From contig AYMD01000002.1 of the NCBI GenBank assembly GCA_000495735.1, forward strand, positions 271,793-335,792: 64,000 nt of DNA, written 5' to 3'. The notes below the pieces were generated by a model that did not search any database, had not been told where the DNA came from, and saw nothing but the letters and a program-made list of their open reading frames with translations. Below, one piece after another: positions 1 through 64,000 of the stretch; position 1 is the first letter of the stretch; every line of letters starts with the position of its first letter. The translations under genes were made by a program, and so were the position numbers. The DNA is from an uncultured Acidilobus sp. JCHS (GTDB lineage: Archaea > Thermoproteota > Thermoprotei_A > Sulfolobales > Acidilobaceae).

Positions 1-2
1 AG

Positions 3-290
3 GTCGCCAAGAGGTTCAGGCTCGCAGTAAAGAAGTACAACATGTACAGGGCCCCTGAGGCGGTGGCCCGAATAGCTACTAGGAAGGGGAACACGTTCTA
101 CGTGGTCTTCGACGGCACCTATTGCGAGACCTGCGGCCTTTACGACTGGATAGACGACCTTAAGTACGTCCTCGAGGAGACAGGCCTGAGGGCTGAGATA
201 GTTAAGCTTCACGAGCCCGAGGGGCCAACAGGGTCCAGGAGAATTGCGGCGTTCAGAGTAGTCGAGGGTGAAAGCCAACATAAATATTAA
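3..290 (+). CDS. C-terminal part of an unrecognised small protein (partial, runs off the left edge)
   Basis: The reading frame is open from the first bases of the window, so the gene starts upstream; an internal ATG at 42 is unlikely to be the real start because coding-like sequence rich in Lys/Arg precedes it. About 95 residues are visible. They include a CETCG pair of cysteines and an acidic region followed by a Val/Ile-rich strand pattern. I do not recognise the family. It could be a small conserved archaeal protein with a metal or redox site at the CxxC. It ends 41 bp before the next gene on the same strand. Confidence 0.6.
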   Translation, partial: VAKRFRLAVKKYNMYRAPEAVARIATRKGNTFYVVFDGTYCETCGLYDWIDDLKYVLEETGLRAEIVKLHEPEGPTGSRRIAAFRVVEGESQHKY

Positions 291-331
291 ATCCTCCTTA
301 AGCAAAAATCCGTTGGTGTAAGTGGCCAACA

Positions 332-802
332 TTGTACACGACATACACTAGAAAGGGTGGGCTCCTTAAGGGAGCACTCTTAGCTATAGGCATAGCTGTT
401 GCCGTTCTAGTTATCACGATCTTCATGGTTAAGCCCTTTAACACCTTAGGCGTCAAGCGTGCGCAGCAAAGCGTGACCAACGTCACTGTGAGCCTGAACC
501 CCATGGCCTCCTACATCGCTAACTTCACAGTACCTCCCAACTACACGGCGCCAAAGCTTGTAGTGCAGCTCACGTCGTCAGGACCCGTAGCACTATACGT
601 TCTAAGTACCTCAGACCTTGGGATGCTTGAAAAGACTGGAGGCGCCCCGACCCTCCTCTACTACCCCAACGCGACCAACGTGAAGGCCTCCGCCAGCCTG
701 CCTGGCCCTGGCGAGTACTCAATAGTTATAATAAACAGGGCGCCCCTGGCCAGCGTCAACGTTAGGCTTGAGGCCAACATAACCGAGACCACGTCTAGCT
801 AG
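332..802 (+). CDS. Membrane-anchored extracytoplasmic protein, unknown function
   Basis: A 156-residue protein with one hydrophobic segment at about residues 11-34 preceded by Arg/Lys, so the N-terminus is probably inside and the rest outside. The outer part is rich in Asn, Thr, Ser and Val with several N-x-S/T sequons (for example near residues 50, 64, 69 and 113), as expected for a glycosylated archaeal surface protein of beta structure. The start is a TTG; no ATG is available near the hydrophobic segment. It converges with the metallo-beta-lactamase gene and overlaps its 3' end by 8 bp. Function not recognised. Confidence 0.65.
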   Translation: MYTTYTRKGGLLKGALLAIGIAVAVLVITIFMVKPFNTLGVKRAQQSVTNVTVSLNPMASYIANFTVPPNYTAPKLVVQLTSSGPVALYVLSTSDLGMLEKTGGAPTLLYYPNATNVKASASLPGPGEYSIVIINRAPLASVNVRLEANITETTSS

Positions 803-1682
803 GCTTGAGCCTCCACCTGAGCGTGCCCTCTGACAGGTCAGGCTCGAGAACCCCCTCGTCGCGGAGACACCTTATCAGGCCCTTTATCGATGCTCCTATC
901 AACATAGAGTTCTCAGGGGTACACGAGGCCTTGAGGCCCTGGCAGACCGCCCTCAGGACTTCATCAACGCTTAAGGGGCTCCTCAGTAACCCCCTCACGC
1001 CATCAATGAACTCCTGGACCCTTCGCTCATTGATATCGATTAGAGGGCCCGCCTCGCCACCTTTAACTATCGGGCCGTGGCCCGGCACCACGTACTCGTA
1101 CTTGCCCAGGAGCGACCCCAGCTTCTTGAGGGTCTCGAGCGCCTTACAGGGCATCTTATGATATGGGACGCCGAACTTCTCCAGCACCTTATCACCGAAG
1201 AGGGCGTCGCCCACGTAAAGCACGCCGTCAGGCGTCGCGAAGCCCAGGTGGCCCTCCGTGTGGCCGGGCAGCCAGTGTACCTCAATTGGGCCGTAACGGT
1301 CAGTCCCTTCAGGCAAGGCCTGCGTGACCCTCGCGGGCACCGCCCTGTAGGGCAAGAGAGGGTCCACGGGGTTGAGGGGGTAGTCGAAGGTCATCAGGAC
1401 CCTCAGCTCAGGCCTCTCGATCATGGGGGCGTCTAGGGAGCTGGCGACCACCTCAGCTGGGCTGAGGGCCGCCACTGCCTCCACGTGGTCACTGTGGTAG
1501 TGGGTCAGCAGGACTACGGCCTGGGACGCCCCAAGCTCCTTAAGGTCCTTCGTCAGCCTCCTGGACCTGTCCTCCCCTTGGCCAGGGTCAATTACGTAGA
1601 CGGTGCCCTCCTGTATGAACAGAAGCGTAGCGGGTGACCCTCTCTCTACATATGTGTTACCCAAGAGCCTGTTAGTCGCCAA
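795..1682 (-). CDS. Metallo-beta-lactamase-fold hydrolase
   Basis: A 295-residue MBL-fold protein. The metal-binding HxHxDH motif is seen as HYHSDH at residues 61-66. It is followed by a PGHTEGH histidine near 140, YVGDALF with the bridging Asp, and VVPGHGP with the last histidine, so both zinc sites look complete. A C-terminal helical domain of about 80 residues resembles that of LACTB2/glyoxalase-II-like hydrolases. The substrate cannot be told from sequence; hydrolysis of a thioester or phosphodiester is possible. It lies alone on the minus strand. Confidence 0.85.
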   Translation of the reverse strand: MATNRLLGNTYVERGSPATLLFIQEGTVYVIDPGQGEDRSRRLTKDLKELGASQAVVLLTHYHSDHVEAVAALSPAEVVASSLDAPMIERPELRVLMTFDYPLNPVDPLLPYRAVPARVTQALPEGTDRYGPIEVHWLPGHTEGHLGFATPDGVLYVGDALFGDKVLEKFGVPYHKMPCKALETLKKLGSLLGKYEYVVPGHGPIVKGGEAGPLIDINERRVQEFIDGVRGLLRSPLSVDEVLRAVCQGLKASCTPENSMLIGASIKGLIRCLRDEGVLEPDLSEGTLRWRLKPS

Positions 1683-1753
1683 CCCCTAGGCCCTGTGCTT
1701 GAGAAATCAGAACCCCACAACTTAAAAACGCTTTTACGATTAAAGGGCCCTAA

Positions 1754-2242
1754 TCAGAAGCCCTCCTCCTCTCCTCCTTCCTCGCCCTCGCCAGAGGGCC
1801 TGTACCTCCTGCCCCCGCCGGGCCTCCTGCCGTAGGACCTCCTGAAGCCTCCCCTTCCCTGTCCTGGGGCCGTCTCGGCCTTGGGGGTGGTCTCAGGTAT
1901 GTCCTCAGGCTTGGGGACCTCTGAGTCCTCTATCTTCTCAATAGATCCGCGGCTTCCAATGTTGAGCTGCACCTGGCCCCTGTAGACCGTTGTCCATGCG
2001 CCCTTCAGCTCCACGGCCTGGCCTTCCTCCAGCTTCCCGGCCTGTTTGCCCCAGGCGGTCAGCTTGACCCTGCCGGTCTCGTCACCTACTATGGCCTCGC
2101 TTATTGTCCTGTCTCCCCTCTGCGTGTGTATTGTCTTCGGGGGCTCTACACTTATAACACGGACCTTTATGTCGACGTTATCCTCTCCCCCGCGAAGGCT
2201 AGAGACCTTGCGGGGCTCCTCTCCTTCCGCCAACTCACACAC
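1754..2242 (-). CDS. ssb: Single-stranded DNA-binding protein, crenarchaeal OB-fold SSB
   Basis: A 162-residue protein with one OB fold (about residues 20-105, including GDETGRVKLTAWG) followed by a Gly/Arg-rich linker and a strongly acidic tail ending in GEEEGF. This is the layout of the Sulfolobus SSB, which covers single-stranded DNA in replication and repair and recruits partners through its tail. The GTG start at 2242 follows a purine-rich GGAAGGGAG. A TATA-like TTTTTAA on the minus strand lies near 2314. Alternative start: TTG three codons in. Confidence 0.9.
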   Translation of the reverse strand: MCELAEGEEPRKVSSLRGGEDNVDIKVRVISVEPPKTIHTQRGDRTISEAIVGDETGRVKLTAWGKQAGKLEEGQAVELKGAWTTVYRGQVQLNIGSRGSIEKIEDSEVPKPEDIPETTPKAETAPGQGRGGFRRSYGRRPGGGRRYRPSGEGEEGGEEEGF

Positions 2243-2348
2243 TCCCTTCCTTCACGTGGCCCTGTCCTGCTGCACAGGATAGAGCCGCAGGGGCTTTGGC
2301 CGCTGGGGTTTTTAAGGAAGCATGCTGCGTAAAAGCGATTACGTGAGC

Positions 2349-2990
2349 CTATGTAGTCACAGGGCTTCCCATAAGTGAGCTGAGCGGGATCTTATACACC
2401 AGGCGCTTGGCCTCCGTTATGTGCCTAGTAGACCTAGGCGGTAGGAGCCTGCCGGTGAGGGCCGCTCTCAGGACCAGGTCCTTGGAGGGCGGTGGAGGGA
2501 TGACGGCCAGCGTCCTGTGGTGGAGCCTAGCTAATGAAGAAGGCGCTACCACGCCCTGTAGCTCGTTTCCTCTGCGCTCAAAGGAAAGCAGGTCATAATA
2601 AGCCTGGTCACCGCCGCCGAGCCTTACGAGCAAGGCACCTCCAGGCCTCTCCTTAACCTCAAGGACCTCAGCCACCTGCCTCAGGTCAGCTAAGGCTTCA
2701 GGCCCGTACGCGTAGAGCCTGACCCACCCCCTCAGCTCAACAGCGTCGTAGTTCACTATCGCAACAGGGGCTAAGTAGGCCCCTAGCATCTTCAATGCCC
2801 TGAGCCTGTGCGCTCCGTCAAGGAGCACCATGTTGCTCGCTTCGACAACTAGAGGTTTAAGGAGTTGTCCCCTCCTCATTATTAGCTCTGCCAGCTCCTT
2901 GGCGTGCCCCTCTAAGTAAAGCTCGTGAGGCCTAAGCAGGGGTACCGGGACCTTCCTAATAACGATGCCACCATCGTGCGGGGCAAAGGC
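2349..2990 (-). CDS. SerK-like ParB-fold free-serine kinase; 5' end anomalous
   Basis: The protein contains LLDGAHRLRALKMLG (ParB/SerK nucleotide motif) and a C-terminal PPRSTRHITEAKR followed by IPLSSL. This is the pattern of archaeal serine kinases of the SerK family, which make O-phosphoserine from free serine. An ATG at 2879 would give 176 residues. The same frame, however, stays open to 2990 and encodes RKVPVPLLRPHEL, where RPHE matches the catalytic-Glu motif of SerK (KPHE). No ATG, GTG or TTG exists in that extension. Removing one C from a CCCC run near 2980-2983 would join it to ATG codons at 2994 or 2997, just after a TATA-predicted start. So the gene is either frameshifted (sequence error or real) or begins at a non-standard codon. 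Confidence 0.7.
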   Translation of the reverse strand, partial: AFAPHDGGIVIRKVPVPLLRPHELYLEGHAKELAELIMRRGQLLKPLVVEASNMVLLDGAHRLRALKMLGAYLAPVAIVNYDAVELRGWVRLYAYGPEALADLRQVAEVLEVKERPGGALLVRLGGGDQAYYDLLSFERRGNELQGVVAPSSLARLHHRTLAVIPPPPSKDLVLRAALTGRLLPPRSTRHITEAKRLVYKIPLSSLMGSPVTT

Positions 2991-3138
2991 TCATCATCTC
3001 TCCCACGGCCTGCGACCGCGGCGGAGTTAAAACCCTTAGCAAATAGGCGATGGAGCTCTGAGGCCTAAAGTAATTAACCTGACCCCTGGACCCTTAGGGA
3101 ATAAAGGCCGGAACACCGTCTGTCAGGCAGGGGGAACC

Positions 3139-3567
3139 GTGGCCGAACAGGCTCTGGTCAGGGACGTAATGAGGAGCCCTTTAGTCAAGGTGCTCCCGAC
3201 GACACCCGTTAGCGAAGTCGCGAGGCTCATGGTAGATAATAACGTGGGCTCTGTAGTCATAGTTGACGAGCAGGATAACCTGTTAGGGATAGTCACCAAG
3301 ACCGACATAGTGCGGGAGACAGTGGCAAGGGGGCTTCCGAGGAACGTACCTGTCGGCGAGATAATGACCAAGAATCCATACTACGTGACCGACGACGCTA
3401 CTGTTCACGAGGCCGCTGAGATCATGGGAACCCACGGGATTGGTCACCTGCCAGTCCTATCGAGGGAGAACATGAAGCCCATCGGCATGATCTCCAAGCG
3501 TGACATAGTCAGGCTGGCGCCCCACCTGCTAGAGCTCGTCTACATGCTGAGGAGCCAGAGGGCCTAG
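3139..3567 (+). CDS. Protein of two CBS domains
   Basis: A 142-residue protein made of a tandem CBS pair (Bateman module), about residues 6-62 and 70-130. Typical cores are visible: DNNVGSVVIVDEQDNLLGIVTKTDIV and GIGHLPVLSRENMKPIGMISKRDIV. Such stand-alone proteins bind adenine nucleotides or AdoMet and act as energy sensors; the partner is unknown. The GTG start at 3139 lies 10 bp after the start of transcription predicted from an AATAAAG box near 3103. It converges with the Mut7-C gene with a 4-bp overlap. Confidence 0.88.
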   Translation: MAEQALVRDVMRSPLVKVLPTTPVSEVARLMVDNNVGSVVIVDEQDNLLGIVTKTDIVRETVARGLPRNVPVGEIMTKNPYYVTDDATVHEAAEIMGTHGIGHLPVLSRENMKPIGMISKRDIVRLAPHLLELVYMLRSQRA

Positions 3568-4067
3568 CCCTCCTTGGCTAGCTGGGCAGACATGAGCTTG
3601 GCCTCCTCCACTATCCTCCTTATGTTCCTCCAGTGACCTCCCTCCCAGTAGACGTGGCCGCACCGCGTGCAGACGTAGAACTTAGAGTACTTTGCCAAGG
3701 CCCCAGGAGGTACCCTACCCCTCACAAGGTTCTTGTCAGTGACCTCCTTAAGGACGCCGTTACAGAGCGGGCACCTGCTCTTCGACGGGTCAACCCTGAG
3801 CTCTACGAGCCCCGCTGAGGCGAGCCTCGCTAGTGACTCAGTTACGCCTGACTCCGGAAGGAGGACGGCCCTCAGCCCTGCCTTAATCGCCCTCCTATAG
3901 AGGCCCTTGTCGCTGGTCACCATAATCCTCTTCGCGCGGGCCGCGATGCTGATTATCTGCGCGTCATTATAGGACGTAGAGTAAAGGGTGTCGTAGCCCA
4001 GCAGCCTCAGCCACTTGGCTAGGCTTCCCAGCATCGCGTCAACTATGAACTTATTTTGATCGTCCAT
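3564..4067 (-). CDS. Mut7-C RNase domain protein (PIN-like, zinc ribbon)
   Basis: A 167-residue protein of the Mut7-C/DUF82 family. The N-terminal PIN-like part reads FIVDAMLGSLAKWLRLLGYDT, with the early acidic residue, then TSDKGLYRRA. The C-terminal zinc ribbon has cysteine pairs in CPLCNG and CTRCGH. The family is predicted to be a ribonuclease. I chose the ATG at 4067 rather than an upstream start at 4088: a TATA-like AATATTA near 4096 places the transcript start at about 4070, giving a nearly leaderless mRNA. Confidence 0.85.
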   Translation of the reverse strand: MDDQNKFIVDAMLGSLAKWLRLLGYDTLYSTSYNDAQIISIAARAKRIMVTSDKGLYRRAIKAGLRAVLLPESGVTESLARLASAGLVELRVDPSKSRCPLCNGVLKEVTDKNLVRGRVPPGALAKYSKFYVCTRCGHVYWEGGHWRNIRRIVEEAKLMSAQLAKEG

Positions 4068-4108
4068 TCCTTCCAACAGCTGCCTCACAACCCTAATATT
4101 CCGTTCTG

Positions 4109-5071
4109 TCAGGGCGAGAGCCCTTCAGCAGCCCACCGCAGGAACGAGGAGACCGCCTCCTCGAGGCCTGTGAACCTAAAGTCGCCCAGGTACTTGCTCG
4201 CGAACCTGTACTTTGTCTTCAACATCCTCCTAGCTATGAAGAGAGGGGACGAGGGCAGGGCGCCGAGAAGGGAGACGGCCCAGCCTATGCTTACCTTTCT
4301 GCACCTCCTCCTCTCCTGTCTGCATATCTCGAGGCCTACGTCGCTGAGGTCGGCGTCGTAGGGAGCGTTCACGTAGACCCACCTGCCGTCATGGAGGCCG
4401 GCGCCTGCATCAGCAAGGACCCTGGCCACGTCCCCCGTGAACACCAGGTTACGTGAGCCAGCCGAGAGGACCAGCCCTAGCCTCGCCGCCCTCAGGACCA
4501 GGGTCCACTGAGGCTGGTATGCCCATGGGCCGAAGAGAAATGAGGGCCTTACTATTGACCACTTGCCCCTTAGCCTCTCCCCGCTGGAGACCAGGAGCCT
4601 CTCCCCCATGGCCTTAGTTACCTCGTAGGGGCCCCTGTGAATGAATATCGAGGGGTCCAGGTGTCTGTCCTCCTCAACCACGGTGGACCCCCTCGGGACC
4701 CCCCTCATCTCGGCCGCCACGCCTATGGAGCTGACGTAGACCACCCGGGCCCCAACGTCAGCGGCCGCATCAATAACATCCCCTAGCAGCTTAACGTGCG
4801 CCTTCTCAAGGTCCTTCATTGACCCCCCAAGCTTGCCCGCCGCGTGGTAGTAGACGTCCCCTCCGAGCCTCCTTAGGAAGCCTGCGTCAAGCCTGTCAGC
4901 GATAACGACCTTTGCGCCGAGCCTCTCAAGCTCCCCGGAGATCCTGGGCCTTCTCCTTACGGAGCTAGGCCTCGCGGGCACTATCACCTCGCCTCTGCGG
5001 CTAAGCTCGGCCGCCAGGTTGACGCCAAGGAAGCCAACGCCTCCGACTATGACGTACCTTGACGCTGCCAA
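4109..5071 (-). CDS. NAD(P)-dependent epimerase/dehydratase (extended SDR)
   Basis: A 320-residue extended short-chain dehydrogenase. The nucleotide-binding motif GGVGFLG lies at about residues 10-16. The catalytic YxxxK is YEVTK, and the serine-bearing strand reads VVYVSSIGVA. Substrates of this family are usually nucleotide sugars or sterol/flavonoid-like alcohols; nothing here fixes which. The TTG start at 5071 sits about 12 bp after the transcript start implied by a CTTTTTAAAAG box at 5104-5114. Confidence 0.85.
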   Translation of the reverse strand: MAASRYVIVGGVGFLGVNLAAELSRRGEVIVPARPSSVRRRPRISGELERLGAKVVIADRLDAGFLRRLGGDVYYHAAGKLGGSMKDLEKAHVKLLGDVIDAAADVGARVVYVSSIGVAAEMRGVPRGSTVVEEDRHLDPSIFIHRGPYEVTKAMGERLLVSSGERLRGKWSIVRPSFLFGPWAYQPQWTLVLRAARLGLVLSAGSRNLVFTGDVARVLADAGAGLHDGRWVYVNAPYDADLSDVGLEICRQERRRCRKVSIGWAVSLLGALPSSPLFIARRMLKTKYRFASKYLGDFRFTGLEEAVSSFLRWAAEGLSP

Positions 5072-5085
5072 GGTCTTTAGCGCCT

Positions 5086-5223
5086 TCAGCCTCTCGAGAT
5101 CCCTACTCTTTTAAAAAGCGCCTCAGGAGGCCCCTCGCCACTTAAGGCCTCGCCCCTAAGCTGGTTGAAAAGCTCAGCAACCCACCGTATCATCACATAC
5201 TCAGGCCCAAAAGTCCTCCTCAT
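5086..5223 (-). CDS. Possible 45-residue small protein
   Basis: Between the racemase and epimerase genes the minus strand carries ATG(5223) to TGA(5086), coding 45 residues beginning MRRTFGPEYVMIRW. It starts 3 bp after the racemase stop codon, so it could be translated by re-initiation. Composition is protein-like (amphipathic, mixed charge), but there is no recognised family, and the downstream gene's TATA box lies inside its 3' end. Could be spurious. Confidence 0.3.
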   Translation of the reverse strand: MRRTFGPEYVMIRWVAELFNQLRGEALSGEGPPEALFKRVGISRG

Positions 5224-5226
5224 CGC

Positions 5227-6342
5227 CTAGCTTAGTGAACGCTCAAGGGAGCGTTTAACTGCTTTCTTCACCCTGTCCACAAGGACCTCAACGCCTATCC
5301 CAGGCCTCTCGGGCGCCGTTATGGTGCCGTCCTTATTGAGCTCCCAGGGCGGCTCTACTATGTCGCTCTCGTAGTACCTCGAGCTGGCGCTTATGTCATT
5401 AGGGTACCTGACGCCGGGCAGCGTCGCGGCAGCCACCAGGTGCCCTCTCCCCACGCCTGTCTCAAGCATCCCGCCTATCCAGATGGGCCTCTTGGCCACG
5501 CCGTACCAGAAGTCGTGGATCCTCAGGGTCTCGCCGAGGCCTCCTACACGGGCGGGCTTTACGTTTATCACGAAGGCGGCGTCCAGCTGATAGGCCTTCC
5601 TGGCGTCGTCAACGTCAGTTATGCTCTCGTCCAGGCAGACAGGGGTCCTTATCATCTTTGCCAGGACAGCGTGGTCGACTAGGTCATGCCAGCCCAAGGG
5701 CTGCTCGATCATGAGGAGCGAGTACCTGTCCAGCGCCCTGAAGACCTCAGCGTCAGAGAGCTGGTACGCGGCGTTAGCGTCGACCTGGAGGGGCAGGTCA
5801 GGGCCGAACCCCTCCCTTAACGCCCTGACGGGCTCTACGTCGTAGCCTGGCCTGATCTTTATCTTGACCCTTCTGTAGCCCTGCTCCAGGTAGCCCCTGA
5901 CCACCCTGATCAGCTCAGCCATGGATGGCTGGACGCCCACGCTCACGCCACTTAGTATGTTCCTGTTGACGCCGCCTATGTACCTCCAGAGCGGCCTGGA
6001 CTCCAGCTTCGCCGCGAGGTCCCAGAGGGCCATCTCAATGCCTGCCTTGGCCATGTTGTGCCCCCTTATCCTTGAGAACACCTTAGGGAAGTCGGAGGGG
6101 CTGCTGACCTTAGCGAGGTCAGGTATAATGAAGTCCCTTATCACGTGCCAGGCGGTCTCGTTTGTCTCATAGCTGTACCAGGGCCCTGAGTCAGCCACTA
6201 CCTCACCCCAGCCCTCCTCGCCTCCCTTTTCCTCAACCCTGACCAGGATTGCGGGCCTTTCGACAGTCCTTCCGAAGCTGGTCTCGAAGGGGCTGACCAG
6301 CCTGACCCAGACCTCGAGAATCTCTATCTTCCTCAGCTCCAA
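5227..6342 (-). CDS. N-succinylamino acid racemase / o-succinylbenzoate synthase-type enolase superfamily enzyme
   Basis: A 371-residue muconate-lactonizing-subgroup enolase. The acid/base KxK is K160-I-K162 and metal ligands are D188, E213 and D238/E239. The second catalytic lysine is K262 in NVKPARVGG, and the C-terminal part has GGMLETG and PNDISAS. All key residues are present, so it should be active. Members either dehydrate SHCHC in menaquinone synthesis or racemise N-succinyl amino acids. The GNAT gene directly upstream (10-bp overlap) and the absence of menaquinone genes nearby favour the racemase role. The start is TTG. Confidence 0.85.
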   Translation of the reverse strand: MELRKIEILEVWVRLVSPFETSFGRTVERPAILVRVEEKGGEEGWGEVVADSGPWYSYETNETAWHVIRDFIIPDLAKVSSPSDFPKVFSRIRGHNMAKAGIEMALWDLAAKLESRPLWRYIGGVNRNILSGVSVGVQPSMAELIRVVRGYLEQGYRRVKIKIRPGYDVEPVRALREGFGPDLPLQVDANAAYQLSDAEVFRALDRYSLLMIEQPLGWHDLVDHAVLAKMIRTPVCLDESITDVDDARKAYQLDAAFVINVKPARVGGLGETLRIHDFWYGVAKRPIWIGGMLETGVGRGHLVAAATLPGVRYPNDISASSRYYESDIVEPPWELNKDGTITAPERPGIGVEVLVDRVKKAVKRSLERSLS

Positions 6343-7199
6343 GGCCTGACGCCCTCCAGCAAATCGTTAAGCGGAAGTCTTAACAGAACTACGTAACCAT
6401 GCCCCTCGGCGTCCCAGGTGAAGTCAGTAGCCGCGTAGCCCTGCCCCAGGTACGCCTCATAGGCGGCCCTTGTCCTAGCCCTCCACTCTAACGCGAGCTG
6501 CCGCGAGGTCTTGACTATTGATGATATAGCGTAGGGAAGCCCGACGAGAACTATGTCAGGGGTCTTCGAGAGGTCGAGTTCTGAGGGCCTTTCAGACCCC
6601 CTGGGCCCCTCAGGCCTCAGGGCCACGTGAGCGCCGAGTCTCATCAGCTCCTCGACGCTAGGAACCTTGAACCTGCCGGAGGTCTTCAAGGCCACGTTCC
6701 TGCTGTCAAGGTGCCACTCGGCTATGGCCCTGTCAGCCTCAAGCCCTGCGTTTATGGAGTCCCTTATCTCGCCGTAGTACCCCTTGACGTACTTCCTGAA
6801 CACCGCCCCCAGCCTGTTGAGGTTGAAGTTAGCGTTAAGGCTCTGGAGGGGGTCAAAGGTCCACTTGATGAGCCTGACCCCGCTGGCCAGGACCTCGCGG
6901 CGCTGAGCCATCTTAAGCTCAAAGCCCACGCCCCTGTACTTGCTCCCCTCCACGACGCCCGTCATGTGGCTGTAGAAGTAGGGGCCCTCGGGGGCCAGGA
7001 CGAACCACCCAGCCGAGAAGCCTATGAGCCTGTCGCCCTCGAAGGCGCCTAGGACAAGGCCTCCGTTCTCAACGAGGGCCTTCAACATGTGGGCAGGGAC
7101 GGCTTCGCATGAGGAGGGGTCCATGCCCCAGGCCGAGAGCTGGACCTGCACAGCCTGCCTCAGCTCCTCGGGCCTCGTTAACTTCTCTACCCTCAGCAT
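6333..7199 (-). CDS. GNAT-family N-acyl(succinyl)transferase partner of the racemase
   Basis: A 288-residue predicted acetyltransferase of the COG3375 type, with FSAGWFVLAPEGPYFYSHMTGV and RGVGFELKMAQR as the acyl-CoA loop region and WTFDPLQSLNANFNLNRLG, a hallmark of this group. In bacteria such genes sit beside N-succinylamino acid racemases and attach succinyl to D-amino acids, so the same D-to-L conversion route is inferred here. The missing piece would be a desuccinylase, not seen in this window. ATG at 7199 is chosen over GTG at 7205: an ATTAAAATT box centred at 7229 predicts transcription from about 7200. Confidence 0.78.
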   Translation of the reverse strand: MLRVEKLTRPEELRQAVQVQLSAWGMDPSSCEAVPAHMLKALVENGGLVLGAFEGDRLIGFSAGWFVLAPEGPYFYSHMTGVVEGSKYRGVGFELKMAQRREVLASGVRLIKWTFDPLQSLNANFNLNRLGAVFRKYVKGYYGEIRDSINAGLEADRAIAEWHLDSRNVALKTSGRFKVPSVEELMRLGAHVALRPEGPRGSERPSELDLSKTPDIVLVGLPYAISSIVKTSRQLALEWRARTRAAYEAYLGQGYAATDFTWDAEGHGYVVLLRLPLNDLLEGVRPWS

Positions 7200-7224
7200 G
7201 CCCACCCTGAATTAGTATCCTAGG

Positions 7225-7233
7225 ATTAAAATT
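7225..7233. promoter_or_regulatory. Shared TATA-like box for divergent GNAT and aldo-keto reductase genes
   Basis: The near-palindrome ATTAAAATT lies 30 bp from the minus-strand ATG at 7199 and about 35 bp from the plus-strand TTG at 7264. No second A/T-rich box exists in the 64-bp gap. Confidence 0.5.
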
Positions 7234-7263
7234 CAGCGAGGACATGCCGTAAGGAGAGGGCCC

Positions 7264-8250
7264 TTGAAGTACGTTAGGCTGGGGAAGTCGGGACCTAAGG
7301 TAAGCGCCGTCGGCATAGGCATGTGGGAGATAGGGTCAAGGCTCTGGGGAGGGAGCGTTGAGGTCGCCAGGGGCATAGTGACGCGGGCCGCTGAGCTTGG
7401 CGTGAACCTCTTCGACACCGCCGAGGTCTATGGAGGCGGGAGGAGCGAGCGCGCCCTCGGCGAGGCAGTCAGGGAGGCCGGGCTCAGGGACCAGGTAGTG
7501 GTAGCGAGCAAGGTAGCTGGCTTCAGGCCCTCGGCCTACTTCATCATCAAGGGAGCTGAGGGCATAAAGAGGAGGCTCGGCTTCGCGCCCGCGCTGCTCC
7601 AGCTACACTGGCCGCCGCCGACGTGGATCCCCCTCTGCGCTCCGCTGCGCGGGCTTGAGAAGGCCGTCAAGGCGGGCCTGGCGGAGTACGTGGGCCTCTC
7701 GAACTTCTCAGGCGCTCTCCTGGAGGAGGCCCTCCACTGCTTCAGCTCAGTGGAGCCCTTGAGCGACCAGGTAGAGTACAACCTGGCCTACAGGACCACG
7801 GAGCTTGACGTCTTTAAGGTGACAAAAGCTAACGGGCTGGGCGTAATAGCGTATTCGCCTCTTGCCAAGGGCGCTCTGGCAGGGTCCCCTGGCCGAAGGT
7901 CCGTGCAGACAGGTGATAGGCACTTCAGGGCGGCCTCAGGCGACGCTAACTTGCTCAGCGCCGTTAAGGAGATAGCTGACCGTCACAAGGCCACCATGGC
8001 CCAGGTGGCGCTGGCGTGGATCGTAGCCAAGGGGGCGGTGCCTATACCTGGCACCACGAAGCCTGAGAGGGTCACTGAGCTCGCCTCCGCGGCAGAGCTA
8101 GCGCTAGGCGACGAGGAGGTGGCAAGGCTTGACAAGGCCAGCGAGAAGTACCTAACGCTTTGGGGCAAGGGGTATTCCAACATGAGCTCCATCAGGTATG
8201 TGCCCTGCGCGCTTCAGTACCTAGGCATCAAGGCCCTAGGCGGAGTGTAG
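7264..8250 (+). CDS. Aldo/keto reductase
   Basis: A 328-residue (beta/alpha)8 reductase. The catalytic tetrad can be traced: Asp and Tyr in FDTAEVYGGGRSE, Lys in VVASKV, and His in QLHWPPP. The C-terminal NADP(H) site is seen in PIPGTTKPERV. The natural substrate is unknown; the family reduces aldehydes and ketones or sugars. The TTG start follows GGAGAGGG. The gene stands alone, divergent from the GNAT gene. Confidence 0.88.
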   Translation: MKYVRLGKSGPKVSAVGIGMWEIGSRLWGGSVEVARGIVTRAAELGVNLFDTAEVYGGGRSERALGEAVREAGLRDQVVVASKVAGFRPSAYFIIKGAEGIKRRLGFAPALLQLHWPPPTWIPLCAPLRGLEKAVKAGLAEYVGLSNFSGALLEEALHCFSSVEPLSDQVEYNLAYRTTELDVFKVTKANGLGVIAYSPLAKGALAGSPGRRSVQTGDRHFRAASGDANLLSAVKEIADRHKATMAQVALAWIVAKGAVPIPGTTKPERVTELASAAELALGDEEVARLDKASEKYLTLWGKGYSNMSSIRYVPCALQYLGIKALGGV

Positions 8251-8318
8251 AGGAGTCTTATAGAAATCACTTACGTTGGGTTAAACGTTAATTCGTTATA
8301 GCAGAGAATAAAGGAAAA

Positions 8319-8335
8319 GGTTCCGCTGCGGAACC
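8319..8335. promoter_or_regulatory. Perfect inverted repeat before malic enzyme
   Basis: GGTTCCG-CTG-CGGAACC, a perfect 7-bp dyad with a 3-base centre, lies between a TATA-like AATAAAG (about 8307) and the malic enzyme start at 8352. It overlaps the predicted transcript start, so it could be an operator or a 5' hairpin. Confidence 0.4.
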
Positions 8336-8351
8336 TAAATAATGAGGCGCC

Positions 8352-9692
8352 TTGTCAGAGGGTGAAGCGGCGACGGAGGAGTGGTATAAGCTCAGCATGA
8401 ACCTGCACCGCTTCTACGGGGGCAAGATAGAGGTCATCCCTAAGGTCCCCGTCAGAGGGCTGAGGGACCTTTCAATATGGTACACACCTGGCGTGGCCGA
8501 GCCCAGCAGGGCGATAAGCAGGAGCCCCGAGCTCTCCTTCGAGCTCACCTCAAGGTGGAACACTATAGCTATAGTGAGCGACGGCACAAGGGTCCTGGGC
8601 CTTGGCAAGGTGGGCCCTGAGGCCGCCTACCCAGTCATGGAGGGCAAGGCCCTCCTGTTCAAGTACCTGGGAGGGGTTGACGCGGTCCCCCTTGTGCACA
8701 GGTTCACGAACCGTGACGACTTCGTCAGGCTCCTGGAGGCCATTGAGCCCTCGTTCGGCGGAATAAACCTTGAGGACATAGAGAAGCCCAAGTGCTTCTA
8801 CATACTTGACGAGGCGAGGAGGAGGCTGAGCATACCGGTCTGGCACGACGACCAGCAGGGCACGGCGGTCGCTATGCTGGCGGGCCTCATGAACGCCCTG
8901 AAGGTGGTAGGCAAGAGGCTCAATGACGTAAGGATAGTGATATTCGGCGTCGGAGCCGCCAACACAGCCTTCTACAGGCTCCTGAAGACCGTGGGCGTTA
9001 GGCCTGAGAACGTAGTGGCTGTTGACAAGTTCGGCGTTCTCCACCCGGAGATGAAGGACATAGACAGGCTGATGATTACTGACCCCTATCAGTACCAGAT
9101 GGCCATTGAGACCAAGGGCGGCGGCGTACCGCCTGGCTCACCCATAGAGAGGGCCTTCGAGGGGGCTGACGTCCTGGTCGCGGCCTCGGCCCCAGGGCCC
9201 GGCATCATAAAGCCCGAGTGGGTGTCAAGGATGAGCAAAGATGCTATAGTGTTCGCCCTGGCAAACCCTGTGCCGGAGATATGGCCATGGGAGGCGAAGA
9301 GGGCTGGGGCTAAGGTTGTGGCCACAGGCAGGAGCGACTTCCCAAACCAGGTCAACAACAGCCTCGTTTTCCCGGCGGTCTTCAGGGGGGTGCTTGACGT
9401 CAGGGCTAAGACAATAACCGACACGATGGCCGTGGCGGCCGCTGTGGAGCTGGCAAAGTACGCCGAGGAGAACGGGGGAGTCAGCGAGGAGAGGATCCTG
9501 CCCACCATGGAGGAGTGGGAGGTCTACCCAAGGGTCGCCGCAGCCATAGCGGTCAGGGCAGTGGAGGAGGGGGTCGCGAGGAGGACAACCACGTACAAGG
9601 AGGAGCTCGAGAGGGCCAGGGAGATAATCGGCAATGCGAGGAAAAAAGTCGATGTCCTGTTCGAGCGTGGCCTCATACCTCCGCCGCTCTGA
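8352..9692 (+). CDS. Malic enzyme (malate dehydrogenase, decarboxylating)
   Basis: A 446-residue enzyme interconverting malate and pyruvate plus CO2 with NAD(P)+. It shows the classical malic N-terminus (WYKLSMNLHRFYGGKIEVIPK), the VAEPSRAI region, the metal/substrate motif HDDQQGTA, and the dinucleotide fold around IFGVGAANTAFYR. The N-terminal WYK..LH block argues for the TTG at 8352 rather than the ATG at 8397. It probably supplies pyruvate or NADPH in a heterotroph. Length and motifs are normal. Confidence 0.93.
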   Translation: MSEGEAATEEWYKLSMNLHRFYGGKIEVIPKVPVRGLRDLSIWYTPGVAEPSRAISRSPELSFELTSRWNTIAIVSDGTRVLGLGKVGPEAAYPVMEGKALLFKYLGGVDAVPLVHRFTNRDDFVRLLEAIEPSFGGINLEDIEKPKCFYILDEARRRLSIPVWHDDQQGTAVAMLAGLMNALKVVGKRLNDVRIVIFGVGAANTAFYRLLKTVGVRPENVVAVDKFGVLHPEMKDIDRLMITDPYQYQMAIETKGGGVPPGSPIERAFEGADVLVAASAPGPGIIKPEWVSRMSKDAIVFALANPVPEIWPWEAKRAGAKVVATGRSDFPNQVNNSLVFPAVFRGVLDVRAKTITDTMAVAAAVELAKYAEENGGVSEERILPTMEEWEVYPRVAAAIAVRAVEEGVARRTTTYKEELERAREIIGNARKKVDVLFERGLIPPPL

Positions 9693-9970
9693 AAGCCCTG
9701 ACTATGAGAGCGATGGAAGGCGTGTTCAGCTTATGCGCAAGGGACTTACAGGGCCTCAATGCTGTGGATCCTTTGAAGCATAGCCGCCTAAGGTAAGCGT
9801 GACCTGTGACATCAGAGGCCTCTGTCGGTATATGCTGCGATTTACTACGCGGTCGCTCTAACGATAGCCCAATTGGCTGTTCAAGCTATTTCAAGATGAC
9901 CACTAAATATGCTAAATAAAATAACTGAAATGATAAGATTAAGTTGGGCGCCTGCTAGCTATCCCAACGC

Positions 9971-10136
9971 CCCAGAGGCTTAAGGCCCAGCGCCTTGACG
10001 GTATTACCTCTGCCTGGCCCTGAGGGGCGCTGGAAGCCTCTGGTAACACCCTGAGGGCCGCGGGGGCTAGGAGGGAGGGGGAGGATCTAGCTAAATGAGG
10101 GCAGGCCCAGAGGCCCTGCGCCCTGAAGGTGTTACC
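9971..10136. repeat. Nested inverted and direct repeats
   Basis: CCAGAGGCTT...CCAGCGCC (9972-9994) is complementary to GGCGCTGGAAGCCTCTGG (10026-10043) apart from a 5-base insertion in the left arm. CCCAGAGGC recurs directly at 10106-10114. GGTATTACC (10000-10008) and GGTGTTACC (10128-10136) are direct copies, and GGTAACACC (10042-10050) is the exact inverse of the latter. Confidence 0.7.
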
Positions 10137-10240
10137 CAGGCCCACCACGTGGGCCGTGTAGCCTGCCGCGCCTCCATGGAGGCCCTTGGGGCGCCTTAGG
10201 GGGCCATCAGATGGCTTAACTTTCCTGTAAGGTTTTTGAT

Positions 10241-10320
10241 GTAGAGTTAACGGCCCCTTAACTCCAGCCCCTACTTGACCTGAGCACGCCCCCCGTAGAG
10301 TTAACTCCCGGCACTTGACC
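10241..10320. repeat. Two GTAGAGTTAAC / ACTTGACC units with TTAACTC palindromes
   Basis: GTAGAGTTAAC occurs at 10241-10251 and 10295-10305, each followed by ACTTGACC (10273-10280 and 10313-10320). The first unit contains GAGTTAA-7 nt-TTAACTC (10244-10264). The second contains the perfect palindrome GAGTTAACTC (10298-10307). Arrangement suggests binding sites for a dimeric protein. Confidence 0.6.
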
Positions 10321-10434
10321 GCCAGGTTAAACGATGGCCGGCCCCTGGCCCCTTGGTGCGCCTTGGGGGCCTGCCCCTATGTCGTGAGGCCCCCGGCCGG
10401 GCCGTCCCTAACCGAGGGATCGCAAGTGCTATCT

Positions 10435-10465
10435 ATGGCTCTACCAGTCGATATAGCCATTGGTA
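10435..10465. repeat. Interleaved dyads ATGGCT/AGCCAT and TACCA/TGGTA
   Basis: ATGGCT (10435-10440) pairs with AGCCAT (10455-10460), and TACCA (10442-10446) pairs with TGGTA (10461-10465). The two stems interleave, so as RNA only one hairpin, or a strained pseudoknot, could form. Confidence 0.45.
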
Positions 10466-10614
10466 AATCGCGCTATTAATAATGCAGTTTACTGAACCTT
10501 AAACTAAGCTCCTAAAGCTCTAAACCAGCGGATACTAGGCCTAGCGATGCCGATCTTTATCAAGAGGAGTTACTGGCTCTTGTCTAAGAGTCTGACGTGA
10601 TGAGGATGCCCCCG

Positions 10615-10637
10615 AAAAAGCTATGCTTGAGCTTTTT
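10615..10637 (+). terminator. AAAAAGCT/AGCTTTTT stem-loop ahead of the cupin gene
   Basis: An 8-bp stem (10615-10622 with 10630-10637), 7-base loop and six T residues (10633-10638). In form it resembles an intrinsic terminator. The T-run may instead serve as the cupin promoter's A/T element, because it lies about 36 bp before the ATG. Confidence 0.35.
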
Positions 10638-10670
10638 TCCTAGGCCCTCTAGGTACTGAAGGGAGCCCTT

Positions 10671-11045
10671 ATGAAGTTCGGTAGGTCTTCAGAGGTGCCC
10701 GCACAGGACGTCTCACAGGTTCTGCCAGGGACCAGGGGCCTCTTCGTCCAGTGGCTCGTCACAAAGGACGACGGCTCTGATAGGATTGCCCTCAGGAGGT
10801 TCGTCATGAAGCCCCACGGCTTCATGCCCTACCACAAGCACAAGTACTCTGAGGCCGTGTTCATAGTCCAGGGGATACTCAAGGTTAACATAAACGGCGT
10901 TGAAAGGGTTCTCGGCCCAGGGGACTTCTTCTTCACTGCCCCCTTCGAGCCCCACAGCATAGAGAACCCAGGTGACGAGGAGGCTGTGTTCGTCTGCGCA
11001 ATAACATATGAGGATGACATGAAGCTGTACCCTGTAAGCAGCTAA
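10671..11045 (+). CDS. Single-domain cupin protein
   Basis: A 124-residue cupin. Motif 1 reads HKHKYSEAVFIVQG with two histidines and the glutamate. Motif 2 reads GPGDFFFTAPFEPHSI with the last histidine, giving a complete 3-His/1-Glu metal site. Stand-alone cupins of this kind include isomerases, dioxygenases and small-molecule binding proteins; no choice can be made here. ATG at 10671 follows GAAGGGAG. The gene is flanked by non-coding DNA on both sides. Confidence 0.88.
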   Translation: MKFGRSSEVPAQDVSQVLPGTRGLFVQWLVTKDDGSDRIALRRFVMKPHGFMPYHKHKYSEAVFIVQGILKVNINGVERVLGPGDFFFTAPFEPHSIENPGDEEAVFVCAITYEDDMKLYPVSS

Positions 11046-11145
11046 GCGAGCTGAGCCACGTTAACCCTGCCTACCTGAAGGGCGTGGCCATTTGTAATGG
11101 TGCTTTTAACTTTCAGGGCACAGGAGACCAGCGAAGCGCGCCTTT

Positions 11146-11204
11146 GTGATGACACGACGGTATGCCGAGCCGGAGGGTGATGACGAGGGTCTTCCCCTTG
11201 CTGA
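11146..11204 (+). ncRNA. Candidate C/D box guide RNA
   Basis: A C box GTGATGA (11146-11152), a degenerate D' box CCGA (11165-11168), a second perfect GTGATGA as C' (11177-11183) and a D box CTGA (11201-11204) span 59 nt, the usual archaeal size. Guides are 12 and 17 nt. A TATA-like CTTTTAAC (11103-11110) sits about 26 bp before the expected RNA start. Targets were not identified. Confidence 0.5.
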
Positions 11205-11289
11205 GGGCCTCGCTCCCCTAGCCTGTCCTTTCATTACCAGGACTTTATGACGTGCTGCTTCACTGACCGGTCAAGAGCAGATAATAGGA

Positions 11290-11694
11290 CTAACGGGAGC
11301 CCCTGGAGCTCCCGCGCCCGGGGAGCCTGGCGAGGTCCTGCCCCTCGTTGTCAAACCTCTTCAGGACGGTGAACCTTATAATGGTCACGTCGTCCTCAAG
11401 GCTGAAGTCCCCGTAGATCCTCCTCAGCTCCCTGAAGAGTTCTATGAGCCCCCTGAACCCGTCAACCCTGGCGTCCTCGTCCGTGAGCTCCCTGACCTTC
11501 TTGTAAGTCACCTCGTCCACCCTGGCCAGCGCTATCGGCTTCCCGTCGCCTACTATCGTGAGCAGCCTGTCCCTGAGGACTAGCCTTCCAAGCCTTATCG
11601 TGCTCCTCTTCCTCCCTTCGAGTATCATCTGTAGGTACCTCTTCTTGAACTTCAGCCTCCTCCCCAGGCCCTTGACGCCTCCCTTCCCGTCCAT
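11290..11694 (-). CDS. ASCH/PUA-like domain protein
   Basis: A 134-residue basic protein with the ASCH signature LKFKKRYLQMILEGRKRSTIRLG at its N-terminus, a fold related to PUA and thought to bind RNA or modified nucleosides. The C-terminal 20 residues are Arg/Gly/Ser-rich and probably disordered. The ATG at 11694 is 34 bp from a TATATA box (about 11728) shared with the divergent sedolisin gene. Confidence 0.75.
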   Translation of the reverse strand: MDGKGGVKGLGRRLKFKKRYLQMILEGRKRSTIRLGRLVLRDRLLTIVGDGKPIALARVDEVTYKKVRELTDEDARVDGFRGLIELFRELRRIYGDFSLEDDVTIIRFTVLKRFDNEGQDLARLPGRGSSRGSR

Positions 11695-11722
11695 GCTCGG
11701 CGGTGTAGTTTTGAGAAGAGCT

Positions 11723-11732
11723 TATATATCTG
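11723..11732. promoter_or_regulatory. Shared CTTATATATC box for ASCH and sedolisin genes
   Basis: One symmetric TATA element lies 34 bp from the minus-strand ATG (11694) and 40 bp from the plus-strand ATG (11768). The 73-bp gap holds no other A/T-rich box. Confidence 0.55.
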
Positions 11733-11767
11733 GTACCACCCTTAGTCCTCCCGCGAGGCGTGGGTGC

Positions 11768-14700
11768 ATGAATAGTAGGACTTTGGCCCTCCTCCTTGTT
11801 ATCGTCTTCGCGGCCTCCCTCATGATACCTTACCTCGGCTCCGCAAAGGCTGCCAGGGCCCAGCAGGTCACCTACTACGGCCCCTCGCTGCAGGGTAAAT
11901 ACCTCGGCGAGCTCCCGCCCTCCCAGCTCGTCAGCATCTCCGTCTTCCTGCCCCCAAGGAACCTGCAGGAGCTCTACCTGGTGGCCCAGGAGGTCGTCAA
12001 CCACCAGGTCAAGCCGCTGAGCAAGCAGGAGGTGCTGTCGCTCTTCGCGCCCTCGAAGCAGGATCTTGAGGCCGTTGAGAACTACCTGACCTCGCAGGGC
12101 TTCAGCATAGTCTACGTGAGCCCTGGCCGCTTCTCTGTCATGGCGGAGGCACCCGCCTCAGTAGTAGAGAAGACCTTCGGCGTCAAGCTGGGCCTCTATG
12201 AGACCCCTCAGGGCACCGTCTTCTACGCGCCCGAGGGGACGCCGGCTATACCGCAGCAGCTCAAGGGGACCATAATAATGGGCCTGACCAACAGGACCTC
12301 CTTCATGCCCCAGTACATCGTATCTGGCATGATAAGGAACCACACACTGATACCTTACAGCAACAGCGGCGCCTTCAGCCTGCCTAAGCCCATGCAGGAG
12401 GCCTTCGCAGGCCTTTACTACACCCCCGCTGACTTCGAGGGGGCATACAACGTCACGCCCCTGCTCCAGTACAGCCAGGGCGCCACGATAGCCATCATTG
12501 ACGCCTACGGCGACCCCGAGATATACCAGGACGTCTACATGTTTGACCAGATGTTCGGCCTCCCGATGGCCAACCTCACGGTGGTACCCATAGGTCCCTA
12601 CCACCCAGAGTTTGGCCTGTTCACCGGGTGGGACTTTGAGACAGCCCTCGACGTAGAGGCCGCCCAGACCATGGCGCCCTACGCCCACATATACCTAGTA
12701 GTGGCTGCCAACAACGGCAACGCGCTCCTGGAGGCCATAGACTACGTCGTCAGCACTGACCTGGCCGACGTCGTGTCAATGAGCTGGGGCCTACCTGAGA
12801 ACCTGTGGGCCATGTCGGGCGTCTACACTACATACCCGGCCTTCTACCTCAGCTACGCCTTCGCTGACTACTACTTCGCCCTGGGCTCAGCCGAGGGCAT
12901 AAGCTTCTTCGCCTCCTCAGGCGATGAGGGGGCCTTCGACTTCACGCCTACGACCTATGGCGCCGTGTCGTTCCCGTCTTCATCGCCCTTCGTGACCGCG
13001 GTGGGCGGCACCAGCCTGTACGTTAATGTGACCTCAGGCTACCTCGGCTTCCTCAACTCCGCTGGCTCCTATGGTTATGAGACCGCGTGGTCCGTGAACC
13101 CGCTCTATGGTATTGAAGTGGCCTCCACAGGAGGCTACTCAAGCATCTTCCCCAAGCCGTGGTACCAGTTCGGGGTAGTCCAGGGCAACTATAGAGCCAC
13201 CCCTGACGTGGCGGCTGACGCTGACCCGTACACGGGCTTCGTAACCATAGTTTATGGGGTCCCATACATAATAGGAGGCACCAGCCTTTCCTCGCCGCTG
13301 TGGGCCGGCATAGTGGCCGACATAGACTCCTACCTAGGTATGAGGTTAGGCCTCGTTAACCCGCTCCTCTACGAGATCTACAAGACGCCGTCACTTTACT
13401 TAAAGGCCTTCCACCAGGTGACCTTTGGCTACAACGGCTACTACCTGGCAGGCCCTGGTTACAACCTGGTGACAGGCCTGGGGTCGCCTAACGCCGGCGA
13501 GCTGGCCCACGCGATACAGACGATCCTTGAGACCTCAAAGATGCTGTCCATCAGTGTCACCACCTACCAGCCGGGGTCCCAGTTCGCGTGGTACATGTAC
13601 AACACTACGTTTGAGGTAGAGGCCTACATAACCTTCCCCAACGGCTCAACCGTCGAGTCGGGCAGCTTCAATGCGTACATATTTACGACCCAGGGCCTCC
13701 TCGAGGAGGTGCCGCTGAGCTTCAACGAGTCAAGCGGGCTCTGGGAGGCCAGCGTCTACGTTAAGCCTGGCTCGCCGCCGAACGTCTGGACAATACTTGT
13801 TAACGGGACCTCAGGAGCTTACTCAGGCGCTGGCGCCACTGACGTCTACATAGGGGTCGGCATTAGCATAGTCTATCCAATACCCTACCCGTACGCGCTG
13901 CCGATACCTGTCAACCAGCCCTTCACAGTGGAGGTCTACGCTATGTACCCCAACGGGACCCCTGTGACAGCGGAGAGCCTAGAGGCGGTGTTCTACGGGC
14001 CTGGCGGCGCTACCTTCGAAGCCACGCTGCTCCCTACTTCAACCCCTGGGCTCTATAGCGGTACTGCGACCTTGCTGTACCCAATGCCGCAGGGCACTTA
14101 CATAATGTACGTCTACTACGCAGGGCCCAGCGGCCAGGTCGAGGGCGAGGCCTATGAGTACGTCTACTTCGGCGAGGCCGTATTAGTTGGCTATGTCCTG
14201 ACGCCGCTTAACGACGGCATGCCCTCGGTGAGCGCTGGCCAGACCCTTACGTTCCTGGCCTTCGTTGTTAACCCATGGGGCCTTGGCTACTTCACGAGCA
14301 AGGTCGTGGTAGACATATACAACCTGAGCGGCTACCTCGTGGCCCAGGTGCCTCTCCAGCCCGCCCCCTTCCCGCTCCTCGGCTACCAGATAGGCTTCTT
14401 CACGGTGCCGCCAAACATGCCGCCAGGCTGGTATAACGCCGTCTTCGTGGCTACGGAGAACACCAGCACCGGCCCGCTCTTCGGCTACCTAAACCAGTCC
14501 TTCTACGTGGCCCCGGCCAGCGTCCAGGCGCCGCTGGTCGTAATACCCAGCTTCGCTTATGAGAACCAGTGGATTCAGATAAAGGCCTACATACTCTACC
14601 CCAACGGGACCCCTGTGACGAGCGGCGAGTTCGTCGCCACCCTCCTGCCGGCCCAGGACATGTATAACCTGTTCTTCCTGAGCTTTGAGACGGGCGTCCC

Positions 14701-15562
14701 ACTGCAGTACAACGCTACGCTGGGCGCATGGGTAGGCTACGTCCAGGTGCCCTCTATACTTAGCCCAAGCGTCTACCTGGGCGAGGGCGTCTACAGCCTG
14801 GCAGGGCCATGGGATGTTGTAGTGGCTGGCGTGACCCCCACAGGGCTCAACCTGTACCCGTCGGTCTGGCCCATCTACGTTGAGCCCTTCACTTACATGG
14901 ACCCGACGACCCTGACGGCCTCTAACGTGAGCGCCCTGTCTTCCGTCATAGGGTCAGGCGGCGTGCTTTACAACGTCTACTTCCCGAGCCTCAGGCTGAT
15001 AGGGGTCAACGTGACCCTTGTGAACAGCGAGGTGGGCCAGCTGATAGCCATTAACTCGCACGTGAACTTGGTGAACTGCAACGTGGGCACCATCAACGCC
15101 GTGGGCTCCACGGTCGCCCTCAACGGTGGGGTGGTCGAGGGCGGGACCGTTGGCATAAACGCCGTTGACTCAAACGTGATAGTCAAAGGGACGGAGTTCA
15201 GGGACCTGGGCTACGCCTTCTCGGTCTCGCACGCCTCGCTAAGCGTTGAGGGCGCGACATACATCAACGTTGGCAACATAGCTACCGACGGGGCCAGCGC
15301 CCTGGAGCAAGAGGTCGCCTCGGGCGTGTCAGAGGCCATTTCACAGCTGCTCTCTGTGACGCCGCAGTCACCGACCCCAAGGCCCCTTGTGACCCAGCTG
15401 CCCTCTGCGCCGGCAGCTGTAGAGCAGCCCTCACAGCCGCTCACGGCCCTGCCCTCCAGCGCCAACGTTGCCGCTGGTGACGCCCTCTGGTTGGCCTTAA
15501 CGGCCTCAGCAGTTGCGTCAGCCTCCATAGTATTAGCCCTGCTTAGGCCGAGGAGGGGGTGA
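11768..15562 (+). CDS. Cell-surface sedolisin (S53 peptidase) with propeptide and long beta-rich C-terminal extension
   Basis: A 1264-residue exported serine-carboxyl peptidase. A signal peptide (residues 1-28) is followed by a pro-kumamolisin propeptide to about 200. The catalytic domain carries E291 and D295 (FETALDVE), the oxyanion Asp386 (SSGDEG) and the nucleophile S506 (GGTSLSSP), so it should be active at acid pH. At the usual calcium site two Asp ligands are Q550 (FHQVTFGYNG) and N566 (GPGYNLVTG). After about residue 590 come three domains with FPNGS/YPNGTPV repeats, a parallel-beta-like stretch, a Pro/Ser linker and a terminal membrane anchor followed by RPRRG, so it is held on the cell surface. 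The start follows the signal-peptide logic; an upstream in-frame start would overlap the ASCH gene. Confidence 0.92.
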   Translation: MNSRTLALLLVIVFAASLMIPYLGSAKAARAQQVTYYGPSLQGKYLGELPPSQLVSISVFLPPRNLQELYLVAQEVVNHQVKPLSKQEVLSLFAPSKQDLEAVENYLTSQGFSIVYVSPGRFSVMAEAPASVVEKTFGVKLGLYETPQGTVFYAPEGTPAIPQQLKGTIIMGLTNRTSFMPQYIVSGMIRNHTLIPYSNSGAFSLPKPMQEAFAGLYYTPADFEGAYNVTPLLQYSQGATIAIIDAYGDPEIYQDVYMFDQMFGLPMANLTVVPIGPYHPEFGLFTGWDFETALDVEAAQTMAPYAHIYLVVAANNGNALLEAIDYVVSTDLADVVSMSWGLPENLWAMSGVYTTYPAFYLSYAFADYYFALGSAEGISFFASSGDEGAFDFTPTTYGAVSFPSSSPFVTAVGGTSLYVNVTSGYLGFLNSAGSYGYETAWSVNPLYGIEVASTGGYSSIFPKPWYQFGVVQGNYRATPDVAADADPYTGFVTIVYGVPYIIGGTSLSSPLWAGIVADIDSYLGMRLGLVNPLLYEIYKTPSLYLKAFHQVTFGYNGYYLAGPGYNLVTGLGSPNAGELAHAIQTILETSKMLSISVTTYQPGSQFAWYMYNTTFEVEAYITFPNGSTVESGSFNAYIFTTQGLLEEVPLSFNESSGLWEASVYVKPGSPPNVWTILVNGTSGAYSGAGATDVYIGVGISIVYPIPYPYALPIPVNQPFTVEVYAMYPNGTPVTAESLEAVFYGPGGATFEATLLPTSTPGLYSGTATLLYPMPQGTYIMYVYYAGPSGQVEGEAYEYVYFGEAVLVGYVLTPLNDGMPSVSAGQTLTFLAFVVNPWGLGYFTSKVVVDIYNLSGYLVAQVPLQPAPFPLLGYQIGFFTVPPNMPPGWYNAVFVATENTSTGPLFGYLNQSFYVAPASVQAPLVVIPSFAYENQWIQIKAYILYPNGTPVTSGEFVATLLPAQDMYNLFFLSFETGVPLQYNATLGAWVGYVQVPSILSPSVYLGEGVYSLAGPWDVVVAGVTPTGLNLYPSVWPIYVEPFTYMDPTTLTASNVSALSSVIGSGGVLYNVYFPSLRLIGVNVTLVNSEVGQLIAINSHVNLVNCNVGTINAVGSTVALNGGVVEGGTVGINAVDSNVIVKGTEFRDLGYAFSVSHASLSVEGATYINVGNIATDGASALEQEVASGVSEAISQLLSVTPQSPTPRPLVTQLPSAPAAVEQPSQPLTALPSSANVAAGDALWLALTASAVASASIVLALLRPRRG

Positions 15563-17526
15563 AAGGCCCCTTGAGCCCTAAGCTCGTAGGTCTTGTTTTC
15601 GTCATCCTGCTCGCGGCGGCCTGGGCCCCAGCGGCCTTAGCTGCCCAGGCTCAGCCGCCCGCGGGGCCTCTCCCTGTGAGACCTCTGCTTAACTTGACAC
15701 TCTCGCCGGCCCTCTACTACGCTGCGCTCGGACAGGACGGGTACTACTCGTTCCAGGCCTTCAGGTACGTGCCCCCTAACGAGACTCCTAGGGTGATATG
15801 GATAGCCAAGGACGTGATTTTCAACAACACGGGCTTGCCCTATAACGCAACAGTTTACGTGCCTCCGGGCAACTACAGCCTGATACTTCTCAACCTCTCT
15901 ATAAGGGAGGCCGGCGGGCCCCAGTACGACAGGATAGTTGAGGTCTTCGCCAACGGGACCCCCTTGCTCTGGGGCTCAACCCAGGAGATACTGAACTCGA
16001 CAACTGCTGTCGACGTGACCTTCTTTGAGAACCTCCTCAGGGGCCCTGTAAGGTTCCAGCTGCTCCTGCCCAACTACTACGCGCCTCGTATACACATAAC
16101 TGGCTACTATGAGGCTAACCTGACGCTCCTGCTCTACAACGGGACGCCGCCAGCCGGGCTGCCAAACGTCTTCATACCCCTGTTCGTCAACAAGGTCGGC
16201 TACTCGACCGTCTCCCTCAACGCCTACAGGGACTACGCTAAACAGCAGGTGACAATACCTAATGGGACCTACAGGGCGTGGCTGTTACTTTACACTAAGG
16301 GGAACGCCTACGACGAGTTCTGGTACACTAACATACCTGCCGTGAGGTACGTCAAGGTTTACTACAATGGCCTCCTGGCCGGCGTCGTGAACCCGTATGA
16401 GACCATCTACACGGGCGGCATAGACCTGTTCTGGTGGAGGCCTGTGACCTCAGTGAACACCCTCTCGTTCCACATGCCTGACGTAGTTGACCTGACGCCG
16501 CTCCTGGCCTATGGCCTTAATGCCACCATAGCGATAAGCGTGGCCAACCTGTTGGAGTCAGCCCAGACGATGGGCGTCCCGGGCGGCGCCTTTAACTGGG
16601 GCATTGGCGGCTTCCTCGCCCTCTGGGTCAACGAGAGCAACCCAATGGTAGGGGCCGCCGCGCTCAGGGCCAAGGCAACCTATCACGATACGGGACCCCT
16701 CCTACTCCACTACGGCTACGATGGCCTCTATTTTGACGAAGGCGCCAGCTACCTCATAAACTACACCTCAGAGCTCTACTTTGAGCACGGTCAGGAGCTG
16801 GTCAGCGCTGTCGAGTCCGGCAAGACCCTCGTGAGGCAGGCCTACAACTACGCCGGGACGTACGCTTACAACTACCTTGACGAGCAGTTCAGCGTAACTT
16901 CGTGGGCTGAGGGCTACGAGCCTTACACGCTGTCGATCACGGCTAACTGGCCCGTGACCCTCTACTACGACTTCGTCGTCGTGCCAATAACCCCGCCTAC
17001 GACATACCCATATAACGCCACCTTTGCCCAGAACGGCAGCATATACCTGGCCCCGTCCTATAGCATAAGCTACGCGTGGCAGGGCTACAACCTCACTGAG
17101 AGCATGAGCTACGACCTGAGCGCTGTCGGGGGCTTCTCGGGCATACTTGAGTTCATAAACCCCACCGGGGCCGTCGTAATTGGCCTCACGTCAAACAACG
17201 CAGTCACGCAGAAGTCGCTCACCGCGGAGGTCCTGGTGAACGGGCGCGGCTTCGCGGAGAGCGTCTACCTTGAGGGGCTGCAGAACAGCACCACAAACAC
17301 CGCTGGCTACCTGATAGCCAACCAGTTCAGCTACCAGCTCATCAATGGCGGCCTGCCAGGGGCCTCCTCTGGCCCCGCCCAGGGCGGCTCATCGAGTATC
17401 GGCCCAGCCAGCTCAGACAGCCCTTACCATATATCAGACCACAATGGCCCAGCCAGCTCACACTGGTCATCCTCGTTGCTCCTGGCAAGGTCTGGGCTTC
17501 TCAATAGGGTTCTGAGGATGCTTTAA
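15559..17526 (+). CDS. Secreted PNGase A-like protein
   Basis: A 655-residue protein with a signal peptide (residues 1-28, ending ALAAQA) and about ten or more N-glycosylation sequons. The N-terminal half resembles the peptide-N4-glycosylasparagine amidase A family: QYDRIVEVFANGTPLLWGSTQEI, then ITGYYEANLTLLLYNG, then HMPDVVDLTPLLAYG. That family strips N-glycans from glycoproteins. The GTG start overlaps the sedolisin stop by 4 bp (GTGA) behind GAGGAGGG, so the two are co-translated; a joint role in digesting glycosylated proteins is inferred. The C-terminus is a Ser/Gly/Pro linker with two 15-bp repeats and no clear membrane anchor. Confidence 0.72.
   Translation: MKGPLSPKLVGLVFVILLAAAWAPAALAAQAQPPAGPLPVRPLLNLTLSPALYYAALGQDGYYSFQAFRYVPPNETPRVIWIAKDVIFNNTGLPYNATVYVPPGNYSLILLNLSIREAGGPQYDRIVEVFANGTPLLWGSTQEILNSTTAVDVTFFENLLRGPVRFQLLLPNYYAPRIHITGYYEANLTLLLYNGTPPAGLPNVFIPLFVNKVGYSTVSLNAYRDYAKQQVTIPNGTYRAWLLLYTKGNAYDEFWYTNIPAVRYVKVYYNGLLAGVVNPYETIYTGGIDLFWWRPVTSVNTLSFHMPDVVDLTPLLAYGLNATIAISVANLLESAQTMGVPGGAFNWGIGGFLALWVNESNPMVGAAALRAKATYHDTGPLLLHYGYDGLYFDEGASYLINYTSELYFEHGQELVSAVESGKTLVRQAYNYAGTYAYNYLDEQFSVTSWAEGYEPYTLSITANWPVTLYYDFVVVPITPPTTYPYNATFAQNGSIYLAPSYSISYAWQGYNLTESMSYDLSAVGGFSGILEFINPTGAVVIGLTSNNAVTQKSLTAEVLVNGRGFAESVYLEGLQNSTTNTAGYLIANQFSYQLINGGLPGASSGPAQGGSSSIGPASSDSPYHISDHNGPASSHWSSSLLLARSGLLNRVLRML
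17401..17460 (+). repeat. 15-bp direct repeat in the PNGase A-like gene tail
   Basis: GGCCCAGCCAGCTCA occurs at 17401-17415 and again at 17446-17460, coding GPASS twice in the low-complexity C-terminus; probably slippage-prone linker DNA. Confidence 0.6.
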
Positions 17527-17552
17527 CTTAATTTTTATTTATTATTTTTCTT
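17527..17552 (+). terminator. T-rich terminator between convergent genes
   Basis: TTTTTATTTATTATTTTT just after the PNGase A-like stop codon is a typical crenarchaeal poly-T stop signal. It also encodes the AT-rich C-terminus of the gene on the other strand. Confidence 0.55.
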
Positions 17553-18166
17553 AATAATTCTCCTATCTCCCACACCTTTACAGTCTCATGTTCCTTAGGC
17601 CTGGGTACCGTCGCAAGGTAGACTCCATAGGGGTCGAACCCAGAGCCCTGTTGAAGCGGGTGGCCATAGGGTGAGAACAGTATAAAGCTGTCAGCCGCTT
17701 TAACGAGGTCCCTGACGAGCTTATCGATGGCCTTATAGGCGGAACACACGTCATAGGACTTCAGCCTCTCAAGAGCCGTGAGGCCCACTATGGCAGGGCC
17801 CTCCTCAAGGGCTTCAAGGGCTGCCTCCCTGACGAAGTCTATCTCAGCCTCAAGGCCTGTGGATTGGTCCATCCTTATCCTGACCAGGCCTGCCGACGGG
17901 TCCGTGAGGGGCACATTTATGAGGACCCCCCTGACCTCCTCAAGTATGGGCAGTGAGGGGACCTCCTGCAGGAAGCCTGTCAGCCTGACGGGTCTGCCGC
18001 TCAGCGCGCTGGCCCACGCGGCGGCCGGGTGCTGCAGGTCCCTGTTCTCGACTACGCCCCTGAAGACGGTGTCCAGCAGGGTCAGCAGCGTGCTTGCGCT
18101 GCACTTCATGAAGAACTTGTAGGAGAGCCCGTCAATGCCGAGCATCAGAGCCTTGACGCGAGCCAC
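17528..18166 (-). CDS. Degenerate alkaline-phosphatase-superfamily phosphodiesterase-like protein
   Basis: A 212-residue protein with the start of a type I phosphodiesterase/nucleotide pyrophosphatase fold (LMLGIDGLSYKFF, Asp as first metal ligand). The segment PAAAWASALSGRPV matches the nucleophile region PAWTSxLTG, with Ala in place of the nucleophilic Thr. The usual SDHG metal motif appears as SPYGHP. It is also shorter than active family members, so it is probably not catalytic as a phosphodiesterase. Its start overlaps the 3' end of the thioredoxin gene by 22 bp, so the two are one operon. Confidence 0.6.
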   Translation of the reverse strand: MARVKALMLGIDGLSYKFFMKCSASTLLTLLDTVFRGVVENRDLQHPAAAWASALSGRPVRLTGFLQEVPSLPILEEVRGVLINVPLTDPSAGLVRIRMDQSTGLEAEIDFVREAALEALEEGPAIVGLTALERLKSYDVCSAYKAIDKLVRDLVKAADSFILFSPYGHPLQQGSGFDPYGVYLATVPRPKEHETVKVWEIGELLRKIINKN

Positions 18167-18561
18167 TGCACCCTCTCCTCCAGCTCCTCCTCAGGGACCG
18201 CGCCGACCACCCTGTCAACCTCCTCGCCGTCAAGGAAGAACATAACCGTGGGGAGGCTGAGCACGTAGTACTTGCTGGCCGTCACCGGGTTCTCGTCAGC
18301 GTTGACGCGGGCGAAGGCCACCTTATCATACCTGAGCGAGAGCTCGTCAATTATGGGGGAGACCAGGAAGCAGGGGGCGCACCAGGGGGCCCAGAAGTCC
18401 ACCACCACGGCCCTGTGGGACCTCAGGAACTCCTCAAAGTCCCTGTCCGTGAGGTCCACCACCCTTGGGCCCTCGCCGGCCTCAGGCCCCTGAGACATCT
18501 GGGACAGCAGCTCCGCCTTCTTCCTCTCCAGTATTCTCCTCAGCTCCTCGTCCTCAGACAT
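18145..18561 (-). CDS. Thioredoxin with charged N-terminal extension
   Basis: A 138-residue thioredoxin-fold protein. The active site is WAPWCAPC, with Ala instead of the common Gly between the cysteines, and the cis-proline loop is SLPTVMFF. The first 30 residues are a charged helix not found in the minimal fold. It should reduce protein disulfides. It is the first gene of an operon with the degenerate phosphodiesterase. Confidence 0.9.
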   Translation of the reverse strand: MSEDEELRRILERKKAELLSQMSQGPEAGEGPRVVDLTDRDFEEFLRSHRAVVVDFWAPWCAPCFLVSPIIDELSLRYDKVAFARVNADENPVTASKYYVLSLPTVMFFLDGEEVDRVVGAVPEEELEERVQWLASRL

Positions 18562-18818
18562 GGCTGAGCCCTCTTGAAGGGCAGAAGATCCCTGCTCGCT
18601 TTTAGGCTTTTGCCAGTACCTAGCGTCAACGCCCTGCTTCCTGTAGCGCAGCTCAAATCTTCCCCTTAGGGGACTGCTCCAGTGACGAGGCCTAGTAGGC
18701 CGTGGCCCCTTGATGGGAATACTTGGAGCCCCGTGGGGCCTTTATCAGGGGCCTGTGTGACGGCCGCATAGCTTATAAAGCCTAGGCGCGCATGTCCCTA
18801 ACGGCCCTAGAGGAGGGC

Positions 18819-19280
18819 ATGAGCTTAGAAGTGTCAAGTGAGGAGGAAAGTAGTAGGGTTAGGGATTTCATAATTGGAAAGCACGTTTTTGGTAGCCTGT
18901 ACGGGATACCGCCTGAGATAGCTGATGACGAGGATTACGTTCGCCAGGCCGTGCTGGACGCCGTCAAGGCGGCCAACGCCACGCTGATAGAGATCAAGAG
19001 CTGGAAGATATCCGGTCACAAGGGAGGGGTCTCAGTCATAGCGTTAGTCAACGAGAGCCACATAGCAGTACACACATGGACGGAGTACCGCTACGCCACG
19101 GTTGACGCCTACACGTGCGGCGACCACACAAGGCCTGAGAGGGCCTTCCAGCTGATAGTTGAGAGGCTGAAGCCCCAGTACTACACCTACAGCTACGCCG
19201 ACAGGACCCAGTTCCCTGCCTCAAGCCCCGTCTTCATAGTCAAGAAGGTGGAGACCAGAGCTGCCGCGGTCGCGCGATAG
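18819..19280 (+). CDS. AdoMet decarboxylase-family proenzyme, probably the arginine decarboxylase paralogue
   Basis: A 153-residue pyruvoyl-dependent decarboxylase proenzyme. Self-cleavage is expected at the Glu-Ser bond in NESHIAVHTW, turning Ser into pyruvoyl; YATVDAYTCG holds the conserved Cys. Crenarchaea carry two paralogues, one for AdoMet and one for arginine. This copy has the longer N-terminal region with IADDEDYVRQAV, which I associate with the arginine form, but the assignment is tentative. An ATG at 18792 is also in frame. I prefer 18819 because GGAGGG precedes it and the TATA box CTTATAAAG (18772-18780) predicts transcription only from about 18801. Confidence 0.82.
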   Translation: MSLEVSSEEESSRVRDFIIGKHVFGSLYGIPPEIADDEDYVRQAVLDAVKAANATLIEIKSWKISGHKGGVSVIALVNESHIAVHTWTEYRYATVDAYTCGDHTRPERAFQLIVERLKPQYYTYSYADRTQFPASSPVFIVKKVETRAAAVAR

Positions 19281-19285
19281 CCGCC

Positions 19286-19765
19286 CTAGTGGCGGTGCGG
19301 CTCCCCCCTGGCCTGCGCAAGGGCATGGCCAACCACGGGCAGTATGAGCTCTAGGGCTAGCCTTACGGCCTGAGGGCTACCGGGCGTCACGAAGACAAGC
19401 GATGACCCCACTAGGAACGCAGAGGCCCTGCTCAGCATAGCGTTAAGCCCTACCTGCTCCAGGCTCTTCAACCTGAAGACCTCGCCGAACCCAGGGAGCT
19501 CCTTTGACGAGATGGACTTCACGGCCTCTATGCTGACGTCCCTCGGCGAAAGCCCCGTCCCGCCCGTGACCAGAACAACGTCAGCCCTTGAAGCGGCGTC
19601 TGCCACGGCCTCCCTTATTGCGTATACGTCATTAGGCACCACAACCCTGTGGACCAGCTGATGGCCCCCCTCCTCTAGGGCCTTCTCAACTATTGGGGTT
19701 ATTTCATCATTTACAACGCCCTTGAAGACGCTGTCGCTCGTTATGACGAGGGCGAAGGCCTTCAT
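19286..19765 (-). CDS. moaB: Molybdopterin adenylyltransferase (MoaB/MogA family)
   Basis: A 159-residue protein of the molybdopterin-binding fold. VTGGTGLSPRD, the substrate loop ELPGFGEVFR and the C-terminal VTPGSPQAV are all intact. It adenylates molybdopterin before metal insertion. MoaA at 39-40 kb belongs to the same cofactor pathway, although the two genes are 20 kb apart. Convergent with the decarboxylase gene. Confidence 0.9.
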   Translation of the reverse strand: MKAFALVITSDSVFKGVVNDEITPIVEKALEEGGHQLVHRVVVPNDVYAIREAVADAASRADVVLVTGGTGLSPRDVSIEAVKSISSKELPGFGEVFRLKSLEQVGLNAMLSRASAFLVGSSLVFVTPGSPQAVRLALELILPVVGHALAQARGEPHRH

Positions 19766-19833
19766 GGTCTCCTCAGGAGTTAGCTTCGGTCAAGTTTAAA
19801 TGCTAACCTTATAGTCCTCCGCTGGGGCTGCCC

Positions 19834-20658
19834 TTGTTCGAGATCGTTAAGCCCTCGGGGGTAAGGGCTCAGGTCGGCGTCATAGGCGGCTCTGGTCTTT
19901 ACGAGGCCGGCATACTGGAGAACCCTGTTGAGGTGATGGTCAACACCCCCTACGGACAGCCAAGCGATTACATAACTGTCGGCGAGATAAAGGGCGTCAA
20001 GGTGGCCTTCCTGCCAAGGCACGGCAGGGGTCACAGGTACCCGCCTCACATGGTCAACTACAGGGCTAACATATGGGCCCTGAAGGCCTTAGGGGTCAAG
20101 TGGGTGATAAGCGTCTCGGCAGTTGGAAGCCTCAGGGAGGAGATGAGGCCCGGGGACCTAGTTGTGCCGACCCAGTTCATTGATATGACCAAGGGGAGGA
20201 AGTACACGTTCTTCGACGGGCCCGTTACAGTCCACGTGAGCATGGCGGACCCGTTCTGTGAAGACCTCTCAGAGAGGCTCTACGAGGCTGCCAGGTCGCT
20301 GGGCTATAGGGTCCACAAGGGCGCCACCTACATATGCATAGAGGGCCCGAGGTTCTCGACGAGGGCTGAGAGCAGGGTCTGGAGGGACGTCTTCAAGGCC
20401 GACATAATAGGCATGACGCTCGTCCCCGAGGTGAACCTGGCGTGCGAGGCCGAGCTCTGCTACGCCACGCTGGCCACCGTGACGGACTACGACGTGTGGG
20501 CCGAGCACCCCGTCACGGCGGCTGAGGTAGCTAAGGTCATGAGTGAGAACACCGAGAAGGCCCGCAAGGTCTTATATGAAGTTATACCCAAGCTCTCCGG
20601 CGACCCAGATCCCTCCCGCTGTAGCTGCTGCAGGGCGCTCCAGAATGCGATCCAGTAG
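19834..20658 (+). CDS. S-methyl-5'-thioadenosine phosphorylase (MTAP II type)
   Basis: A 274-residue phosphorylase that splits methylthioadenosine, the by-product of spermidine synthesis, to adenine and methylthioribose phosphate. It has the phosphate-binding [18 protein letters not shown] near the N-terminus, VSAVGSLRE and the purine-site TDYDVW. The C-terminal CSCC cluster matches the extra disulfide motif of the Sulfolobus MTAP II and indicates a heat-stabilised enzyme. TTG start. First gene of an overlapping run with a SIS-like gene and pth2; nearby polyamine decarboxylase fits the pathway. Confidence 0.92.
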
Positions 20659-21490
20659 CGAGACTCGCTCGCGCATACTAAAAGCGCTGAGCGCCGCCAG
20701 GTCCCTGCCAAGGCCTGAGCTCCCTAACGATGTCCTGATAGTCTCCTCGCCTGACGCTGTGGCGGCGGCCAAGGTCCTCTACGTGGGCCTCCTGAGCGCG
20801 GGCTCGAGGGCGAGCCTTGTAGGGCCCACGGAGGCCTCCGTGCTCATAATGCCTTACCGTGAGTTCCCAAAGGTCGTCATCTACGCGCTCTCGCACAAGG
20901 ACAACAGGGCCGTGAGGGCTGCCGAGGAGGCCGCCATTCTGGGCTCAGATGTCTACTTCGTGGCCCCGCCGATCCACGAGGTCCTGGAGGCCAGGATCTC
21001 AAGGTATGAAAACGTGAGAAGGGTAGAGGTCCCTCCTGAGACCCCCTTAATGACCATGATCTTCGCGTCAGTGATCTGGTCGCCTAAGCCCCTTGGAACA
21101 AGGGCCTCAAGGGTTCAGGCCGAGCTGGAGGCCCTCGACAGCGCTGTCGAGTGGGCTGAGGAGAGCTATAGGGACCTCATAGCCGAGGTCAGCGCCCTTC
21201 AGGGCTTCTCGGCCCTCTACACGCCGTCCGTTGAGCCCGGGGCCAGGTACCTGTGTCAGGCCTCTGGCGCCTGTCATGGCGCCCTGCCCCTTGAGGAGCT
21301 TCAGAGGCTTTCCGGTGATGTCGCCGTGATGATGGAGACGACCGCTGAGTCCCACGACTACATGGACCTGGAGCTATTGGCCGGCTCCAGGGGGCTGAGG
21401 CTAATTAAGGTCCTCTTCAACACTGATCCCCTGACGGCGGGCGTTTACTCAGCCCTGTTCGGCGCCCTGGCCTCGGGTAAGGTAGTATGA
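20645..21490 (+). CDS. Unrecognised protein with SIS-like features
   Basis: A 281-residue protein. The first half alternates strands and helices: [32 protein letters not shown], then [25 protein letters not shown]. This resembles a sugar-isomerase (SIS) fold, but no sugar-phosphate motif is clear. [11 protein letters not shown] segment in the second half has two close cysteines. The ATG at 20645 overlaps the phosphorylase 3' end by 14 bp, and its stop overlaps the pth2 start as ATGA. Position suggests a housekeeping role. Function unknown. Confidence 0.6.
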
Positions 21491-21855
21491 AGGGGGAGAT
21501 GAAGCAGGCCATAGTGATAAGGAAAGACCTTGACATGGGCCGCGGCAAGGCCGCTGCCCAGGCCGCGCACGCGGCCTGCGACGCCTTGGTTAAGGCGCTG
21601 AGGGCTGGCGGACAGTGGAAGGAGTGGGCTGAGGAGTGGCTGGCGGAGGGGCAGAAGAAGGTCGTCCTCAGGGTCGAGAGCAGGGAGGAGCTGGAGGCAG
21701 TTTACAGGCAGGCCGTCGAGGCCGGGCTGCCTGCCTCCATCATAGAGGACGCGGGGCTCACCCAGCTTCCCCCGGGCACCGTCACGGCGGTCGCGGTGGG
21801 GCCTGCACCAGCTGAGCTTGTCGACAGGATAACTGGTCGCCTAAAGCTCTTTTGA
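21487..21855 (+). CDS. pth2: Peptidyl-tRNA hydrolase, archaeal type
   Basis: A 122-residue Pth2 enzyme that releases peptides from stalled peptidyl-tRNA. The N-terminal MKQAIVIRKDLDMGRGKAAAQAAHAA and the C-terminal DAGLTQLPPGTVTAVAVGP contain the conserved catalytic and binding residues. The ATGA overlap with the upstream gene and TTGA overlap with the downstream gene show tight translational coupling. Confidence 0.95.
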   Translation: MKGEMKQAIVIRKDLDMGRGKAAAQAAHAACDALVKALRAGGQWKEWAEEWLAEGQKKVVLRVESREELEAVYRQAVEAGLPASIIEDAGLTQLPPGTVTAVAVGPAPAELVDRITGRLKLF

Positions 21856-22631
21856 GCCCACGTGAAGTTAAGAAGTTAAAGCGTTGCAGACCGTCTGATT
21901 CAGGGGCGCTTTTGAACGCTGTGAACAGGCTGAGGGTTGGCGTCCTTGTCGACAGTAAGGCCAGGATCAACCTGAGGGCTGACTACGGCCTCTCGCTCTA
22001 CCTTGAGAGCGAGAGGTGGCGAGTACTCTTCGACACAGGTCCCTCTGACGCGGTGCTAGAGTTCAACGCCTCAGCCATGGGGGTCGACCTGTCCAAGTTA
22101 GACCTAGTGCTGATATCCCATGAGCACTTTGATCACACGGGAGGGCTCCCAGCCCTTGCGAGGGCTGGCGTCAGGGCCCCCGTACTGATACCAGCCGGCG
22201 CCTCCTGGCGGCTCGAGAGGGCCATAGAGGACCTAGGGCTCCCCGTCAGGAAGGTCATCACGGGAGGCGAGGTGCTTCCTGGGGCCTTCCTGCTCTCGCA
22301 ACAGTACGGCCCGCCTTATGAACAGGCCCTCGCGGTAAACCTAGGAGGTAAGGGGCTAGTCACGGTTCACGGCTGCTCCCACCCAGGCCCCTCAAGGATC
22401 GTCGCCAAGGCCCTTAACGATACTGGCGTGAAGCCGTTCGCCGTGGTCGGCGGGCTTCACCTCGCGTGGAGCCCGCCTGAGAGCGTCCAGACAGAGCTTA
22501 AGGCCTTGGCCTCGCTTGGCGTAAAGACTATGATACCGCTTCACTGTAGCGGCGAACTGGTGTTAAAAGAGGCTAGGCGCTTCGGCATAGAGGCTAAGGA
22601 GGCAGTTGCAGGCGACTGGCTTGAGCTCTAG
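21852..22631 (+). CDS. MBL-fold protein of the COG1237 (dihydropterin synthase-like) type
   Basis: A 259-residue metallo-beta-lactamase-fold protein. HEHFDHTGG gives the HxHxDH motif, VHGCSHPG is a marker of the COG1237 group (named for 7,8-dihydropterin-6-methyl-4-aminobenzene phosphate synthase of methanogens), and GGLHLAW and PLHCSG follow. The real substrate in this organism is unknown. The start at 21852 (TTG) overlaps pth2; the first 20 residues look unstructured, so a later TTG near 21912 is also possible. Confidence 0.8.
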   Translation: MSPREVKKLKRCRPSDSGALLNAVNRLRVGVLVDSKARINLRADYGLSLYLESERWRVLFDTGPSDAVLEFNASAMGVDLSKLDLVLISHEHFDHTGGLPALARAGVRAPVLIPAGASWRLERAIEDLGLPVRKVITGGEVLPGAFLLSQQYGPPYEQALAVNLGGKGLVTVHGCSHPGPSRIVAKALNDTGVKPFAVVGGLHLAWSPPESVQTELKALASLGVKTMIPLHCSGELVLKEARRFGIEAKEAVAGDWLEL

Positions 22632-22642
22632 GTGAGGAAGCC

Positions 22643-23734
22643 TTGCCGACCAGGTTGACAAGGCTGACCTCCAGGCTTCTAGTCTACGTATCAATGGCCG
22701 AGCTGGTAGCGGCCCTTTACGTGGTCACGACAGGCCTTAGCCTTTACCACGCGAGGCTGATGTTCGAGGCGGTCCTGCCCACGTTCATAGCGGGCGTAGC
22801 GGTGGCCTACGCCTCGTCTTCACTAAAGGGGACCTCAGGGGCCTCCAGGGCCTTAGAGGCCCTAGCGTCAATTATGGGCTGGATCGTCACGGCAACAGGC
22901 CTCATGGCCTCCCTGGGAGGGCCTGAGGCCCCCTTAGGGGTCTCGCTGGTCGTCTTCGGCTCCCTTCTGGCCTCCCTTACTGCCTATGCCCTGAGGAAGT
23001 GGGACGTCAGGCTATCTGTGGCGATGCTAGGGTATACACAGGCCCTGGCAGGGGTCGTCCTGCTTGGAGCGCCGTGGCTGAGCCTCTTCCGGTTAGCCTT
23101 GCTATTTGTGATCGTTGAGGCGATAGGCGCTATCTACTCGGTAACCCTTCACTCGTTCCCCTCGACATTTGGCGACGTCCCCTCTAAGGCCCTTACAGGG
23201 CTCGTCTTCGCCCTCACGAGCGCGGCCGTCCCAGCTGCCTTGCTCAGGGACCTCTGGCTTTCGAACGTCCTCTTAGGCGCCTCGATGTTGGTCTCGGTCC
23301 TAGCCTTCAGGGGCGATAGGCTTAGGAGCTATTACGCTAAGGCAAGGGCGTCATCCTCACCCATAGCCCGAGGCGGAACCCTCTACTTCCTCTACGGCCA
23401 TGTATTCGCCTTCTCGGCCCTGATAGCGGCTGGCGTCGTCCTGATAGCCTCCGCGGCCCTCAGGCTGAACCCCCTCATACTGATTCACACGATGACCTTA
23501 GGCGCGATAAGCCTGTTCGTCCTGATACACGCACCCATGATGTTGCCCGTGATGATGGGCTGGTCGTCAGCCAGGAGGTATAACCTGACGCCCTACGTCT
23601 CCCAGGCCGCCGCCGCGGTCCTGTGGCCCTTCAACATGCACGTCTCCTTCTTCTTCGTCGGCCTCGCGTTCGTGTTTGACGCGCTTATAGTCCTGCCGTC
23701 ACGGGAGCCCATGCCCCTGAGCCTCGTAAGGTGA
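22643..23734 (+). CDS. Polytopic membrane protein with membrane-embedded histidines
   Basis: A 363-residue protein with about ten hydrophobic segments. The last third contains histidines in or near membrane spans: YGHVF, LIHTMTLGA, LIHAPMM and FNMHVSFF. This recalls NnrS- or heme-copper-related membrane proteins, but the match is weak and no redox partner is nearby. Its stop overlaps the next gene as GTGA, so the two are co-translated and may work together. Function not known. Confidence 0.6.
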   Translation: MPTRLTRLTSRLLVYVSMAELVAALYVVTTGLSLYHARLMFEAVLPTFIAGVAVAYASSSLKGTSGASRALEALASIMGWIVTATGLMASLGGPEAPLGVSLVVFGSLLASLTAYALRKWDVRLSVAMLGYTQALAGVVLLGAPWLSLFRLALLFVIVEAIGAIYSVTLHSFPSTFGDVPSKALTGLVFALTSAAVPAALLRDLWLSNVLLGASMLVSVLAFRGDRLRSYYAKARASSSPIARGGTLYFLYGHVFAFSALIAAGVVLIASAALRLNPLILIHTMTLGAISLFVLIHAPMMLPVMMGWSSARRYNLTPYVSQAAAAVLWPFNMHVSFFFVGLAFVFDALIVLPSREPMPLSLVR

Positions 23735-24849
23735 TAGCGCTGTCGGACTGCAGGCTCGCATGCCCTAGGTGCGGTTACGAGGCCCAGGAGGGGGAGCTGC
23801 GATGCCCCCGCTGCGGGAGCTTCCTCGCTTATGCATGTCATAGGCTCAGGTGGACCGTGAGGAGGGACGTCCCAAGCATGTGGAGATATGCTGGCATGCT
23901 GGCGTTCAGGCCCGTGAGGCTGGCGACAGCCGGGGAGGGGTACACGCCCGTGGTGAGGCTTGGGCCCGTGCTGGCCAAGCTTGAGACCAGGAACCCCACA
24001 GGGAGCTACGCTGACAGGGCGTCCTCAGCCCTCGTAAGCGGGCTAGTAAGGGACGTCTACAGGGTTAGCTACTCCGTCGACTTTGGCCCTTCCATGGCCT
24101 TCTACGCAGGCCTCGTGGGGGCCCACACGGTGGTCTACGCCAGGCCTGAGGAGATCGACCCCTTTGACACAGTGAACCTGGCAAGGCTCGGCGCCTCCTT
24201 CGACTTCACCGGCAGGCCTGAGCTCACTTATGAGAACCAGTACACGATAGAGGGGCTTAAGACTATATCGTATGAGATAGTTGAGCAGATGCCCCGCGCG
24301 GACAGGGTCTTCGTGCCCGCCAGCACAGGCCTCCTGACCTTTGCCATGAGGAAGGGCTTCAGGGAGGCCGCCGAGAGCGCGGGGGCCAGCGAGCCTGAGC
24401 TTGTAGCCGTCAGCGTAAGAGGCTCCGCGGAGCCTCCGACCCTTGACATGCTAAGGGGCGTCAAGAGGGTGTACGTTGGGGCTGAGGAGGTAACCAAAGC
24501 CATGGTCTCCCTCGCCAGAAAAGGCATATATGCTAGGCCGCTGGCCGCGGCCGCTTACTCCGTCGCAGAGGCCGAGGAGGGCATCGTAGTGATAACCGGA
24601 GGGCTCAGGAGGCCAGGACTTAGCAGGCGGGGCTCTGAGCTGAGGCAGAAGGTGATAGAGGTCCTGGCGCGCCTGGGCAGGGACGTGACGGCCTATGAGG
24701 TCTGGGAGCAGCTGACGGGGTACACCCTGAGAGGCGTCTACAAGGCCCTTGAGGCCCTTGAGGAGGAGGGCGTCGTCTGCGTTAACGCCCTGCTGAGGGG
24801 CAGGAGGAAGGTAAGGACTTACAGGCTCTGCAACATTGGAAAAACTTAA
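23731..24849 (+). CDS. Threonine-synthase-like protein without the PLP lysine, fused to a C-terminal winged helix
   Basis: A 372-residue protein. It begins with a zinc ribbon (C11, C14, C25, C28), continues with a fold-type II PLP domain, and ends with a helix-turn-helix of about 65 residues (about 303-370: VIEVLARLGRDVTAYEVWEQLTG, then a basic wing). The PLP-lysine motif NPTGSFKDRG of threonine synthase reads NPTGSYADRA, so residue 94 is Ala. The usual phosphate-binding SxGN loop is also altered (YSVDFGPS). It therefore cannot form the internal Schiff base. I infer a ligand-sensing transcription regulator built on a dead enzyme. The gene overlaps that of a His-containing membrane protein. 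Confidence 0.78.
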   Translation: MIALSDCRLACPRCGYEAQEGELRCPRCGSFLAYACHRLRWTVRRDVPSMWRYAGMLAFRPVRLATAGEGYTPVVRLGPVLAKLETRNPTGSYADRASSALVSGLVRDVYRVSYSVDFGPSMAFYAGLVGAHTVVYARPEEIDPFDTVNLARLGASFDFTGRPELTYENQYTIEGLKTISYEIVEQMPRADRVFVPASTGLLTFAMRKGFREAAESAGASEPELVAVSVRGSAEPPTLDMLRGVKRVYVGAEEVTKAMVSLARKGIYARPLAAAAYSVAEAEEGIVVITGGLRRPGLSRRGSELRQKVIEVLARLGRDVTAYEVWEQLTGYTLRGVYKALEALEEEGVVCVNALLRGRRKVRTYRLCNIGKT

Positions 24850-24857
24850 GCTTTTTC
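24839..24857. promoter_or_regulatory. Near-palindrome at the end of the PLP-like/wHTH gene, doubling as promoter
   Basis: GAAAAACTTAAGCTTTTTC is symmetric apart from one base. It covers the stop codon of the wHTH fusion and lies about 26 bp before the next gene's GTG at 24873, so it can be that gene's TATA box and a possible operator. Confidence 0.4.
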
Positions 24858-24872
24858 AGTTCAAAATATTTT

Positions 24873-25391
24873 GTGGGACCCTCTTTGGGTGAGAGGCCTA
24901 AGGAACCCCCTGAGGAGGTATCGAGGGACCTAGAGAGGGCCGAGGAGTACGAGGCCACGGTGGCCAGGAGCTCAGTCCTGGGCGCCAACAGGTACCAGAT
25001 AAGCACAGGCGTCATCATAGCGGCCCGTTACGCTGACAAGCTGAGGAGGGTAGCCTTAGTGGCCCTCGGTAAGTACGTCCCCAAGGACGTCGTCATAAGG
25101 GACGTCGCTGAGCTCAACAAGCAACTATATCATGAGATAGTCGAGCAGCGTAAGCTGGGCAAGCTTGACCTCATTAGGGTCACGGTAACCCTCAGGTACG
25201 ACGAGGACGAGAAGAGATTAGTCTTCGAGGACGTCAAGATAGACACGTTTGTCGAGGAAAGCAAGTGCAAGGAGCCCTACGAGAAGCAGATAGCTGAGCT
25301 CAAGGGGCAGCTGGAAGCCTTAGCGGAGGAGAACTCAAGGCTTAAGGAAGCGATAAACAGAGCCAAGGAGATCCTAGGAAGCTTCTCCTGA
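24873..25391 (+). CDS. Conserved crenarchaeal protein, DUF2258-like
   Basis: A 172-residue protein with the core ISTGVIIAARYADKLRRVALVALGKYV, which I associate with the archaeal DUF2258 family, followed by a beta-rich segment and a C-terminal coiled coil (about 130-168, LKGQLEALAEENSRLKEAINRAKEIL). The family's function is not established. A predicted leaderless GTG start lies 26 bp after a palindromic A/T box. Confidence 0.65.
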   Translation: MGPSLGERPKEPPEEVSRDLERAEEYEATVARSSVLGANRYQISTGVIIAARYADKLRRVALVALGKYVPKDVVIRDVAELNKQLYHEIVEQRKLGKLDLIRVTVTLRYDEDEKRLVFEDVKIDTFVEESKCKEPYEKQIAELKGQLEALAEENSRLKEAINRAKEILGSFS

Positions 25392-25446
25392 GCCTAACAT
25401 CTGCTTTTTTTAAGGGAGTTATATCGCTTTTTCGATATGTGAGAGC

Positions 25447-25815
25447 TTGAAGGTAGCGTACCCTTCGGCTGACTGTGAGAACATCAGCACAACAGGTCCT
25501 CGAACCCGCAGATTCGTGGTGCTGGATGTTGTCAACCACAGAATCGTTAACAAGGAGTGTCGTGAGGTGCCCGCAGAGCCTCCGGGCGGGCATGGCCATC
25601 ATCACCATATTGAAGAGGACGATAGGGATCCGGAGCACGCGAGGTGGCACCTGGCGGTGCTTAACACGCTGAAGGACGTAGACGTGGTGGTAGCTTTCCA
25701 CATGGGCCCAACAATGGTTCGCGCTCTGGAGGCCCTGGGGAAGAGGGTTCTGCTGGGGGTCTACGCCAGCGACGCGGAAGAGCTCATTGAAGCCCTAAGG
25801 CAACACGGTCTATGA
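25447..25815 (+). CDS. NifX/NifB C-terminal-like (Fe-Mo cofactor biosynthesis) domain protein
   Basis: A 122-residue member of the dinitrogenase iron-molybdenum cofactor family. It keeps the family frame (MKVAYPSADCEN, FVVLDVVNHRIVNKE, VVVAFHMGPTMVRALEALGKRVLLG). A GHGHHHH run in the middle probably binds metal. Such proteins are common in organisms without nitrogenase and are thought to carry iron-sulfur clusters or metals; no nif genes are seen here. The TTG start is 11 bp after the transcript start implied by a TTTTTTTAAG box. Confidence 0.82.
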   Translation: MKVAYPSADCENISTTGPRTRRFVVLDVVNHRIVNKECREVPAEPPGGHGHHHHIEEDDRDPEHARWHLAVLNTLKDVDVVVAFHMGPTMVRALEALGKRVLLGVYASDAEELIEALRQHGL

Positions 25816-25857
25816 GAAAAGGCTAATTAGTTAAGGGTGGGGGCCACCCAAGGTAAG

Positions 25858-26247
25858 CTATTCCAAACTCCTGTCGGCTGAGCCCACTGCTACCTCCTCT
25901 GGGTCGAGGGCCCTAACTATGTAATCAAAGGCCCTCCTGGGGTCCGTGTGGGCACCGCAGCTGTAAACGTCAACTGTTGCGAAGCGGTACTCAGGCCAGG
26001 TGTGTATCGTTATGTGGCTCTCCAGGACTATGGCTACGGCGCTGACGCCCTCGCCTATCTTCCAGGACTTCACGTCAAGTATCGTCATATTCCCCTCCTC
26101 GCCGGCCTTCCTCAGCAGGTCCTCCAACACTGAGGGGTCACGCAGAGCCTCAACGTTACGGCAGCCCTTTAGGTTACCGTAGACATGACGGCCCACTACT
26201 CTTGGACCGGCCTTCTTGATCTCATATAGGCTCTGCATGGTGGCCAC
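25858..26247 (-). CDS. speH: AdoMet decarboxylase-family proenzyme, probably AdoMetDC
   Basis: A 129-residue pyruvoyl decarboxylase proenzyme. The cleavage site is in LESHITIHTWPEYRFATVDVYSCG, closely matching bacterial and archaeal SpeH, and it begins GRHVYGNLKGC. It would make decarboxylated AdoMet for spermidine synthesis. It is paralogous to the copy at 18.8 kb, and I assign AdoMet to this one because of the SpeH-like HTWPEY block; the two roles could be reversed. GTG at 26247 or ATG at 26238 are both possible. Confidence 0.82.
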   Translation of the reverse strand: MATMQSLYEIKKAGPRVVGRHVYGNLKGCRNVEALRDPSVLEDLLRKAGEEGNMTILDVKSWKIGEGVSAVAIVLESHITIHTWPEYRFATVDVYSCGAHTDPRRAFDYIVRALDPEEVAVGSADRSLE

Positions 26248-26283
26248 CCCCTATATAAGTCCTTTATGCTCTAACCCCCCTAT

Positions 26284-26296
26284 CCTTTTAAGCTTA
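26284..26296. promoter_or_regulatory. Shared CTTTTAAGCTTAA box
   Basis: The symmetric A/T element centred near 26290 lies about 43 bp from both the minus-strand decarboxylase start and the plus-strand small gene start (26334). A second TATATAAG at 26253-26260 is closer to the decarboxylase. Confidence 0.4.
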
Positions 26297-26333
26297 ACCC
26301 CCTTCTCAAAGCCCGAACTGAAGGCGGAGCGCC

Positions 26334-26552
26334 TTGGAGGACATTTACCGTAAGGACCCCTTGGACCTTATAGACTCGATTGCGATCAGACTTGAGCTAA
26401 TTGAGAGGGAGGTCAGCGAGCTGGCCTTAAGGGAGCGGGCTGCCGGCAAGATGGTCGCTATAGCAGAGCAGACTGAGGCCATAAGGGAGGCCCTGGCTGT
26501 CCTGAGGGACAAGTGCAGGAAGCTTATGTCTCAGGGCCCTTGCCAGCCATGA
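26334..26552 (+). CDS. Small coiled-coil protein, unknown
   Basis: A 72-residue, mostly helical, charged protein ([21 protein letters not shown]) beginning at a TTG; the last 29 bp overlap the 3' end of rps2 on the other strand. Heptad-like spacing suggests a coiled coil. No family recognised. The length and its own promoter position favour a real gene, but support is modest. Confidence 0.5.
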
Positions 26553-27201
26553 AGTCCTCATAGGTGAACGGCGGCTCCTGGCCAGGCGGCAGCAGGCCCC
26601 TGTTCCTCATGATCTCCCTGGTCAGGAGCCAGTAGACCAGCGCCAGGCTCCTGCGGCCCTTGTTGTTCACCGGTATTACCAGGTCTACGTCCTCAACCTT
26701 GCTGTCGGTGTCGGCCAAGGCCACGACAGGCACGCCTATCTTTGACGCCTCCTCCACGGCCTGCCTGTCAGTCCTGGTGTCTGTCACCACCACGACCTCC
26801 GGCTCGAAGTAGACCCCGAGCTTTGGGTTGGTGAATATGCCTGGGGGTATCCTGCCCACTATGGGCTTGCACCCTATCTTCTCGCACATGGTGGTGACGG
26901 GCTTGATAGCGTAGATCCTGGTCGCCACCACGGCGATCTTGGACGGGTCAAAGGACGAGAGGAACCTCGCGGCCACCCTTACCCTCTCGTCAATCTTCCT
27001 CACGTCGAGGAGGTAGAAGCCGTCGGGCAGTATCCTGTAGACGAACTGCTTCATGTACTTCGTACATATCTGCGTCCCATAGACCACGCCTGCCTTCTTG
27101 TAAAGCTCGGAGGGGACTAGGAGCTCCTTCTCCTCAGCCTCTGTTATCTGCTGCGACACGCTCGTAGTGGGCTGAGGCGCCTCCTCATTCTCCTCGCTCA
27201 T
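26524..27201 (-). CDS. rps2: 30S ribosomal protein S2
   Basis: A 225-residue uS2 protein with an acidic N-terminal extension typical of archaea, the core [44 protein letters not shown] and [20 protein letters not shown]. It is the last gene of the rpl7ae-to-rps2 cluster and overlaps rpoN by 4 bp. Confidence 0.97.
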
Positions 27202-27440
27202 GTCTCCTCACCCCCTCTAGCATAGGCCCTCAGCTTTGAGACCCTCACTGTGCTGTACCTGGCCACCTGCTCTATATAAACGACGCTGGTGTAGAGGGTC
27301 CTCCTGCAGCAGTACCTGTAGACGCCCAGGTCGTCAAGGACCTTCTCAGGGTCCTCGCCTGCCCTGACCCTCCTCTGGAACTCCTCCCAGAGGTGGCCCA
27401 GAGGGGCACCGCAGGTGAAGCACCTAACAGGGGGCAGCAC
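27198..27440 (-). CDS. rpoN: RNA polymerase subunit N (Rpb10)
   Basis: An 80-residue zinc-bundle subunit. The signature is [13 protein letters not shown] with CxxC plus YRYCCRRT with the CC pair, the four zinc ligands. It helps assemble the D/L/N/P platform of the polymerase. It sits between rps9 and rps2, the usual archaeal order. The start is probably TTG or ATG just before PPVRCF; start codon not critical. Confidence 0.96.
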
Positions 27441-27446
27441 GCCAGG

Positions 27447-27950
27447 TCACCTGTATGAGGTCTGCCAGCGCCTCCTGGCGCTGTACCTCATGTACTTCTC
27501 GGGCTCCGTGCGCCTGTAGTCGCCAGCGAGCATTGTGCGGTCGTACTCGTTGTACAGCGCCTTCAGCTTCTCAGCGACGGCCCTGCTCCTCTCGCAGCCC
27601 TCGGGCGACTGGTCTGGGACGCACTTTGAGAAGAACTCCACAAGGCCCCTGGCGATGGCCATCCTGGCGGCCTCGGCCTGCCCCATGAACCCCCCTCCCT
27701 TCACGCTAACGTCGATATCTACAACGTTCCTGACAGCGTCGCCCGCTATGATGAGAGGCTCCATTACCTTAAGCCTGACGACCTCCGTAGGGATCAGCTC
27801 AAGTGGGGTGCCGTTTACCCTCACGCGGCCTGAGCCAGGCCTTACGTAGGCCCTGGCGATGGCCGTCTTCCTCTTACCAATAGAGACTATGAACTGGCCT
27901 GCTGCCTGTCCTGTTGCCTCCTGAGCCCCCTTAGGCTGCTGACGCTCCAA
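27447..27950 (-). CDS. rps9: 30S ribosomal protein S9
   Basis: uS9 with SIGKRKTAIARAYVRPGSGRVRVNG at the N-terminal core, SVKGGGFMGQAEAARMAIARGL, and the C-terminal YSARRRWQTSYR that reaches the P-site tRNA. I place the start at TTG 27950, giving 167 residues with a short Gln/Ala leader; a longer frame to 27992 would run deep into rpl13. It overlaps the 3' end of rpl13 by about 20 bp. Confidence 0.92.
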   Translation of the reverse strand: MERQQPKGAQEATGQAAGQFIVSIGKRKTAIARAYVRPGSGRVRVNGTPLELIPTEVVRLKVMEPLIIAGDAVRNVVDIDVSVKGGGFMGQAEAARMAIARGLVEFFSKCVPDQSPEGCERSRAVAEKLKALYNEYDRTMLAGDYRRTEPEKYMRYSARRRWQTSYR

Positions 27951-28410
27951 CCTTCCACCCCAGCTGCCTAGCAATTTCGCCCAGCGTGGCATACTTAGCC
28001 TTTGTTAGCTTCGCTGCCGTGAACCCCTCGGGCAGCTTAGAAGCCTTCCCAGCGTACTCCTTGGGCACGCCGACGAAAACCCTCAGGCGCGAGAGCGCGT
28101 CCTTGCCCCTTTTGTCCTTAGGCAACATGCCGCGCACAGCCTTTATCACCAGCCGCTGAGGCGACCTTGGCCTCTTCGGCCTCCACTTATGCGAGAAGTG
28201 TGACCTGACCCCGAGCACTGTGTCCCTGTAGAACTCCACGAGCCTTCTCGGGTCGCCGCTGACCGCCACCTTCTCAGCGTTCACTACTATGACCCTATGG
28301 CCCCCGAGAAGCAGCTTAGCTATGAGGCTGGCCATCCTCCCCAATATGGCGCCCTCGCCGTCTATAACTACCTCCTTTGCCTCAACCCCCTTGGGCTGAG
28401 CCATGTCCAT
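27931..28410 (-). CDS. rpl13: 50S ribosomal protein L13
   Basis: A 159-residue uL13 protein: VVIDGEGAILGRMASLIAKLLL, RPKRPRSPQRLVIKAVRGMLP and the RVFVGVPKEY segment are characteristic. It lies between rpl18e and rps9 as in other archaea. Confidence 0.96.
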   Translation of the reverse strand: MDMAQPKGVEAKEVVIDGEGAILGRMASLIAKLLLGGHRVIVVNAEKVAVSGDPRRLVEFYRDTVLGVRSHFSHKWRPKRPRSPQRLVIKAVRGMLPKDKRGKDALSRLRVFVGVPKEYAGKASKLPEGFTAAKLTKAKYATLGEIARQLGWKVGASAA

Positions 28411-28413
28411 CCC

Positions 28414-28782
28414 TCACACCACTATCTTGGCCTTGCTGTAATCCTGCACCTGCTCGACGGCCTCCCTTAAGGTTAAAATCCTTCCGCCTGCGGCCTTTAT
28501 CTTCTCAGCCGCCTTGGCTGAGAAACTGAAGGCGGCCACTGTCACCTTCTTGCTGATGTTACCGGCCCCCAGGACCTTGCCGGGGACGATAACTATGTCG
28601 CCGTCTGACGCGTACCTGTTTATCTTGCTCACGTTGACAGCTGGCCTCTCCCTCGTCGGCTTTGATAAGAGCTCAGCTACCCTGCCCCATATTGGCCTCT
28701 CCCTGGACCTCTTCTCGAGCAGCTCTATGGTGTCCTTCAGCAGTTGGTTTGTGGGACCTGTCCTCCTCATCTTGGTCGCCAC
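28414..28782 (-). CDS. rpl18e: 50S ribosomal protein L18e
   Basis: A 122-residue eL18 protein starting MATKMRRTGPTN, with RPIWGRVAELLSKPTRERP and IVIVPGKVLGAGNI. It starts 1 bp from the end of rpoD. Archaeal/eukaryal-type protein, intact. Confidence 0.96.
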   Translation of the reverse strand: MATKMRRTGPTNQLLKDTIELLEKRSRERPIWGRVAELLSKPTRERPAVNVSKINRYASDGDIVIVPGKVLGAGNISKKVTVAAFSFSAKAAEKIKAAGGRILTLREAVEQVQDYSKAKIVV

Positions 28783-28783
28783 C

Positions 28784-29626
28784 CTAAGCCACTGGTGTGC
28801 CCTCTAAAGCGTTTAACAGCTTTTCGACCTTCCTTTCAAGGCACTTCGTGGCCTCATAGACTATACGTGACGGCTCGATCGCGCCTGTCGACTCTATGAC
28901 TAGGTAAAGCTTTGAAGGGTCATAGATGACCTCTATGGCGCCCTTGCACGCCGTTTTCTCGCAGTACCTGAGCGCGCTTGAAGGCCTTTTCACGTCGAGC
29001 TCTACCCTGCCCTTCCCGCCCTCCTGTATGGCATTGACCAGCTCAGGGTACGCGGCCAGGCAGTCCACGCACTCCGGAGTGGCCTTAGAGGAGTCGTACT
29101 CCACGTAGGTGGCGTACCTCAGCACGGAGACGGAGGCCGGGCTCCACTTGCCGTGCTCGAAGCCCCTGCCCAGCCTCGCGTAGGCCACTAGGTGGATCCT
29201 CTGGCCAGGCGCCAGGTACACTAAGGGGGTGTCCGGGTAGACGGGCTTAACTAAGGGGTCTGAGAACTTCAGGTCAGAGGCCTTGACGTAGAAGCCCGTG
29301 GACTCTGCCCCGGCCTCCGCCTCCAGGTAGACCTTCACGTAACAGTGCTCGTCGTTCTCGCTGGCCTCCCTGCACTCCTCCGGGCTGCCGTACTTGTTTA
29401 AGACTTCGTCTGACTTGAGGACCAGGAGCCCGAGCCTGTGCGCTATTATTTCGTCAAAGACGCTGGTGTCATTGTCGTAGAAGTAGGCGAAGTCTATAGC
29501 CATCGAGGGCACGTCCGAGAGGGCAAGCCTCCTCAGCGCGTTCCCATAGGCTACCGGGAAGCCCTCCATGGACACTATTATCCTGTTGCCCTCCATCTCG
29601 ACTATTTCTATTGATCTCTGCGTCAA
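28784..29626 (-). CDS. rpoD: RNA polymerase subunit D (Rpb3/alpha-like)
   Basis: A 280-residue subunit that pairs with L to start polymerase assembly. The N-terminal NALRRLALSDVPSMAID is the alpha motif. Domain 3 keeps four cysteines (CVDC near 190 and CEKTAC near 223), positions where crenarchaeal D carries an iron-sulfur cluster; the last pair here is CxxxxC. A TTTTAAAA box near 29662 gives it a promoter inside the ribosomal cluster, after a T-run following rps11. Confidence 0.96.
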   Translation of the reverse strand: MTQRSIEIVEMEGNRIIVSMEGFPVAYGNALRRLALSDVPSMAIDFAYFYDNDTSVFDEIIAHRLGLLVLKSDEVLNKYGSPEECREASENDEHCYVKVYLEAEAGAESTGFYVKASDLKFSDPLVKPVYPDTPLVYLAPGQRIHLVAYARLGRGFEHGKWSPASVSVLRYATYVEYDSSKATPECVDCLAAYPELVNAIQEGGKGRVELDVKRPSSALRYCEKTACKGAIEVIYDPSKLYLVIESTGAIEPSRIVYEATKCLERKVEKLLNALEGTPVA

Positions 29627-29775
29627 CCTCTTAGCCCTGAGAGGGACAAGGCCAGGAGTTTTAAAAGGAGCGGGTTGGAGTCCCCTTTAAGTAGCGAAAA
29701 TGACGTTCACGGTCCCTAAAAACTGTCCACAAGCCTCTCCATGCAAAGGGCGAGTGGCAGCGAGATGTCGAAGGG

Positions 29776-30180
29776 TTAGACTCTCCTTCCCCTCCTGCCG
29801 CCAGGCCTCCTAGTGGTGTCATGAGGTATGGGCGTGACGTCCTCTATCCTCCCAACCACGAAGCCAGCCCTTGCCAACGCCCTTATGGCCGCCTGGGCGC
29901 CCGGCCCAGGCGTCTTGGGGCCATGTCCACCAGGAGCCCTGACCTTTATGTGTATGGCCGTGATCCCCCTGTCCATCGCCGTCTGGGCTGCCCTCGCGGC
30001 CCCCAGCATAGCGGCGTACGGCGAGGGCTTCTCCCTGTCAGCCTTGACGACCATTCCGCCAGAGACCCTCGCGGCCGTCTCAGCGCCGCTCATGTCAGTT
30101 ATGTGGACTATGGTATTGTTGAAGCTGCTGTATATGTGGGCCACGCCCCACTTAAGCTCCCTGAGCGACACCCTCGCCAC
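29776..30180 (-). CDS. rps11: 30S ribosomal protein S11
   Basis: A 134-residue uS11 protein: [22 protein letters not shown], then [20 protein letters not shown], and the basic tail [12 protein letters not shown]. The GTG start overlaps the end of rps4 by 29 bp. A 149-bp gap follows before rpoD. Confidence 0.96.
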
Positions 30181-30697
30181 CCTCCTGCGCCTTAACCGCC
30201 ATCTCGACGAACGGGCTTCCAGGCGCGTACCCTATGCTGTCCTCCTCGTCCCTTGGGACCAGGTACCCTGGGCTTGTGACCCTCTTGCCCCTTATCGCTA
30301 TGTGGCCGTGAACTACGAGCTGCCTGGCCTGATAGACGGTCTTGGCGAGCCCCTTCCTGTAGACCATGGTCTGAAGCCTCCTCTCCATGACGTTCTCGAC
30401 TGTGAGCCCAAGGACGTCATCAAGCGTTGCGTCCTTCCCCACCAGGCCCATCCTGTAAAGCCTGTCAATAAGGCTCTTCGCGGCCTGCGACCTCTCGGGC
30501 TCGGGGAGCGCCAGAAGCGACCTGGCCCTCATCCTGAAGCCCCTGACTATGGACTCCGCTATCCAGATCTCCCTCTTGTTGCGCAGCCCGTACTTGCCCA
30601 TGAGCTCAAGCTCACGCTGTAGCCTATCCTTAACCCAGGGGTGGCCTGGGCTTGCCCACTTCTGCCTACTTTTCTTGGGATCCCCCACCGCCACCAC
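30152..30697 (-). CDS. rps4: 30S ribosomal protein S4
   Basis: A 181-residue uS4 protein with the S4 RNA-binding domain [30 protein letters not shown]. Archaeal N-terminal [15 protein letters not shown] is present. Overlaps rps13 by 32 bp; a GTG at 30688 is an alternative start. Confidence 0.95.
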
Positions 30698-31175
30698 CCT
30701 TCTCCTTCTCAGCCGGCTGCGCCGCTGCAGCCTTGCTCACTCCAACAGTCATCCCTGTCCTTCCTGTGGTGTGCGTCCTCTGTCCCCTCACCTTGTAGCC
30801 GAGCTTATGCCTCACGCCCCTCCAGGAGCTTATCTTTATCTCCCTCTCTATGTCCCTCCTCGCCGCGAATATCAGCTCGGCGCCCACCAGGTGGCGGTCC
30901 TGCCCCGTCTCGTAGTCCTTCCTCCTGTTGTAAAGCCATGAGGGGAGGCCCAGCTTAGTAAGGTCGTTAACGGCGTCCTCTACCCTCTTCAGGGCCTCGG
31001 CTGACAGGTAGCCCACCCTCACCGTGGGGTCGAGCCCGAGCTTCCTGGCTATGGCTAAGGCCGTGGTGTAGCCTAAGCCCTTTATCCTAGAGAGGCCATA
31101 GACCAACGTCTCCTCGCCTGATATGTCGGTGTTCGCTATCCTGACTACCTGGCTAAACGACGACCTCTCCGGCAT
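30666..31175 (-). CDS. rps13: 30S ribosomal protein S13
   Basis: A 169-residue uS13 protein: [24 protein letters not shown] and the C-terminal [22 protein letters not shown] are diagnostic. The last 20 residues are a Gly/Lys/Glu tail without counterpart in most homologues and may arise from reading into rps4. Confidence 0.95.
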
Positions 31176-31188
31176 GCACCCTCAGGCC

Positions 31189-31572
31189 TCACTTGCCAGC
31201 CTTCGCGCGGAGTTCCCTGACGCGCTCTATTATCCTTTTCATGTCCTCGGCCGCCTCGCCTGGGTCCAGTATGGCTACGCTGGCGGCCGCCACGTCTATC
31301 TTGGCCGCCTCGCCGAGCCTCTTCTTGCTCGGCACGTAGACGAACGGTATCTTCTTGCTGTCGCAGAGCAGCGGCAGGTGGGCTACGATCTCCGGTGGGT
31401 CTACGTCGGTAGCTATCACGACCAGCTTGGCCTGACCCCTCTCGACAGCCTTCGTAGTCTCATTGGTTCCCTTCTTCACCTTCCCGGTCTCCCTGGCCTT
31501 AGTTACCAGCTTATACACTTCCTCCGCTAGGTCGTCAGGCACGTCAAACAGCACATAGCTGGGCTTGGACAC
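31189..31572 (-). CDS. rpl7ae: Ribosomal protein L7Ae (also C/D and H/ACA RNP core)
   Basis: A 127-residue kink-turn-binding protein: [34 protein letters not shown] and the [19 protein letters not shown] loop. It acts in the ribosome and in guide-RNA complexes, relevant to the C/D RNA candidate at 11.15 kb. GTG start behind GGAGGATGAAGG; TATA TTTTTAAAC near 31618. First gene of the ribosomal cluster. Confidence 0.96.
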
Positions 31573-31641
31573 CCTTCATCCTCCTCCTGGCGTCAAGGAG
31601 ATAGGACCAAGGGGTTTAAAAATTAATGAGCTCTAAGCCCT

Positions 31642-33852
31642 TCAGAGGGCCAGGAGGCCATGAATAATCGAAACCCCTAGGGCCACGTTTGCGGCAATTA
31701 TCAGCGGCGCGAAGACGACCGAGAGCGTGTTGAGGACCTTGATCAGCGGGTTCATCGAGGGGCCCGTGGTGTCCTTGAAGGGGTCGCCGACGGTGTCGCC
31801 CACTACGGCTGCCTTATGGGCATCGCTGCCCTTGCCGCCCAGGCTTGGGTCCAGGTTAGCCTCTATGTACTTCTTAGCGTTGTCCCAGGCCGCGCCGGCA
31901 TTAGCCATGAGGAACGCCCTCGGGACGCCGACCAGGATAGCGCCGAGTATGAGCCCTGCCGTGGCCTGCCAGCCCAAGATGAGCCCTACCACTATGGGTG
32001 CTACTATCGCCACCACTACAGGCGTCGTGAACTCTGCCAAGGCCCTCCTGGTCGCTATATCGACCACCCTTGCGTAGTCGGGCTTCTCCTTCCACTCCAT
32101 GATGCCAGGGTGTTCGCGGAACTGCCTCCTTATCTCCTCAACGATTTCCATTGCGGTCCTTCCGACGGCGCCAAGCGTCCTGCTTGCTAGGAAGTAGACA
32201 ACTATGATACCTATGAGGGCCCCTATTAGGACGTTAGGGTTGACCACCATAAGGCTTCCCAGCACCGCTGAGACGTCGATGTTACCCATATAAGTCTGAG
32301 ACACCTTAAGGACCTCAAAGATGAACCCGACGAACAGGACGAGGGCAGCGAGGGCAGCGCTGCTGATAGCGTAGCCCTTGGTGGTGGCCTTTGTAGTGTT
32401 GCCTACGGCGTCAAGTACATCAAGCCTCTCCCTCACGTCCTCTGGAAGCGACGCCATCTCGGCGACGCCAGCGGCGTTGTCGCTGACGGGCCCGAAGGAG
32501 TCAGCCGTTATTATTATGCCGGCCACTGACAGCAGGCCCACGGAAGCCAACGCCGTCCCGTATATGCCGGCGAGGAAGCCTGAGTAGCCGCTCAGGAGAG
32601 GTGCTGAAACCAGGTGTGAGAAGGCAAAGTACCCTATTACATAAGTTATGCCTAACACGACAGCTATGAGGATAATTACCGGTATGGCGCTTAGCAGACC
32701 GTAGGAGTAACCTGTGACTATGACCGTGGCCGCGCTGATCTTAGCCTGCTGCGCTATGGACTTAACGGGCTTGTAAGTGTAATGGGTGTAGTAACCTGTA
32801 AGCGCCAGCACTATAGGGGCCAGCACAGCGCCTAAGGAGGCGGCAAGGGGTGCCAACACCATAACTGACGTCCCAAGGCCCTTAAGTATGAAGGGACTTA
32901 TGATGAAGAACAACACTATGGCTATGGCTATGGTCTCATATATGTCGTAGGAGATCGCGGTAAGCGGGTGCTGTGACCCCCTGAGCCTAATTATGGCGAC
33001 CCCTATGAAGGTTGCTATCAGCGCTAGGGTCCCGTAAATTAACGGTAACGCCACCAGTACCGGGTATGTTGCGTACCATCCCATGACCCATGCCAGGAAC
33101 ATAGTCCCGGTGACTATAACTATGTATGACTCGAAGACGTCAGCCGCCATGCCGGCTACGTCGCCGACGTTGTCGCCGACGTTGTCGGCTATCACGCCCG
33201 GGTTACGGGGGTCGTCCTCAGGTATGCCCTTCTCCATCTTCCCAGCCAGGTCGGCGCCCAGGTCAGCAGCCTTGGTGTAAATGCCTCCGCCCACCCTCAT
33301 GAAGAGGGTGACGAGGCTGGCGCCGAAGGCCATGGAAACCAGGGCCAGCGCCCACTCCTTTGGTATCGCTGCTGTGAAGCCCATGTAGAGGACGCTTATG
33401 AGAAGCAAAGCTATGCTTGCCAGGGAGAGGCCCATGACGGCCCCCGCGCGCCAGGCGAGCCTCAGCGCTTCATAGACGCCGGACCTGGCCGCCATGGAGG
33501 CCCTCGAGGCTGACCTAGTAGTGACGTACATGCCCAGGTAACCTGCCGTCATGGAGCCCACGGCGCCCACTATGAAAGCTAGGGCTGTGAAGCCTCCCAG
33601 CGCAAGGCTGTGATCTACGTACGCTATGCCGGCACCTATGATTATCGCCAGCACCACTAAAATTATGGAGAGGTAGCTATACTGCCTGAATAGATAAGCC
33701 CTGGCGCCTGTGGCTATGGCCTCCGATATGAAGCGGACGTTCTCGGGACCTGGGTCCTGCCTTAGGACCCATCGGGCCAGGCCGACAGCAATGGCAACCC
33801 CTATAAGACCTATAACTGCGCTAAATAACGCTATTAACTCCCCTATGCCCAA
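31642..33852 (-). CDS. hppA: Membrane-bound proton-translocating pyrophosphatase, K+-independent type
   Basis: A 736-residue polytopic protein with about 15-16 membrane helices. Pyrophosphate-site motifs are DLGADLAGKMEKGIPEDDPRNP and DNVGDNVGDVAGMAADVFES. GNTTKATTKG carries Lys where K+-dependent enzymes have Ala, so it should not need potassium. It pumps protons out using PPi, helping pH homeostasis in an acid habitat. TTG start; TATA-like TTTAAAAAAT at 33891-33900. Confidence 0.95.
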   Translation of the reverse strand: MGIGELIALFSAVIGLIGVAIAVGLARWVLRQDPGPENVRFISEAIATGARAYLFRQYSYLSIILVVLAIIIGAGIAYVDHSLALGGFTALAFIVGAVGSMTAGYLGMYVTTRSASRASMAARSGVYEALRLAWRAGAVMGLSLASIALLLISVLYMGFTAAIPKEWALALVSMAFGASLVTLFMRVGGGIYTKAADLGADLAGKMEKGIPEDDPRNPGVIADNVGDNVGDVAGMAADVFESYIVIVTGTMFLAWVMGWYATYPVLVALPLIYGTLALIATFIGVAIIRLRGSQHPLTAISYDIYETIAIAIVLFFIISPFILKGLGTSVMVLAPLAASLGAVLAPIVLALTGYYTHYTYKPVKSIAQQAKISAATVIVTGYSYGLLSAIPVIILIAVVLGITYVIGYFAFSHLVSAPLLSGYSGFLAGIYGTALASVGLLSVAGIIITADSFGPVSDNAAGVAEMASLPEDVRERLDVLDAVGNTTKATTKGYAISSAALAALVLFVGFIFEVLKVSQTYMGNIDVSAVLGSLMVVNPNVLIGALIGIIVVYFLASRTLGAVGRTAMEIVEEIRRQFREHPGIMEWKEKPDYARVVDIATRRALAEFTTPVVVAIVAPIVVGLILGWQATAGLILGAILVGVPRAFLMANAGAAWDNAKKYIEANLDPSLGGKGSDAHKAAVVGDTVGDPFKDTTGPSMNPLIKVLNTLSVVFAPLIIAANVALGVSIIHGLLAL

Positions 33853-34002
33853 GACTCTCAGCCGTCTTTCACAACCCGAAACGTCAGAAGTTTAAAAAAT
33901 TATCGTGGGCTCTCTATCTTAGCTACTTTTATTAAAGGCTTCAGCGGGGCCGCGCCACGAAATTAAAGGACCTCCGCGCCAACCCTCTGAAGGGCGTATA
34001 GC

Positions 34003-34836
34003 TTGCTGACCGACTTAAAGAGGGCAGTCCTGCTAACTATCTCAGCCCCTATCAAGCCGGGCTCTGTCCATAGGCTCATGGGTGACGCGGACTTCGAGCG
34101 GAGGCTCCTGGAGTACGTCGCCGTTGAGCCCCACCTGGAGGAGGCCTATAGGAGGGGCAGGGCGCTAGGCGAGGGCAAGCTGAGCGCGCAGGAGCTGGGC
34201 CTTGGAGAGGTCTTGGCGAGGGCCCTCAAGGACTCCTTCGAGTCCAGCGGCGAGACTCCCCTGGTGGGCCTCTGGTCGGCAGCCGTTACTGCCGCGGCCA
34301 TGGTAGGCTACTCGTCGGCCTCCAACGTGAAGATGTACGAGTCCCTGAGGACGTTAATAACTAGGATCTTATACTCAAGTCTACCTGACGACGTTATTGA
34401 CCTGGTAGAGGGCATAGGCGACTCCGGGGACGTCGACCTCCTGGAGCACCTGTCCAGGAGAAACCTTACAGAGAACTACGTGAAGTCGAACGGCCTTAGC
34501 CTGGGGGACGCCTTTGAGTTACTCTCAGAGGTCGACAGGGGCTTCTCAATTAACCTTAAGGGCTACGAGTGGCTGTTAGGCCTCACAAGGCTGTACGAGG
34601 GCCTCCGCTCCCCCCTTGCAGGGGTGGTGAGGGTTTACCTGGCCGTTGCGTCGGAGCTTTCGAAGAGCCCTGAGCTGCTGGACCTCTCGAAAAGGCGTGA
34701 AATAGACCCCTCACAGCTCCTCAGGGCTGACAGACTGCTCAGCTCAATGAGGGGCTCCCTGAACAGGAGCCTTGGCGCGGTGTTCCTCTCGCTCTTCCTG
34801 GCGATGGCCTCAGGTAAAGCCCCGAGAGGCCTCTAG
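34003..34836 (+). CDS. CitG/MdcB-like triphosphoribosyl-dephospho-CoA synthase family protein
   Basis: A 277-residue all-helical protein. SAPIKPGSVHRLMGDADFE near the N-terminus is the family's nucleotide motif, and an LSLGDAFELLSEVDRGFSIN block follows. In bacteria the family makes the citrate lyase prosthetic group; archaeal members lack citrate lyase and their reaction is unknown. TTG start; ATTAAAGG box near 33966. Divergent from hppA. Confidence 0.75.
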   Translation: MLTDLKRAVLLTISAPIKPGSVHRLMGDADFERRLLEYVAVEPHLEEAYRRGRALGEGKLSAQELGLGEVLARALKDSFESSGETPLVGLWSAAVTAAAMVGYSSASNVKMYESLRTLITRILYSSLPDDVIDLVEGIGDSGDVDLLEHLSRRNLTENYVKSNGLSLGDAFELLSEVDRGFSINLKGYEWLLGLTRLYEGLRSPLAGVVRVYLAVASELSKSPELLDLSKRREIDPSQLLRADRLLSSMRGSLNRSLGAVFLSLFLAMASGKAPRGL

Positions 34837-34904
34837 CTCTAGGCCTTCTTTCCGTAAATTTGTGGAAAGAGCTGGTAAAGGTGCCCGAGGGCTGACGCGA
34901 GGCC

Positions 34905-36044
34905 TCATGGGCCCCTTGACGACCTTACCCTTAGGCCAACCACGTAAAGGGCTCCTCCAGCTAATGCCAAAGAGTTGGCTATGATGCAGGTCAGCGCCGT
35001 CCCAACCCTGAGCGACGAGGGGTATAGATAGGCTGCTATGATCGTCGAGAAGCCCCCAACTATCCTCCCGACCAGGAAGACCAGGTTCGTCCCCGTGGCC
35101 CTGAACTCCGCTGGGTAGGTCTCACTGGCCCAGACCCCTGTGAATGAGAAGTAGCCCGAGGAGAAGAACATCAGTGAAAGCGCCGTGAGGCCCGCGTAAC
35201 CCCCTTGCGTCAGGGCCAGCGCAAGCGATGAGAGGAGGCCGAGGCCGCTGAGAGCCACGGCAGTCCTAAGCCTTCCGCCCAGGTCCGACAGCCAGCCCGC
35301 CACGAGGAAGCCCAGGAAGCCCAACATGGAAAGGAACGTGAGCCAGCCCTCGCTCAGGTCCATTGAGGCTATGAATGACGGGACCAGCGAGAGCAAGGGC
35401 ACGCTGAACATGAAGGCCCCGACCACAATAGCTGAAAGGCCTGCTGTGACCACGGCCAGCCTCAGGTCAAAGTACCTAAGGCCTAGGCCCTGGGCCCTCG
35501 CAGAGTACGTCTCGATAACGAGGTGAGTCAGGGATAACGTTAATAGCAGGCTGACGAGCCCCACTACCAGGAAGAACGTCCTCCATGAAGGGACTACGTA
35601 ATAGGTCACGGCGTCCAGGAAGAAGCCTATGAAGTAGAGGCCCTGCATTAGGCCGCCTACAAGCCCCCTCGAGTCCCTCAGCAGCTCCACTATGACCGAG
35701 TACGAGACGCCGTTCTGAGCGTTAACCCCGAAGCCCACGAAGAACCATGCCAGGTAGAGCTGCCAGAGCTCCCTTATTGATGACGCCAGGAGGACGGCGA
35801 GGCTGAACGTGAGGCCCGCCAAGTAAAGGGCCCTCCTCCTGCCGGCCCTGTCGGCCAAATGACCTATCAGGAGGCCTCCTATCGCGCCGCCTATGAAGTC
35901 CATTGGAATAGCCCAGAGAACTAGAGGCCGTGAAGCGGCCAGCGCCTCGGACAGCTGGTTGACAACCATTGATATAGAGAAGACGGCATAGGCTGACAAC
36001 ATGAAGGGTACTAAAACGCCTATGAGAGAGGCCCTGCGGCCCAA
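34905..36044 (-). CDS. Major facilitator superfamily transporter
   Basis: A 379-residue protein with about 12 hydrophobic segments. The MFS loop 2-3 motif is GHLADRAGRRRALYLAG, and GWLSDLGGRLRTAV is its second-half echo. The layout resembles sugar or metabolite:proton symporters. Somewhat shorter than average but complete. Substrate unknown. TATA-like TTTATTTAAG on the minus strand near 36078. Confidence 0.88.
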   Translation of the reverse strand: MGRRASLIGVLVPFMLSAYAVFSISMVVNQLSEALAASRPLVLWAIPMDFIGGAIGGLLIGHLADRAGRRRALYLAGLTFSLAVLLASSIRELWQLYLAWFFVGFGVNAQNGVSYSVIVELLRDSRGLVGGLMQGLYFIGFFLDAVTYYVVPSWRTFFLVVGLVSLLLTLSLTHLVIETYSARAQGLGLRYFDLRLAVVTAGLSAIVVGAFMFSVPLLSLVPSFIASMDLSEGWLTFLSMLGFLGFLVAGWLSDLGGRLRTAVALSGLGLLSSLALALTQGGYAGLTALSLMFFSSGYFSFTGVWASETYPAEFRATGTNLVFLVGRIVGGFSTIIAAYLYPSSLRVGTALTCIIANSLALAGGALYVVGLRVRSSRGP

Positions 36045-36173
36045 GCCCTTAGGCCTCGACCCTTACGACGTCCTTAAATAAAAGCCTTAAGGGCTATGAG
36101 GGTCGCCTAAGGCCCGATTGCAAAGGCCTCCCGATGTGAAAGTCTTTTGACTTTAACGTAGCAAGGCAGAAGC

Positions 36174-36249
36174 TGGTGGACCGGCCGGGACTTGAACCCG
36201 GGACCTCCGCCGTGCGAGGGCGGCGCTCTTCCAGCTGAGCTACCGGCCC
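36174..36249 (-). tRNA. tRNA-Ala (CGC)
   Basis: Folds as a full cloverleaf. The acceptor GGGCCGG/CCGGTCC contains the alanine identity pair G3-U70, the D-arm is GCTCAGCTGGAAGAGC, and the anticodon loop CTCGCAC holds CGC. The T-arm is CCGGG-TTCAAGT-CCCGG and CCA is encoded. No intron. Confidence 0.96.
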
Positions 36250-36350
36250 GCTGACCGGTCCATAGAAAGACGCTGTAACGTCGCCATTTAAGCTTTAAAG
36301 AGCCTCCTAGGTCAACCTCAGGACTGTCCAAAGAAGCTAACAGCTAGCGC

Positions 36351-36863
36351 TCAGGCCCTCCCTAGCTCTTTCGCTATCAGCTCTGCGAGCCTGCCCGAGT
36401 CGACCTCGAGCTCCTCATGTGACGGCCTGTAAGCCCTTAGAGATAGGCCAAGGCCCTGGTACCTCTCCGCGATGACCCCAGGGGGCACTGGAGGGAAGCC
36501 CTGAACGGCGTCCATGAGCGAGAAGAGCCTGTCAACGAAGGAGCCCTCCCTTACGGGTATAAGGATCAGGTGGTAATGGGGGACCCGGAGCCCCCTCGCG
36601 AGCATCGCCACCGCCTTGGGCTTATAGAGCTCCTTCAAGGCCCGGGCCGTCGCTGAGGAGACGAGGTAGAAGTGCTCCATAAGCCCCTTAGGCATCTCGT
36701 AGAAGAACTGAAAGTGCTCTCGGGGCACTACCAGGGCCTGCCCCCTCTCGAGGGGGTAGAGGTCCATAATGACCATGACTCTGTCGTCCTTGTATGCCAC
36801 GTAGGCTCTCTCTAAGCCTCTCCAAATTCTGCAGAACACGTCTTCTTTAGGCCCTGCCGCCAA
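36351..36863 (-). CDS. HIT-family nucleotide hydrolase/transferase
   Basis: A 170-residue histidine-triad protein. The triad region reads RVPHYHLILIP, HxHxx with a non-standard third position, and the N-terminal DVFCRIWRG and VIMDLYPLERGQALVVPREHF are typical. Family members cleave dinucleoside polyphosphates or adenylates. The third triad His of HxHxH is Leu-Ile here, so the activity may differ. Downstream end of a four-gene minus-strand operon with membrane proteins. Confidence 0.8.
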   Translation of the reverse strand: MAAGPKEDVFCRIWRGLERAYVAYKDDRVMVIMDLYPLERGQALVVPREHFQFFYEMPKGLMEHFYLVSSATARALKELYKPKAVAMLARGLRVPHYHLILIPVREGSFVDRLFSLMDAVQGFPPVPPGVIAERYQGLGLSLRAYRPSHEELEVDSGRLAELIAKELGRA

Positions 36864-36869
36864 CGGCCC

Positions 36870-37325
36870 TCACCTCTCGTAGACGAAGTAATCTATGAAG
36901 GGCAATATGACCCCAGGGAGGACGAGGAACACCACGAACAGAAGCACGAGAGGGTACACGTCCAGGCTGAGGGAGTACTTGGCCTGGCCTGCTGAGTAGG
37001 AGGAGCTTATCACGCCCCCTGGCATGACGGTCCCCAGTACGTAAAGGACTACCACTAGACCTATGAGGGCCAGCAACGACCTAAATATAGGGCTGAACAC
37101 TGTCCTCCTCAGGATCCTCGCCGCCACTGAGAGCGCCTCAAAGACCCCAATGTAGGCCACTGCGTAGGCGACAGGGTACGAGTAGGCCGCGCTCAGGGAG
37201 GGCTGACCTGCCAGAACGCCAAGGTATGACACAAGCACGGGCAAGAGGTACAGGTACAGGAGCATGTAAACGAGGCCCTCGAGGACCCCTATGATGACCT
37301 CCCTGGCTACCTCCCTGGCGTTCAA
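36870..37325 (-). CDS. Membrane protein, unknown (third of a three-gene set)
   Basis: A 151-residue protein with four probable membrane helices (about 13-35, 45-65, 83-103, 125-145) and short loops. Starts 2 bp after the preceding gene and ends 6 bp before the HIT gene, so all are one transcript. No family recognised. Confidence 0.65.
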   Translation of the reverse strand: MNAREVAREVIIGVLEGLVYMLLYLYLLPVLVSYLGVLAGQPSLSAAYSYPVAYAVAYIGVFEALSVAARILRRTVFSPIFRSLLALIGLVVVLYVLGTVMPGGVISSSYSAGQAKYSLSLDVYPLVLLFVVFLVLPGVILPFIDYFVYER

Positions 37326-37327
37326 GG

Positions 37328-37777
37328 CTACCCACCCATGGGCTGCCAGCTCGAGATGGAGAGCGGGTACACGAAGCCTATGCTGCCCGTGAGGTTGAAG
37401 CTGACGGCCCTCGCTGACGCGAGGACATCTGACGGCAGGCAGAGCGTGAGACTACGGCCCTTCGTGAGCACGTTAGCTGAGGCCCTGAACACGAAGGAGG
37501 ATCCATTGGCCTCCGTGAAGGTCGCTGTCAGCTGGACGTCACCCATAGGTATGGGATCTGAGTAGGTGAGCTTCAGCGCGTACTCGGTTTCACCGCAAGG
37601 GGGGCCAGGCGTCGATGACATGTTCACTACGATAGCCTGATATGGGTTAGCCGCAACATAGTAAAGGAAGTAAATGAGGGGGAGGGCGAAGATCGCTATT
37701 ATGAGGACGCCCCCTAAAAACACGATGGTCTCGATCCTCATGCTGCCTTCACGCTCACGACTTGATGAGATCGACAC
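37328..37777 (-). CDS. Membrane-anchored protein with extracellular beta domain, unknown
   Basis: A 149-residue protein. One membrane helix (about residues 15-38) is followed by an outer domain of alternating strands, including two cysteines (PPCGETEYAL and LTLCLPSD) that could form a disulfide. Overlaps the upstream gene by 23 bp. Confidence 0.65.
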   Translation of the reverse strand: MSISSSREREGSMRIETIVFLGGVLIIAIFALPLIYFLYYVAANPYQAIVVNMSSTPGPPCGETEYALKLTYSDPIPMGDVQLTATFTEANGSSFVFRASANVLTKGRSLTLCLPSDVLASARAVSFNLTGSIGFVYPLSISSWQPMGG

Positions 37778-38105
37778 CCTTGCCTATTATGACTGAGGCC
37801 GCAGCTAAGGCTATGCCCAGGAAGACGGCCATTATGAGGAGGACTATTATCACGTCCGCGTACGTCCCGAGGGCGCCAAGCGATGAGCTGGAGGAGGTCA
37901 TAGAGTTCAGGTAGCCTAAGGCGCCCCCAAAGTGCCTCTCGAACTGGACCTGAGAGCCCGTGGCCAGGAACGCCTCTATGGCCTCATAGAAAACGTAGAC
38001 TAGCAGGAGAAGCCCTATCACTACGAGCGCCAGGCCGATCCAGTACGCCCTGCTGGAGTGCCTAGGGGTCTGAGCAGTCCCTGAGGACTGAGAAGCCTGA
38101 GCCAC
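37755..38105 (-). CDS. Small two-helix membrane protein, unknown
   Basis: A 116-residue protein with membrane helices at about 24-46 and 83-108 separated by a Ser-rich outer loop. First gene of the 38.1-36.35 kb operon (three membrane proteins plus HIT hydrolase). Not recognised. Confidence 0.62.
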   Translation of the reverse strand: MAQASQSSGTAQTPRHSSRAYWIGLALVVIGLLLLVYVFYEAIEAFLATGSQVQFERHFGGALGYLNSMTSSSSSLGALGTYADVIIVLLIMAVFLGIALAAASVIIGKGVDLIKS

Positions 38106-38183
38106 CTAGCGCGCCCTGGTCTAAGGTTGGGAAGGCACATAGTTAAAAAGGTGAAGGCCTCGAGGACAGGTCTTTACAACGCG

Positions 38184-38214
38184 CGTAAGTAGTTACATAT
38201 ACAGCTACGTAAGT
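38184..38214. promoter_or_regulatory. Promoter region of heme O synthase with repeated CGTAAGT
   Basis: CGTAAGT at 38184-38190 and 38208-38214 flank an ACATATACA element (38194-38202), which is about 35 bp before the TTG at 38232 and probably the TATA box. GTAG(38190-38193)/CTAC(38205-38208) also form a small dyad around it. Confidence 0.35.
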
Positions 38215-38231
38215 CGTGGGTCATTTAATTC

Positions 38232-39128
38232 TTGACTTGGAAGACCTTGCTGAGGAAGGCAGCCTACGTGCTCGAGATGACGAAACCTCCTCAGCTAGCC
38301 CTACTTGCCTTCACGGCCTTCGCCTCATACTTTGCTGCTGGCGGTCTCCTCTCACCTATGAAGCTGGGACTCCTGGCCATAACGTCCTTTGGCGCGATTG
38401 GCGGCGTGACAGCCCTCAATATGGCGCTAGAGGTTGACCTCGACTCCATAATGACCAGGACTTCAAAGAGGCCCGTTCCCTCAGGGAGGCTAACCAGGAG
38501 GGAGGCCCTGATAGGCTCGCTCGTCCTTATCGCAATCGGCTTCGCGACGGCCGCCCTAATCAACTGGCTGGTCCTTTTGACGTGCGTCCTTGCCCTCATT
38601 TTCGACATACCAATTTACACTGTCTTGCTCAAGAGGAGGTCACCACTTAACATAATAGCAGGCGGGGTGGCGGGCGTCATGCCGACCTTGGGCGGCTGGG
38701 CCACAGCCACTGGAAGCATAGGGCTGCCCGCAATCCTGTTAGCGCTAGCGGTCTTTCTGTGGATACCCATGCACATATGGTTCATAGTCTACTATCACAT
38801 AGACGACTACAGGAGGGCCAAGGTCCCAATGTACCCAGTCGTGGCGCCTCCTCAGAGGGTCGCGAAGGTCGTCGTAGCCTTTATGGCTCTCATGGCTGCC
38901 AGCATGTGGTTTTACTGGGCGCTCACGGGAAAGGGCCTGATAGGTGACGTATTGTTGACCCCTCTGGCTGCATGGTCCTCTTCTATTATCCTCCGTTACT
39001 CGAGATCTATGGACAGGGGGCTGGCAAAGATCGTCTTCAGGACCGCGAACCCTGTTCTTGTAATAGCGTTTCTAGGCGCTGTCTTCTCTACACCTCATTT
39101 GGCGCCCCTGGTCTACATGCTACGGTGA
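38232..39128 (+). CDS. ctaB: Protoheme IX farnesyltransferase (heme O synthase)
   Basis: A 298-residue UbiA-family membrane prenyltransferase with about eight helices. The prenyl-diphosphate motif NMALEVDLDSIMTRTSKRPVPSG and the second YYHIDDYRRAKVPMYPVV are intact. It makes heme O for terminal oxidases, implying aerobic or microaerobic respiration, although no oxidase genes are in the window. TTG start. Confidence 0.92.
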   Translation: MTWKTLLRKAAYVLEMTKPPQLALLAFTAFASYFAAGGLLSPMKLGLLAITSFGAIGGVTALNMALEVDLDSIMTRTSKRPVPSGRLTRREALIGSLVLIAIGFATAALINWLVLLTCVLALIFDIPIYTVLLKRRSPLNIIAGGVAGVMPTLGGWATATGSIGLPAILLALAVFLWIPMHIWFIVYYHIDDYRRAKVPMYPVVAPPQRVAKVVVAFMALMAASMWFYWALTGKGLIGDVLLTPLAAWSSSIILRYSRSMDRGLAKIVFRTANPVLVIAFLGAVFSTPHLAPLVYMLR

Positions 39129-39225
39129 TAACGTAATGCGTTGATAAGCGCCTTCAAGATGGTCGTCAATAGGCCACGGAACATCAATGTGTGAGTTTAA
39201 AGATCATGGCCTAAAGATCTCTAAT

Positions 39226-40275
39226 TCAACTCCTCATTATTACCGGATAGCTTCTATCCCTTGACGGAAGACTAAGCCTTAACCCGGTCGGCTTAATTAT
39301 GCCGTCGCCTATGTCAAGCCTCCACATATAATAAGGTCTCCTTAAGCTGTTGACCTCAATTAAGGCCCTCTTGGCCTCCTCGACGGCTTCATCGTCAGGA
39401 AGGCCCCTTATCCTCCTAAGCAAGTTGACGCCAGGACCCCTGTAATTTATACATGGAGTTAAGGTACCGTCTGCCAGAAGCCTCACCCTAGTGCACCCGG
39501 CGCAGAAAGCAGGGTTGTCATAAGGCTTCACAACCTCTACCTCCGTTCCGTCAGGAAGGACGTATATGGGCCTGTTATGGAGGTCCCGTAAGCGGACCTT
39601 GGCCCCTATGCTCAGGAGCCTGCGCTCTATCTCAGCCAATGAAACGTGCTGCTGCTTAAAGACCTTGAGCCCCTCGTTGACGGGCTGAAGCTCTATCAGC
39701 TGGACCCTGAACCCCCTTGAGGAGGCGTAACTTATTACGTCCCACACGTCGTCCTTGTTTATCTTCGTTACGGTGACGTTTACCTTCACCTTAAGGCCTA
39801 CCCTTAAGGCTTCGTCAAGTCCCTTGAGCACCGCGTCAAGCCCATCAACGCCTGTTATGGCCTTGTATCGCTCCCTGTTCAGGGAATGTAAGGACACGTT
39901 GACCCTCTCTAGGCCAGCCTCACGGAGGGCCCTGGCGTAGACCGCCAGCAGGTAACCATTGGTTGTCATTGATATATCGGCAGCGCTGCCAGCCCCCTCC
40001 TTAATGGACCTGACCACCTCAGCTACATCACGCCTTACCAGCGGCTCGCCGCCCGTGACCTTAAATGACCCTATTCCCAGCGCCCTCGCGGCCCTTGCCA
40101 CTATGTAATAGTCGTGAGGGGCCATGAGATGCCTTCCAAGGCCTATAGGCCTTGGAGAGCCTATCGGGTCCCCCTCGATGTGGCAGAAGAAGCACCTGTA
40201 GTTACACTCGTCGGTCACAGCTATCCTCAGGTTGTTTAGAGGTCTCCCGTAAGCGTCCGTCAGCGTAGCTACCAG
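39226..40275 (-). CDS. moaA: GTP 3',8-cyclase MoaA; non-standard start likely
   Basis: A radical SAM enzyme for the first step of molybdopterin synthesis. The SAM cluster is CNYRCFFC, and the second cluster is CAGCTRVR...CINY, both complete. The conserved MoaA N-terminus (LTDAYGRPLNNLRIAVTDEC) lies upstream of the first GTG (40218), and this frame has no ATG, GTG or TTG back to a stop at 40309-40311. CTG codons at 40275 and 40263 fall right where a TATA box (40301-40309) predicts the transcript start, so a leaderless CTG start is my best guess. Minimal gene: 39226-40218. Confidence 0.88.
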   Translation of the reverse strand: MVATLTDAYGRPLNNLRIAVTDECNYRCFFCHIEGDPIGSPRPIGLGRHLMAPHDYYIVARAARALGIGSFKVTGGEPLVRRDVAEVVRSIKEGAGSAADISMTTNGYLLAVYARALREAGLERVNVSLHSLNRERYKAITGVDGLDAVLKGLDEALRVGLKVKVNVTVTKINKDDVWDVISYASSRGFRVQLIELQPVNEGLKVFKQQHVSLAEIERRLLSIGAKVRLRDLHNRPIYVLPDGTEVEVVKPYDNPAFCAGCTRVRLLADGTLTPCINYRGPGVNLLRRIRGLPDDEAVEEAKRALIEVNSLRRPYYMWRLDIGDGIIKPTGLRLSLPSRDRSYPVIMRS

Positions 40276-40415
40276 GCCTAGACTAGAACGGTCAAGGTTG
40301 AGGTTAAATCAGCGCTTACGTACCGGCCTGCATAAGGGCCATGCCGACACCGCCTGACATTGAAGCTCGACAAAATGTTTATCGCCCTCAGCACCTGGGT
40401 GAAACAAAGGTTTCC

Positions 40416-41726
40416 ATGAAGGACTACAGAGACCTGGTGCTTAAAGACGTGCTGCCCATTATACTTAGGGCCTCTGACGTAAGGAATAGGACCAGAGATC
40501 TCGTCAGGAGGTGTTGTCCCAAGGGCCGGGTCGTGCTCATAGCTATTGGCAAGGCGTCAGCGTCTATGGCCTCAGGGGCCCTTGAGTCGCTCTCCGGCGA
40601 GATCGAGGGCGGAGTTGTTGTAATTCCCGAGGGAATAGAAGCCGAAGGGCTAAGGGGCCATAACCTTGAGATCATAAGAGGTGGCCACCCCCTACCCACG
40701 CCAGGAAGCCTTAGGGCTGGTACAGCAGCCCTTGAGTGGGCAGCCACGGCTGGAAGGGGAGGAGCCCACGTCCTGGTTCTGGTCTCAGGAGGGGCCTCAG
40801 CGCTGGCCGAGTCACCCCTGGGCTCCATATCGCTGGAGGACCTCGTCAACGTTAACAGGGCGCTCTTGACCTCAGGCGCCTCAATATCCGAGATAAACGC
40901 GGTTAGAAGGCATCTGTCAAAGGTCAAGGGCGGAGGCCTGGTAAAGGCCGCAAGGCCCTCAGAGGTCTATGGCCTCTACGCAAGCGACGTGCCTGGGGAC
41001 GCAATTCATGACATAGGGTCTGGCCCCACAGCTGTCGACCCTACTACGTTCAAGGACGCGCTGTCAGTGCTGGACTTTTACGGACTTATTGACGCGGTTC
41101 CGAAGAGCGTTGTTGAGGTCCTGGAAGGAGGCGCCAGGGGCCTTATTGAGGAGACCCTTAAGCCTGACTCACCTGACGCTGCTAGGGCCCATAACTGGAT
41201 AGTGGCCAGGAACATGGACATCCTTGATGATCTTGAAAAGGGGCTCAAGGAGCGAGGGTTCAACGTGCTGGTCCTCACCTCAATGTTACAGGGGGAGTCC
41301 AGGGAGGTGGCCAAGGTGCTGGCGGCGCTCGCCGCGGAGGTGATCAGGAGCGGCAGGCCCGTCAAGAGACCAGCTGCCCTGATACTCGGGGGTGAGACCA
41401 GCGTCACCGTAAGGGGGTCGGGAAGGGGAGGAAGGAACCAGGAGCTCGCCCTCGCGTGGTCTTTAGAGGCTAAAAGGCTCGGCATAGGCCACGACGAGGC
41501 GGCTCTGTTAGCAATAGCTACGGACGGCGTTGACGGGCCGACAGACGCGGCCGGCGCAGTAGTGACTTCAGCGGTCCCTCAGGAGCTGTCATCAATTGGG
41601 ATTAACCCACTGAGAGCGCTGAGCAATAATGACAGCTATGAGGCCCTGCAGGCGATAGGCGCGTTAATAAAGACGGGACCTACTGGCACTAATCTGAACA
41701 ACGTTATAGTAGTGTTCGTGTGGTGA
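40416..41726 (+). CDS. Glycerate 2-kinase, MOFRL type
   Basis: A 436-residue GckA-like kinase. It shows GKASASMASGAL, LVLVSGGASALAESP, YASDVPGDAIHDIGSGP and the C-terminal MOFRL motif ATDGVDGPTDAAG with GGRNQELAL. It phosphorylates D-glycerate to 2-phosphoglycerate in the non-phosphorylating or semi-phosphorylating Entner-Doudoroff routes of archaea. ATG at 40416 is preferred over 40341: an ATGTTTATC box near 40378 lies downstream of the earlier start. Confidence 0.92.
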   Translation: MKDYRDLVLKDVLPIILRASDVRNRTRDLVRRCCPKGRVVLIAIGKASASMASGALESLSGEIEGGVVVIPEGIEAEGLRGHNLEIIRGGHPLPTPGSLRAGTAALEWAATAGRGGAHVLVLVSGGASALAESPLGSISLEDLVNVNRALLTSGASISEINAVRRHLSKVKGGGLVKAARPSEVYGLYASDVPGDAIHDIGSGPTAVDPTTFKDALSVLDFYGLIDAVPKSVVEVLEGGARGLIEETLKPDSPDAARAHNWIVARNMDILDDLEKGLKERGFNVLVLTSMLQGESREVAKVLAALAAEVIRSGRPVKRPAALILGGETSVTVRGSGRGGRNQELALAWSLEAKRLGIGHDEAALLAIATDGVDGPTDAAGAVVTSAVPQELSSIGINPLRALSNNDSYEALQAIGALIKTGPTGTNLNNVIVVFVW

Positions 41727-41736
41727 TCCGTGAAGG

Positions 41737-42891
41737 ATGCCGCTTAGCTATGACAATGAGCTCCTAGAGGACCTTGAGCCTGTCTCCAAGAGAGGGGTCA
41801 AGGCCTTACTTGAGGCGCTCGCCAGGCCTCCTAGACGCTACTATGTGAGGGTTAACACGCTGAAGGCCACTACTGAGGAGGTCCTGCAACGATTAGAGCT
41901 TCTGGGGCTCAAGTTTCACAGGGATGAGGAGATAGACTGCGCAATCTACTCGGAGGTCGAAGGGCCGTACAAAATAGACGTGGAGGGCAAGATCGTAGTC
42001 GCTGACAAGAGGTCCTCAGAGGCCGTCTACGTTGGCAGTGACCTCTACGCGCCTGGCGTCATAAGGGCTGAGGGGGTCAGGAAGGGCGATAGGGTCACCG
42101 TTGTCACACCAGAAGGCATGCCTGTCGGGGTCGGCGTAGCGAGGATGGACTCAAAGGAAATCTTCTCCAAGAGGGTCGGTCTCGCAGTCAAGGTGGAGAG
42201 GTCCGTCTACGTGGCCCCCAAGGTTGGAGCCCTTAAGGAGGTGCAGGAGGGTCTCATCTATGGCCAGAGCCTGCCAAGCATGTGGGCCGTTATGACGGCC
42301 GACCCGAGGCCGGGGGAGCTAATAGTTGACATGAACGCGGCCCCAGGGGGCAAGGTCTCGATGGTTGCCCAGATCGCAGGGCCTTCAGCCAAGATAATAG
42401 CTATAGACAGAGAGAGCAAGGCCGAGAGGCTCAAGCAGAACCTCATGACCTTAGGCGCTGAGTGGGTCACAGTAATAGGCGGCGACTCCCGCTACGCTTC
42501 AGATCTGCTGAACTTGAGGGAGGCCGTAGACCTGGTCCTCGTCGATCCCCCTTGCACAAACCTAGGCGTCGTGCCTAAGCTCTCTGGCAAGAAGACGCTA
42601 CGAGACGCCGTCACCTTAGCCCGTTACCAGGTGCAGTTCGTCAGGGAGGCGTGGAGGCTCCTTAAGCCAGGGGGCAGGCTCGTCTACTCGACTTGCACGC
42701 TGACAGATATAGAAAACGAGGGCGTTGTCGCGCAGGCCGAGGACATAGGCTTTGAGGTGGAGAGACCTGAGAGGGTTTCGAGGTGGGCTAACTATAATGG
42801 AGTGGGCCTTAGGTTTAGCCCTGAGGACGGCATGCCGGGCTTCTTCATAGCCCTCCTAAGGAAGCCGGTGAAGGGTAGTGACAAAGTTTAA
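41737..42891 (+). CDS. RNA cytosine-C5 methyltransferase (NOL1/NOP2/Sun) with PUA domain
   Basis: A 384-residue enzyme: a PUA domain at about residues 85-165, then a Rossmann methyltransferase with NAAPGGKVSMVAQ (AdoMet), DPPCTNLG and YSTCTL holding the two catalytic cysteines. It probably methylates tRNA or rRNA. ATG-type start 10 bp after the kinase gene; overlaps the next gene by 14 bp, so part of an RNA-modification operon with Trm5 and Taw3. Confidence 0.92.
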   Translation: MPLSYDNELLEDLEPVSKRGVKALLEALARPPRRYYVRVNTLKATTEEVLQRLELLGLKFHRDEEIDCAIYSEVEGPYKIDVEGKIVVADKRSSEAVYVGSDLYAPGVIRAEGVRKGDRVTVVTPEGMPVGVGVARMDSKEIFSKRVGLAVKVERSVYVAPKVGALKEVQEGLIYGQSLPSMWAVMTADPRPGELIVDMNAAPGGKVSMVAQIAGPSAKIIAIDRESKAERLKQNLMTLGAEWVTVIGGDSRYASDLLNLREAVDLVLVDPPCTNLGVVPKLSGKKTLRDAVTLARYQVQFVREAWRLLKPGGRLVYSTCTLTDIENEGVVAQAEDIGFEVERPERVSRWANYNGVGLRFSPEDGMPGFFIALLRKPVKGSDKV

Positions 42892-43684
42892 AGTTGAGAT
42901 AATAGGCGACATAGCCATAGTGAAGCCCCCTTACGGGGTCACGCCTGACATAGATGAAGCCGCTAGGTTCGCCCAGGCCTTCTTAGCTGAGCACAAGTAC
43001 GTAAGGTCGGCTTGGCTTGCCGTTAGCCCCGTGGAGGGGCCCCACAAGGTCAGGAGGCTTGTCTACCTTGCGGGGGAGCGGAGGACTGAGACAGTCTACA
43101 GGGAGCACGGCTGCTCGTTTAAAGTTGACGTGAGTAAGGACTTCATAACGCCGAGGCTAAGCTATGAGCACATCAGGGTAGCAAGGCTCGTCAGGCCTGG
43201 TGAGGCCATAATAAACATGTTCGCGGGGGTCGGCACCTTCTCAATAGTCATCGCTAAGCACTCCGAGGCGAAAGTCATTCACAGCATTGACATAAACCCT
43301 GACGCCTACGCCCACATGGTGGAGAACATAAGGCTGAACAAGGTCGAAGACAGGGTCATACCCTACCTCGGGGACGCAGCCCAGGTAGTCAGTGAGAGGC
43401 TCGTGGGGACGGCGGACAGAGTTCTCATGCCTCTCCCGGACATCGCGCTTCCATATCTCAGGTACGCCCTCCTGGGCCTGAGGGATAAGGGCGTAATCCA
43501 TGTCTACCTGCATGTCCACGCTTCCAAGGGGGAGAGCCCTGAGGAGAAGGCAACTAAACTAGTTGATGATGACCTCAGGGGGCTTGGAGCTGAGTGGAGA
43601 TCGCTGGGGTCAAGGGTTGTCAGGATGGTGGGTCCAAGGTTCTATCAGGTGGTGGTTGATGCCGAGGTCGTCAGGAAGCCCTGA
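42878..43684 (+). CDS. tRNA (guanine37-N1)-methyltransferase, Trm5/Taw22 family
   Basis: A 268-residue class I methyltransferase. The AdoMet loop is INMFAGVGTFSI, then HSIDINPDAY, GDAAQVV and the MPLPD catalytic motif (NPPY-like/NLP in relatives). It methylates G37 of tRNA, the entry to wyosine synthesis; archaeal Trm5a (Taw22) can also methylate the tricyclic intermediate. The N-terminal D1 domain is short. The Taw3 gene starts within its end, supporting a wyosine role. GTG or TTG start. Confidence 0.88.
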   Translation: MTKFKVEIIGDIAIVKPPYGVTPDIDEAARFAQAFLAEHKYVRSAWLAVSPVEGPHKVRRLVYLAGERRTETVYREHGCSFKVDVSKDFITPRLSYEHIRVARLVRPGEAIINMFAGVGTFSIVIAKHSEAKVIHSIDINPDAYAHMVENIRLNKVEDRVIPYLGDAAQVVSERLVGTADRVLMPLPDIALPYLRYALLGLRDKGVIHVYLHVHASKGESPEEKATKLVDDDLRGLGAEWRSLGSRVVRMVGPRFYQVVVDAEVVRKP

Positions 43685-44240
43685 CATAAAACACGTGCTG
43701 CTTGAGGAGAGGCTTATCGGCTACCTGGACCCTGGCGCCGAGAAGTTTCTGAAGCCCATCAACGAAGGGGGGCTAACGACCACAAGCAGCTGCACAGGAC
43801 GCATAACCATAGTCGATGGGAAGTGGCACTGGCTGAGGGACAGGTCTAGGATAGTCTTCAAGACGCACACCGAGATCAGCCCGGTTGACCTGGCCTACGC
43901 CCTGGCCGGACCCTATGACGACCTGTGGCTGAAAGTCACAGGCCCGATAGTCCACGTCAAGGCTCCCAGCTTAGACTGCGCGACGAAGGCCCTTCAGGCA
44001 GCAAGGGACGCGGGGTTCAAGCACAGCGGCGCTATATCTTTGGGTGAGGAGGTGGTCCTAGAGCTCACCAGCGCTGTGCAGATAACGGTTCCCCTTAAGA
44101 GGGAGGGCGTAATAGTTGTCAACCCCACGTCAATATACGTCCTGGCGAGGACCGCCAATGAAGCCCTTAGGGATGGGTGGCGGAGGCTGGAGAGGCTCTC
44201 TGGGCTCCTGCCTCAGCTCGGCTGCCAACAGGGCTCCTAG
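43659..44240 (+). CDS. taw3: tRNA wyosine-synthesis methyltransferase Taw3 (TYW3-like)
   Basis: A 193-residue protein: LTTTSSCTGRITIVDGKWHW is the TYW3 signature (SSCSGR), and FKTHTEISPVDLAYAL follows. It N4-methylates the wyosine precursor on tRNA-Phe G37. ATG at 43659 overlaps Trm5 by 26 bp. Its 3' end overlaps priL on the other strand by 74 bp. Confidence 0.88.
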   Translation: MPRSSGSPDIKHVLLEERLIGYLDPGAEKFLKPINEGGLTTTSSCTGRITIVDGKWHWLRDRSRIVFKTHTEISPVDLAYALAGPYDDLWLKVTGPIVHVKAPSLDCATKALQAARDAGFKHSGAISLGEEVVLELTSAVQITVPLKREGVIVVNPTSIYVLARTANEALRDGWRRLERLSGLLPQLGCQQGS

Positions 44241-45243
44241 CCAGACGGCGATACGCCTGAAGAGGCGTCTTGGAGCCACAGTCGACAGGGCACAGGCCGT
44301 ACTGCCTCATCACGTCACAGGTGTAGGGCCTGTACTTGGTGCCTAGGCCTGAGGCCAGGAGCGCCTCAGCAAAGGCCTTGGCCCTCTCGCTGGGAATGCC
44401 AAGAGCTCGCGATATCTCTGACGTAAGGACTTCAAGAGGGGCGCCTATGGAGGCTATGAATGAGAGATACGCGTAGAGGCCGCGGTCGCCCTTAGACCTA
44501 GGATTTGGGGCGAGCTCCTTCATGCAGGGCGGGAACAGGTTAACGTCCAGGCTTGAAGCTATGGGCACCTTGGCCTCCTTAGCTGCCAAGAGCCTCAGCG
44601 CCTCGTCGACGTATGGCCCTAAAGAGTCGTCGCCCTGTATTGTCCTTATTATGTCCCTAATTCTCCTGGCTATAGCTAACGAGAGGAAGTCCCTGAAGGT
44701 CCCGTCATCCATGTAGACTAGGCCTCCCTTGACCATGGAGTTGACTAAAGACCAGCGAGGGTCGTTCAGCTGTGCTACTACCCTAAGGTAGTCGGCCGCA
44801 CTGACGGAAAAACTTAGCGTCCTGTAAAAGGTCCTGCCCTGCCTCATAGTCCAGGGCACCTTAAGGTCGGCCTTAGATGCTCTGAGGCCCAGCGACCTCG
44901 CTATGGCTAGGAGGGCCTCCCTATCCTCGTCCTCAAGGAGCTTACGGGCCCTCTTGGACTCGGCCTCGGCCAACAGCTCGGCGAGCCTTGTTGACTGACT
45001 CTTTGACACTATAGCCGCTGCTAGGTAGAAGGCTGAGACCTCGTCTTCAGCGCTGGCCTCTGCGACGCTGACCTCGCCCTTCTCTATGGCCTCCCTCAGC
45101 CTTCTCCTGGCGTTCTCGACTACCCGGGAGTCCTCCGCTAAGTCCCTTAACGTGACAGGGTACCCATACGACTTAACCAGGTAGCCTGGGAACTCGGCCA
45201 GGTAGGGGTACTTAGCGAACGTTAGCAACTCGTTGCCCTTCAA
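44167..45243 (-). CDS. priL: DNA primase large subunit
   Basis: A 358-residue PriL. Four cysteines for the [4Fe-4S] cluster can be placed in FPPCMKEL, YTCDVMRQYGLC and PVDC. N-terminal half is helical (LRRRL, KARETG-like stretches absent, but YPYLAEFPGYL is typical). It partners with PriS for RNA primer synthesis. The last 20 residues (RAEAGAQRASPASATHP) look like non-conserved read-through into the convergent taw3 gene. Confidence 0.9.
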   Translation of the reverse strand: MKGNELLTFAKYPYLAEFPGYLVKSYGYPVTLRDLAEDSRVVENARRRLREAIEKGEVSVAEASAEDEVSAFYLAAAIVSKSQSTRLAELLAEAESKRARKLLEDEDREALLAIARSLGLRASKADLKVPWTMRQGRTFYRTLSFSVSAADYLRVVAQLNDPRWSLVNSMVKGGLVYMDDGTFRDFLSLAIARRIRDIIRTIQGDDSLGPYVDEALRLLAAKEAKVPIASSLDVNLFPPCMKELAPNPRSKGDRGLYAYLSFIASIGAPLEVLTSEISRALGIPSERAKAFAEALLASGLGTKYRPYTCDVMRQYGLCPVDCGSKTPLQAYRRLARSPVGSRAEAGAQRASPASATHP

Positions 45244-45305
45244 TACACCGCTCGACGCCAGAAATTAATAAGGGTCTAGACCAAGGGCTTGTGGGTTCCT
45301 GACCT

Positions 45306-46688
45306 ATGAATGACTTGGCTTCAAGAATAGCCAGCTGGGCTGAGAACCTCAACTTTAATAGGCTCCCCAGTGACGTAATTGAGGAAACAAAGAAGAGAAT
45401 AGTTGACACCTTTGGGGTGTCGCTTGGCGCCTTCTACGAGGAGCCTCCAAGCATAGCCAGGTGGATAGCGAGGTCATCGGCCAGCTCGAGGATAGCCGCA
45501 ACGATATGGGGGACTAGGTCCATGGGTCCTGCTGACCACGTTACCTTCGCGAACGGGTGCGCTGCCAGGTACTTCGACTTCAATGACACGTACCTCTCGA
45601 AGGAGGCCCTTCACCCGAGCGACAACATAGCTCCTGTGGTCGCGGCGGCGGAGCTAGCCGAGGCCGACGGAAGGGCCGTCATAGAGGGCATTGTGGCCGC
45701 TTATGAGGTCACGGCTAGGCTTGCCGACGCCTACAGCGTGAGGTCGAAGGGCTGGGACCACGTGGTCTACATAGCCATAGCCTCAGCCGTTGGCGCGGGC
45801 AAGGTACTTGGGCTCAACGAAGAGCAGTTAAGGCATGCTATAAACCTAGCCGCCGTTAACGCGGCCGCGCTCAGGCAAACAAGGGCTGGCGAGCTGAGCA
45901 TGTGGAAGGGCTGCGCCGCGGCGAACGCTGCCAGGAACGGCCTCTTCGCGGCCCTTCTCGCGTGGAGGGGCATGACGGGCCCCTCGCCAATATTTGAGGG
46001 CGAGTTCGGCTTCTTCAGGGTGGCGCTTGGAGGAGAGAGCTTCAGCCTGCCAGTCATGGGAGGCGAGGGCGGGGAGGCCTATAAGATCCTTCAGACCAGC
46101 ATAAAGTTCTGGCCCGTCGAGTACCACGCCATGAGCGCTGTAGAAGCTGCCCTGAAGATAAGGGAGAGGACGGGACCCATAAGGCCAGAGGACATAGAGT
46201 CTGTTCACGTGGAAACTTTCACAGTGGGCTATAATATAATAGTCAAGGATCCAGAGAAATGGGACCCCAGGACCCGTGAGACAGCTGATCACAGCCTCCC
46301 CTATATAGTTGCCGCTGCCCTGCTTGACGGGCACGTGTGGCTTGACACCTTCAGGCCCCAGAGGTACCTAGCAGATGACGTAAGGAAGGTGCTCAAGGTC
46401 ATGAAGGTCTCCGTGAACCCCGAGCACGATAAGATCTACCCTGAGGGCATAAAGAACACTATAACTGTCGTTCTCAAGGACGGCAGGAAGTTCACGGAGA
46501 GCTCGACCTATCCTCCAGGACACTTCAAGAACCCCCTGAGCAGGGCCGGCGTTGAGGACAAGTTCAGGAGGCTTACTGCGGAGAGGCTTAGCGAGAAGAG
46601 GCTGAGGAGCGTGCTAGACATCCTATGGAACCTAGACAAGTGCGTAAACATGTCCAGGGCTGTGAGGGAGCTCGCTATTGAGGACTAA
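45306..46688 (+). CDS. MmgE/PrpD family protein (2-methylcitrate dehydratase-like)
   Basis: A 460-residue protein with the all-helical MmgE/PrpD domain (VDTFGVSLGAF, ANGCAARYFDFNDTY, HPSDNIAPVVAAAE) and the smaller C-terminal alpha/beta domain (IKFWPVEYHAMSAVEAAL). PrpD dehydrates 2-methylcitrate in propionate oxidation; other members act on aconitate or related acids. No methylcitrate synthase or lyase is next to it, so the substrate is open. ATG start. Confidence 0.88.
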   Translation: MNDLASRIASWAENLNFNRLPSDVIEETKKRIVDTFGVSLGAFYEEPPSIARWIARSSASSRIAATIWGTRSMGPADHVTFANGCAARYFDFNDTYLSKEALHPSDNIAPVVAAAELAEADGRAVIEGIVAAYEVTARLADAYSVRSKGWDHVVYIAIASAVGAGKVLGLNEEQLRHAINLAAVNAAALRQTRAGELSMWKGCAAANAARNGLFAALLAWRGMTGPSPIFEGEFGFFRVALGGESFSLPVMGGEGGEAYKILQTSIKFWPVEYHAMSAVEAALKIRERTGPIRPEDIESVHVETFTVGYNIIVKDPEKWDPRTRETADHSLPYIVAAALLDGHVWLDTFRPQRYLADDVRKVLKVMKVSVNPEHDKIYPEGIKNTITVVLKDGRKFTESSTYPPGHFKNPLSRAGVEDKFRRLTAERLSEKRLRSVLDILWNLDKCVNMSRAVRELAIED

Positions 46689-46690
46689 GC

Positions 46691-47932
46691 TCATTTCTTA
46701 GCCCTCGCGGGCTTTTTAGTCACAGCCTCAGCCCCTCTAGGCGATAGGAAGAACGCCCCACCAAGGAGCCCTATCACTACTCCTACCACGAACATGCCGG
46801 CCGCGAGTATCCCTCCTCTGTGAGCCGCCGACATATAGTAGGACTCAGCCCTCCTGGCCTGCTCAAGGTGACTGTAATACCAGTAGAGCTTAGCGCTGGT
46901 GTTGTTCAGCTCCTGCTCAAGGCTACTAATAGTGCTGTTGAGGTCAGCTATGGTGCTCTTAAGCGAGCTGACCACGGAGCTTACCCCCATTGACATCTGT
47001 ATGTCGTTGGTGTCGTTAGGGTAGAGGTAGTAGGCCGGCAGGGCAGCCCCTGCTGACGCTAGCTCGTAGGCGTTGAAGCCCGTTGCGAACGCCTGGAACG
47101 TCACGGAGTAGTTGCCCTGCGGGCTTATGAGAGGAGTTGTGAACGTGGCCACCAAGAACGAGCTGTTCACCCCAGCGCCGAAGAGCTCTCCTTCTAGCGC
47201 CCTGACTAGAGCTCCGCTGGGGAGGTTCGTCAGCCCGATGACCAGACCTGGCGAACCGTTTGTTTCCTCAACGCTGATTACATTAATAGGCGAGGCCAGC
47301 TGCGATCCATTGCTTAAAGTTACGAGACCGATAGAGCCATTGGCCAGGACTACTGTTCCTGCCGCCTTCCACTGGGAGGCTGAAGGCAGGTAATAGCCTA
47401 TACCGTAAGCTAACGTGGCCAAGGCTGGCATGGTGCCCAGATTGGTTATCACTATATGATAGGTTATCAGAGGCGTCAGCCTGCTGAACGTCATATAGAC
47501 CCTTAGGAGGAAGGGGGCTGTCAGCGAGGCGTTGGCCGTGAGCTCGAAGGTCGTCGCATAATAGTTAGACGAAACCTCAGAGGCCTGCCAGGCCGAGCTG
47601 GAGAGCGCCCCAGGGAGTGGAACCGTTGTAGAGTTAGGCGCTGATATTGATATTAAGGGGGTTGGAATCCTCGTAGTGTTAAATGGTATCACGAACAGCA
47701 GCGCGGGCTGAGAAACGTTGACCCACCAGAAGTAAGCTCTAGCGCCATGGGATAGGTCAAAGCCCACAGAGTAGAACACATTACTTATTGTGAGCACGCC
47801 CCTGGTAGTGTTAAGCGAGGAAGAGAACGGCAACGTTGCCTGAGCGCTGACCACAGGCGTGAGCGCGAGCAAGGTCATCACAGCTATTACCAAGAGCGCT
47901 CCCAACGCCTTCAGATTCAAGGCATTTAGCAC
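46691..47932 (-). CDS. Cell-surface protein with coiled coil and C-terminal membrane anchor
   Basis: A 413-residue exported protein. A signal peptide (about residues 1-25, ending VVSAQA) is followed by a beta-rich outer domain with many N-glycosylation sites, a coiled coil near 330-375 (VSSLKSTIADLNSTISSLEQ), one membrane helix and a KKPARAKK tail inside. Similar layout is used for substrate-binding or S-layer-associated proteins, but no family is recognised. The GTG at 47932 lies 28 bp from a box shared with the divergent ribK. Confidence 0.75.
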   Translation of the reverse strand: MLNALNLKALGALLVIAVMTLLALTPVVSAQATLPFSSSLNTTRGVLTISNVFYSVGFDLSHGARAYFWWVNVSQPALLFVIPFNTTRIPTPLISISAPNSTTVPLPGALSSSAWQASEVSSNYYATTFELTANASLTAPFLLRVYMTFSRLTPLITYHIVITNLGTMPALATLAYGIGYYLPSASQWKAAGTVVLANGSIGLVTLSNGSQLASPINVISVEETNGSPGLVIGLTNLPSGALVRALEGELFGAGVNSSFLVATFTTPLISPQGNYSVTFQAFATGFNAYELASAGAALPAYYLYPNDTNDIQMSMGVSSVVSSLKSTIADLNSTISSLEQELNNTSAKLYWYYSHLEQARRAESYYMSAAHRGGILAAGMFVVGVVIGLLGGAFFLSPRGAEAVTKKPARAKK

Positions 47933-47954
47933 CTGGCTAGACTCAAAAACAAGG

Positions 47955-47964
47955 ACTTTAAAAT
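47955..47964. promoter_or_regulatory. Shared ACTTTAAAAT box for ribK and surface protein
   Basis: One symmetric element centred near 47960 lies 34 bp from the ribK GTG (47994) and 28 bp from the minus-strand GTG (47932). Confidence 0.55.
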
Positions 47965-47993
47965 GCGTTCTTGCCAAAGCCTGCGGGCCTAAC

Positions 47994-48389
47994 GTGAAGA
48001 GCACCTACAAGGGTATAGTGTTCAGCGGCGTTGGAGAAGGGGAGTTCTTCGTTAACCTGTACGCTGATAACATAAAGAGGACGCTGGGCATAGTCCCTTA
48101 CCCAGGTACCCTTAACCTGAGGATAAAGGATAACGTGGAGTCCTTTAACGAGTCCCTGAGGTCGCTTAGGCCTATAGTTATAGAGCCTCCTAAAGTAAAG
48201 GACATGCGTCTGGGCAAAGTCCTGGCTTACCCTGCCCTCCTGAACTGGACCGTTGAGGTGTACTTAGTTAGGCCCGAAATAACGGTGTATAAGGGTGACG
48301 TCGTTGAGGTCATAGCAGAGGTCAGGCTCCGTGACCTGCTTAACCTGAACGACGGCTCTGAGGTCCTGATTACCATAGGTGACCCGTAA
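47994..48389 (+). CDS. ribK: CTP-dependent riboflavin kinase
   Basis: A 131-residue archaeal riboflavin kinase (DUF120 family) that makes FMN with CTP instead of ATP. GIVFSGVGEGEFFVNLY and LGIVPYPGTLNLRI are the hallmark motifs, with the C-terminal LRDLLNLNDGSEVLITI. I use the GTG at 47994; any upstream in-frame start would overlap the divergent surface-protein gene and its TATA box. Confidence 0.92.
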   Translation: MKSTYKGIVFSGVGEGEFFVNLYADNIKRTLGIVPYPGTLNLRIKDNVESFNESLRSLRPIVIEPPKVKDMRLGKVLAYPALLNWTVEVYLVRPEITVYKGDVVEVIAEVRLRDLLNLNDGSEVLITIGDP

Positions 48390-48443
48390 GAAGGCGCTCA
48401 GGTTGCCTCGGAAATAATTGACAAAAAGCCTCTAACACATATT

Positions 48444-49823
48444 TCACTTGAATGGCTTTTCGCCAAAGGTCCTCATGAGGAGCCTTGCAGCCACGACCAA
48501 GGGGTCCCACACAGGCGCTAAGAGGGGCTGGTAACCGTAGTCAGCGACGAAAAGGTCCCAGACCGTACCCTTCGTGGTCAGCAAGGCGGCTACGGTGTTA
48601 ACTCTCCAGAAGACAGAGTCGTCAAACCCTATCGCCTGGGCACCCAAGAGCCTGCCCGTCTTTTCGTCAGCGATGACCTTAAGCATCATCTTGGACCCTC
48701 CTGGTATGTAGTGCGCCTTGGTCCCAGCCTCCAACGAGACCTCGACAGGCTTGAAGCCGTACTTCTCGGCCTCAGACTTGCTCAGCCCTGTCCTAGCTAC
48801 GACCATGCCAAAGACCTTAAAGGCTGACGTGCCGACGCTGCCTGGGAAGACCGACTCGACCCCGCCTAGGTTGCTGCCAGCCACGTGACCCATCTTATTA
48901 GCTACCTGGGCGAAGGGCCTCCAGACCATTTGGCTCGTGACGAGGTCCCTGTGCTCCGCCACGTCACCCACGGCATAGACGTCAGGGTTGCTTGAGAGGG
49001 TATGATCATCCGTTGTGACAGCCCCACTTGCGCCGAGCCTCAGCTTTAGCTGAACGGCCAGGTCGTTGTTCGGCTCTATGCCGACCCCAAGGACGAACAT
49101 GTCGCCCTCGAACCTGCCCTTAGACGTTACAGCCGCCCTCGCCTTACCGTTCACTATCTCGAACTGCTCAACGGGCGCGCTAGTTACTACCTCTACCCCC
49201 GACTCGCGGAGCCTGGCCTCTAGCGCCTTGGCGAGCTCGGGGTCGAGCACCCTAGGGGCCACCTGCTCAAGTGCCTCTAACACTGTGACCTTGAGGCCGA
49301 GCTTCATAAGGGCGTCAGCTATCTCAAGGCCTACGTAGCCGGAGCCCACCACGATAGCCCTCTTGCCTGGGCCCAGCGCCTTGGCGTAGTCCTTTATGTA
49401 CTTACCCGAGTCCAGGTGCACTATGTAGAAGACGTTCTCGGCCTCCCTTACCTCAGGCCATATCTTAGGCGCCTTCGACCTCGCGCCCGTCGCCAGGACT
49501 AATTTATCCCACGTGATCTTCTCAACGCTACCGGTCTTGACGTCCTTATAAGTCAGGGTCTTAGAGTCAGGGTCCACCTCAACTACGGCCTTACCGAGCC
49601 TTAGGTCAATGCCCCTCTTCGTGAACTCCTCAGGGGGGTAGTAGAGGAGGTCTTCTAGCTCGCTCACCTCGCCACCTATATAGTAGGGGATCCCACAGAG
49701 GGCGAAGCTGACCCACCTGCTGGAGTCAAACACTATGACTTCGTTCGATGGCTTCAGCCTCTTAGCCCTGGAGGCTGCTGACATCCCGGCAGCTCCCGCG
49801 CCTATTACAACTATCCTGGCCAC
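48444..49823 (-). CDS. CoA-disulfide reductase-like / NADH oxidase-like flavoprotein
   Basis: A 459-residue FAD- and NAD(P)H-dependent disulfide oxidoreductase. It shows FAD GAGAAGMSAASRAKR, the single redox Cys in SFALCGIPYYIGG, the NAD(P)H loop VVGSGYVGLEIADALM, VYAVGDVAE and the C-terminal YGYQPLLAPVWDPL with the Tyr that faces CoA disulfide. It reduces CoA disulfide or sulfur/polysulfide, or O2. TTG or ATG start. Confidence 0.9.
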   Translation of the reverse strand: MARIVVIGAGAAGMSAASRAKRLKPSNEVIVFDSSRWVSFALCGIPYYIGGEVSELEDLLYYPPEEFTKRGIDLRLGKAVVEVDPDSKTLTYKDVKTGSVEKITWDKLVLATGARSKAPKIWPEVREAENVFYIVHLDSGKYIKDYAKALGPGKRAIVVGSGYVGLEIADALMKLGLKVTVLEALEQVAPRVLDPELAKALEARLRESGVEVVTSAPVEQFEIVNGKARAAVTSKGRFEGDMFVLGVGIEPNNDLAVQLKLRLGASGAVTTDDHTLSSNPDVYAVGDVAEHRDLVTSQMVWRPFAQVANKMGHVAGSNLGGVESVFPGSVGTSAFKVFGMVVARTGLSKSEAEKYGFKPVEVSLEAGTKAHYIPGGSKMMLKVIADEKTGRLLGAQAIGFDDSVFWRVNTVAALLTTKGTVWDLFVADYGYQPLLAPVWDPLVVAARLLMRTFGEKPFK

Positions 49824-49872
49824 GTTCCCGGCCCCGTAAGGCCTTAAGGAGGCGAAATTAAAACTCTAGTCC

Positions 49873-50190
49873 TTAAGCCATAATGAGGCCTCCCCCGGTC
49901 TCCTGGGCCACCGAGAGCGCCATCCTTGAGGCCTTGACCAGGTCTTCGGGCTCGCCCTCAGCCACCAATACCAAAAGGCCTTTGACACCCCCAAGCGGAA
50001 CCCTATCGAGGCCCCCTTCCACAGTTACCCTTGCCTTTATCAGCAGGCCCTTGCAGGACGCCACGACCCAGGAGGGTCCTGACGCCATGTTGCAGCCCTC
50101 CGTCTCAAGCATCCTCTTCACGGAGCCCAGGCCCTTGAAGACTTGACCTGGCTCCTCATAAACTAGCTGAAAGGTTACAGACGAGTGCAA
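49873..50190 (-). CDS. Small protein of unknown function upstream of dtdA
   Basis: A 105-residue protein (LHSSVTFQLVYEEPGQVFKG to ETGGGLIMA). The C-terminal part ARVTVEGG...VLVAEGEPEDLVKASRMALSVA resembles small alpha/beta adaptor proteins; a Pcc1-like role crossed my mind but is not supported. The TTG at 50190 lies just after GGAGGG and about 36 bp after an AAAAATAATT box, so longer frames reaching 50421 are not needed. Confidence 0.55.
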   Translation of the reverse strand: MHSSVTFQLVYEEPGQVFKGLGSVKRMLETEGCNMASGPSWVVASCKGLLIKARVTVEGGLDRVPLGGVKGLLVLVAEGEPEDLVKASRMALSVAQETGGGLIMA

Positions 50191-50389
50191 AGCCCTCCAA
50201 GCAACCCTATTTGTACCAGGGGAATTATTTTTGTAATGCCGGTGAAGGGCCTTAAGGGCCGCGATAGTATACTCGACGCTCGACCCTGTCGGCGTAAGGG
50301 CGTCGGAGCTGATAGCTTCAAGGCTCGGCTTCCAGGAGAGGTCATGTAAGGGCGCCTCTAAGTGCCTCGAGCTGAGCACAGGTAATGTA

Positions 50390-51085
50390 ATGGCGGGCTT
50401 TGACGTTGATGATGTTAACATGGAGTTCCTTGACGTGACGCCTGACCCCGACGCCTACGCGGTCATAGTCCTCTCTAGGCACGAGTCGTCCAGCAAAACG
50501 AAGTCACTCACGGTCCATTATCCTGGCAACCCGACCGATGAGGCCAGGTTCGGCGGCAGGCCGAGGGAGCTGGCCTACGCAGCTGCTGACGTGGGCCTCG
50601 TCCTATTGCGTGCCTACGCTAGGAGGGCCGAGGAGTCAGGGCTTCTCAACGAGTACGAGGTGACCCTAGAGGCCACGCATCACGGCCCTACGGGGAACAG
50701 GAAGCCCCTGGCCTTCATAGAGATAGGGAGCACTCAGGCCGAGTGGAGTGACAGGAGGGCCCTGGAGGCCCTGGCTGACGCAGTCATTGATGCCATTAGC
50801 GCAAAGACCTTAGGCAGCTGCAGGCCGGCCATAGGACTTGGGTCAACGCATTACCCTCGCCCCTTCACCATGATGGAGCTAAGGGGTGAGGCGTGCTTCG
50901 GGCACATAATCTCTAAGCACGCGATCAAAGAGGTCCATGATGACGTGATAGCTCAGGCCGTCCAGAAGAGCTCACCAGGAGGCGCCAGAGAGGCTGTGAT
51001 CGAGAAGAGCAGCGTCAAGTCAGCCCTGAGGCAACAGCTTAAGGACGTCCTCTCGGCGGTTGGTGTAACGGTACGCGAGGTCTAA
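50390..51085 (+). CDS. dtdA: D-aminoacyl-tRNA deacylase, archaeal type
   Basis: A 231-residue DtdA. ATHHGPTGNRKP, EIGSTQAEWSD and GLGSTHYPRPFT are the conserved zinc/substrate blocks. It frees tRNA charged by mistake with D-amino acids, which fits an organism that also has an N-succinyl amino-acid racemase. ATG at 50390. Confidence 0.93.
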   Translation: MAGFDVDDVNMEFLDVTPDPDAYAVIVLSRHESSSKTKSLTVHYPGNPTDEARFGGRPRELAYAAADVGLVLLRAYARRAEESGLLNEYEVTLEATHHGPTGNRKPLAFIEIGSTQAEWSDRRALEALADAVIDAISAKTLGSCRPAIGLGSTHYPRPFTMMELRGEACFGHIISKHAIKEVHDDVIAQAVQKSSPGGAREAVIEKSSVKSALRQQLKDVLSAVGVTVREV

Positions 51086-51092
51086 GGAGTCA

Positions 51093-51182
51093 TGGTAGCC
51101 GGGCGGGGATTCGAACCCCGGTCACGGGGGCTCCTCCACTAGGTCCAAGGCCCCGCATCCTGGGCCGCTAGACGACCCGGCT
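51093..51182 (-). tRNA. tRNA-Gln (TTG) with a 14-nt intron and C33
   Basis: The acceptor AGCCGGG/CCCGGCT, D-arm GTCT...GGAT, T-arm CGGGG-TTCGAAT-CCCCG and encoded CCA are clear. The anticodon stem CGGGG/CCCCG encloses CCTTGGA once 14 nt (CCTAGTGGAGGAGC or a shifted equivalent) are removed next to the 3' side of the loop. That gives anticodon TTG and a C instead of the near-universal T at position 33. An alternative stem GGGGC/GCCCC would read TGG (Pro), but the acceptor and D-arm match glutamine. Confidence 0.8.
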
Positions 51183-51240
51183 GTCCTACCCGGCCCTCAG
51201 AAAGACTGAGGCGGAAGGAAAAAAGGTTTGACTACACCTT

Positions 51241-53259
51241 TCACTGGCCCTTGAAGCTGGGCTTCCTCTTCTCAAGGAACGCCGAGACGCCCTCTATGAC
51301 GTCCTGCGTGCTGAAGAGGAGACCGAAGAGCCCTGCCTCAAGCGAGAGGCCAGCCCATATGTTGCTCTCAAGGCCCATCTCAACCGCGAGCTTGGCCGCT
51401 AGGAGGGCCAGCGGCGGCTTCTCGGCAAGCTTGAGGGCCAAGTTCCTGGCCTCCTGCTCAAGCCTCTCTGGCGGAACAACCATGTCTACGAGGCCCATGT
51501 TCATGGCATCCTTAGCCGATATCATATCTCCAGTGAATATCAGCGACTTGGCCCTTCCCCTGCCAACAAGCCTCGGCAGACGCTGCGTTCCCCCAGCCCC
51601 AGGTATAAAGCCGAGGTTTATCTCGGGCTGTCCCAGCATGGCGGTCTCGGAGGCTATCCTTATGTCGCCGCTCATCGATATCTCAAGGCCGCCGCCGAGG
51701 GCGTAGCCGTTTATCGCGACTATTATCGGCTTAGTGTAGTACTGCATCTTGAGCGTCAGCTCCTGGAACTTCCTTGAGAATATGGTGGCCTTGATGGGAG
51801 TTATTCCGGCGAATGCCGTTACGTCGGCCCCAGCGCTGAAGGCTCTCCCGGCGCCTGTTAGAACTATGACCCTGACATCGGCGTTCTCCTCAAGCTCGTC
51901 AAGCGTCTGGCTCAGCTCAGCTATCATCTCGGGCGTTATAGTGTTAAGCTTGTTTGGCCTGTTGAGTATAATCCACGCTATCGGCTTCTCATACCTTACT
52001 ATGATGGTCTTCTTTACGACCTCCTCGTACTTAGCGTACTCGTAGAAGCCCTTGCCGGCCTTGATGCCTGTAGTCCCCTGCGACATCATCTGCCTCAGGA
52101 GCGGCTCAGGCTCATACTCAGGCCCTATGTCCTGCTTGAGCTGCTCCAGGGCCTTGACCACGGAGTCTATGCCGTACTGGTCGGCAAACTCAAGGACACC
52201 CTTGGGCCAGCCGAGGCCCAGCTTGACGGCCTTATCTATGTCGTCCCTGGTGGCCACGCCGTTCGACAGCAGCCAAGCGGCCTCGTTAACAGCTGGGGCC
52301 AACAGGAGCGCTGGGTCTACCTTGCCTGCGAGGTCCCTCGGTATCTCAGGCCTGGCGTAGGCCCCAGGCTTCGGGTACTGGTAGAAGCCGATGCCTGTCT
52401 TCATGCCTAGCCTGTTAGCCTTATACATCTGCTCTATGAGCGGGCACGGGGTCTGCTTGAAGCCCCTCTGGGACATAGCGACGGCTATTAGGTAAAACAC
52501 GTCAATGCCGCTGTAGTCGGCCAGCTCAAAGGCCCCCATGGGAAGCCCTAAGGTATACCTGACAGTAGCGTCCACCTCCTGTATTGTTGCCTTACCTTTA
52601 GCCACGAGCCAGCACGCCGTGTTCATGAAGCGGGCCAGCACCCTGTTCACTATGAAGCCCGGCACGTCCTTGTTAACGAGGACCGGCTGCTTGCCCATCC
52701 TCTTGGCTGTCTCGACCACGGCCTGAACAACCTCGTCGGCGGTCCTCTCGCCCCTTATCACCTCGACAAGTGGCATAAGGGGCGGCGGGTTGAAGAAGTG
52801 CATGCCAACGACGAGCTCCGGGGCCGTCGTGGCGGCCGCTATCTCAGTTATGGGCAGGCTGCTGGTGTTCGTCGCCATTATTATCCTGCCCTTTCTGTGC
52901 TGGTCTATGAACCTGAAGAGGGCCTGCTTCATCTCTAGCTTCTCCGGTATAGCCTCTATGACCATATCGGCCTCCGAGGCGGCCCTCGCCAACTCGTCGC
53001 TGAAGCTGCCGTCAGGCTTCACGCTCACCAGCGTGCTTATGCGTGACATCACTGCGTCAACGCTCTCCCTGATCTGCCCCTTCTCGGCCAGCTTGGAGAG
53101 GCTCCACCTGATCTTCTCTAGCGCGCCCCTCAGTATCTCATCGTTTATGTCAGCTACGTACACCTTGTAGCCGGCTATGGCTGCGACCTCCGCTATCCCA
53201 TGTCCCATAGTGCCAGCTCCTACGACTAAGACGGTCCTCACATCCTGGGCGGAGACCAT
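51241..53259 (-). CDS. Bifunctional 3-hydroxyacyl-CoA dehydrogenase / enoyl-CoA hydratase
   Basis: A 672-residue fusion found in crenarchaea. N-terminal dehydrogenase (about 1-400): VVGAGTMGHGIAEVA for NAD, HFFNPPPLMPLVEVI with the catalytic His, and a second C-terminal dehydrogenase domain. C-terminal crotonase (about 415-672): GAGRAFSAGADV and PEINLGFIPGAGGTQRL with the two Glu. It converts crotonyl-CoA to acetoacetyl-CoA in beta-oxidation or in the 4-hydroxybutyrate pathway. It could also provide acetoacetyl-CoA to HMG-CoA synthase nearby. Confidence 0.94.
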   Translation of the reverse strand: MVSAQDVRTVLVVGAGTMGHGIAEVAAIAGYKVYVADINDEILRGALEKIRWSLSKLAEKGQIRESVDAVMSRISTLVSVKPDGSFSDELARAASEADMVIEAIPEKLEMKQALFRFIDQHRKGRIIMATNTSSLPITEIAAATTAPELVVGMHFFNPPPLMPLVEVIRGERTADEVVQAVVETAKRMGKQPVLVNKDVPGFIVNRVLARFMNTACWLVAKGKATIQEVDATVRYTLGLPMGAFELADYSGIDVFYLIAVAMSQRGFKQTPCPLIEQMYKANRLGMKTGIGFYQYPKPGAYARPEIPRDLAGKVDPALLLAPAVNEAAWLLSNGVATRDDIDKAVKLGLGWPKGVLEFADQYGIDSVVKALEQLKQDIGPEYEPEPLLRQMMSQGTTGIKAGKGFYEYAKYEEVVKKTIIVRYEKPIAWIILNRPNKLNTITPEMIAELSQTLDELEENADVRVIVLTGAGRAFSAGADVTAFAGITPIKATIFSRKFQELTLKMQYYTKPIIVAINGYALGGGLEISMSGDIRIASETAMLGQPEINLGFIPGAGGTQRLPRLVGRGRAKSLIFTGDMISAKDAMNMGLVDMVVPPERLEQEARNLALKLAEKPPLALLAAKLAVEMGLESNIWAGLSLEAGLFGLLFSTQDVIEGVSAFLEKRKPSFKGQ

Positions 53260-53371
53260 CCCTGATCTCCCACAGTAGAGGGGAGTTCAAGTAATTAAGT
53301 CCTCAAGGAGCTGGACGTCTATAACAAAAAGAATTTAAAGGCCACTTTAATCTGGGGCGTCGGTGACGTAT

Positions 53372-53629
53372 ATGAGCGAGTATCTGAGCGAGGTTAAGGA
53401 TCTGCTTCAGAAGGAGGCCACAAAGTACGACATAAAGGTTGAAGTTAAGGGAAAGAACGTCATCTCGATCTCGAAGGGCGGTGCCGAGCTTATGAGCATA
53501 CGCGACGCTGACGACAACGTGGAGATCACCTATAAGGGGCAGAAGTACGTCTATGACAAGTGGTATACGAAGCCTCAGCACCTGGCCCAGGTAGTCTTTA
53601 ACGTGCTAAATGCGTCATCACAGAAGTGA
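53372..53629 (+). CDS. Small conserved hypothetical protein
   Basis: About 85 residues (MSEYLSEVKDLLQKEATKYD then beta strands VEVKGKNVISISKGG, ending in VFNVLNASSQK). Mixed helix-strand small fold. Its own AGAATTTAAAGG promoter lies near 53334. ATG at 53372 or GTG at 53363. Function unknown; strong promoter and neighbour cren7 suggest an abundant small protein. Confidence 0.65.
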   Translation: MSEYLSEVKDLLQKEATKYDIKVEVKGKNVISISKGGAELMSIRDADDNVEITYKGQKYVYDKWYTKPQHLAQVVFNVLNASSQK

Positions 53630-53631
53630 CT

Positions 53632-53662
53632 CAAAAAACAAAAAAGCTTATTCTATTTTTAA
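53632..53662. terminator. A/T-rich bidirectional terminator between convergent small genes
   Basis: AAAAAACAAAAAAGC on one side and TTCTATTTTTAAATC on the other give T-runs for both converging transcripts (plus-strand small gene and minus-strand cren7). Confidence 0.5.
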
Positions 53663-53663
53663 A

Positions 53664-53852
53664 TCACTTGACAGGGTAGTCGTCAGGTACCTTAGCCCTG
53701 AAGAACTTGCCAGTCTCAGGGCTCTTGAAGAGCCCTATCTTGACGCCCTTCCTGGTCTTAGGCGCGAGCGTCCAGACCTTTATGGGCGTCAGCTCGACCT
53801 CCTTGCCAGTGGTCGGGTCCTTAACCTTAACAGGCGGGAGCTTGGCGGACAT
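53664..53852 (-). CDS. cren7: Chromatin protein Cren7
   Basis: A 62-residue SH3-like DNA-binding chromatin protein. [30 protein letters not shown] and PDDYPVK are close to the Sulfolobus Cren7 pattern, including the DNA-contacting W, L and basic residues. It bends and compacts DNA in crenarchaea. The ATG follows GGTGGT. Confidence 0.94.
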
Positions 53853-53876
53853 ACCACCACACCCCTATGGTCCGCC
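53844..53876. promoter_or_regulatory. GGCGGAC/GTCCGCC inverted repeat spanning the cren7 start
   Basis: A perfect 7-bp dyad with a 19-bp centre (53844-53850 and 53870-53876). The start codon (53850-53852) and the GGTGGT ribosome site lie at its edge and centre. It may be an operator or, if transcribed fully, an RNA hairpin. Confidence 0.4.
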
Positions 53877-54043
53877 TTCAAAGTTATAGCTCTAAGCTAT
53901 TAAGCGTTATTGGTGTAACTTAAAGTTACTATCCCAGATATACTGAGCATCTTTAAAAGTAATATTAATGGTTTCCTTTAAACTAGGTGGGATATGGATA
54001 GCAAGCCTCTATCCAGGCGAAGCGAGGAAGGAGCCCTGCGTTC

Positions 54044-54151
<108 letters not shown>

Positions 54152-54274
54152 CCGCCGAGGCCCTTTGCCTCCCCAGGCTTAAGAGCGTTCATGCCGTTAG
54201 GTAGTTCGACTATAGTCGAAAGAAAATCTGTCAAGTGCCTAACCTTTATAAACTAGTGGCCCATGATGTAGGCG

Positions 54275-55342
54275 GTGCCCTATAGCTTGGGAAGTGTGAG
54301 GGCAGGAGTACATGGATGGGGGGCCTACATTCCTATCTACAGGCTCCCCATGGCCGAGATCGCTAGGATATGGGGCTGGCACCCTGAGCAGTACAGGGGG
54401 CTCGCAGTTGACGAGAAGGCCATCGCAGGCCCTGACGAGGACTCCGTGACCATGGGTTATGAGGCTGCGAGGAACGCCATAGCGAGGGCGCAGGTCAGGC
54501 CGCGGGAAATAGAGGCCGTGTTCTTCGGAACCGAGTCGAAGCCCTATGCAGTCAAGCCCAGCGCTACTATCGTAGCGGAGGCCCTGGGCATAACCCCAAT
54601 GACCATGGCTAGCGACCTTGAGTTCGCCTGCAGGGCCGCCAGCGAGGGCATGAGGGCCCTGACGGGCATGGTGTCCTCAGGCCTGATAAAGTACGGCCTT
54701 GTGATAGGCAGCGACACAGCTCAGGCTAATCCTGGGGACGTCCTGGAGTTCACGGCAGCCAGCGGCGCTGCAGCGTTCGTGATAGGACCTGAGAAGGGCG
54801 CGGCCGCAATAATAGAGGACTCCGCAACGTTCGTGACGGACACCCCTGACTTCTGGAGGAGGTCAGGCGAGCCGTACCCGCTCCACGGCGAGGGCTTCAC
54901 AGGCGAGCCCGCCTACTTCTATCACATAGAGAGCGCTGTCAAGGCCCTCTTTGAGAGGACGGGACTTAGGCCGAGCGACTTCAAGTACGCCATATTCCAT
55001 CAGCCCAACGGCAAGTTCCCAGTGAAGGTAGGGCAGGACCTCGGGTTCACATTGGATCAGCTGAAGGAGGGGCTCGTGACGCCCATGATAGGGAACACCT
55101 ATAACGCCAGCGCGCTCATGGGCTTCGCTAAGGTGCTAGACAAGGCCAAGCCCGGCGACAGGATACTCCTAGCCCCCTTTGGTAGCGGTGCGGGAAGCGA
55201 CGCCTACTCTGTCCTGGTCACCGACGCGGTAGAGGCTAAGAGGCTTCTCGCGCCCACGGTTGAGCAGTACCTGGCCAGAAAGGTTAAGGTTGACTACGGC
55301 TTCTACGCCAAGAGCAGGGAGATAATTTACGTGATCAAGTGA
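54275..55342 (+). CDS. Hydroxymethylglutaryl-CoA synthase
   Basis: A 355-residue archaeal HMG-CoA synthase. The catalytic residues are in FFGTESKP (Glu), LEFACRAASEG (Cys) and FHQPNGKFP (His). It condenses acetyl-CoA with acetoacetyl-CoA. The TATA box CTTTATAAAC (54244-54253) is 26 bp before the GTG at 54275, which would be leaderless. First gene of the isoprenoid operon. Confidence 0.94.
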   Translation: MPYSLGSVRAGVHGWGAYIPIYRLPMAEIARIWGWHPEQYRGLAVDEKAIAGPDEDSVTMGYEAARNAIARAQVRPREIEAVFFGTESKPYAVKPSATIVAEALGITPMTMASDLEFACRAASEGMRALTGMVSSGLIKYGLVIGSDTAQANPGDVLEFTAASGAAAFVIGPEKGAAAIIEDSATFVTDTPDFWRRSGEPYPLHGEGFTGEPAYFYHIESAVKALFERTGLRPSDFKYAIFHQPNGKFPVKVGQDLGFTLDQLKEGLVTPMIGNTYNASALMGFAKVLDKAKPGDRILLAPFGSGAGSDAYSVLVTDAVEAKRLLAPTVEQYLARKVKVDYGFYAKSREIIYVIK

Positions 55343-55353
55343 GGTGATGAGGT

Positions 55354-56496
55354 TTGCAGGTGTTCGTGGAAGGGGTTGGGATGACAAAGGTTGAAAGACA
55401 TTATGAGAAGGGCCTCAGCCACCTGGCCGCAGAGGCCGCCTTTAAGGCCCTTGATGAGGCGGGAAGACCTGGAGGGGTGGACTACATTGTCGTCGCAAAC
55501 GCCTTGGCAACGCTACAGGACGAACAGCTCGACCTAGGGGGCTACCTAGCGGCCTCCCTTGGTCTGAGGGGCGTCAGGGCGCTAACCATTGAGGCCGGCG
55601 AGGCCAGCGGCCTCGCGGCCGCCCAGGTCGCGGCCTCCCTCATAGAGTCAGGCATGGCTGACAAGGTCCTGCTAGTAGGCGTGGAGAAGGTAACGGAGTT
55701 CCCCAGCGGCAAGGCTTATAGACACCTTCAGATGGTCTATGACTCTGAGAGCCGGTCGTACTATAACGTTGGCTTCGCGGCTGACGCCGCTATGCTCACG
55801 AGGTTATACATGGAGACCTATGGCGTTGATCGCGAGCTGCTTTCCTACTGGCCTGCCCTCATGCATAATAACGCTAAGGAGAACCCTTACGCCATGCTGA
55901 ACTTCGCTATTAAGCCCGACCGCGTCTCCAAGGCGCTCGCCATAGCGGAGCCGTTAACGCTGCTCGACACCTTCCCACTCGGAGATGGGGCGGCTGCAGT
56001 CGTCCTGTCGAGCGAGGACTCATCTTCAAAGCCTATGGCCAGGATAACCGCCATAGAGTCAGCGACAGGGCTTGGCTCTATTGAGCTAAGCGATGACCCG
56101 TTGATCATAGACAGCGTGGCCGAGGCCTACAAAAGGCTGTCCTCGTTGACCGGCGTTGATCGCTTCGACTTCATAGAGCTGCACGACTCATTCACCATAA
56201 CGGCTATGCTCGTACTTGAGAGCATAGGCGTAGCCCCTAAGGGCAAGGCGGCTGAAATGGTGGCCCAGGGGTCCTTCTCCCCTACCGGCTCCGGCCCCGT
56301 GGCCAACCCGAGCGGGGGCCTCAAGGCCAGGGGACACCCGATAGGCGCAACGGGCGTCTACCAGTTGGCGGAGGCCTCACTACAGGTGGCTGGCAAGTTC
56401 CCAGGCGTACAAGTGAGAGGGGCTAAGAGGGGCCTGGTGATCTCGATGAACGGCCTTGGATCGAACTCGTTTGTCGCGCTTGTTGAGGGGGTGTGA
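55354..56496 (+). CDS. Thiolase-like protein of the mevalonate operon, without any cysteine
   Basis: A 380-residue protein with the thiolase fold: ELHDSFTITAM and ARGHPIGATGVYQLAEA keep the active-site His and surrounding loop. The nucleophile region, usually EAxCASG, reads EAGEASG, with Glu83 in place of Cys. The whole chain contains no cysteine, so normal Claisen thiolase chemistry through an acyl-cysteine is not possible. In archaea the gene in this position makes acetoacetyl-CoA and forms a complex with HMG-CoA synthase and DUF35. Here a scaffold or channel role is inferred. TTG start 11 bp after HMG-CoA synthase. Confidence 0.85.
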   Translation: MQVFVEGVGMTKVERHYEKGLSHLAAEAAFKALDEAGRPGGVDYIVVANALATLQDEQLDLGGYLAASLGLRGVRALTIEAGEASGLAAAQVAASLIESGMADKVLLVGVEKVTEFPSGKAYRHLQMVYDSESRSYYNVGFAADAAMLTRLYMETYGVDRELLSYWPALMHNNAKENPYAMLNFAIKPDRVSKALAIAEPLTLLDTFPLGDGAAAVVLSSEDSSSKPMARITAIESATGLGSIELSDDPLIIDSVAEAYKRLSSLTGVDRFDFIELHDSFTITAMLVLESIGVAPKGKAAEMVAQGSFSPTGSGPVANPSGGLKARGHPIGATGVYQLAEASLQVAGKFPGVQVRGAKRGLVISMNGLGSNSFVALVEGV

Positions 56497-56499
56497 GCC

Positions 56500-56925
56500 T
56501 TGTCGATGGAGCTCTCGATACCTAGGTTCTGGAGGTTTAAGCACTCAATTTACAGGCTCCAGGCGGCCCGGTGCCGCTCCTGCGGAAGGGTCCACTACCC
56601 GCCGAAGAACGCGTGCCCCTACTGCGGCAGCCGCGACCTCGAGCCTGTAGAGCTCCCCAAGAGGGGAAAGCTCGTCAGCTACACTACAGTATACGCGGTC
56701 CCTGACGGCTCGAGGCAGTACTCACCTATCTATGTCGGCCTTATCGACCTAGGCCTGACTAAGGTGGTCACTGAGCTGACGGATATAGCTGATCCTTCCC
56801 AGCTCAGGAAAGGCATAGAGATGGAGGCCGTCCTACGGAAGGCAAGGGTTGACAGGGACGCCGGCCTCATATATTACGTGCTGAAGTTCAGGCCAGCCAT
56901 GGGGGTACCTGATGTCCAAGCCTGA
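56500..56925 (+). CDS. DUF35 OB-fold protein with rubredoxin-like zinc ribbon
   Basis: A 141-residue protein. ARCRSCGRVHYPPKNACPYCGS gives four zinc cysteines, and an OB fold (GKLVSYTTVYAVPDGS, PIYVGLIDL) follows. In the archaeal thiolase/HMG-CoA synthase complex this protein bridges the two enzymes and binds CoA. It starts 3 bp after the thiolase-like gene and overlaps HMG-CoA reductase by 14 bp. TTG at 56500 or ATG at 56506. Confidence 0.92.
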   Translation: MSMELSIPRFWRFKHSIYRLQAARCRSCGRVHYPPKNACPYCGSRDLEPVELPKRGKLVSYTTVYAVPDGSRQYSPIYVGLIDLGLTKVVTELTDIADPSQLRKGIEMEAVLRKARVDRDAGLIYYVLKFRPAMGVPDVQA

Positions 56926-58162
56926 CGTGGAGGACAGAGTTAATGAGGCCTTAAAGAGGCTTGAGGCAGGGGAGCTCAGCATAAGTAAACTTGACGACTT
57001 TTTGGGGAACCCTAACCTGGCCGCCCTGGCCAGGAGGCTCTTCCTCGAGAGGAAGTATAACGTTAAGCTGACGTCCATAGCGTCCACGGTCATAGACTTC
57101 ATAGGGGTCGTTGGAAGGAACATCGAGAACCCCATAGGGGCCGCCCAGGTGCCCATAGGAATCGTGGGTCCCCTGCTTGTACACGGCGACTACGCAAGGG
57201 GTGAGTTCTACGTGCCCATGGCGACGACCGAGGGGGCGCTGGTAGCGGGCGTTAACAGGGGCGTTAAGGCGGTCACGCTGAGCGGAGGGGCCAGGGCCAA
57301 GGTGCTCTACGACGGCATGGCCAGGGCCCCCCTAATCTGGACCCCAAGCGTTGATGAAGCCTATAAGCTAGCCTCCTGGATCAGGGAGAACCTGGAGGCC
57401 CTTAAGTCCGAGGTCAAGAAGGTCACCAGGCATGGGGAGCTCGTTAACGTGCAGACCTTCATAGTTGGTAACGTCCTGTGGCCGAGGTTCGTCTTTAAGA
57501 CCGGTGACGCCATGGGCATGAACATGGCGACCATAGCGTCTGACAGGCTGTGCTCATTTATATTGGAAAGGTATGGGGGCTCCGTTAAGTGCGTAACCGT
57601 TAGCGGCAACCTCTGCACGGACAAGAAGCCCAGTGCCATTAACAGGGTCCTCGGAAGAGGCAAGTACGTGGTGGCCGAGGCCATAATAAAGGGGGACGTA
57701 GTAAGGAAGGTGTTGAAGACCACAGCAGAGGACGTGCACTACGCCAACGTCTCCAAGAACCTGCTGGGCAACGCTGTCGCTGGCAGCCCCAGCTTTAACG
57801 GACATGTGGCGAACATGATAGCGGCCATCTTCATAGCGACAGGTCAGGACGTGGCCCAAGTAGTTGAGAGCAGCATGGCCTACACCTGGACTGAGGTCAG
57901 GGGGGAGGACCTCTACATATCCGTCACCCTCCCAAGCCTTGAGGTCGGCACCGTCGGCGGGGGCACCTGGCTTCCCACGCAGAGGGAGGCGCTAGAGCTA
58001 CTTGGCGTGGCCGGCGGTGGCGATCCCCCTGGGACTAACGCCCTGAAGCTCGCTGAGATAGTCTCGGCAACAGTTCTGGCCGGCGAGCTCAACCTGCTGG
58101 CGTCCCAGGTTACCGGGGAGCTGGCCAAGGCCCACGAGAGGCTTGGAAGGGGCCGCGGCTAG
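56912..58162 (+). CDS. hmgA: Hydroxymethylglutaryl-CoA reductase, class I
   Basis: A 416-residue NADPH-dependent reductase forming mevalonate. It shows ENPIGAAQVPIG, the catalytic Glu in MATTEGALVAG, GDAMGMNMAT, Lys in SGNLCTDKKPSAIN, Asp in TGQDVAQ and the C-terminal catalytic His in LAKAHERLG. Last gene of the operon; it converges with the next gene with a 4-bp overlap. ATG at 56912. Confidence 0.96.
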   Translation: MSKPDVEDRVNEALKRLEAGELSISKLDDFLGNPNLAALARRLFLERKYNVKLTSIASTVIDFIGVVGRNIENPIGAAQVPIGIVGPLLVHGDYARGEFYVPMATTEGALVAGVNRGVKAVTLSGGARAKVLYDGMARAPLIWTPSVDEAYKLASWIRENLEALKSEVKKVTRHGELVNVQTFIVGNVLWPRFVFKTGDAMGMNMATIASDRLCSFILERYGGSVKCVTVSGNLCTDKKPSAINRVLGRGKYVVAEAIIKGDVVRKVLKTTAEDVHYANVSKNLLGNAVAGSPSFNGHVANMIAAIFIATGQDVAQVVESSMAYTWTEVRGEDLYISVTLPSLEVGTVGGGTWLPTQREALELLGVAGGGDPPGTNALKLAEIVSATVLAGELNLLASQVTGELAKAHERLGRGRG

Positions 58163-59040
58163 CCCTGCGAGACCTTTCTGTAGAGCTCTATCAAGGCCGA
58201 GACGTCAAGGTCCCCGAGGCCGAGGCCCTCCGCCATCCTATAGAGGCTTGAGACAAGCGACGTGAGGGGCAGAGGCACCTTAAGCCTCTGGGCCTCCCTC
58301 ACCATTATCTCTGCGTCCTTTCTCATGTGTTTAAGCGCGAACTGGACGCTGTAGTCAGAGCTCAGCATCTTTGGGACCTTAAGCGAGCTACTGGGCGACC
58401 TAGTCCCACTGATGTTAAGGAACAGGTCTGTAATTTGCTCAGGCGAGAGCCCGGCCCTCTGGGCGAAGTTAATGGCCTCGGCGAGCCCGTTTATGAAGGC
58501 AGCGAGCATCATGTTGCCAGCCAGCTTCATGTAGAGGCCGAAGCCGTTAGGACCTACGTAGAGGACTCTTCCCGCCGTGGCGCTCAGTATGGGCTCTATT
58601 TCAGGGTACCGCTCTCGGGGCCCTCCTACAAGCACTGTTATCCTCTTCTGCTCGACGTCAACAGAGGTACCCATTATAGGCGCGTCGAACATGACCCCTC
58701 CGGCCTCTGAGACCTTGGCGGCCAGCGAGACGCTGGTCGTAGGCGATATTGTTGACATCTCGATAATGACCTTGCCCTTTATGTGTGGGAGAAGGGCCTC
58801 TATAACTGAGCTGACGGCAGCGTCGTCCGACAGCACTGTAATTATGTAATTCACGTCTGCAGCGAGCTCGGCTGGCGACGAGTGGACCTTTACGTCAGGG
58901 TGCTTCGCATGGAAGTCCTCGGCCTTGGCCCTGGACCTGTTATAAACACCTGTCAAAAGCCCCGCCCTGTAGAGGTTTTCGGCTATCCTTGAGCCCATGA
59001 GGCCCAGGCCTATAACCCCAACCCTGGTCATAGTGGCCAT
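58159..59040 (-). CDS. 3-hydroxyisobutyrate dehydrogenase-type beta-hydroxyacid dehydrogenase
   Basis: A 293-residue NAD(P)-dependent dehydrogenase. The cofactor motif is VIGLGLMGSRIAENL, with RSRAKAEDF after it (Arg suggests NADP). The substrate loop is DAPIMGTSVDVEQKR, and the catalytic Lys is in MKLAGNMMLAAFINGLAEA. Substrate could be hydroxyisobutyrate, tartronate semialdehyde or succinic semialdehyde. Start is probably the ATG at 59034 (MTRVGVIG) or 59040. Confidence 0.88.
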   Translation of the reverse strand: MATMTRVGVIGLGLMGSRIAENLYRAGLLTGVYNRSRAKAEDFHAKHPDVKVHSSPAELAADVNYIITVLSDDAAVSSVIEALLPHIKGKVIIEMSTISPTTSVSLAAKVSEAGGVMFDAPIMGTSVDVEQKRITVLVGGPRERYPEIEPILSATAGRVLYVGPNGFGLYMKLAGNMMLAAFINGLAEAINFAQRAGLSPEQITDLFLNISGTRSPSSSLKVPKMLSSDYSVQFALKHMRKDAEIMVREAQRLKVPLPLTSLVSSLYRMAEGLGLGDLDVSALIELYRKVSQG

Positions 59041-59163
59041 CCTGATCTAAACAGCGTAATTGCCATTATAAGAGCTAGCCTTTACGCGCAACGCTGATCT
59101 AACAAGCAGTGCGCCAATCACGAACAACGGTCTGTGTCAGGCCACCCCTGCACATATGTGGGC

Positions 59164-59673
59164 CTAACACCTTAGGCCCTGGGACCGCGCGCACTGGGAG
59201 AGAGAGTCGAGGACCGTCTTAACTTTAGGAACTAGCCTTCTGGCCGCCTGAAGCATTAAGTAGGCGTCCTTAGCGAGCTGCTCAGGGCTTAGAGGGCCGC
59301 TGAACGTAGCGCCCTCCAGCCTGACCCTGTAAGAGTCCTGGAATATTCCCAGGCCGAAGTCCTTGTCGCTGACCATGAACTGACCAGGACTCTCCACTAT
59401 TGATATGGCGTTGGTCCCCACTTTCCACACCTTCAGCGAGCCCTCCTCCTTCATGTAGTAAGTCCCGCCGCAGCTCGTCGCGCACAGCGTTGAGCCCCCT
59501 GCCTGGACGCAGTTGCCCTTAGATGACGAGATGCACTCGACGTACTTTACTATCCTCTCCACAGCGTCGCTCAGCTCCGTAACCTCTGATATAACCGATG
59601 AAACCTGTAGAGCTGCTGCCTCCTTTCTGAGCCCCCTTGATACCTCCTCTAACTTCCTTACTGCGGTGCTCAA
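59164..59673 (-). CDS. Unrecognised cysteine-containing protein (divergent pair, left)
   Basis: A 169-residue protein. An N-terminal helical region (1-45) leads to a segment with several cysteines (VECISSSKGNCVQAGG and LCATSCGGTYYM), then a beta region and a helical C-terminus with CARSQGLRC. Six cysteines with this spacing could bind a metal or form disulfides. TTG start. No family recognised. Confidence 0.55.
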   Translation of the reverse strand: MSTAVRKLEEVSRGLRKEAAALQVSSVISEVTELSDAVERIVKYVECISSSKGNCVQAGGSTLCATSCGGTYYMKEEGSLKVWKVGTNAISIVESPGQFMVSDKDFGLGIFQDSYRVRLEGATFSGPLSPEQLAKDAYLMLQAARRLVPKVKTVLDSLSQCARSQGLRC

Positions 59674-59707
59674 GGTCCTCGTCGCCTAGGCCTGAGTCCA
59701 TAGACGG

Positions 59708-59716
59708 ATTTTAAAG
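59708..59716. promoter_or_regulatory. Shared ATTTTAAAG box for the divergent cysteine-containing pair
   Basis: Element centred at 59712 is 39 bp from the minus-strand TTG (59673) and 24-33 bp from plus-strand ATG candidates (59736, 59745). Confidence 0.5.
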
Positions 59717-59735
59717 CTAAACCCGACCAAGGGTG

Positions 59736-60113
59736 ATGAGCGGTATGAGCTGTCCATGCGAAGGCAGTACAGGCGTTAGTTTAGCCATATGTCTTGCCCC
59801 TCCGCCAGGCGACTATGAGGTCGTGATGCCGTTAGGCAGAGGCAGGGAGCTCGTCCTGAACTCAACGGGTATTTACATAAGGTCCCTCTCCATGGATGAC
59901 TTCCTCCCCTTCCTGAGGACTCAGTCCATGAGGATCGGTGAGGAAACCGTTACAAGGCTGGGGGTTAACGCTGACAGGCTCCTCTGCGAGTCTGTTAGAG
60001 GGCTGCTAGAGGCGGCCAAGCATGGCTCACTCAGGGCCTCCGAGATCCTTAAGAGGTGCCGAAACCTGGTGAACTCCCTCCTAGCCAGCTGTGGTGGTGA
60101 CCTGAGAAGTTGA
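59736..60113 (+). CDS. Unrecognised cysteine-containing protein (divergent pair, right)
   Basis: A 125-residue protein beginning MSGMSCPCEGSTG (CxC), with further cysteines at CLAPPPGDY, LLCESV, KRCRN and ASCGG. It shares a promoter with the divergent cysteine-containing gene, so a joint function is possible. Middle part GRELVLNSTGIYIRSLSMDDFLPFL is mixed alpha/beta. No family recognised. Confidence 0.55.
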   Translation: MSGMSCPCEGSTGVSLAICLAPPPGDYEVVMPLGRGRELVLNSTGIYIRSLSMDDFLPFLRTQSMRIGEETVTRLGVNADRLLCESVRGLLEAAKHGSLRASEILKRCRNLVNSLLASCGGDLRS

Positions 60114-60172
60114 TAACAAGCAAATAGCAACACTTTAATTTAAATTGTCGCCTCTGCCGATGGGCGTAAGTT

Positions 60173-61402
60173 ATGGAGCTCGAGCTCTCTACCGATGAGA
60201 GGTTGTTCAAGCAGTCCGTTCACGAGTTCCTCTCCAAGGAGCTTGCGCCCATTTGGGACGACATGGACTCCAAGAGGTCGATACCGACTGAGCTGATACA
60301 CAAGATGGGCGAACAGGGCCTCTTCGCAATACCTGTGCCCGAGGAATACGGAGGTCAAGGGGGCTCGTTCTTCACGGCCGCCCTGGCCGTAGAGGAGGTC
60401 GCCTACAACGACCCTGCCGTCGCGACGGCCGTCTTCACGTTGCTCAACAACGCCTGGCCCTACATACTTTACCTTTACGGCTCTGAGGAGGCCAAGCAGG
60501 AGATCCTGCCCAAGGTGGGCAGGGGCAGGGCCTTCTTCGGCATAGCCTCAACAGAGCCGAGCGGCGGCAGCGACGTAGCTGGCGAGAGGACATATGCTGT
60601 CGCTGAAGGCGGAGCCTACAAGGTCACGGGCGAGAAGGTCTACATAAGCGGCGTCAGGGAGGCCATGGAGCAGCTTGAGCTGGGCGGCTGGTACCTGATA
60701 GCAAGGACGGCGCCGCCTGAGACAGGTCACAGGGGGCTCACGGGCTTTGCCTTCATAGGGAACAGGAACGGCGAGAGGCCCGCGGGCTTTGAGTACTCCA
60801 TACTTAACACGATAGGTAGGCACGCGATATCGACCGGCATACTGAGGCTCAAGGAGACGCCAATAGAGGGGAAGTACGTTGTGGGCCAGGTGGGCAGAGG
60901 GTTCTACGTGGCCATGGAGGGTTTCTCGTTGGCTAGGGTCTTGGTCAGCGCGGCCAACGTAGGGGCTGCCCAGTGGGCCCTCGAAACCGCGGTGAAGTAC
61001 TCAAGGGACAGGAGATTGTTCGGGGACAGGCCCATAGCGTCGTTCCAGGGCGTGAGCTTCCCGATAGCAGAGGTCGCGGCCAGGCTTGAAGCCGCTAGGC
61101 TCCTCGTTTACAAGGCTGCCCAAGTAGCGGACAGGATATACATAAAGAAGGAGCCAGGGCTAAGGCCTCATGACCTCGACTACTGGGCTGCGGCTGCCAA
61201 GATGATGGCTGTGGAGACAGCCCTTACAGCTGCTGAGGTCATGATGAGGACTTACGGGGCCCTTTCATACACCGAGGAGGCTAACGTGTTCAGGAACCTG
61301 CTGGGCGTGCTCTCCTACTATGTCGGAGCTGAGGGGACGCAGAACATCATGAGGTACATAGTGGCCCGCGAGCTCATAGGCAGGGACTACGTAAAGGGCT
61401 AA
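60173..61402 (+). CDS. Acyl-CoA dehydrogenase
   Basis: A 409-residue FAD enzyme. It shows IPVPEEYGGQGGSF, IASTEPSGGSDVAG (FAD/substrate), YSRDRRLFGDRPIASFQ, and MMRTYGALSYTEEANVFRNL at the C-terminal active-site end. It oxidises acyl-CoA to enoyl-CoA, the step before the fused hydratase/dehydrogenase. Electron-transfer flavoprotein is not in the window. TATA ACTTTAATTTA near 60137; ATG at 60173. Confidence 0.93.
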   Translation: MELELSTDERLFKQSVHEFLSKELAPIWDDMDSKRSIPTELIHKMGEQGLFAIPVPEEYGGQGGSFFTAALAVEEVAYNDPAVATAVFTLLNNAWPYILYLYGSEEAKQEILPKVGRGRAFFGIASTEPSGGSDVAGERTYAVAEGGAYKVTGEKVYISGVREAMEQLELGGWYLIARTAPPETGHRGLTGFAFIGNRNGERPAGFEYSILNTIGRHAISTGILRLKETPIEGKYVVGQVGRGFYVAMEGFSLARVLVSAANVGAAQWALETAVKYSRDRRLFGDRPIASFQGVSFPIAEVAARLEAARLLVYKAAQVADRIYIKKEPGLRPHDLDYWAAAAKMMAVETALTAAEVMMRTYGALSYTEEANVFRNLLGVLSYYVGAEGTQNIMRYIVARELIGRDYVKG

Positions 61403-62559
61403 AGCGTTGTCATAAGCATTTCTAAGAGCCTCTGCTCGTCGATCTTGACGCCGCCTAGGCGGGTCCTCAGCCTCTCAGACACCACCGGGTTGCTGAACGC
61501 CCTCCTGACCGCCTCCCTTAGCACGTCCTTACCTATGCCGTAGTCCGAGAGCCTCTTCGTGAAGCCCACAGACCTCGTGAAGTCCGCCAGCGCCTTACTG
61601 GCAGCCTCAGGCGTGACCTCCGACAGGGAGGGGTCAAGGATCCTGATTATCTGCGACGATGTCTCAGGGGACGCCTGGTGGACCAGGGACACGAGGACGG
61701 GCCCTATTATTGCGAGCCCACAGCCGTGAGGGAGTGAGGGGGATATGCCGCTGAGGATGTTCTCTATCTGATGTATGATGTTTGTTGGGCTCAAGTCTAT
61801 AGCCACGCCCGCCAACATCGCCGCGTACATGAGCCAGTACCTGGGGGCCTCATCGTTGGGCCTCTCGACGGCAAGGGGTAGGTTATCCCTTATCCTCTTG
61901 ACGGCCTCCAGGGAGAAGGTCAGGACCAGGGGCGAGCTGCCTACCGTGGTGGCCGACTCATATGCGTGGTAAAGGGCGTCGAGCGTCGTGCAGATTACCT
62001 GCTCCTTAGGCATGCTAATGGTGTACCTAGGGTCATCAAAGGAGGCCTTAGGGTAGCAGACCTCGTTCCCAAGCTTGTCGCCCCTGGTTACGTCGGTCAG
62101 GTTAGCGTACCTGTTCACCTCAGAGCCAGTTCCGTGAGTTAGGTTGACGGCGAACAGCGGCAGACAGCTCGCGGCCTTTCTCCTTCCGTAGAGGTAGTCC
62201 AACGCTGTACCCCCGCTGCTGACGATCGCTGCGGCCACCTTAGCCGTGTCTATGGTGCTCCCGCCCCCTATCGCTATCAGGGCCTCTCCCCCATAGGAGG
62301 AGACCTGCCTGGCCAGGTCCTCAGCTAAAGATGAAGGCGGGTTTGAGACTATCCTGTCATATATTAAGTATTGAATTCCCAGCTCATTTAGGATCGACTC
62401 GACGTCCTTCAGGGCCCCGCTGGACTTAGCCCCTGCTCTGCCGGTTACAACAACTACCTTCTTATAGTCCTTCACGTAACTCCTCAGGGCCTCCTCAGAG
62501 CTAGGTCCAAAGTGGACCTTTACGCAGCCATAGGTCCACTCGAAGGGCTTCAGCGGCAA
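61399..62559 (-). CDS. Iron-containing alcohol dehydrogenase family protein
   Basis: A 386-residue group III dehydrogenase. NAD(P)-binding GGGSTIDTAKVAA and iron ligands in LDALYHAYES (Asp and His), IIHQIENILSG and LPHGCGLAI are present. Family members reduce aldehydes or oxidise alcohols or glycerol. Converges with acyl-CoA dehydrogenase (4-bp overlap). TTG start 35 bp from a box shared with tRNA-Gly. Confidence 0.88.
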   Translation of the reverse strand: MPLKPFEWTYGCVKVHFGPSSEEALRSYVKDYKKVVVVTGRAGAKSSGALKDVESILNELGIQYLIYDRIVSNPPSSLAEDLARQVSSYGGEALIAIGGGSTIDTAKVAAAIVSSGGTALDYLYGRRKAASCLPLFAVNLTHGTGSEVNRYANLTDVTRGDKLGNEVCYPKASFDDPRYTISMPKEQVICTTLDALYHAYESATTVGSSPLVLTFSLEAVKRIRDNLPLAVERPNDEAPRYWLMYAAMLAGVAIDLSPTNIIHQIENILSGISPSLPHGCGLAIIGPVLVSLVHQASPETSSQIIRILDPSLSEVTPEAASKALADFTRSVGFTKRLSDYGIGKDVLREAVRRAFSNPVVSERLRTRLGGVKIDEQRLLEMLMTTL

Positions 62560-62587
62560 CTTCTGCCTCCTCGTAACTTGGCCCAGC

Positions 62588-62600
62588 TTAACTTAATAAG
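62588..62600. promoter_or_regulatory. Shared TTAACTTAATAAG box for Fe-ADH and tRNA-Gly
   Basis: One A/T element centred near 62594 lies 35 bp from the minus-strand TTG (62559) and 33 bp from the tRNA 5' end (62627). Confidence 0.5.
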
Positions 62601-62626
62601 CTGGTCGCATAAAGCCTAACAACGGT

Positions 62627-62705
62627 GCGGCGGTAGTCTAGCCTGGACTAGGACGCCGGCCTGCCACGCCGGAGATCCCGGGTTCAAATCCCGGCCGCCG
62701 CACCA
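62627..62705 (+). tRNA. tRNA-Gly (GCC)
   Basis: Acceptor GCGGCGG/CCGCCGC, D-arm, anticodon stem CCGGC/GCCGG with loop CTGCCAC (GCC), T-arm CCGGG-TTCAAAT-CCCGG and encoded CCA. No intron. Confidence 0.96.
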
Positions 62706-62822
62706 CTCCATCACCAAAAGGTCTTCCGCCTACTTCCAAGTATAAAATGACCTTCAGAGACTTCATGGGCTAACCTATCAAATTATTAAACTTTAACGTC
62801 GTTAGAGGCTAAGGGAGAAGGT

Positions 62823-63170
62823 TTGGCAAGGAGAAGGAGGAAGAGAATTAAGCAGGTGAGGAGGGTCCGCAGGCCCTCAAGGTACTTCCAGTGCCCCCGC
62901 TGCGGCGCCATGACGCTGACAATAGATTTCAAGAAGCTAGACTCCGCGGACCACAAGCTGGCGATAGCCAGGTGCGGGACCTGCCACCTCTACTGTGAGC
63001 TTGAGGTCCCGGCGGTTTACGACAGGGTAGACGTGTATAACAGGATCTCGGACCTAGCCTACGAGGGCCGCCTGGACGAGTGCTCCAAGCCGTACCAGGA
63101 GCCGGAGGGTGAGGAGGCCGAGGAGCCTACGGAGGGTGAAGGCGAGGAAGGTCCTGAGGAAGGCCAGTAG
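62823..63170 (+). CDS. Elf1-like transcription elongation factor
   Basis: A 115-residue protein: a very basic N-terminus (MARRRRKRIKQVRRVRR), a zinc ribbon with CPRCG and CGTCHLYC, the motif VYDRVDVYNRISDLAYEG that matches Elf1 (PxDVYxxWIDxxE), and a long acidic tail. Eukaryotic Elf1 rides on elongating polymerase; TACK archaea have homologues. TTG start after GGGAGAAGG; TATA TTATTAAAC near 62787. Confidence 0.88.
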   Translation: MARRRRKRIKQVRRVRRPSRYFQCPRCGAMTLTIDFKKLDSADHKLAIARCGTCHLYCELEVPAVYDRVDVYNRISDLAYEGRLDECSKPYQEPEGEEAEEPTEGEGEEGPEEGQ

Positions 63171-63222
63171 CTTTTAACCCCTTCGTAACTCATTGTAAGC
63201 AAGCTAGCCGAGGATAGAGAGC

Positions 63223-63987
63223 TTGAGGGCAGGGAGAGTATTAACGTCGTTGTTGTCTGAGAGGGAGAAGAGGAAGCTTCACCTAACCCTCATAGATCCC
63301 GAGAAGTCGACTCCTGACGACGCTGAGGTCATAGCCAGGATGGCTGCCGAGGCCGAGTCCTCAGCTATATTGGTAGGAGGCTCTTTAGGGGTCTATGAGC
63401 CCAGGCTGTCAGATGTAGTGAAAGCCGCCAAGAGATCAGGCCTCCCCGTTATCCTCTTCCCGAGCAACATCAATGGGCTCACGCCTCACGCTGACGCCGT
63501 CTTCTTCATGACCCTCCTTAACAGTGACGATCCATACTACATAACGGGGGTTCAGGCGCAGGCGGCCCCTATAGTGCTCAAGATGAGGCTTGAGGTTATA
63601 CCCACAGCATATGTAATAGTCGGCCATGGAGGGGCCGCAGGCTATGTGGGGAGAGCAAGGCCCATACCATACGATAGACCTGACCTAGTGGCCGCCTACT
63701 CACTGGCTGGCGCCATGATGGGGGTTAACGTGATATACCTCGAAGCAGGAAGCGGGGCTCCAAGGCCCGTGCCCCCTGACGCCGTAAAGGCCGCGAGGAA
63801 GGCCCTTAACGAGTATGGCTACGACGGCCTCCTCATAGTCGGTGGTGGCATAAACACGCCGGAGGACGCTGTCAGGATAATTGAGTCAGGCGCTGACGGT
63901 ATAGTAAACGGGACGATCGTAGAGAGGGCCCCCTCGATGCTTCGCGGGATAGTTAGCGCCATTAGGTCCGCTAGCAACTATGCCTAG
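63223..63987 (+). CDS. Geranylgeranylglyceryl phosphate synthase
   Basis: A 254-residue TIM-barrel prenyltransferase that makes the first ether bond of archaeal lipids. LTLIDPEKSTP, ILVGGSLGVYE, ILFPSNINGLTPHADAVFFMTLLNS, YLEAGSGAPRPV and VGGGINTPEDA are the usual blocks. TTG start; TATA CTTTTAAC near 63174. Fits functionally with the mevalonate genes 5 kb upstream. Confidence 0.95.
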   Translation: MRAGRVLTSLLSEREKRKLHLTLIDPEKSTPDDAEVIARMAAEAESSAILVGGSLGVYEPRLSDVVKAAKRSGLPVILFPSNINGLTPHADAVFFMTLLNSDDPYYITGVQAQAAPIVLKMRLEVIPTAYVIVGHGGAAGYVGRARPIPYDRPDLVAAYSLAGAMMGVNVIYLEAGSGAPRPVPPDAVKAARKALNEYGYDGLLIVGGGINTPEDAVRIIESGADGIVNGTIVERAPSMLRGIVSAIRSASNYA

Positions 63988-64000
63988 CCAGGACCTCGCC

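Follow-up and report, generated by a model that had tools for sequence, protein, structure and literature searches.

In the archaeal route to membrane lipids as it is usually described, a thiolase, HMG-CoA synthase (HMGCS) and HMG-CoA reductase (HMGR) act one after the other, the thiolase encoded in the operon being the source of acetoacetyl-CoA and this intermediate being channelled. The equilibrium of the thiolase reaction favours cleavage. A DUF35 protein is the bridging subunit of the known thiolase/HMGCS/DUF35 complex, which has been solved from Methanothermococcus (structures 6esq and 6et9). The window, i.e. the whole stretch of 64,000 nucleotides of Acidilobus sp. JCHS that was analysed, has the same three adjacent genes, and their products share with the Methanothermococcus proteins the fold, the residues of HMGCS and the zinc ribbon; a similar complex is predicted from these genes. 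However, the position held by Cys85 in the Methanothermococcus thiolase is held by Glu83 here and, judging from this residue, the complex in Acidilobus should be unable to carry out its first reaction.

All four genes of the operon lie on the forward strand. The HMGCS gene (54275..55342) is followed after 11 bases by the gene of the cysteine-free thiolase-fold protein (55354..56496) and this one, after 3 bases, by the DUF35 gene (56500..56925), which the HMGR gene (56912..58162) overlaps by 14 bases. The archaeal-type HMGCS scores above the cut-offs of TIGR00748 and PRK04262 and retains its Cys (EFACRAA), Glu (GTES) and His (FHQPNG); its Cys, Glu, His and Asn motifs are conserved in 90 of 91 homologues. 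The DUF35 protein (PF12172 and PF01796, a zinc ribbon and an OB fold) retains the CxxC..CxxC zinc ribbon, and HMGR exceeds the curated cut-off of TIGR00533. The three neighbours are intact, as the initial annotation had it, and at the level of the genes every component of the complex adjoins HMGCS. Upstream, on the reverse strand, a fused 3-hydroxyacyl-CoA dehydrogenase/enoyl-CoA hydratase is encoded (51241..53259; PF02737, PF00725, PF00378). The only call of ARAGORN is a tRNA-Gln at 51093-51182; a tRNA-like sequence with a GGTTCGAATCCCGG-type T arm, possibly bearing an intron, lies on the reverse strand at 54050-54152, where ARAGORN made no call.

The gene at 55354..56496 is an intact open reading frame which starts with TTG and encodes 380 residues, not one of them a cysteine. 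The best match among solved structures is the Pyrococcus furiosus thiolase PFC_04095 (7yvy, 1e-69), followed by the HMGCS-linked 6esq. This closest solved sequence and fold reads IEAACASG and HDAF where the Acidilobus protein reads IEAGEASG and HDSF; with VEAACASG in Methanothermococcus, the alignments place Glu83 (codon GAG, 55600..55602) exactly on the column of the nucleophilic cysteine. The two catalytic histidines expected of an acetoacetyl-CoA thiolase (EC 2.3.1.9; motifs HDxF/NEAF and GHPxG) are retained, namely His277 in HDSF (56182..56184), which some relatives have lost, and His328 in GHPIGATG (56335..56337), which is lost in families f11, f18 and f26. The nucleophile itself is lacking. 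Reading frame and alignments thus agree with what had been noticed from the letters alone: no cysteine, glutamate in its place, both histidines kept. By the alignments, one catalytic cysteine is missing and not two, because the cysteine-type relatives mostly carry HDAF and NxGG, so that a second cysteine is unexpected in the archaeal HMGCS-linked type. The single-chain AlphaFold model (pLDDT 92.9) has the thiolase fold (TMq 0.88-0.95 to 7yvy and 6et9/6esq, and 0.94-0.95 to the thiolase of the Methanothermococcus complex), and residue 83 sits where thiolases normally have their nucleophile, at the N-terminal start of helix 82-98. The cut-offs of the thiolase families are not reached: the protein scores 207.6 bits against NF053570, the Methanothermococcus-type acetyl-CoA acetyltransferase of NCBIfam (cut-off 600), and 274.5 bits against PRK06064 (cut-off 420), which a cysteine-type homologue, L063, clears with 434.3 bits.

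Is the change from Cys to Glu common to a lineage, as the initial annotation asked? We collected the region around the HMGCS gene from about 100 genomes of Thermoproteota; in 91 of them a thiolase lies beside HMGCS. The cysteine is kept in 28 of these 91 copies and absent from 63, in which its position is occupied by Asp (29), Glu (21), Gly (6), Gln (2), Ala (2) and, once each, Leu, Ser and Thr. Asp or Glu is therefore found in 50 of the 63, though two or three base changes separate them from Cys. The same Glu, again with no cysteine, is found in relatives at 75, 73, 66 and 65% identity, whose assemblies are independent and in several cases consist of a single contig, and all members of the same family with a readable site have GE.SG or GD.SG; examples with Glu or Asp come from Caldisphaera sp., Acidilobaceae archaea, Aeropyrum sp. 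and Zestosphaera tikiterensis. The replacement is thus characteristic of the whole family, and the survey of the phylum rules out an oddity of a single lineage. In genomes of families f9 and f3, HMGCS has no adjacent thiolase; the copies read there are unlinked cysteine thiolases, beyond which most of these genomes have no thiolase match. Two copies, L090 and L205, show a motif of another kind, EAGECSG, with Glu on the nucleophile column and a cysteine directly after it.

In a tree of the thiolases, a first cysteine-free clade (41 rows, SH-aLRT 99) comprises Sulfolobales-, Desulfurococcales- and Thermoproteales-like families and adjoins cysteine-type copies from these orders. The other large one (15 rows, SH-aLRT 95) is nested with further cysteine-type operon copies, and additional cases are found in Odin- and Sigynarchaeota and in genomes G032 and G039. 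The full tree has five changes of the cysteine state in all. When the two large clades were forced together, with the active-site columns removed from the alignment, the AU test rejected their union (p-AU 0.0018). This excludes a single common origin of all cysteine-free copies: the cysteine was lost independently at least twice. Several substitutions arose in parallel in both large clades, among them A to G at position 82, A to S at 279 and N to S at 364, together with the change at 83. Since their union is rejected and the same positions changed alike in both, the cysteine was lost repeatedly, and the remodelling of the pocket is convergent.

The catalytic histidines have also been eroded. 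Both are kept in 26 of 28 cysteine-type copies against 20 of 63 cysteine-free ones. In the remaining 43, His277 or His328 is gone; this includes all 13 copies of f11 (Asp at the nucleophile and Tyr for His328 in 13 of 13) and all 12 Asp-bearing copies of f18 and f26 (in f18, Asp at the nucleophile and Asn for His328 in 8 of 8). The lineage of the window kept both histidines and the whole pocket motif, and most of its family kept the NPSGGLKARG loop. Relative to HMGCS, the cysteine-free proteins evolve faster: family medians of the thiolase/HMGCS distance ratio are 1.38-2.93, against 0.56-1.84 for the cysteine type (Mann-Whitney p=0.0097). Nevertheless, the gene is not a pseudogene, because its dN/dS against congeners is 0.11-0.13 (about 0.06-0.13 over the cysteine-free genes) and the GG loop, Lys324, Asn318 and Asp278 are invariant. 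An essential residue gone from a gene under purifying selection is the pattern of a pseudoenzyme. As a separate observation, the HMGCS-linked copy L130 of G039 has Leu for the cysteine, Arg for the His of HDxF and Glu for the His of GHP; G029 and G213, its near relatives, keep all three residues, which places this complete loss in one lineage.

We then asked where acetoacetyl-CoA could come from. Another cysteine thiolase was counted when it was either classical (PF02803, E below 1e-30) or of the SCP2 type with the cysteine read in the sequence; in most cysteine-free genomes the classical thiolase is scored by HMM alone, the genome of the window being the one in which its residues were read, and an unread second match in the cysteine-type G213 and G170 was scored as a thiolase, i.e. 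against the association. Such an additional thiolase is present in 60 of the 63 cysteine-free genomes and in at most 4 of the 28 cysteine-type ones (Fisher p about 1e-14, the genomes being related). An independent-pairs test gave three pairs on starred branches and none contrary, too few for significance, and the association is phylogenetically clustered. The genome of the window has a classical acetyl-CoA acetyltransferase (L232:5609-6814, G000:C8) with the complete set of motifs (VCASG, NEAF, GHPLG, CHGLGG) and 422 bits against TIGR01930 (cut-off 240). Beside a DUF35 gene it also encodes an SCP2-type thiolase that has the Cys and reads HDCF (L233:5983-7173, G000:C1). In Zestosphaera tikiterensis, the HMGCS-linked copy has Glu and a second thiolase and DUF35 pair, away from HMGCS, keeps the cysteine (L104/L063). 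The same arrangement occurs in Desulfurococcales-like MAGs (L082/L058, L084/L060, L095/L064, L108/L079 and L098/L066).

Three genomes of f8 combine a cysteine-free operon thiolase with no detected cysteine thiolase; they have a Ser-type paralogue like that of PDB 4yzo. Because no cysteine thiolase was found there, a serine thiolase is conceivable in f8. These paralogues (L257, L259, L229) and 4yzo have Ser at the nucleophile, in ENTSGSGG. Thiolase-like genes without the nucleophile were encountered elsewhere as well. The genome of the window has two tandem pairs of them (L004 and L005 at G000:C9:63342-65340, L003 and L006 at G000:C13:15221-17025), with motifs such as VYVGGGTGV and PGDGL in one pair; a DUF35 gene accompanies one pair, and L270-L273 are similar tandem pairs. 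Three bacterial copies, two from Chloroflexota and one unclassified (L111, L112 and L115), have Pro at the nucleophile (ENGPASGG) and lie beside DUF35 with no HMGCS.

From these data we consider it likely that the cysteine-free protein is a pseudo-thiolase, kept as an architectural and CoA-site subunit, and that another, cysteine-bearing thiolase makes acetoacetyl-CoA. We infer that the thiolase-fold subunit no longer forms acetoacetyl-CoA; Glu or Asp at the nucleophile position cannot make the usual acetyl-cysteine. In Acidilobus, HMGCS would work in a complex with the DUF35 protein and the thiolase-fold subunit, the latter being required for the architecture of the complex and for the CoA-binding site shared in it. 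The carboxylate would probably fill what used to be the oxyanion hole, where the helix begins, held there by the second-shell changes A82G, A279S and N364S, and the wasteful reverse reaction, thiolysis of acetoacetyl-CoA, would thereby be removed from the complex. The thiolase that would supply acetoacetyl-CoA in Acidilobus is most likely the classical acetyl-CoA acetyltransferase encoded at G000:C8, with a possible addition by the beta-oxidation-like dehydrogenase, and HMGCS would receive acetoacetyl-CoA from the cytosol. Against this reading speak the three f8 genomes, the f9 and f3 genomes in which HMGCS does without an adjacent thiolase, the clustering of the co-occurrence, and the preference for Asp and Glu with its recurring neighbouring changes. 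The initial annotation had left the choice between a scaffold and a different chemistry. The scaffold gains good support from the recurrent loss, the erosion of the histidines, the faster evolution and the other thiolase, while a different chemistry is less likely. However, a pure scaffold would need neither the two histidines nor the pocket motif, hence their retention in the lineage of the window counts against it.

A variant of the pseudo-thiolase reading, differing in the source alone, holds that acetoacetyl-CoA comes mainly from a hydratase and dehydrogenase (via crotonyl-CoA, fatty-acid oxidation or the 4-hydroxybutyrate cycles) and that the dead subunit blocks thiolysis. The fused gene lies 1 kb upstream of the operon and accompanies most cysteine-free genomes; it is present in all genomes of f1 and in most of f11, f18, f26 and f6, and dehydratase-type genes which could feed it (HpaB_N, as in 4-hydroxybutyryl-CoA dehydratase) occur in f11, f18, f6, G039 and some of f1. 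However, this dehydratase family has no match in the genome of the window or in most of f1, the fused protein is also found in the cysteine-type G213 and G225, and it has no match in the cysteine-free f8 genomes or in G024 (f2). As the co-occurrence with the cysteine-free state is only partial, the strong version, in which this protein is the source, was rejected. The suggestion of the initial annotation that acetoacetyl-CoA might come from the fused protein at 51.2 kb survives in part, as that of a plausible contributor. Given the complete classical thiolase in the same genome, we hold the variant as a whole to be unlikely; by their sequences the classical and SCP2-type cysteine thiolases would be the more direct sources.

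A second alternative makes the carboxylate catalytic: Glu or Asp83, with His277 and His328, would carry out another reaction (Claisen, aldol, decarboxylation or acyl transfer), for instance through an acyl-glutamyl anhydride or by decarboxylating malonyl-CoA as in Cys-to-Gln ketosynthases, and the complex would still make acetoacetyl-CoA or feed HMGCS in another way. Asp and Glu are strongly preferred over residues that a single mutation of the Cys codon would give, and the neighbouring changes A82G, A279S and N364S recur in two independent clades; this hints at a positive function of the carboxylate and suggests that selection favoured it, as a plug of the oxyanion hole or for another reaction. 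The retention of both histidines and of the NPSGGLKARG loop in most of the family points the same way, and thiolase-fold enzymes without the cysteine but with another chemistry, the Ltp2 and Sal aldolases, do bind DUF35 (PMC12329534). On the other hand, a histidine is gone in 43 of 63 copies, among them the Asp-bearing ones of f11 and f18/f26, six other residues (Gly, Ala, Gln, Leu, Ser, Thr) occur at the site, and another thiolase is nearly always present. This makes a catalytic carboxylate rather improbable. We likewise give little credence to a more general form of the idea, in which the Glu/Asp-thiolase would be a novel variety of the fold, catalytic or regulatory, reached convergently at least twice, the carboxylate with Ser279 and Ser364 replacing the acyl-cysteine, and the HMGCS complex would use a different acetoacetyl or acyl source or be gated by the binding of a CoA ester in the dead site.

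Plain relaxed drift, which would leave a redundant protein with no role on its way out, could account for the faster evolution, the erosion of the histidines and the lack of a linked gene in f9 and f3. It is very improbable in view of the dN/dS of 0.06-0.13, of the convergent substitutions and of a place in the operon kept across deeply diverged families; moreover, SiRe_1461, which has this place beside HMGS in Saccharolobus islandicus (matched by position) and is called an acetoacetyl-CoA thiolase, is up-regulated together with HMGS and HMGR (PMC10465181). A sequencing or frame error hiding the cysteine, the test set by the initial annotation, has next to no chance of being the cause and was ruled out, as independent assemblies of the genus, the family and the order have the same Glu, and GAG is three substitutions away from TGC.

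In the open-access literature searched we found no report of the missing cysteine, an earlier mention in the 2018 PNAS paper on the complex being possible; the main text of the essential-genome paper on Sulfolobus islandicus makes no statement on these genes. In many heat-loving archaea, the protein concerned is annotated as the enzyme that opens membrane-lipid (isoprenoid) synthesis, and in much of Thermoproteota this operon protein cannot be a normal thiolase. If the pseudo-thiolase reading is true, the source of acetoacetyl-CoA has been misassigned across these archaea and substrate channelling is not universal. The question can be tested directly in genetically tractable Sulfolobales.

Finally, the pseudo-thiolase can be set beside other known systems. 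In ketosynthase chain-length factors and Cys-to-Gln loading ketosynthases, an active condensing enzyme likewise has a partner from the thiolase superfamily that lost its nucleophile, but the residue is Gln and not Asp or Glu, and the substrates are carried by acyl carrier protein and not by CoA. ST0096 of the related archaeon Sulfolobus tokodaii (4yzo) and the other Ser-type paralogues are also thiolase folds without the nucleophilic cysteine; they differ by their Ser (NTSGSGG) and by forming a separate clade, and L257 and L259 of f8 lie beside DUF35 with no HMGCS. The steroid aldolases Ltp2/ChsH2 and Sal/Shy are again thiolase folds without this cysteine and bound to DUF35 (PMC12329534), but they carry the tyrosine of YDHF or YDCY where the Acidilobus protein has HDSF, and they act on steroids whereas the present gene belongs to a mevalonate operon; chemistry of their type was rejected on this motif. 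PhlABC of Pseudomonas protegens (5m3k, 5mg5) has a homologous architecture of HMGCS-like, DUF35 and thiolase-like subunits, and its HMGCS-like PhlA is catalytically dead yet needed for a functional complex (PMC6392133). It offers a precedent for a subunit that is needed though inactive, and it is the mirror image of the present case: there the thiolase-like subunit works and the HMGCS-like one has lost both Cys and Glu, while here the thiolase-like subunit lacks its Cys and HMGCS is complete. If our reading is true, one and the same assembly of three subunits has been crippled on one side or the other, depending on the lineage: on the HMGCS side in PhlABC and on the thiolase side in these archaea.
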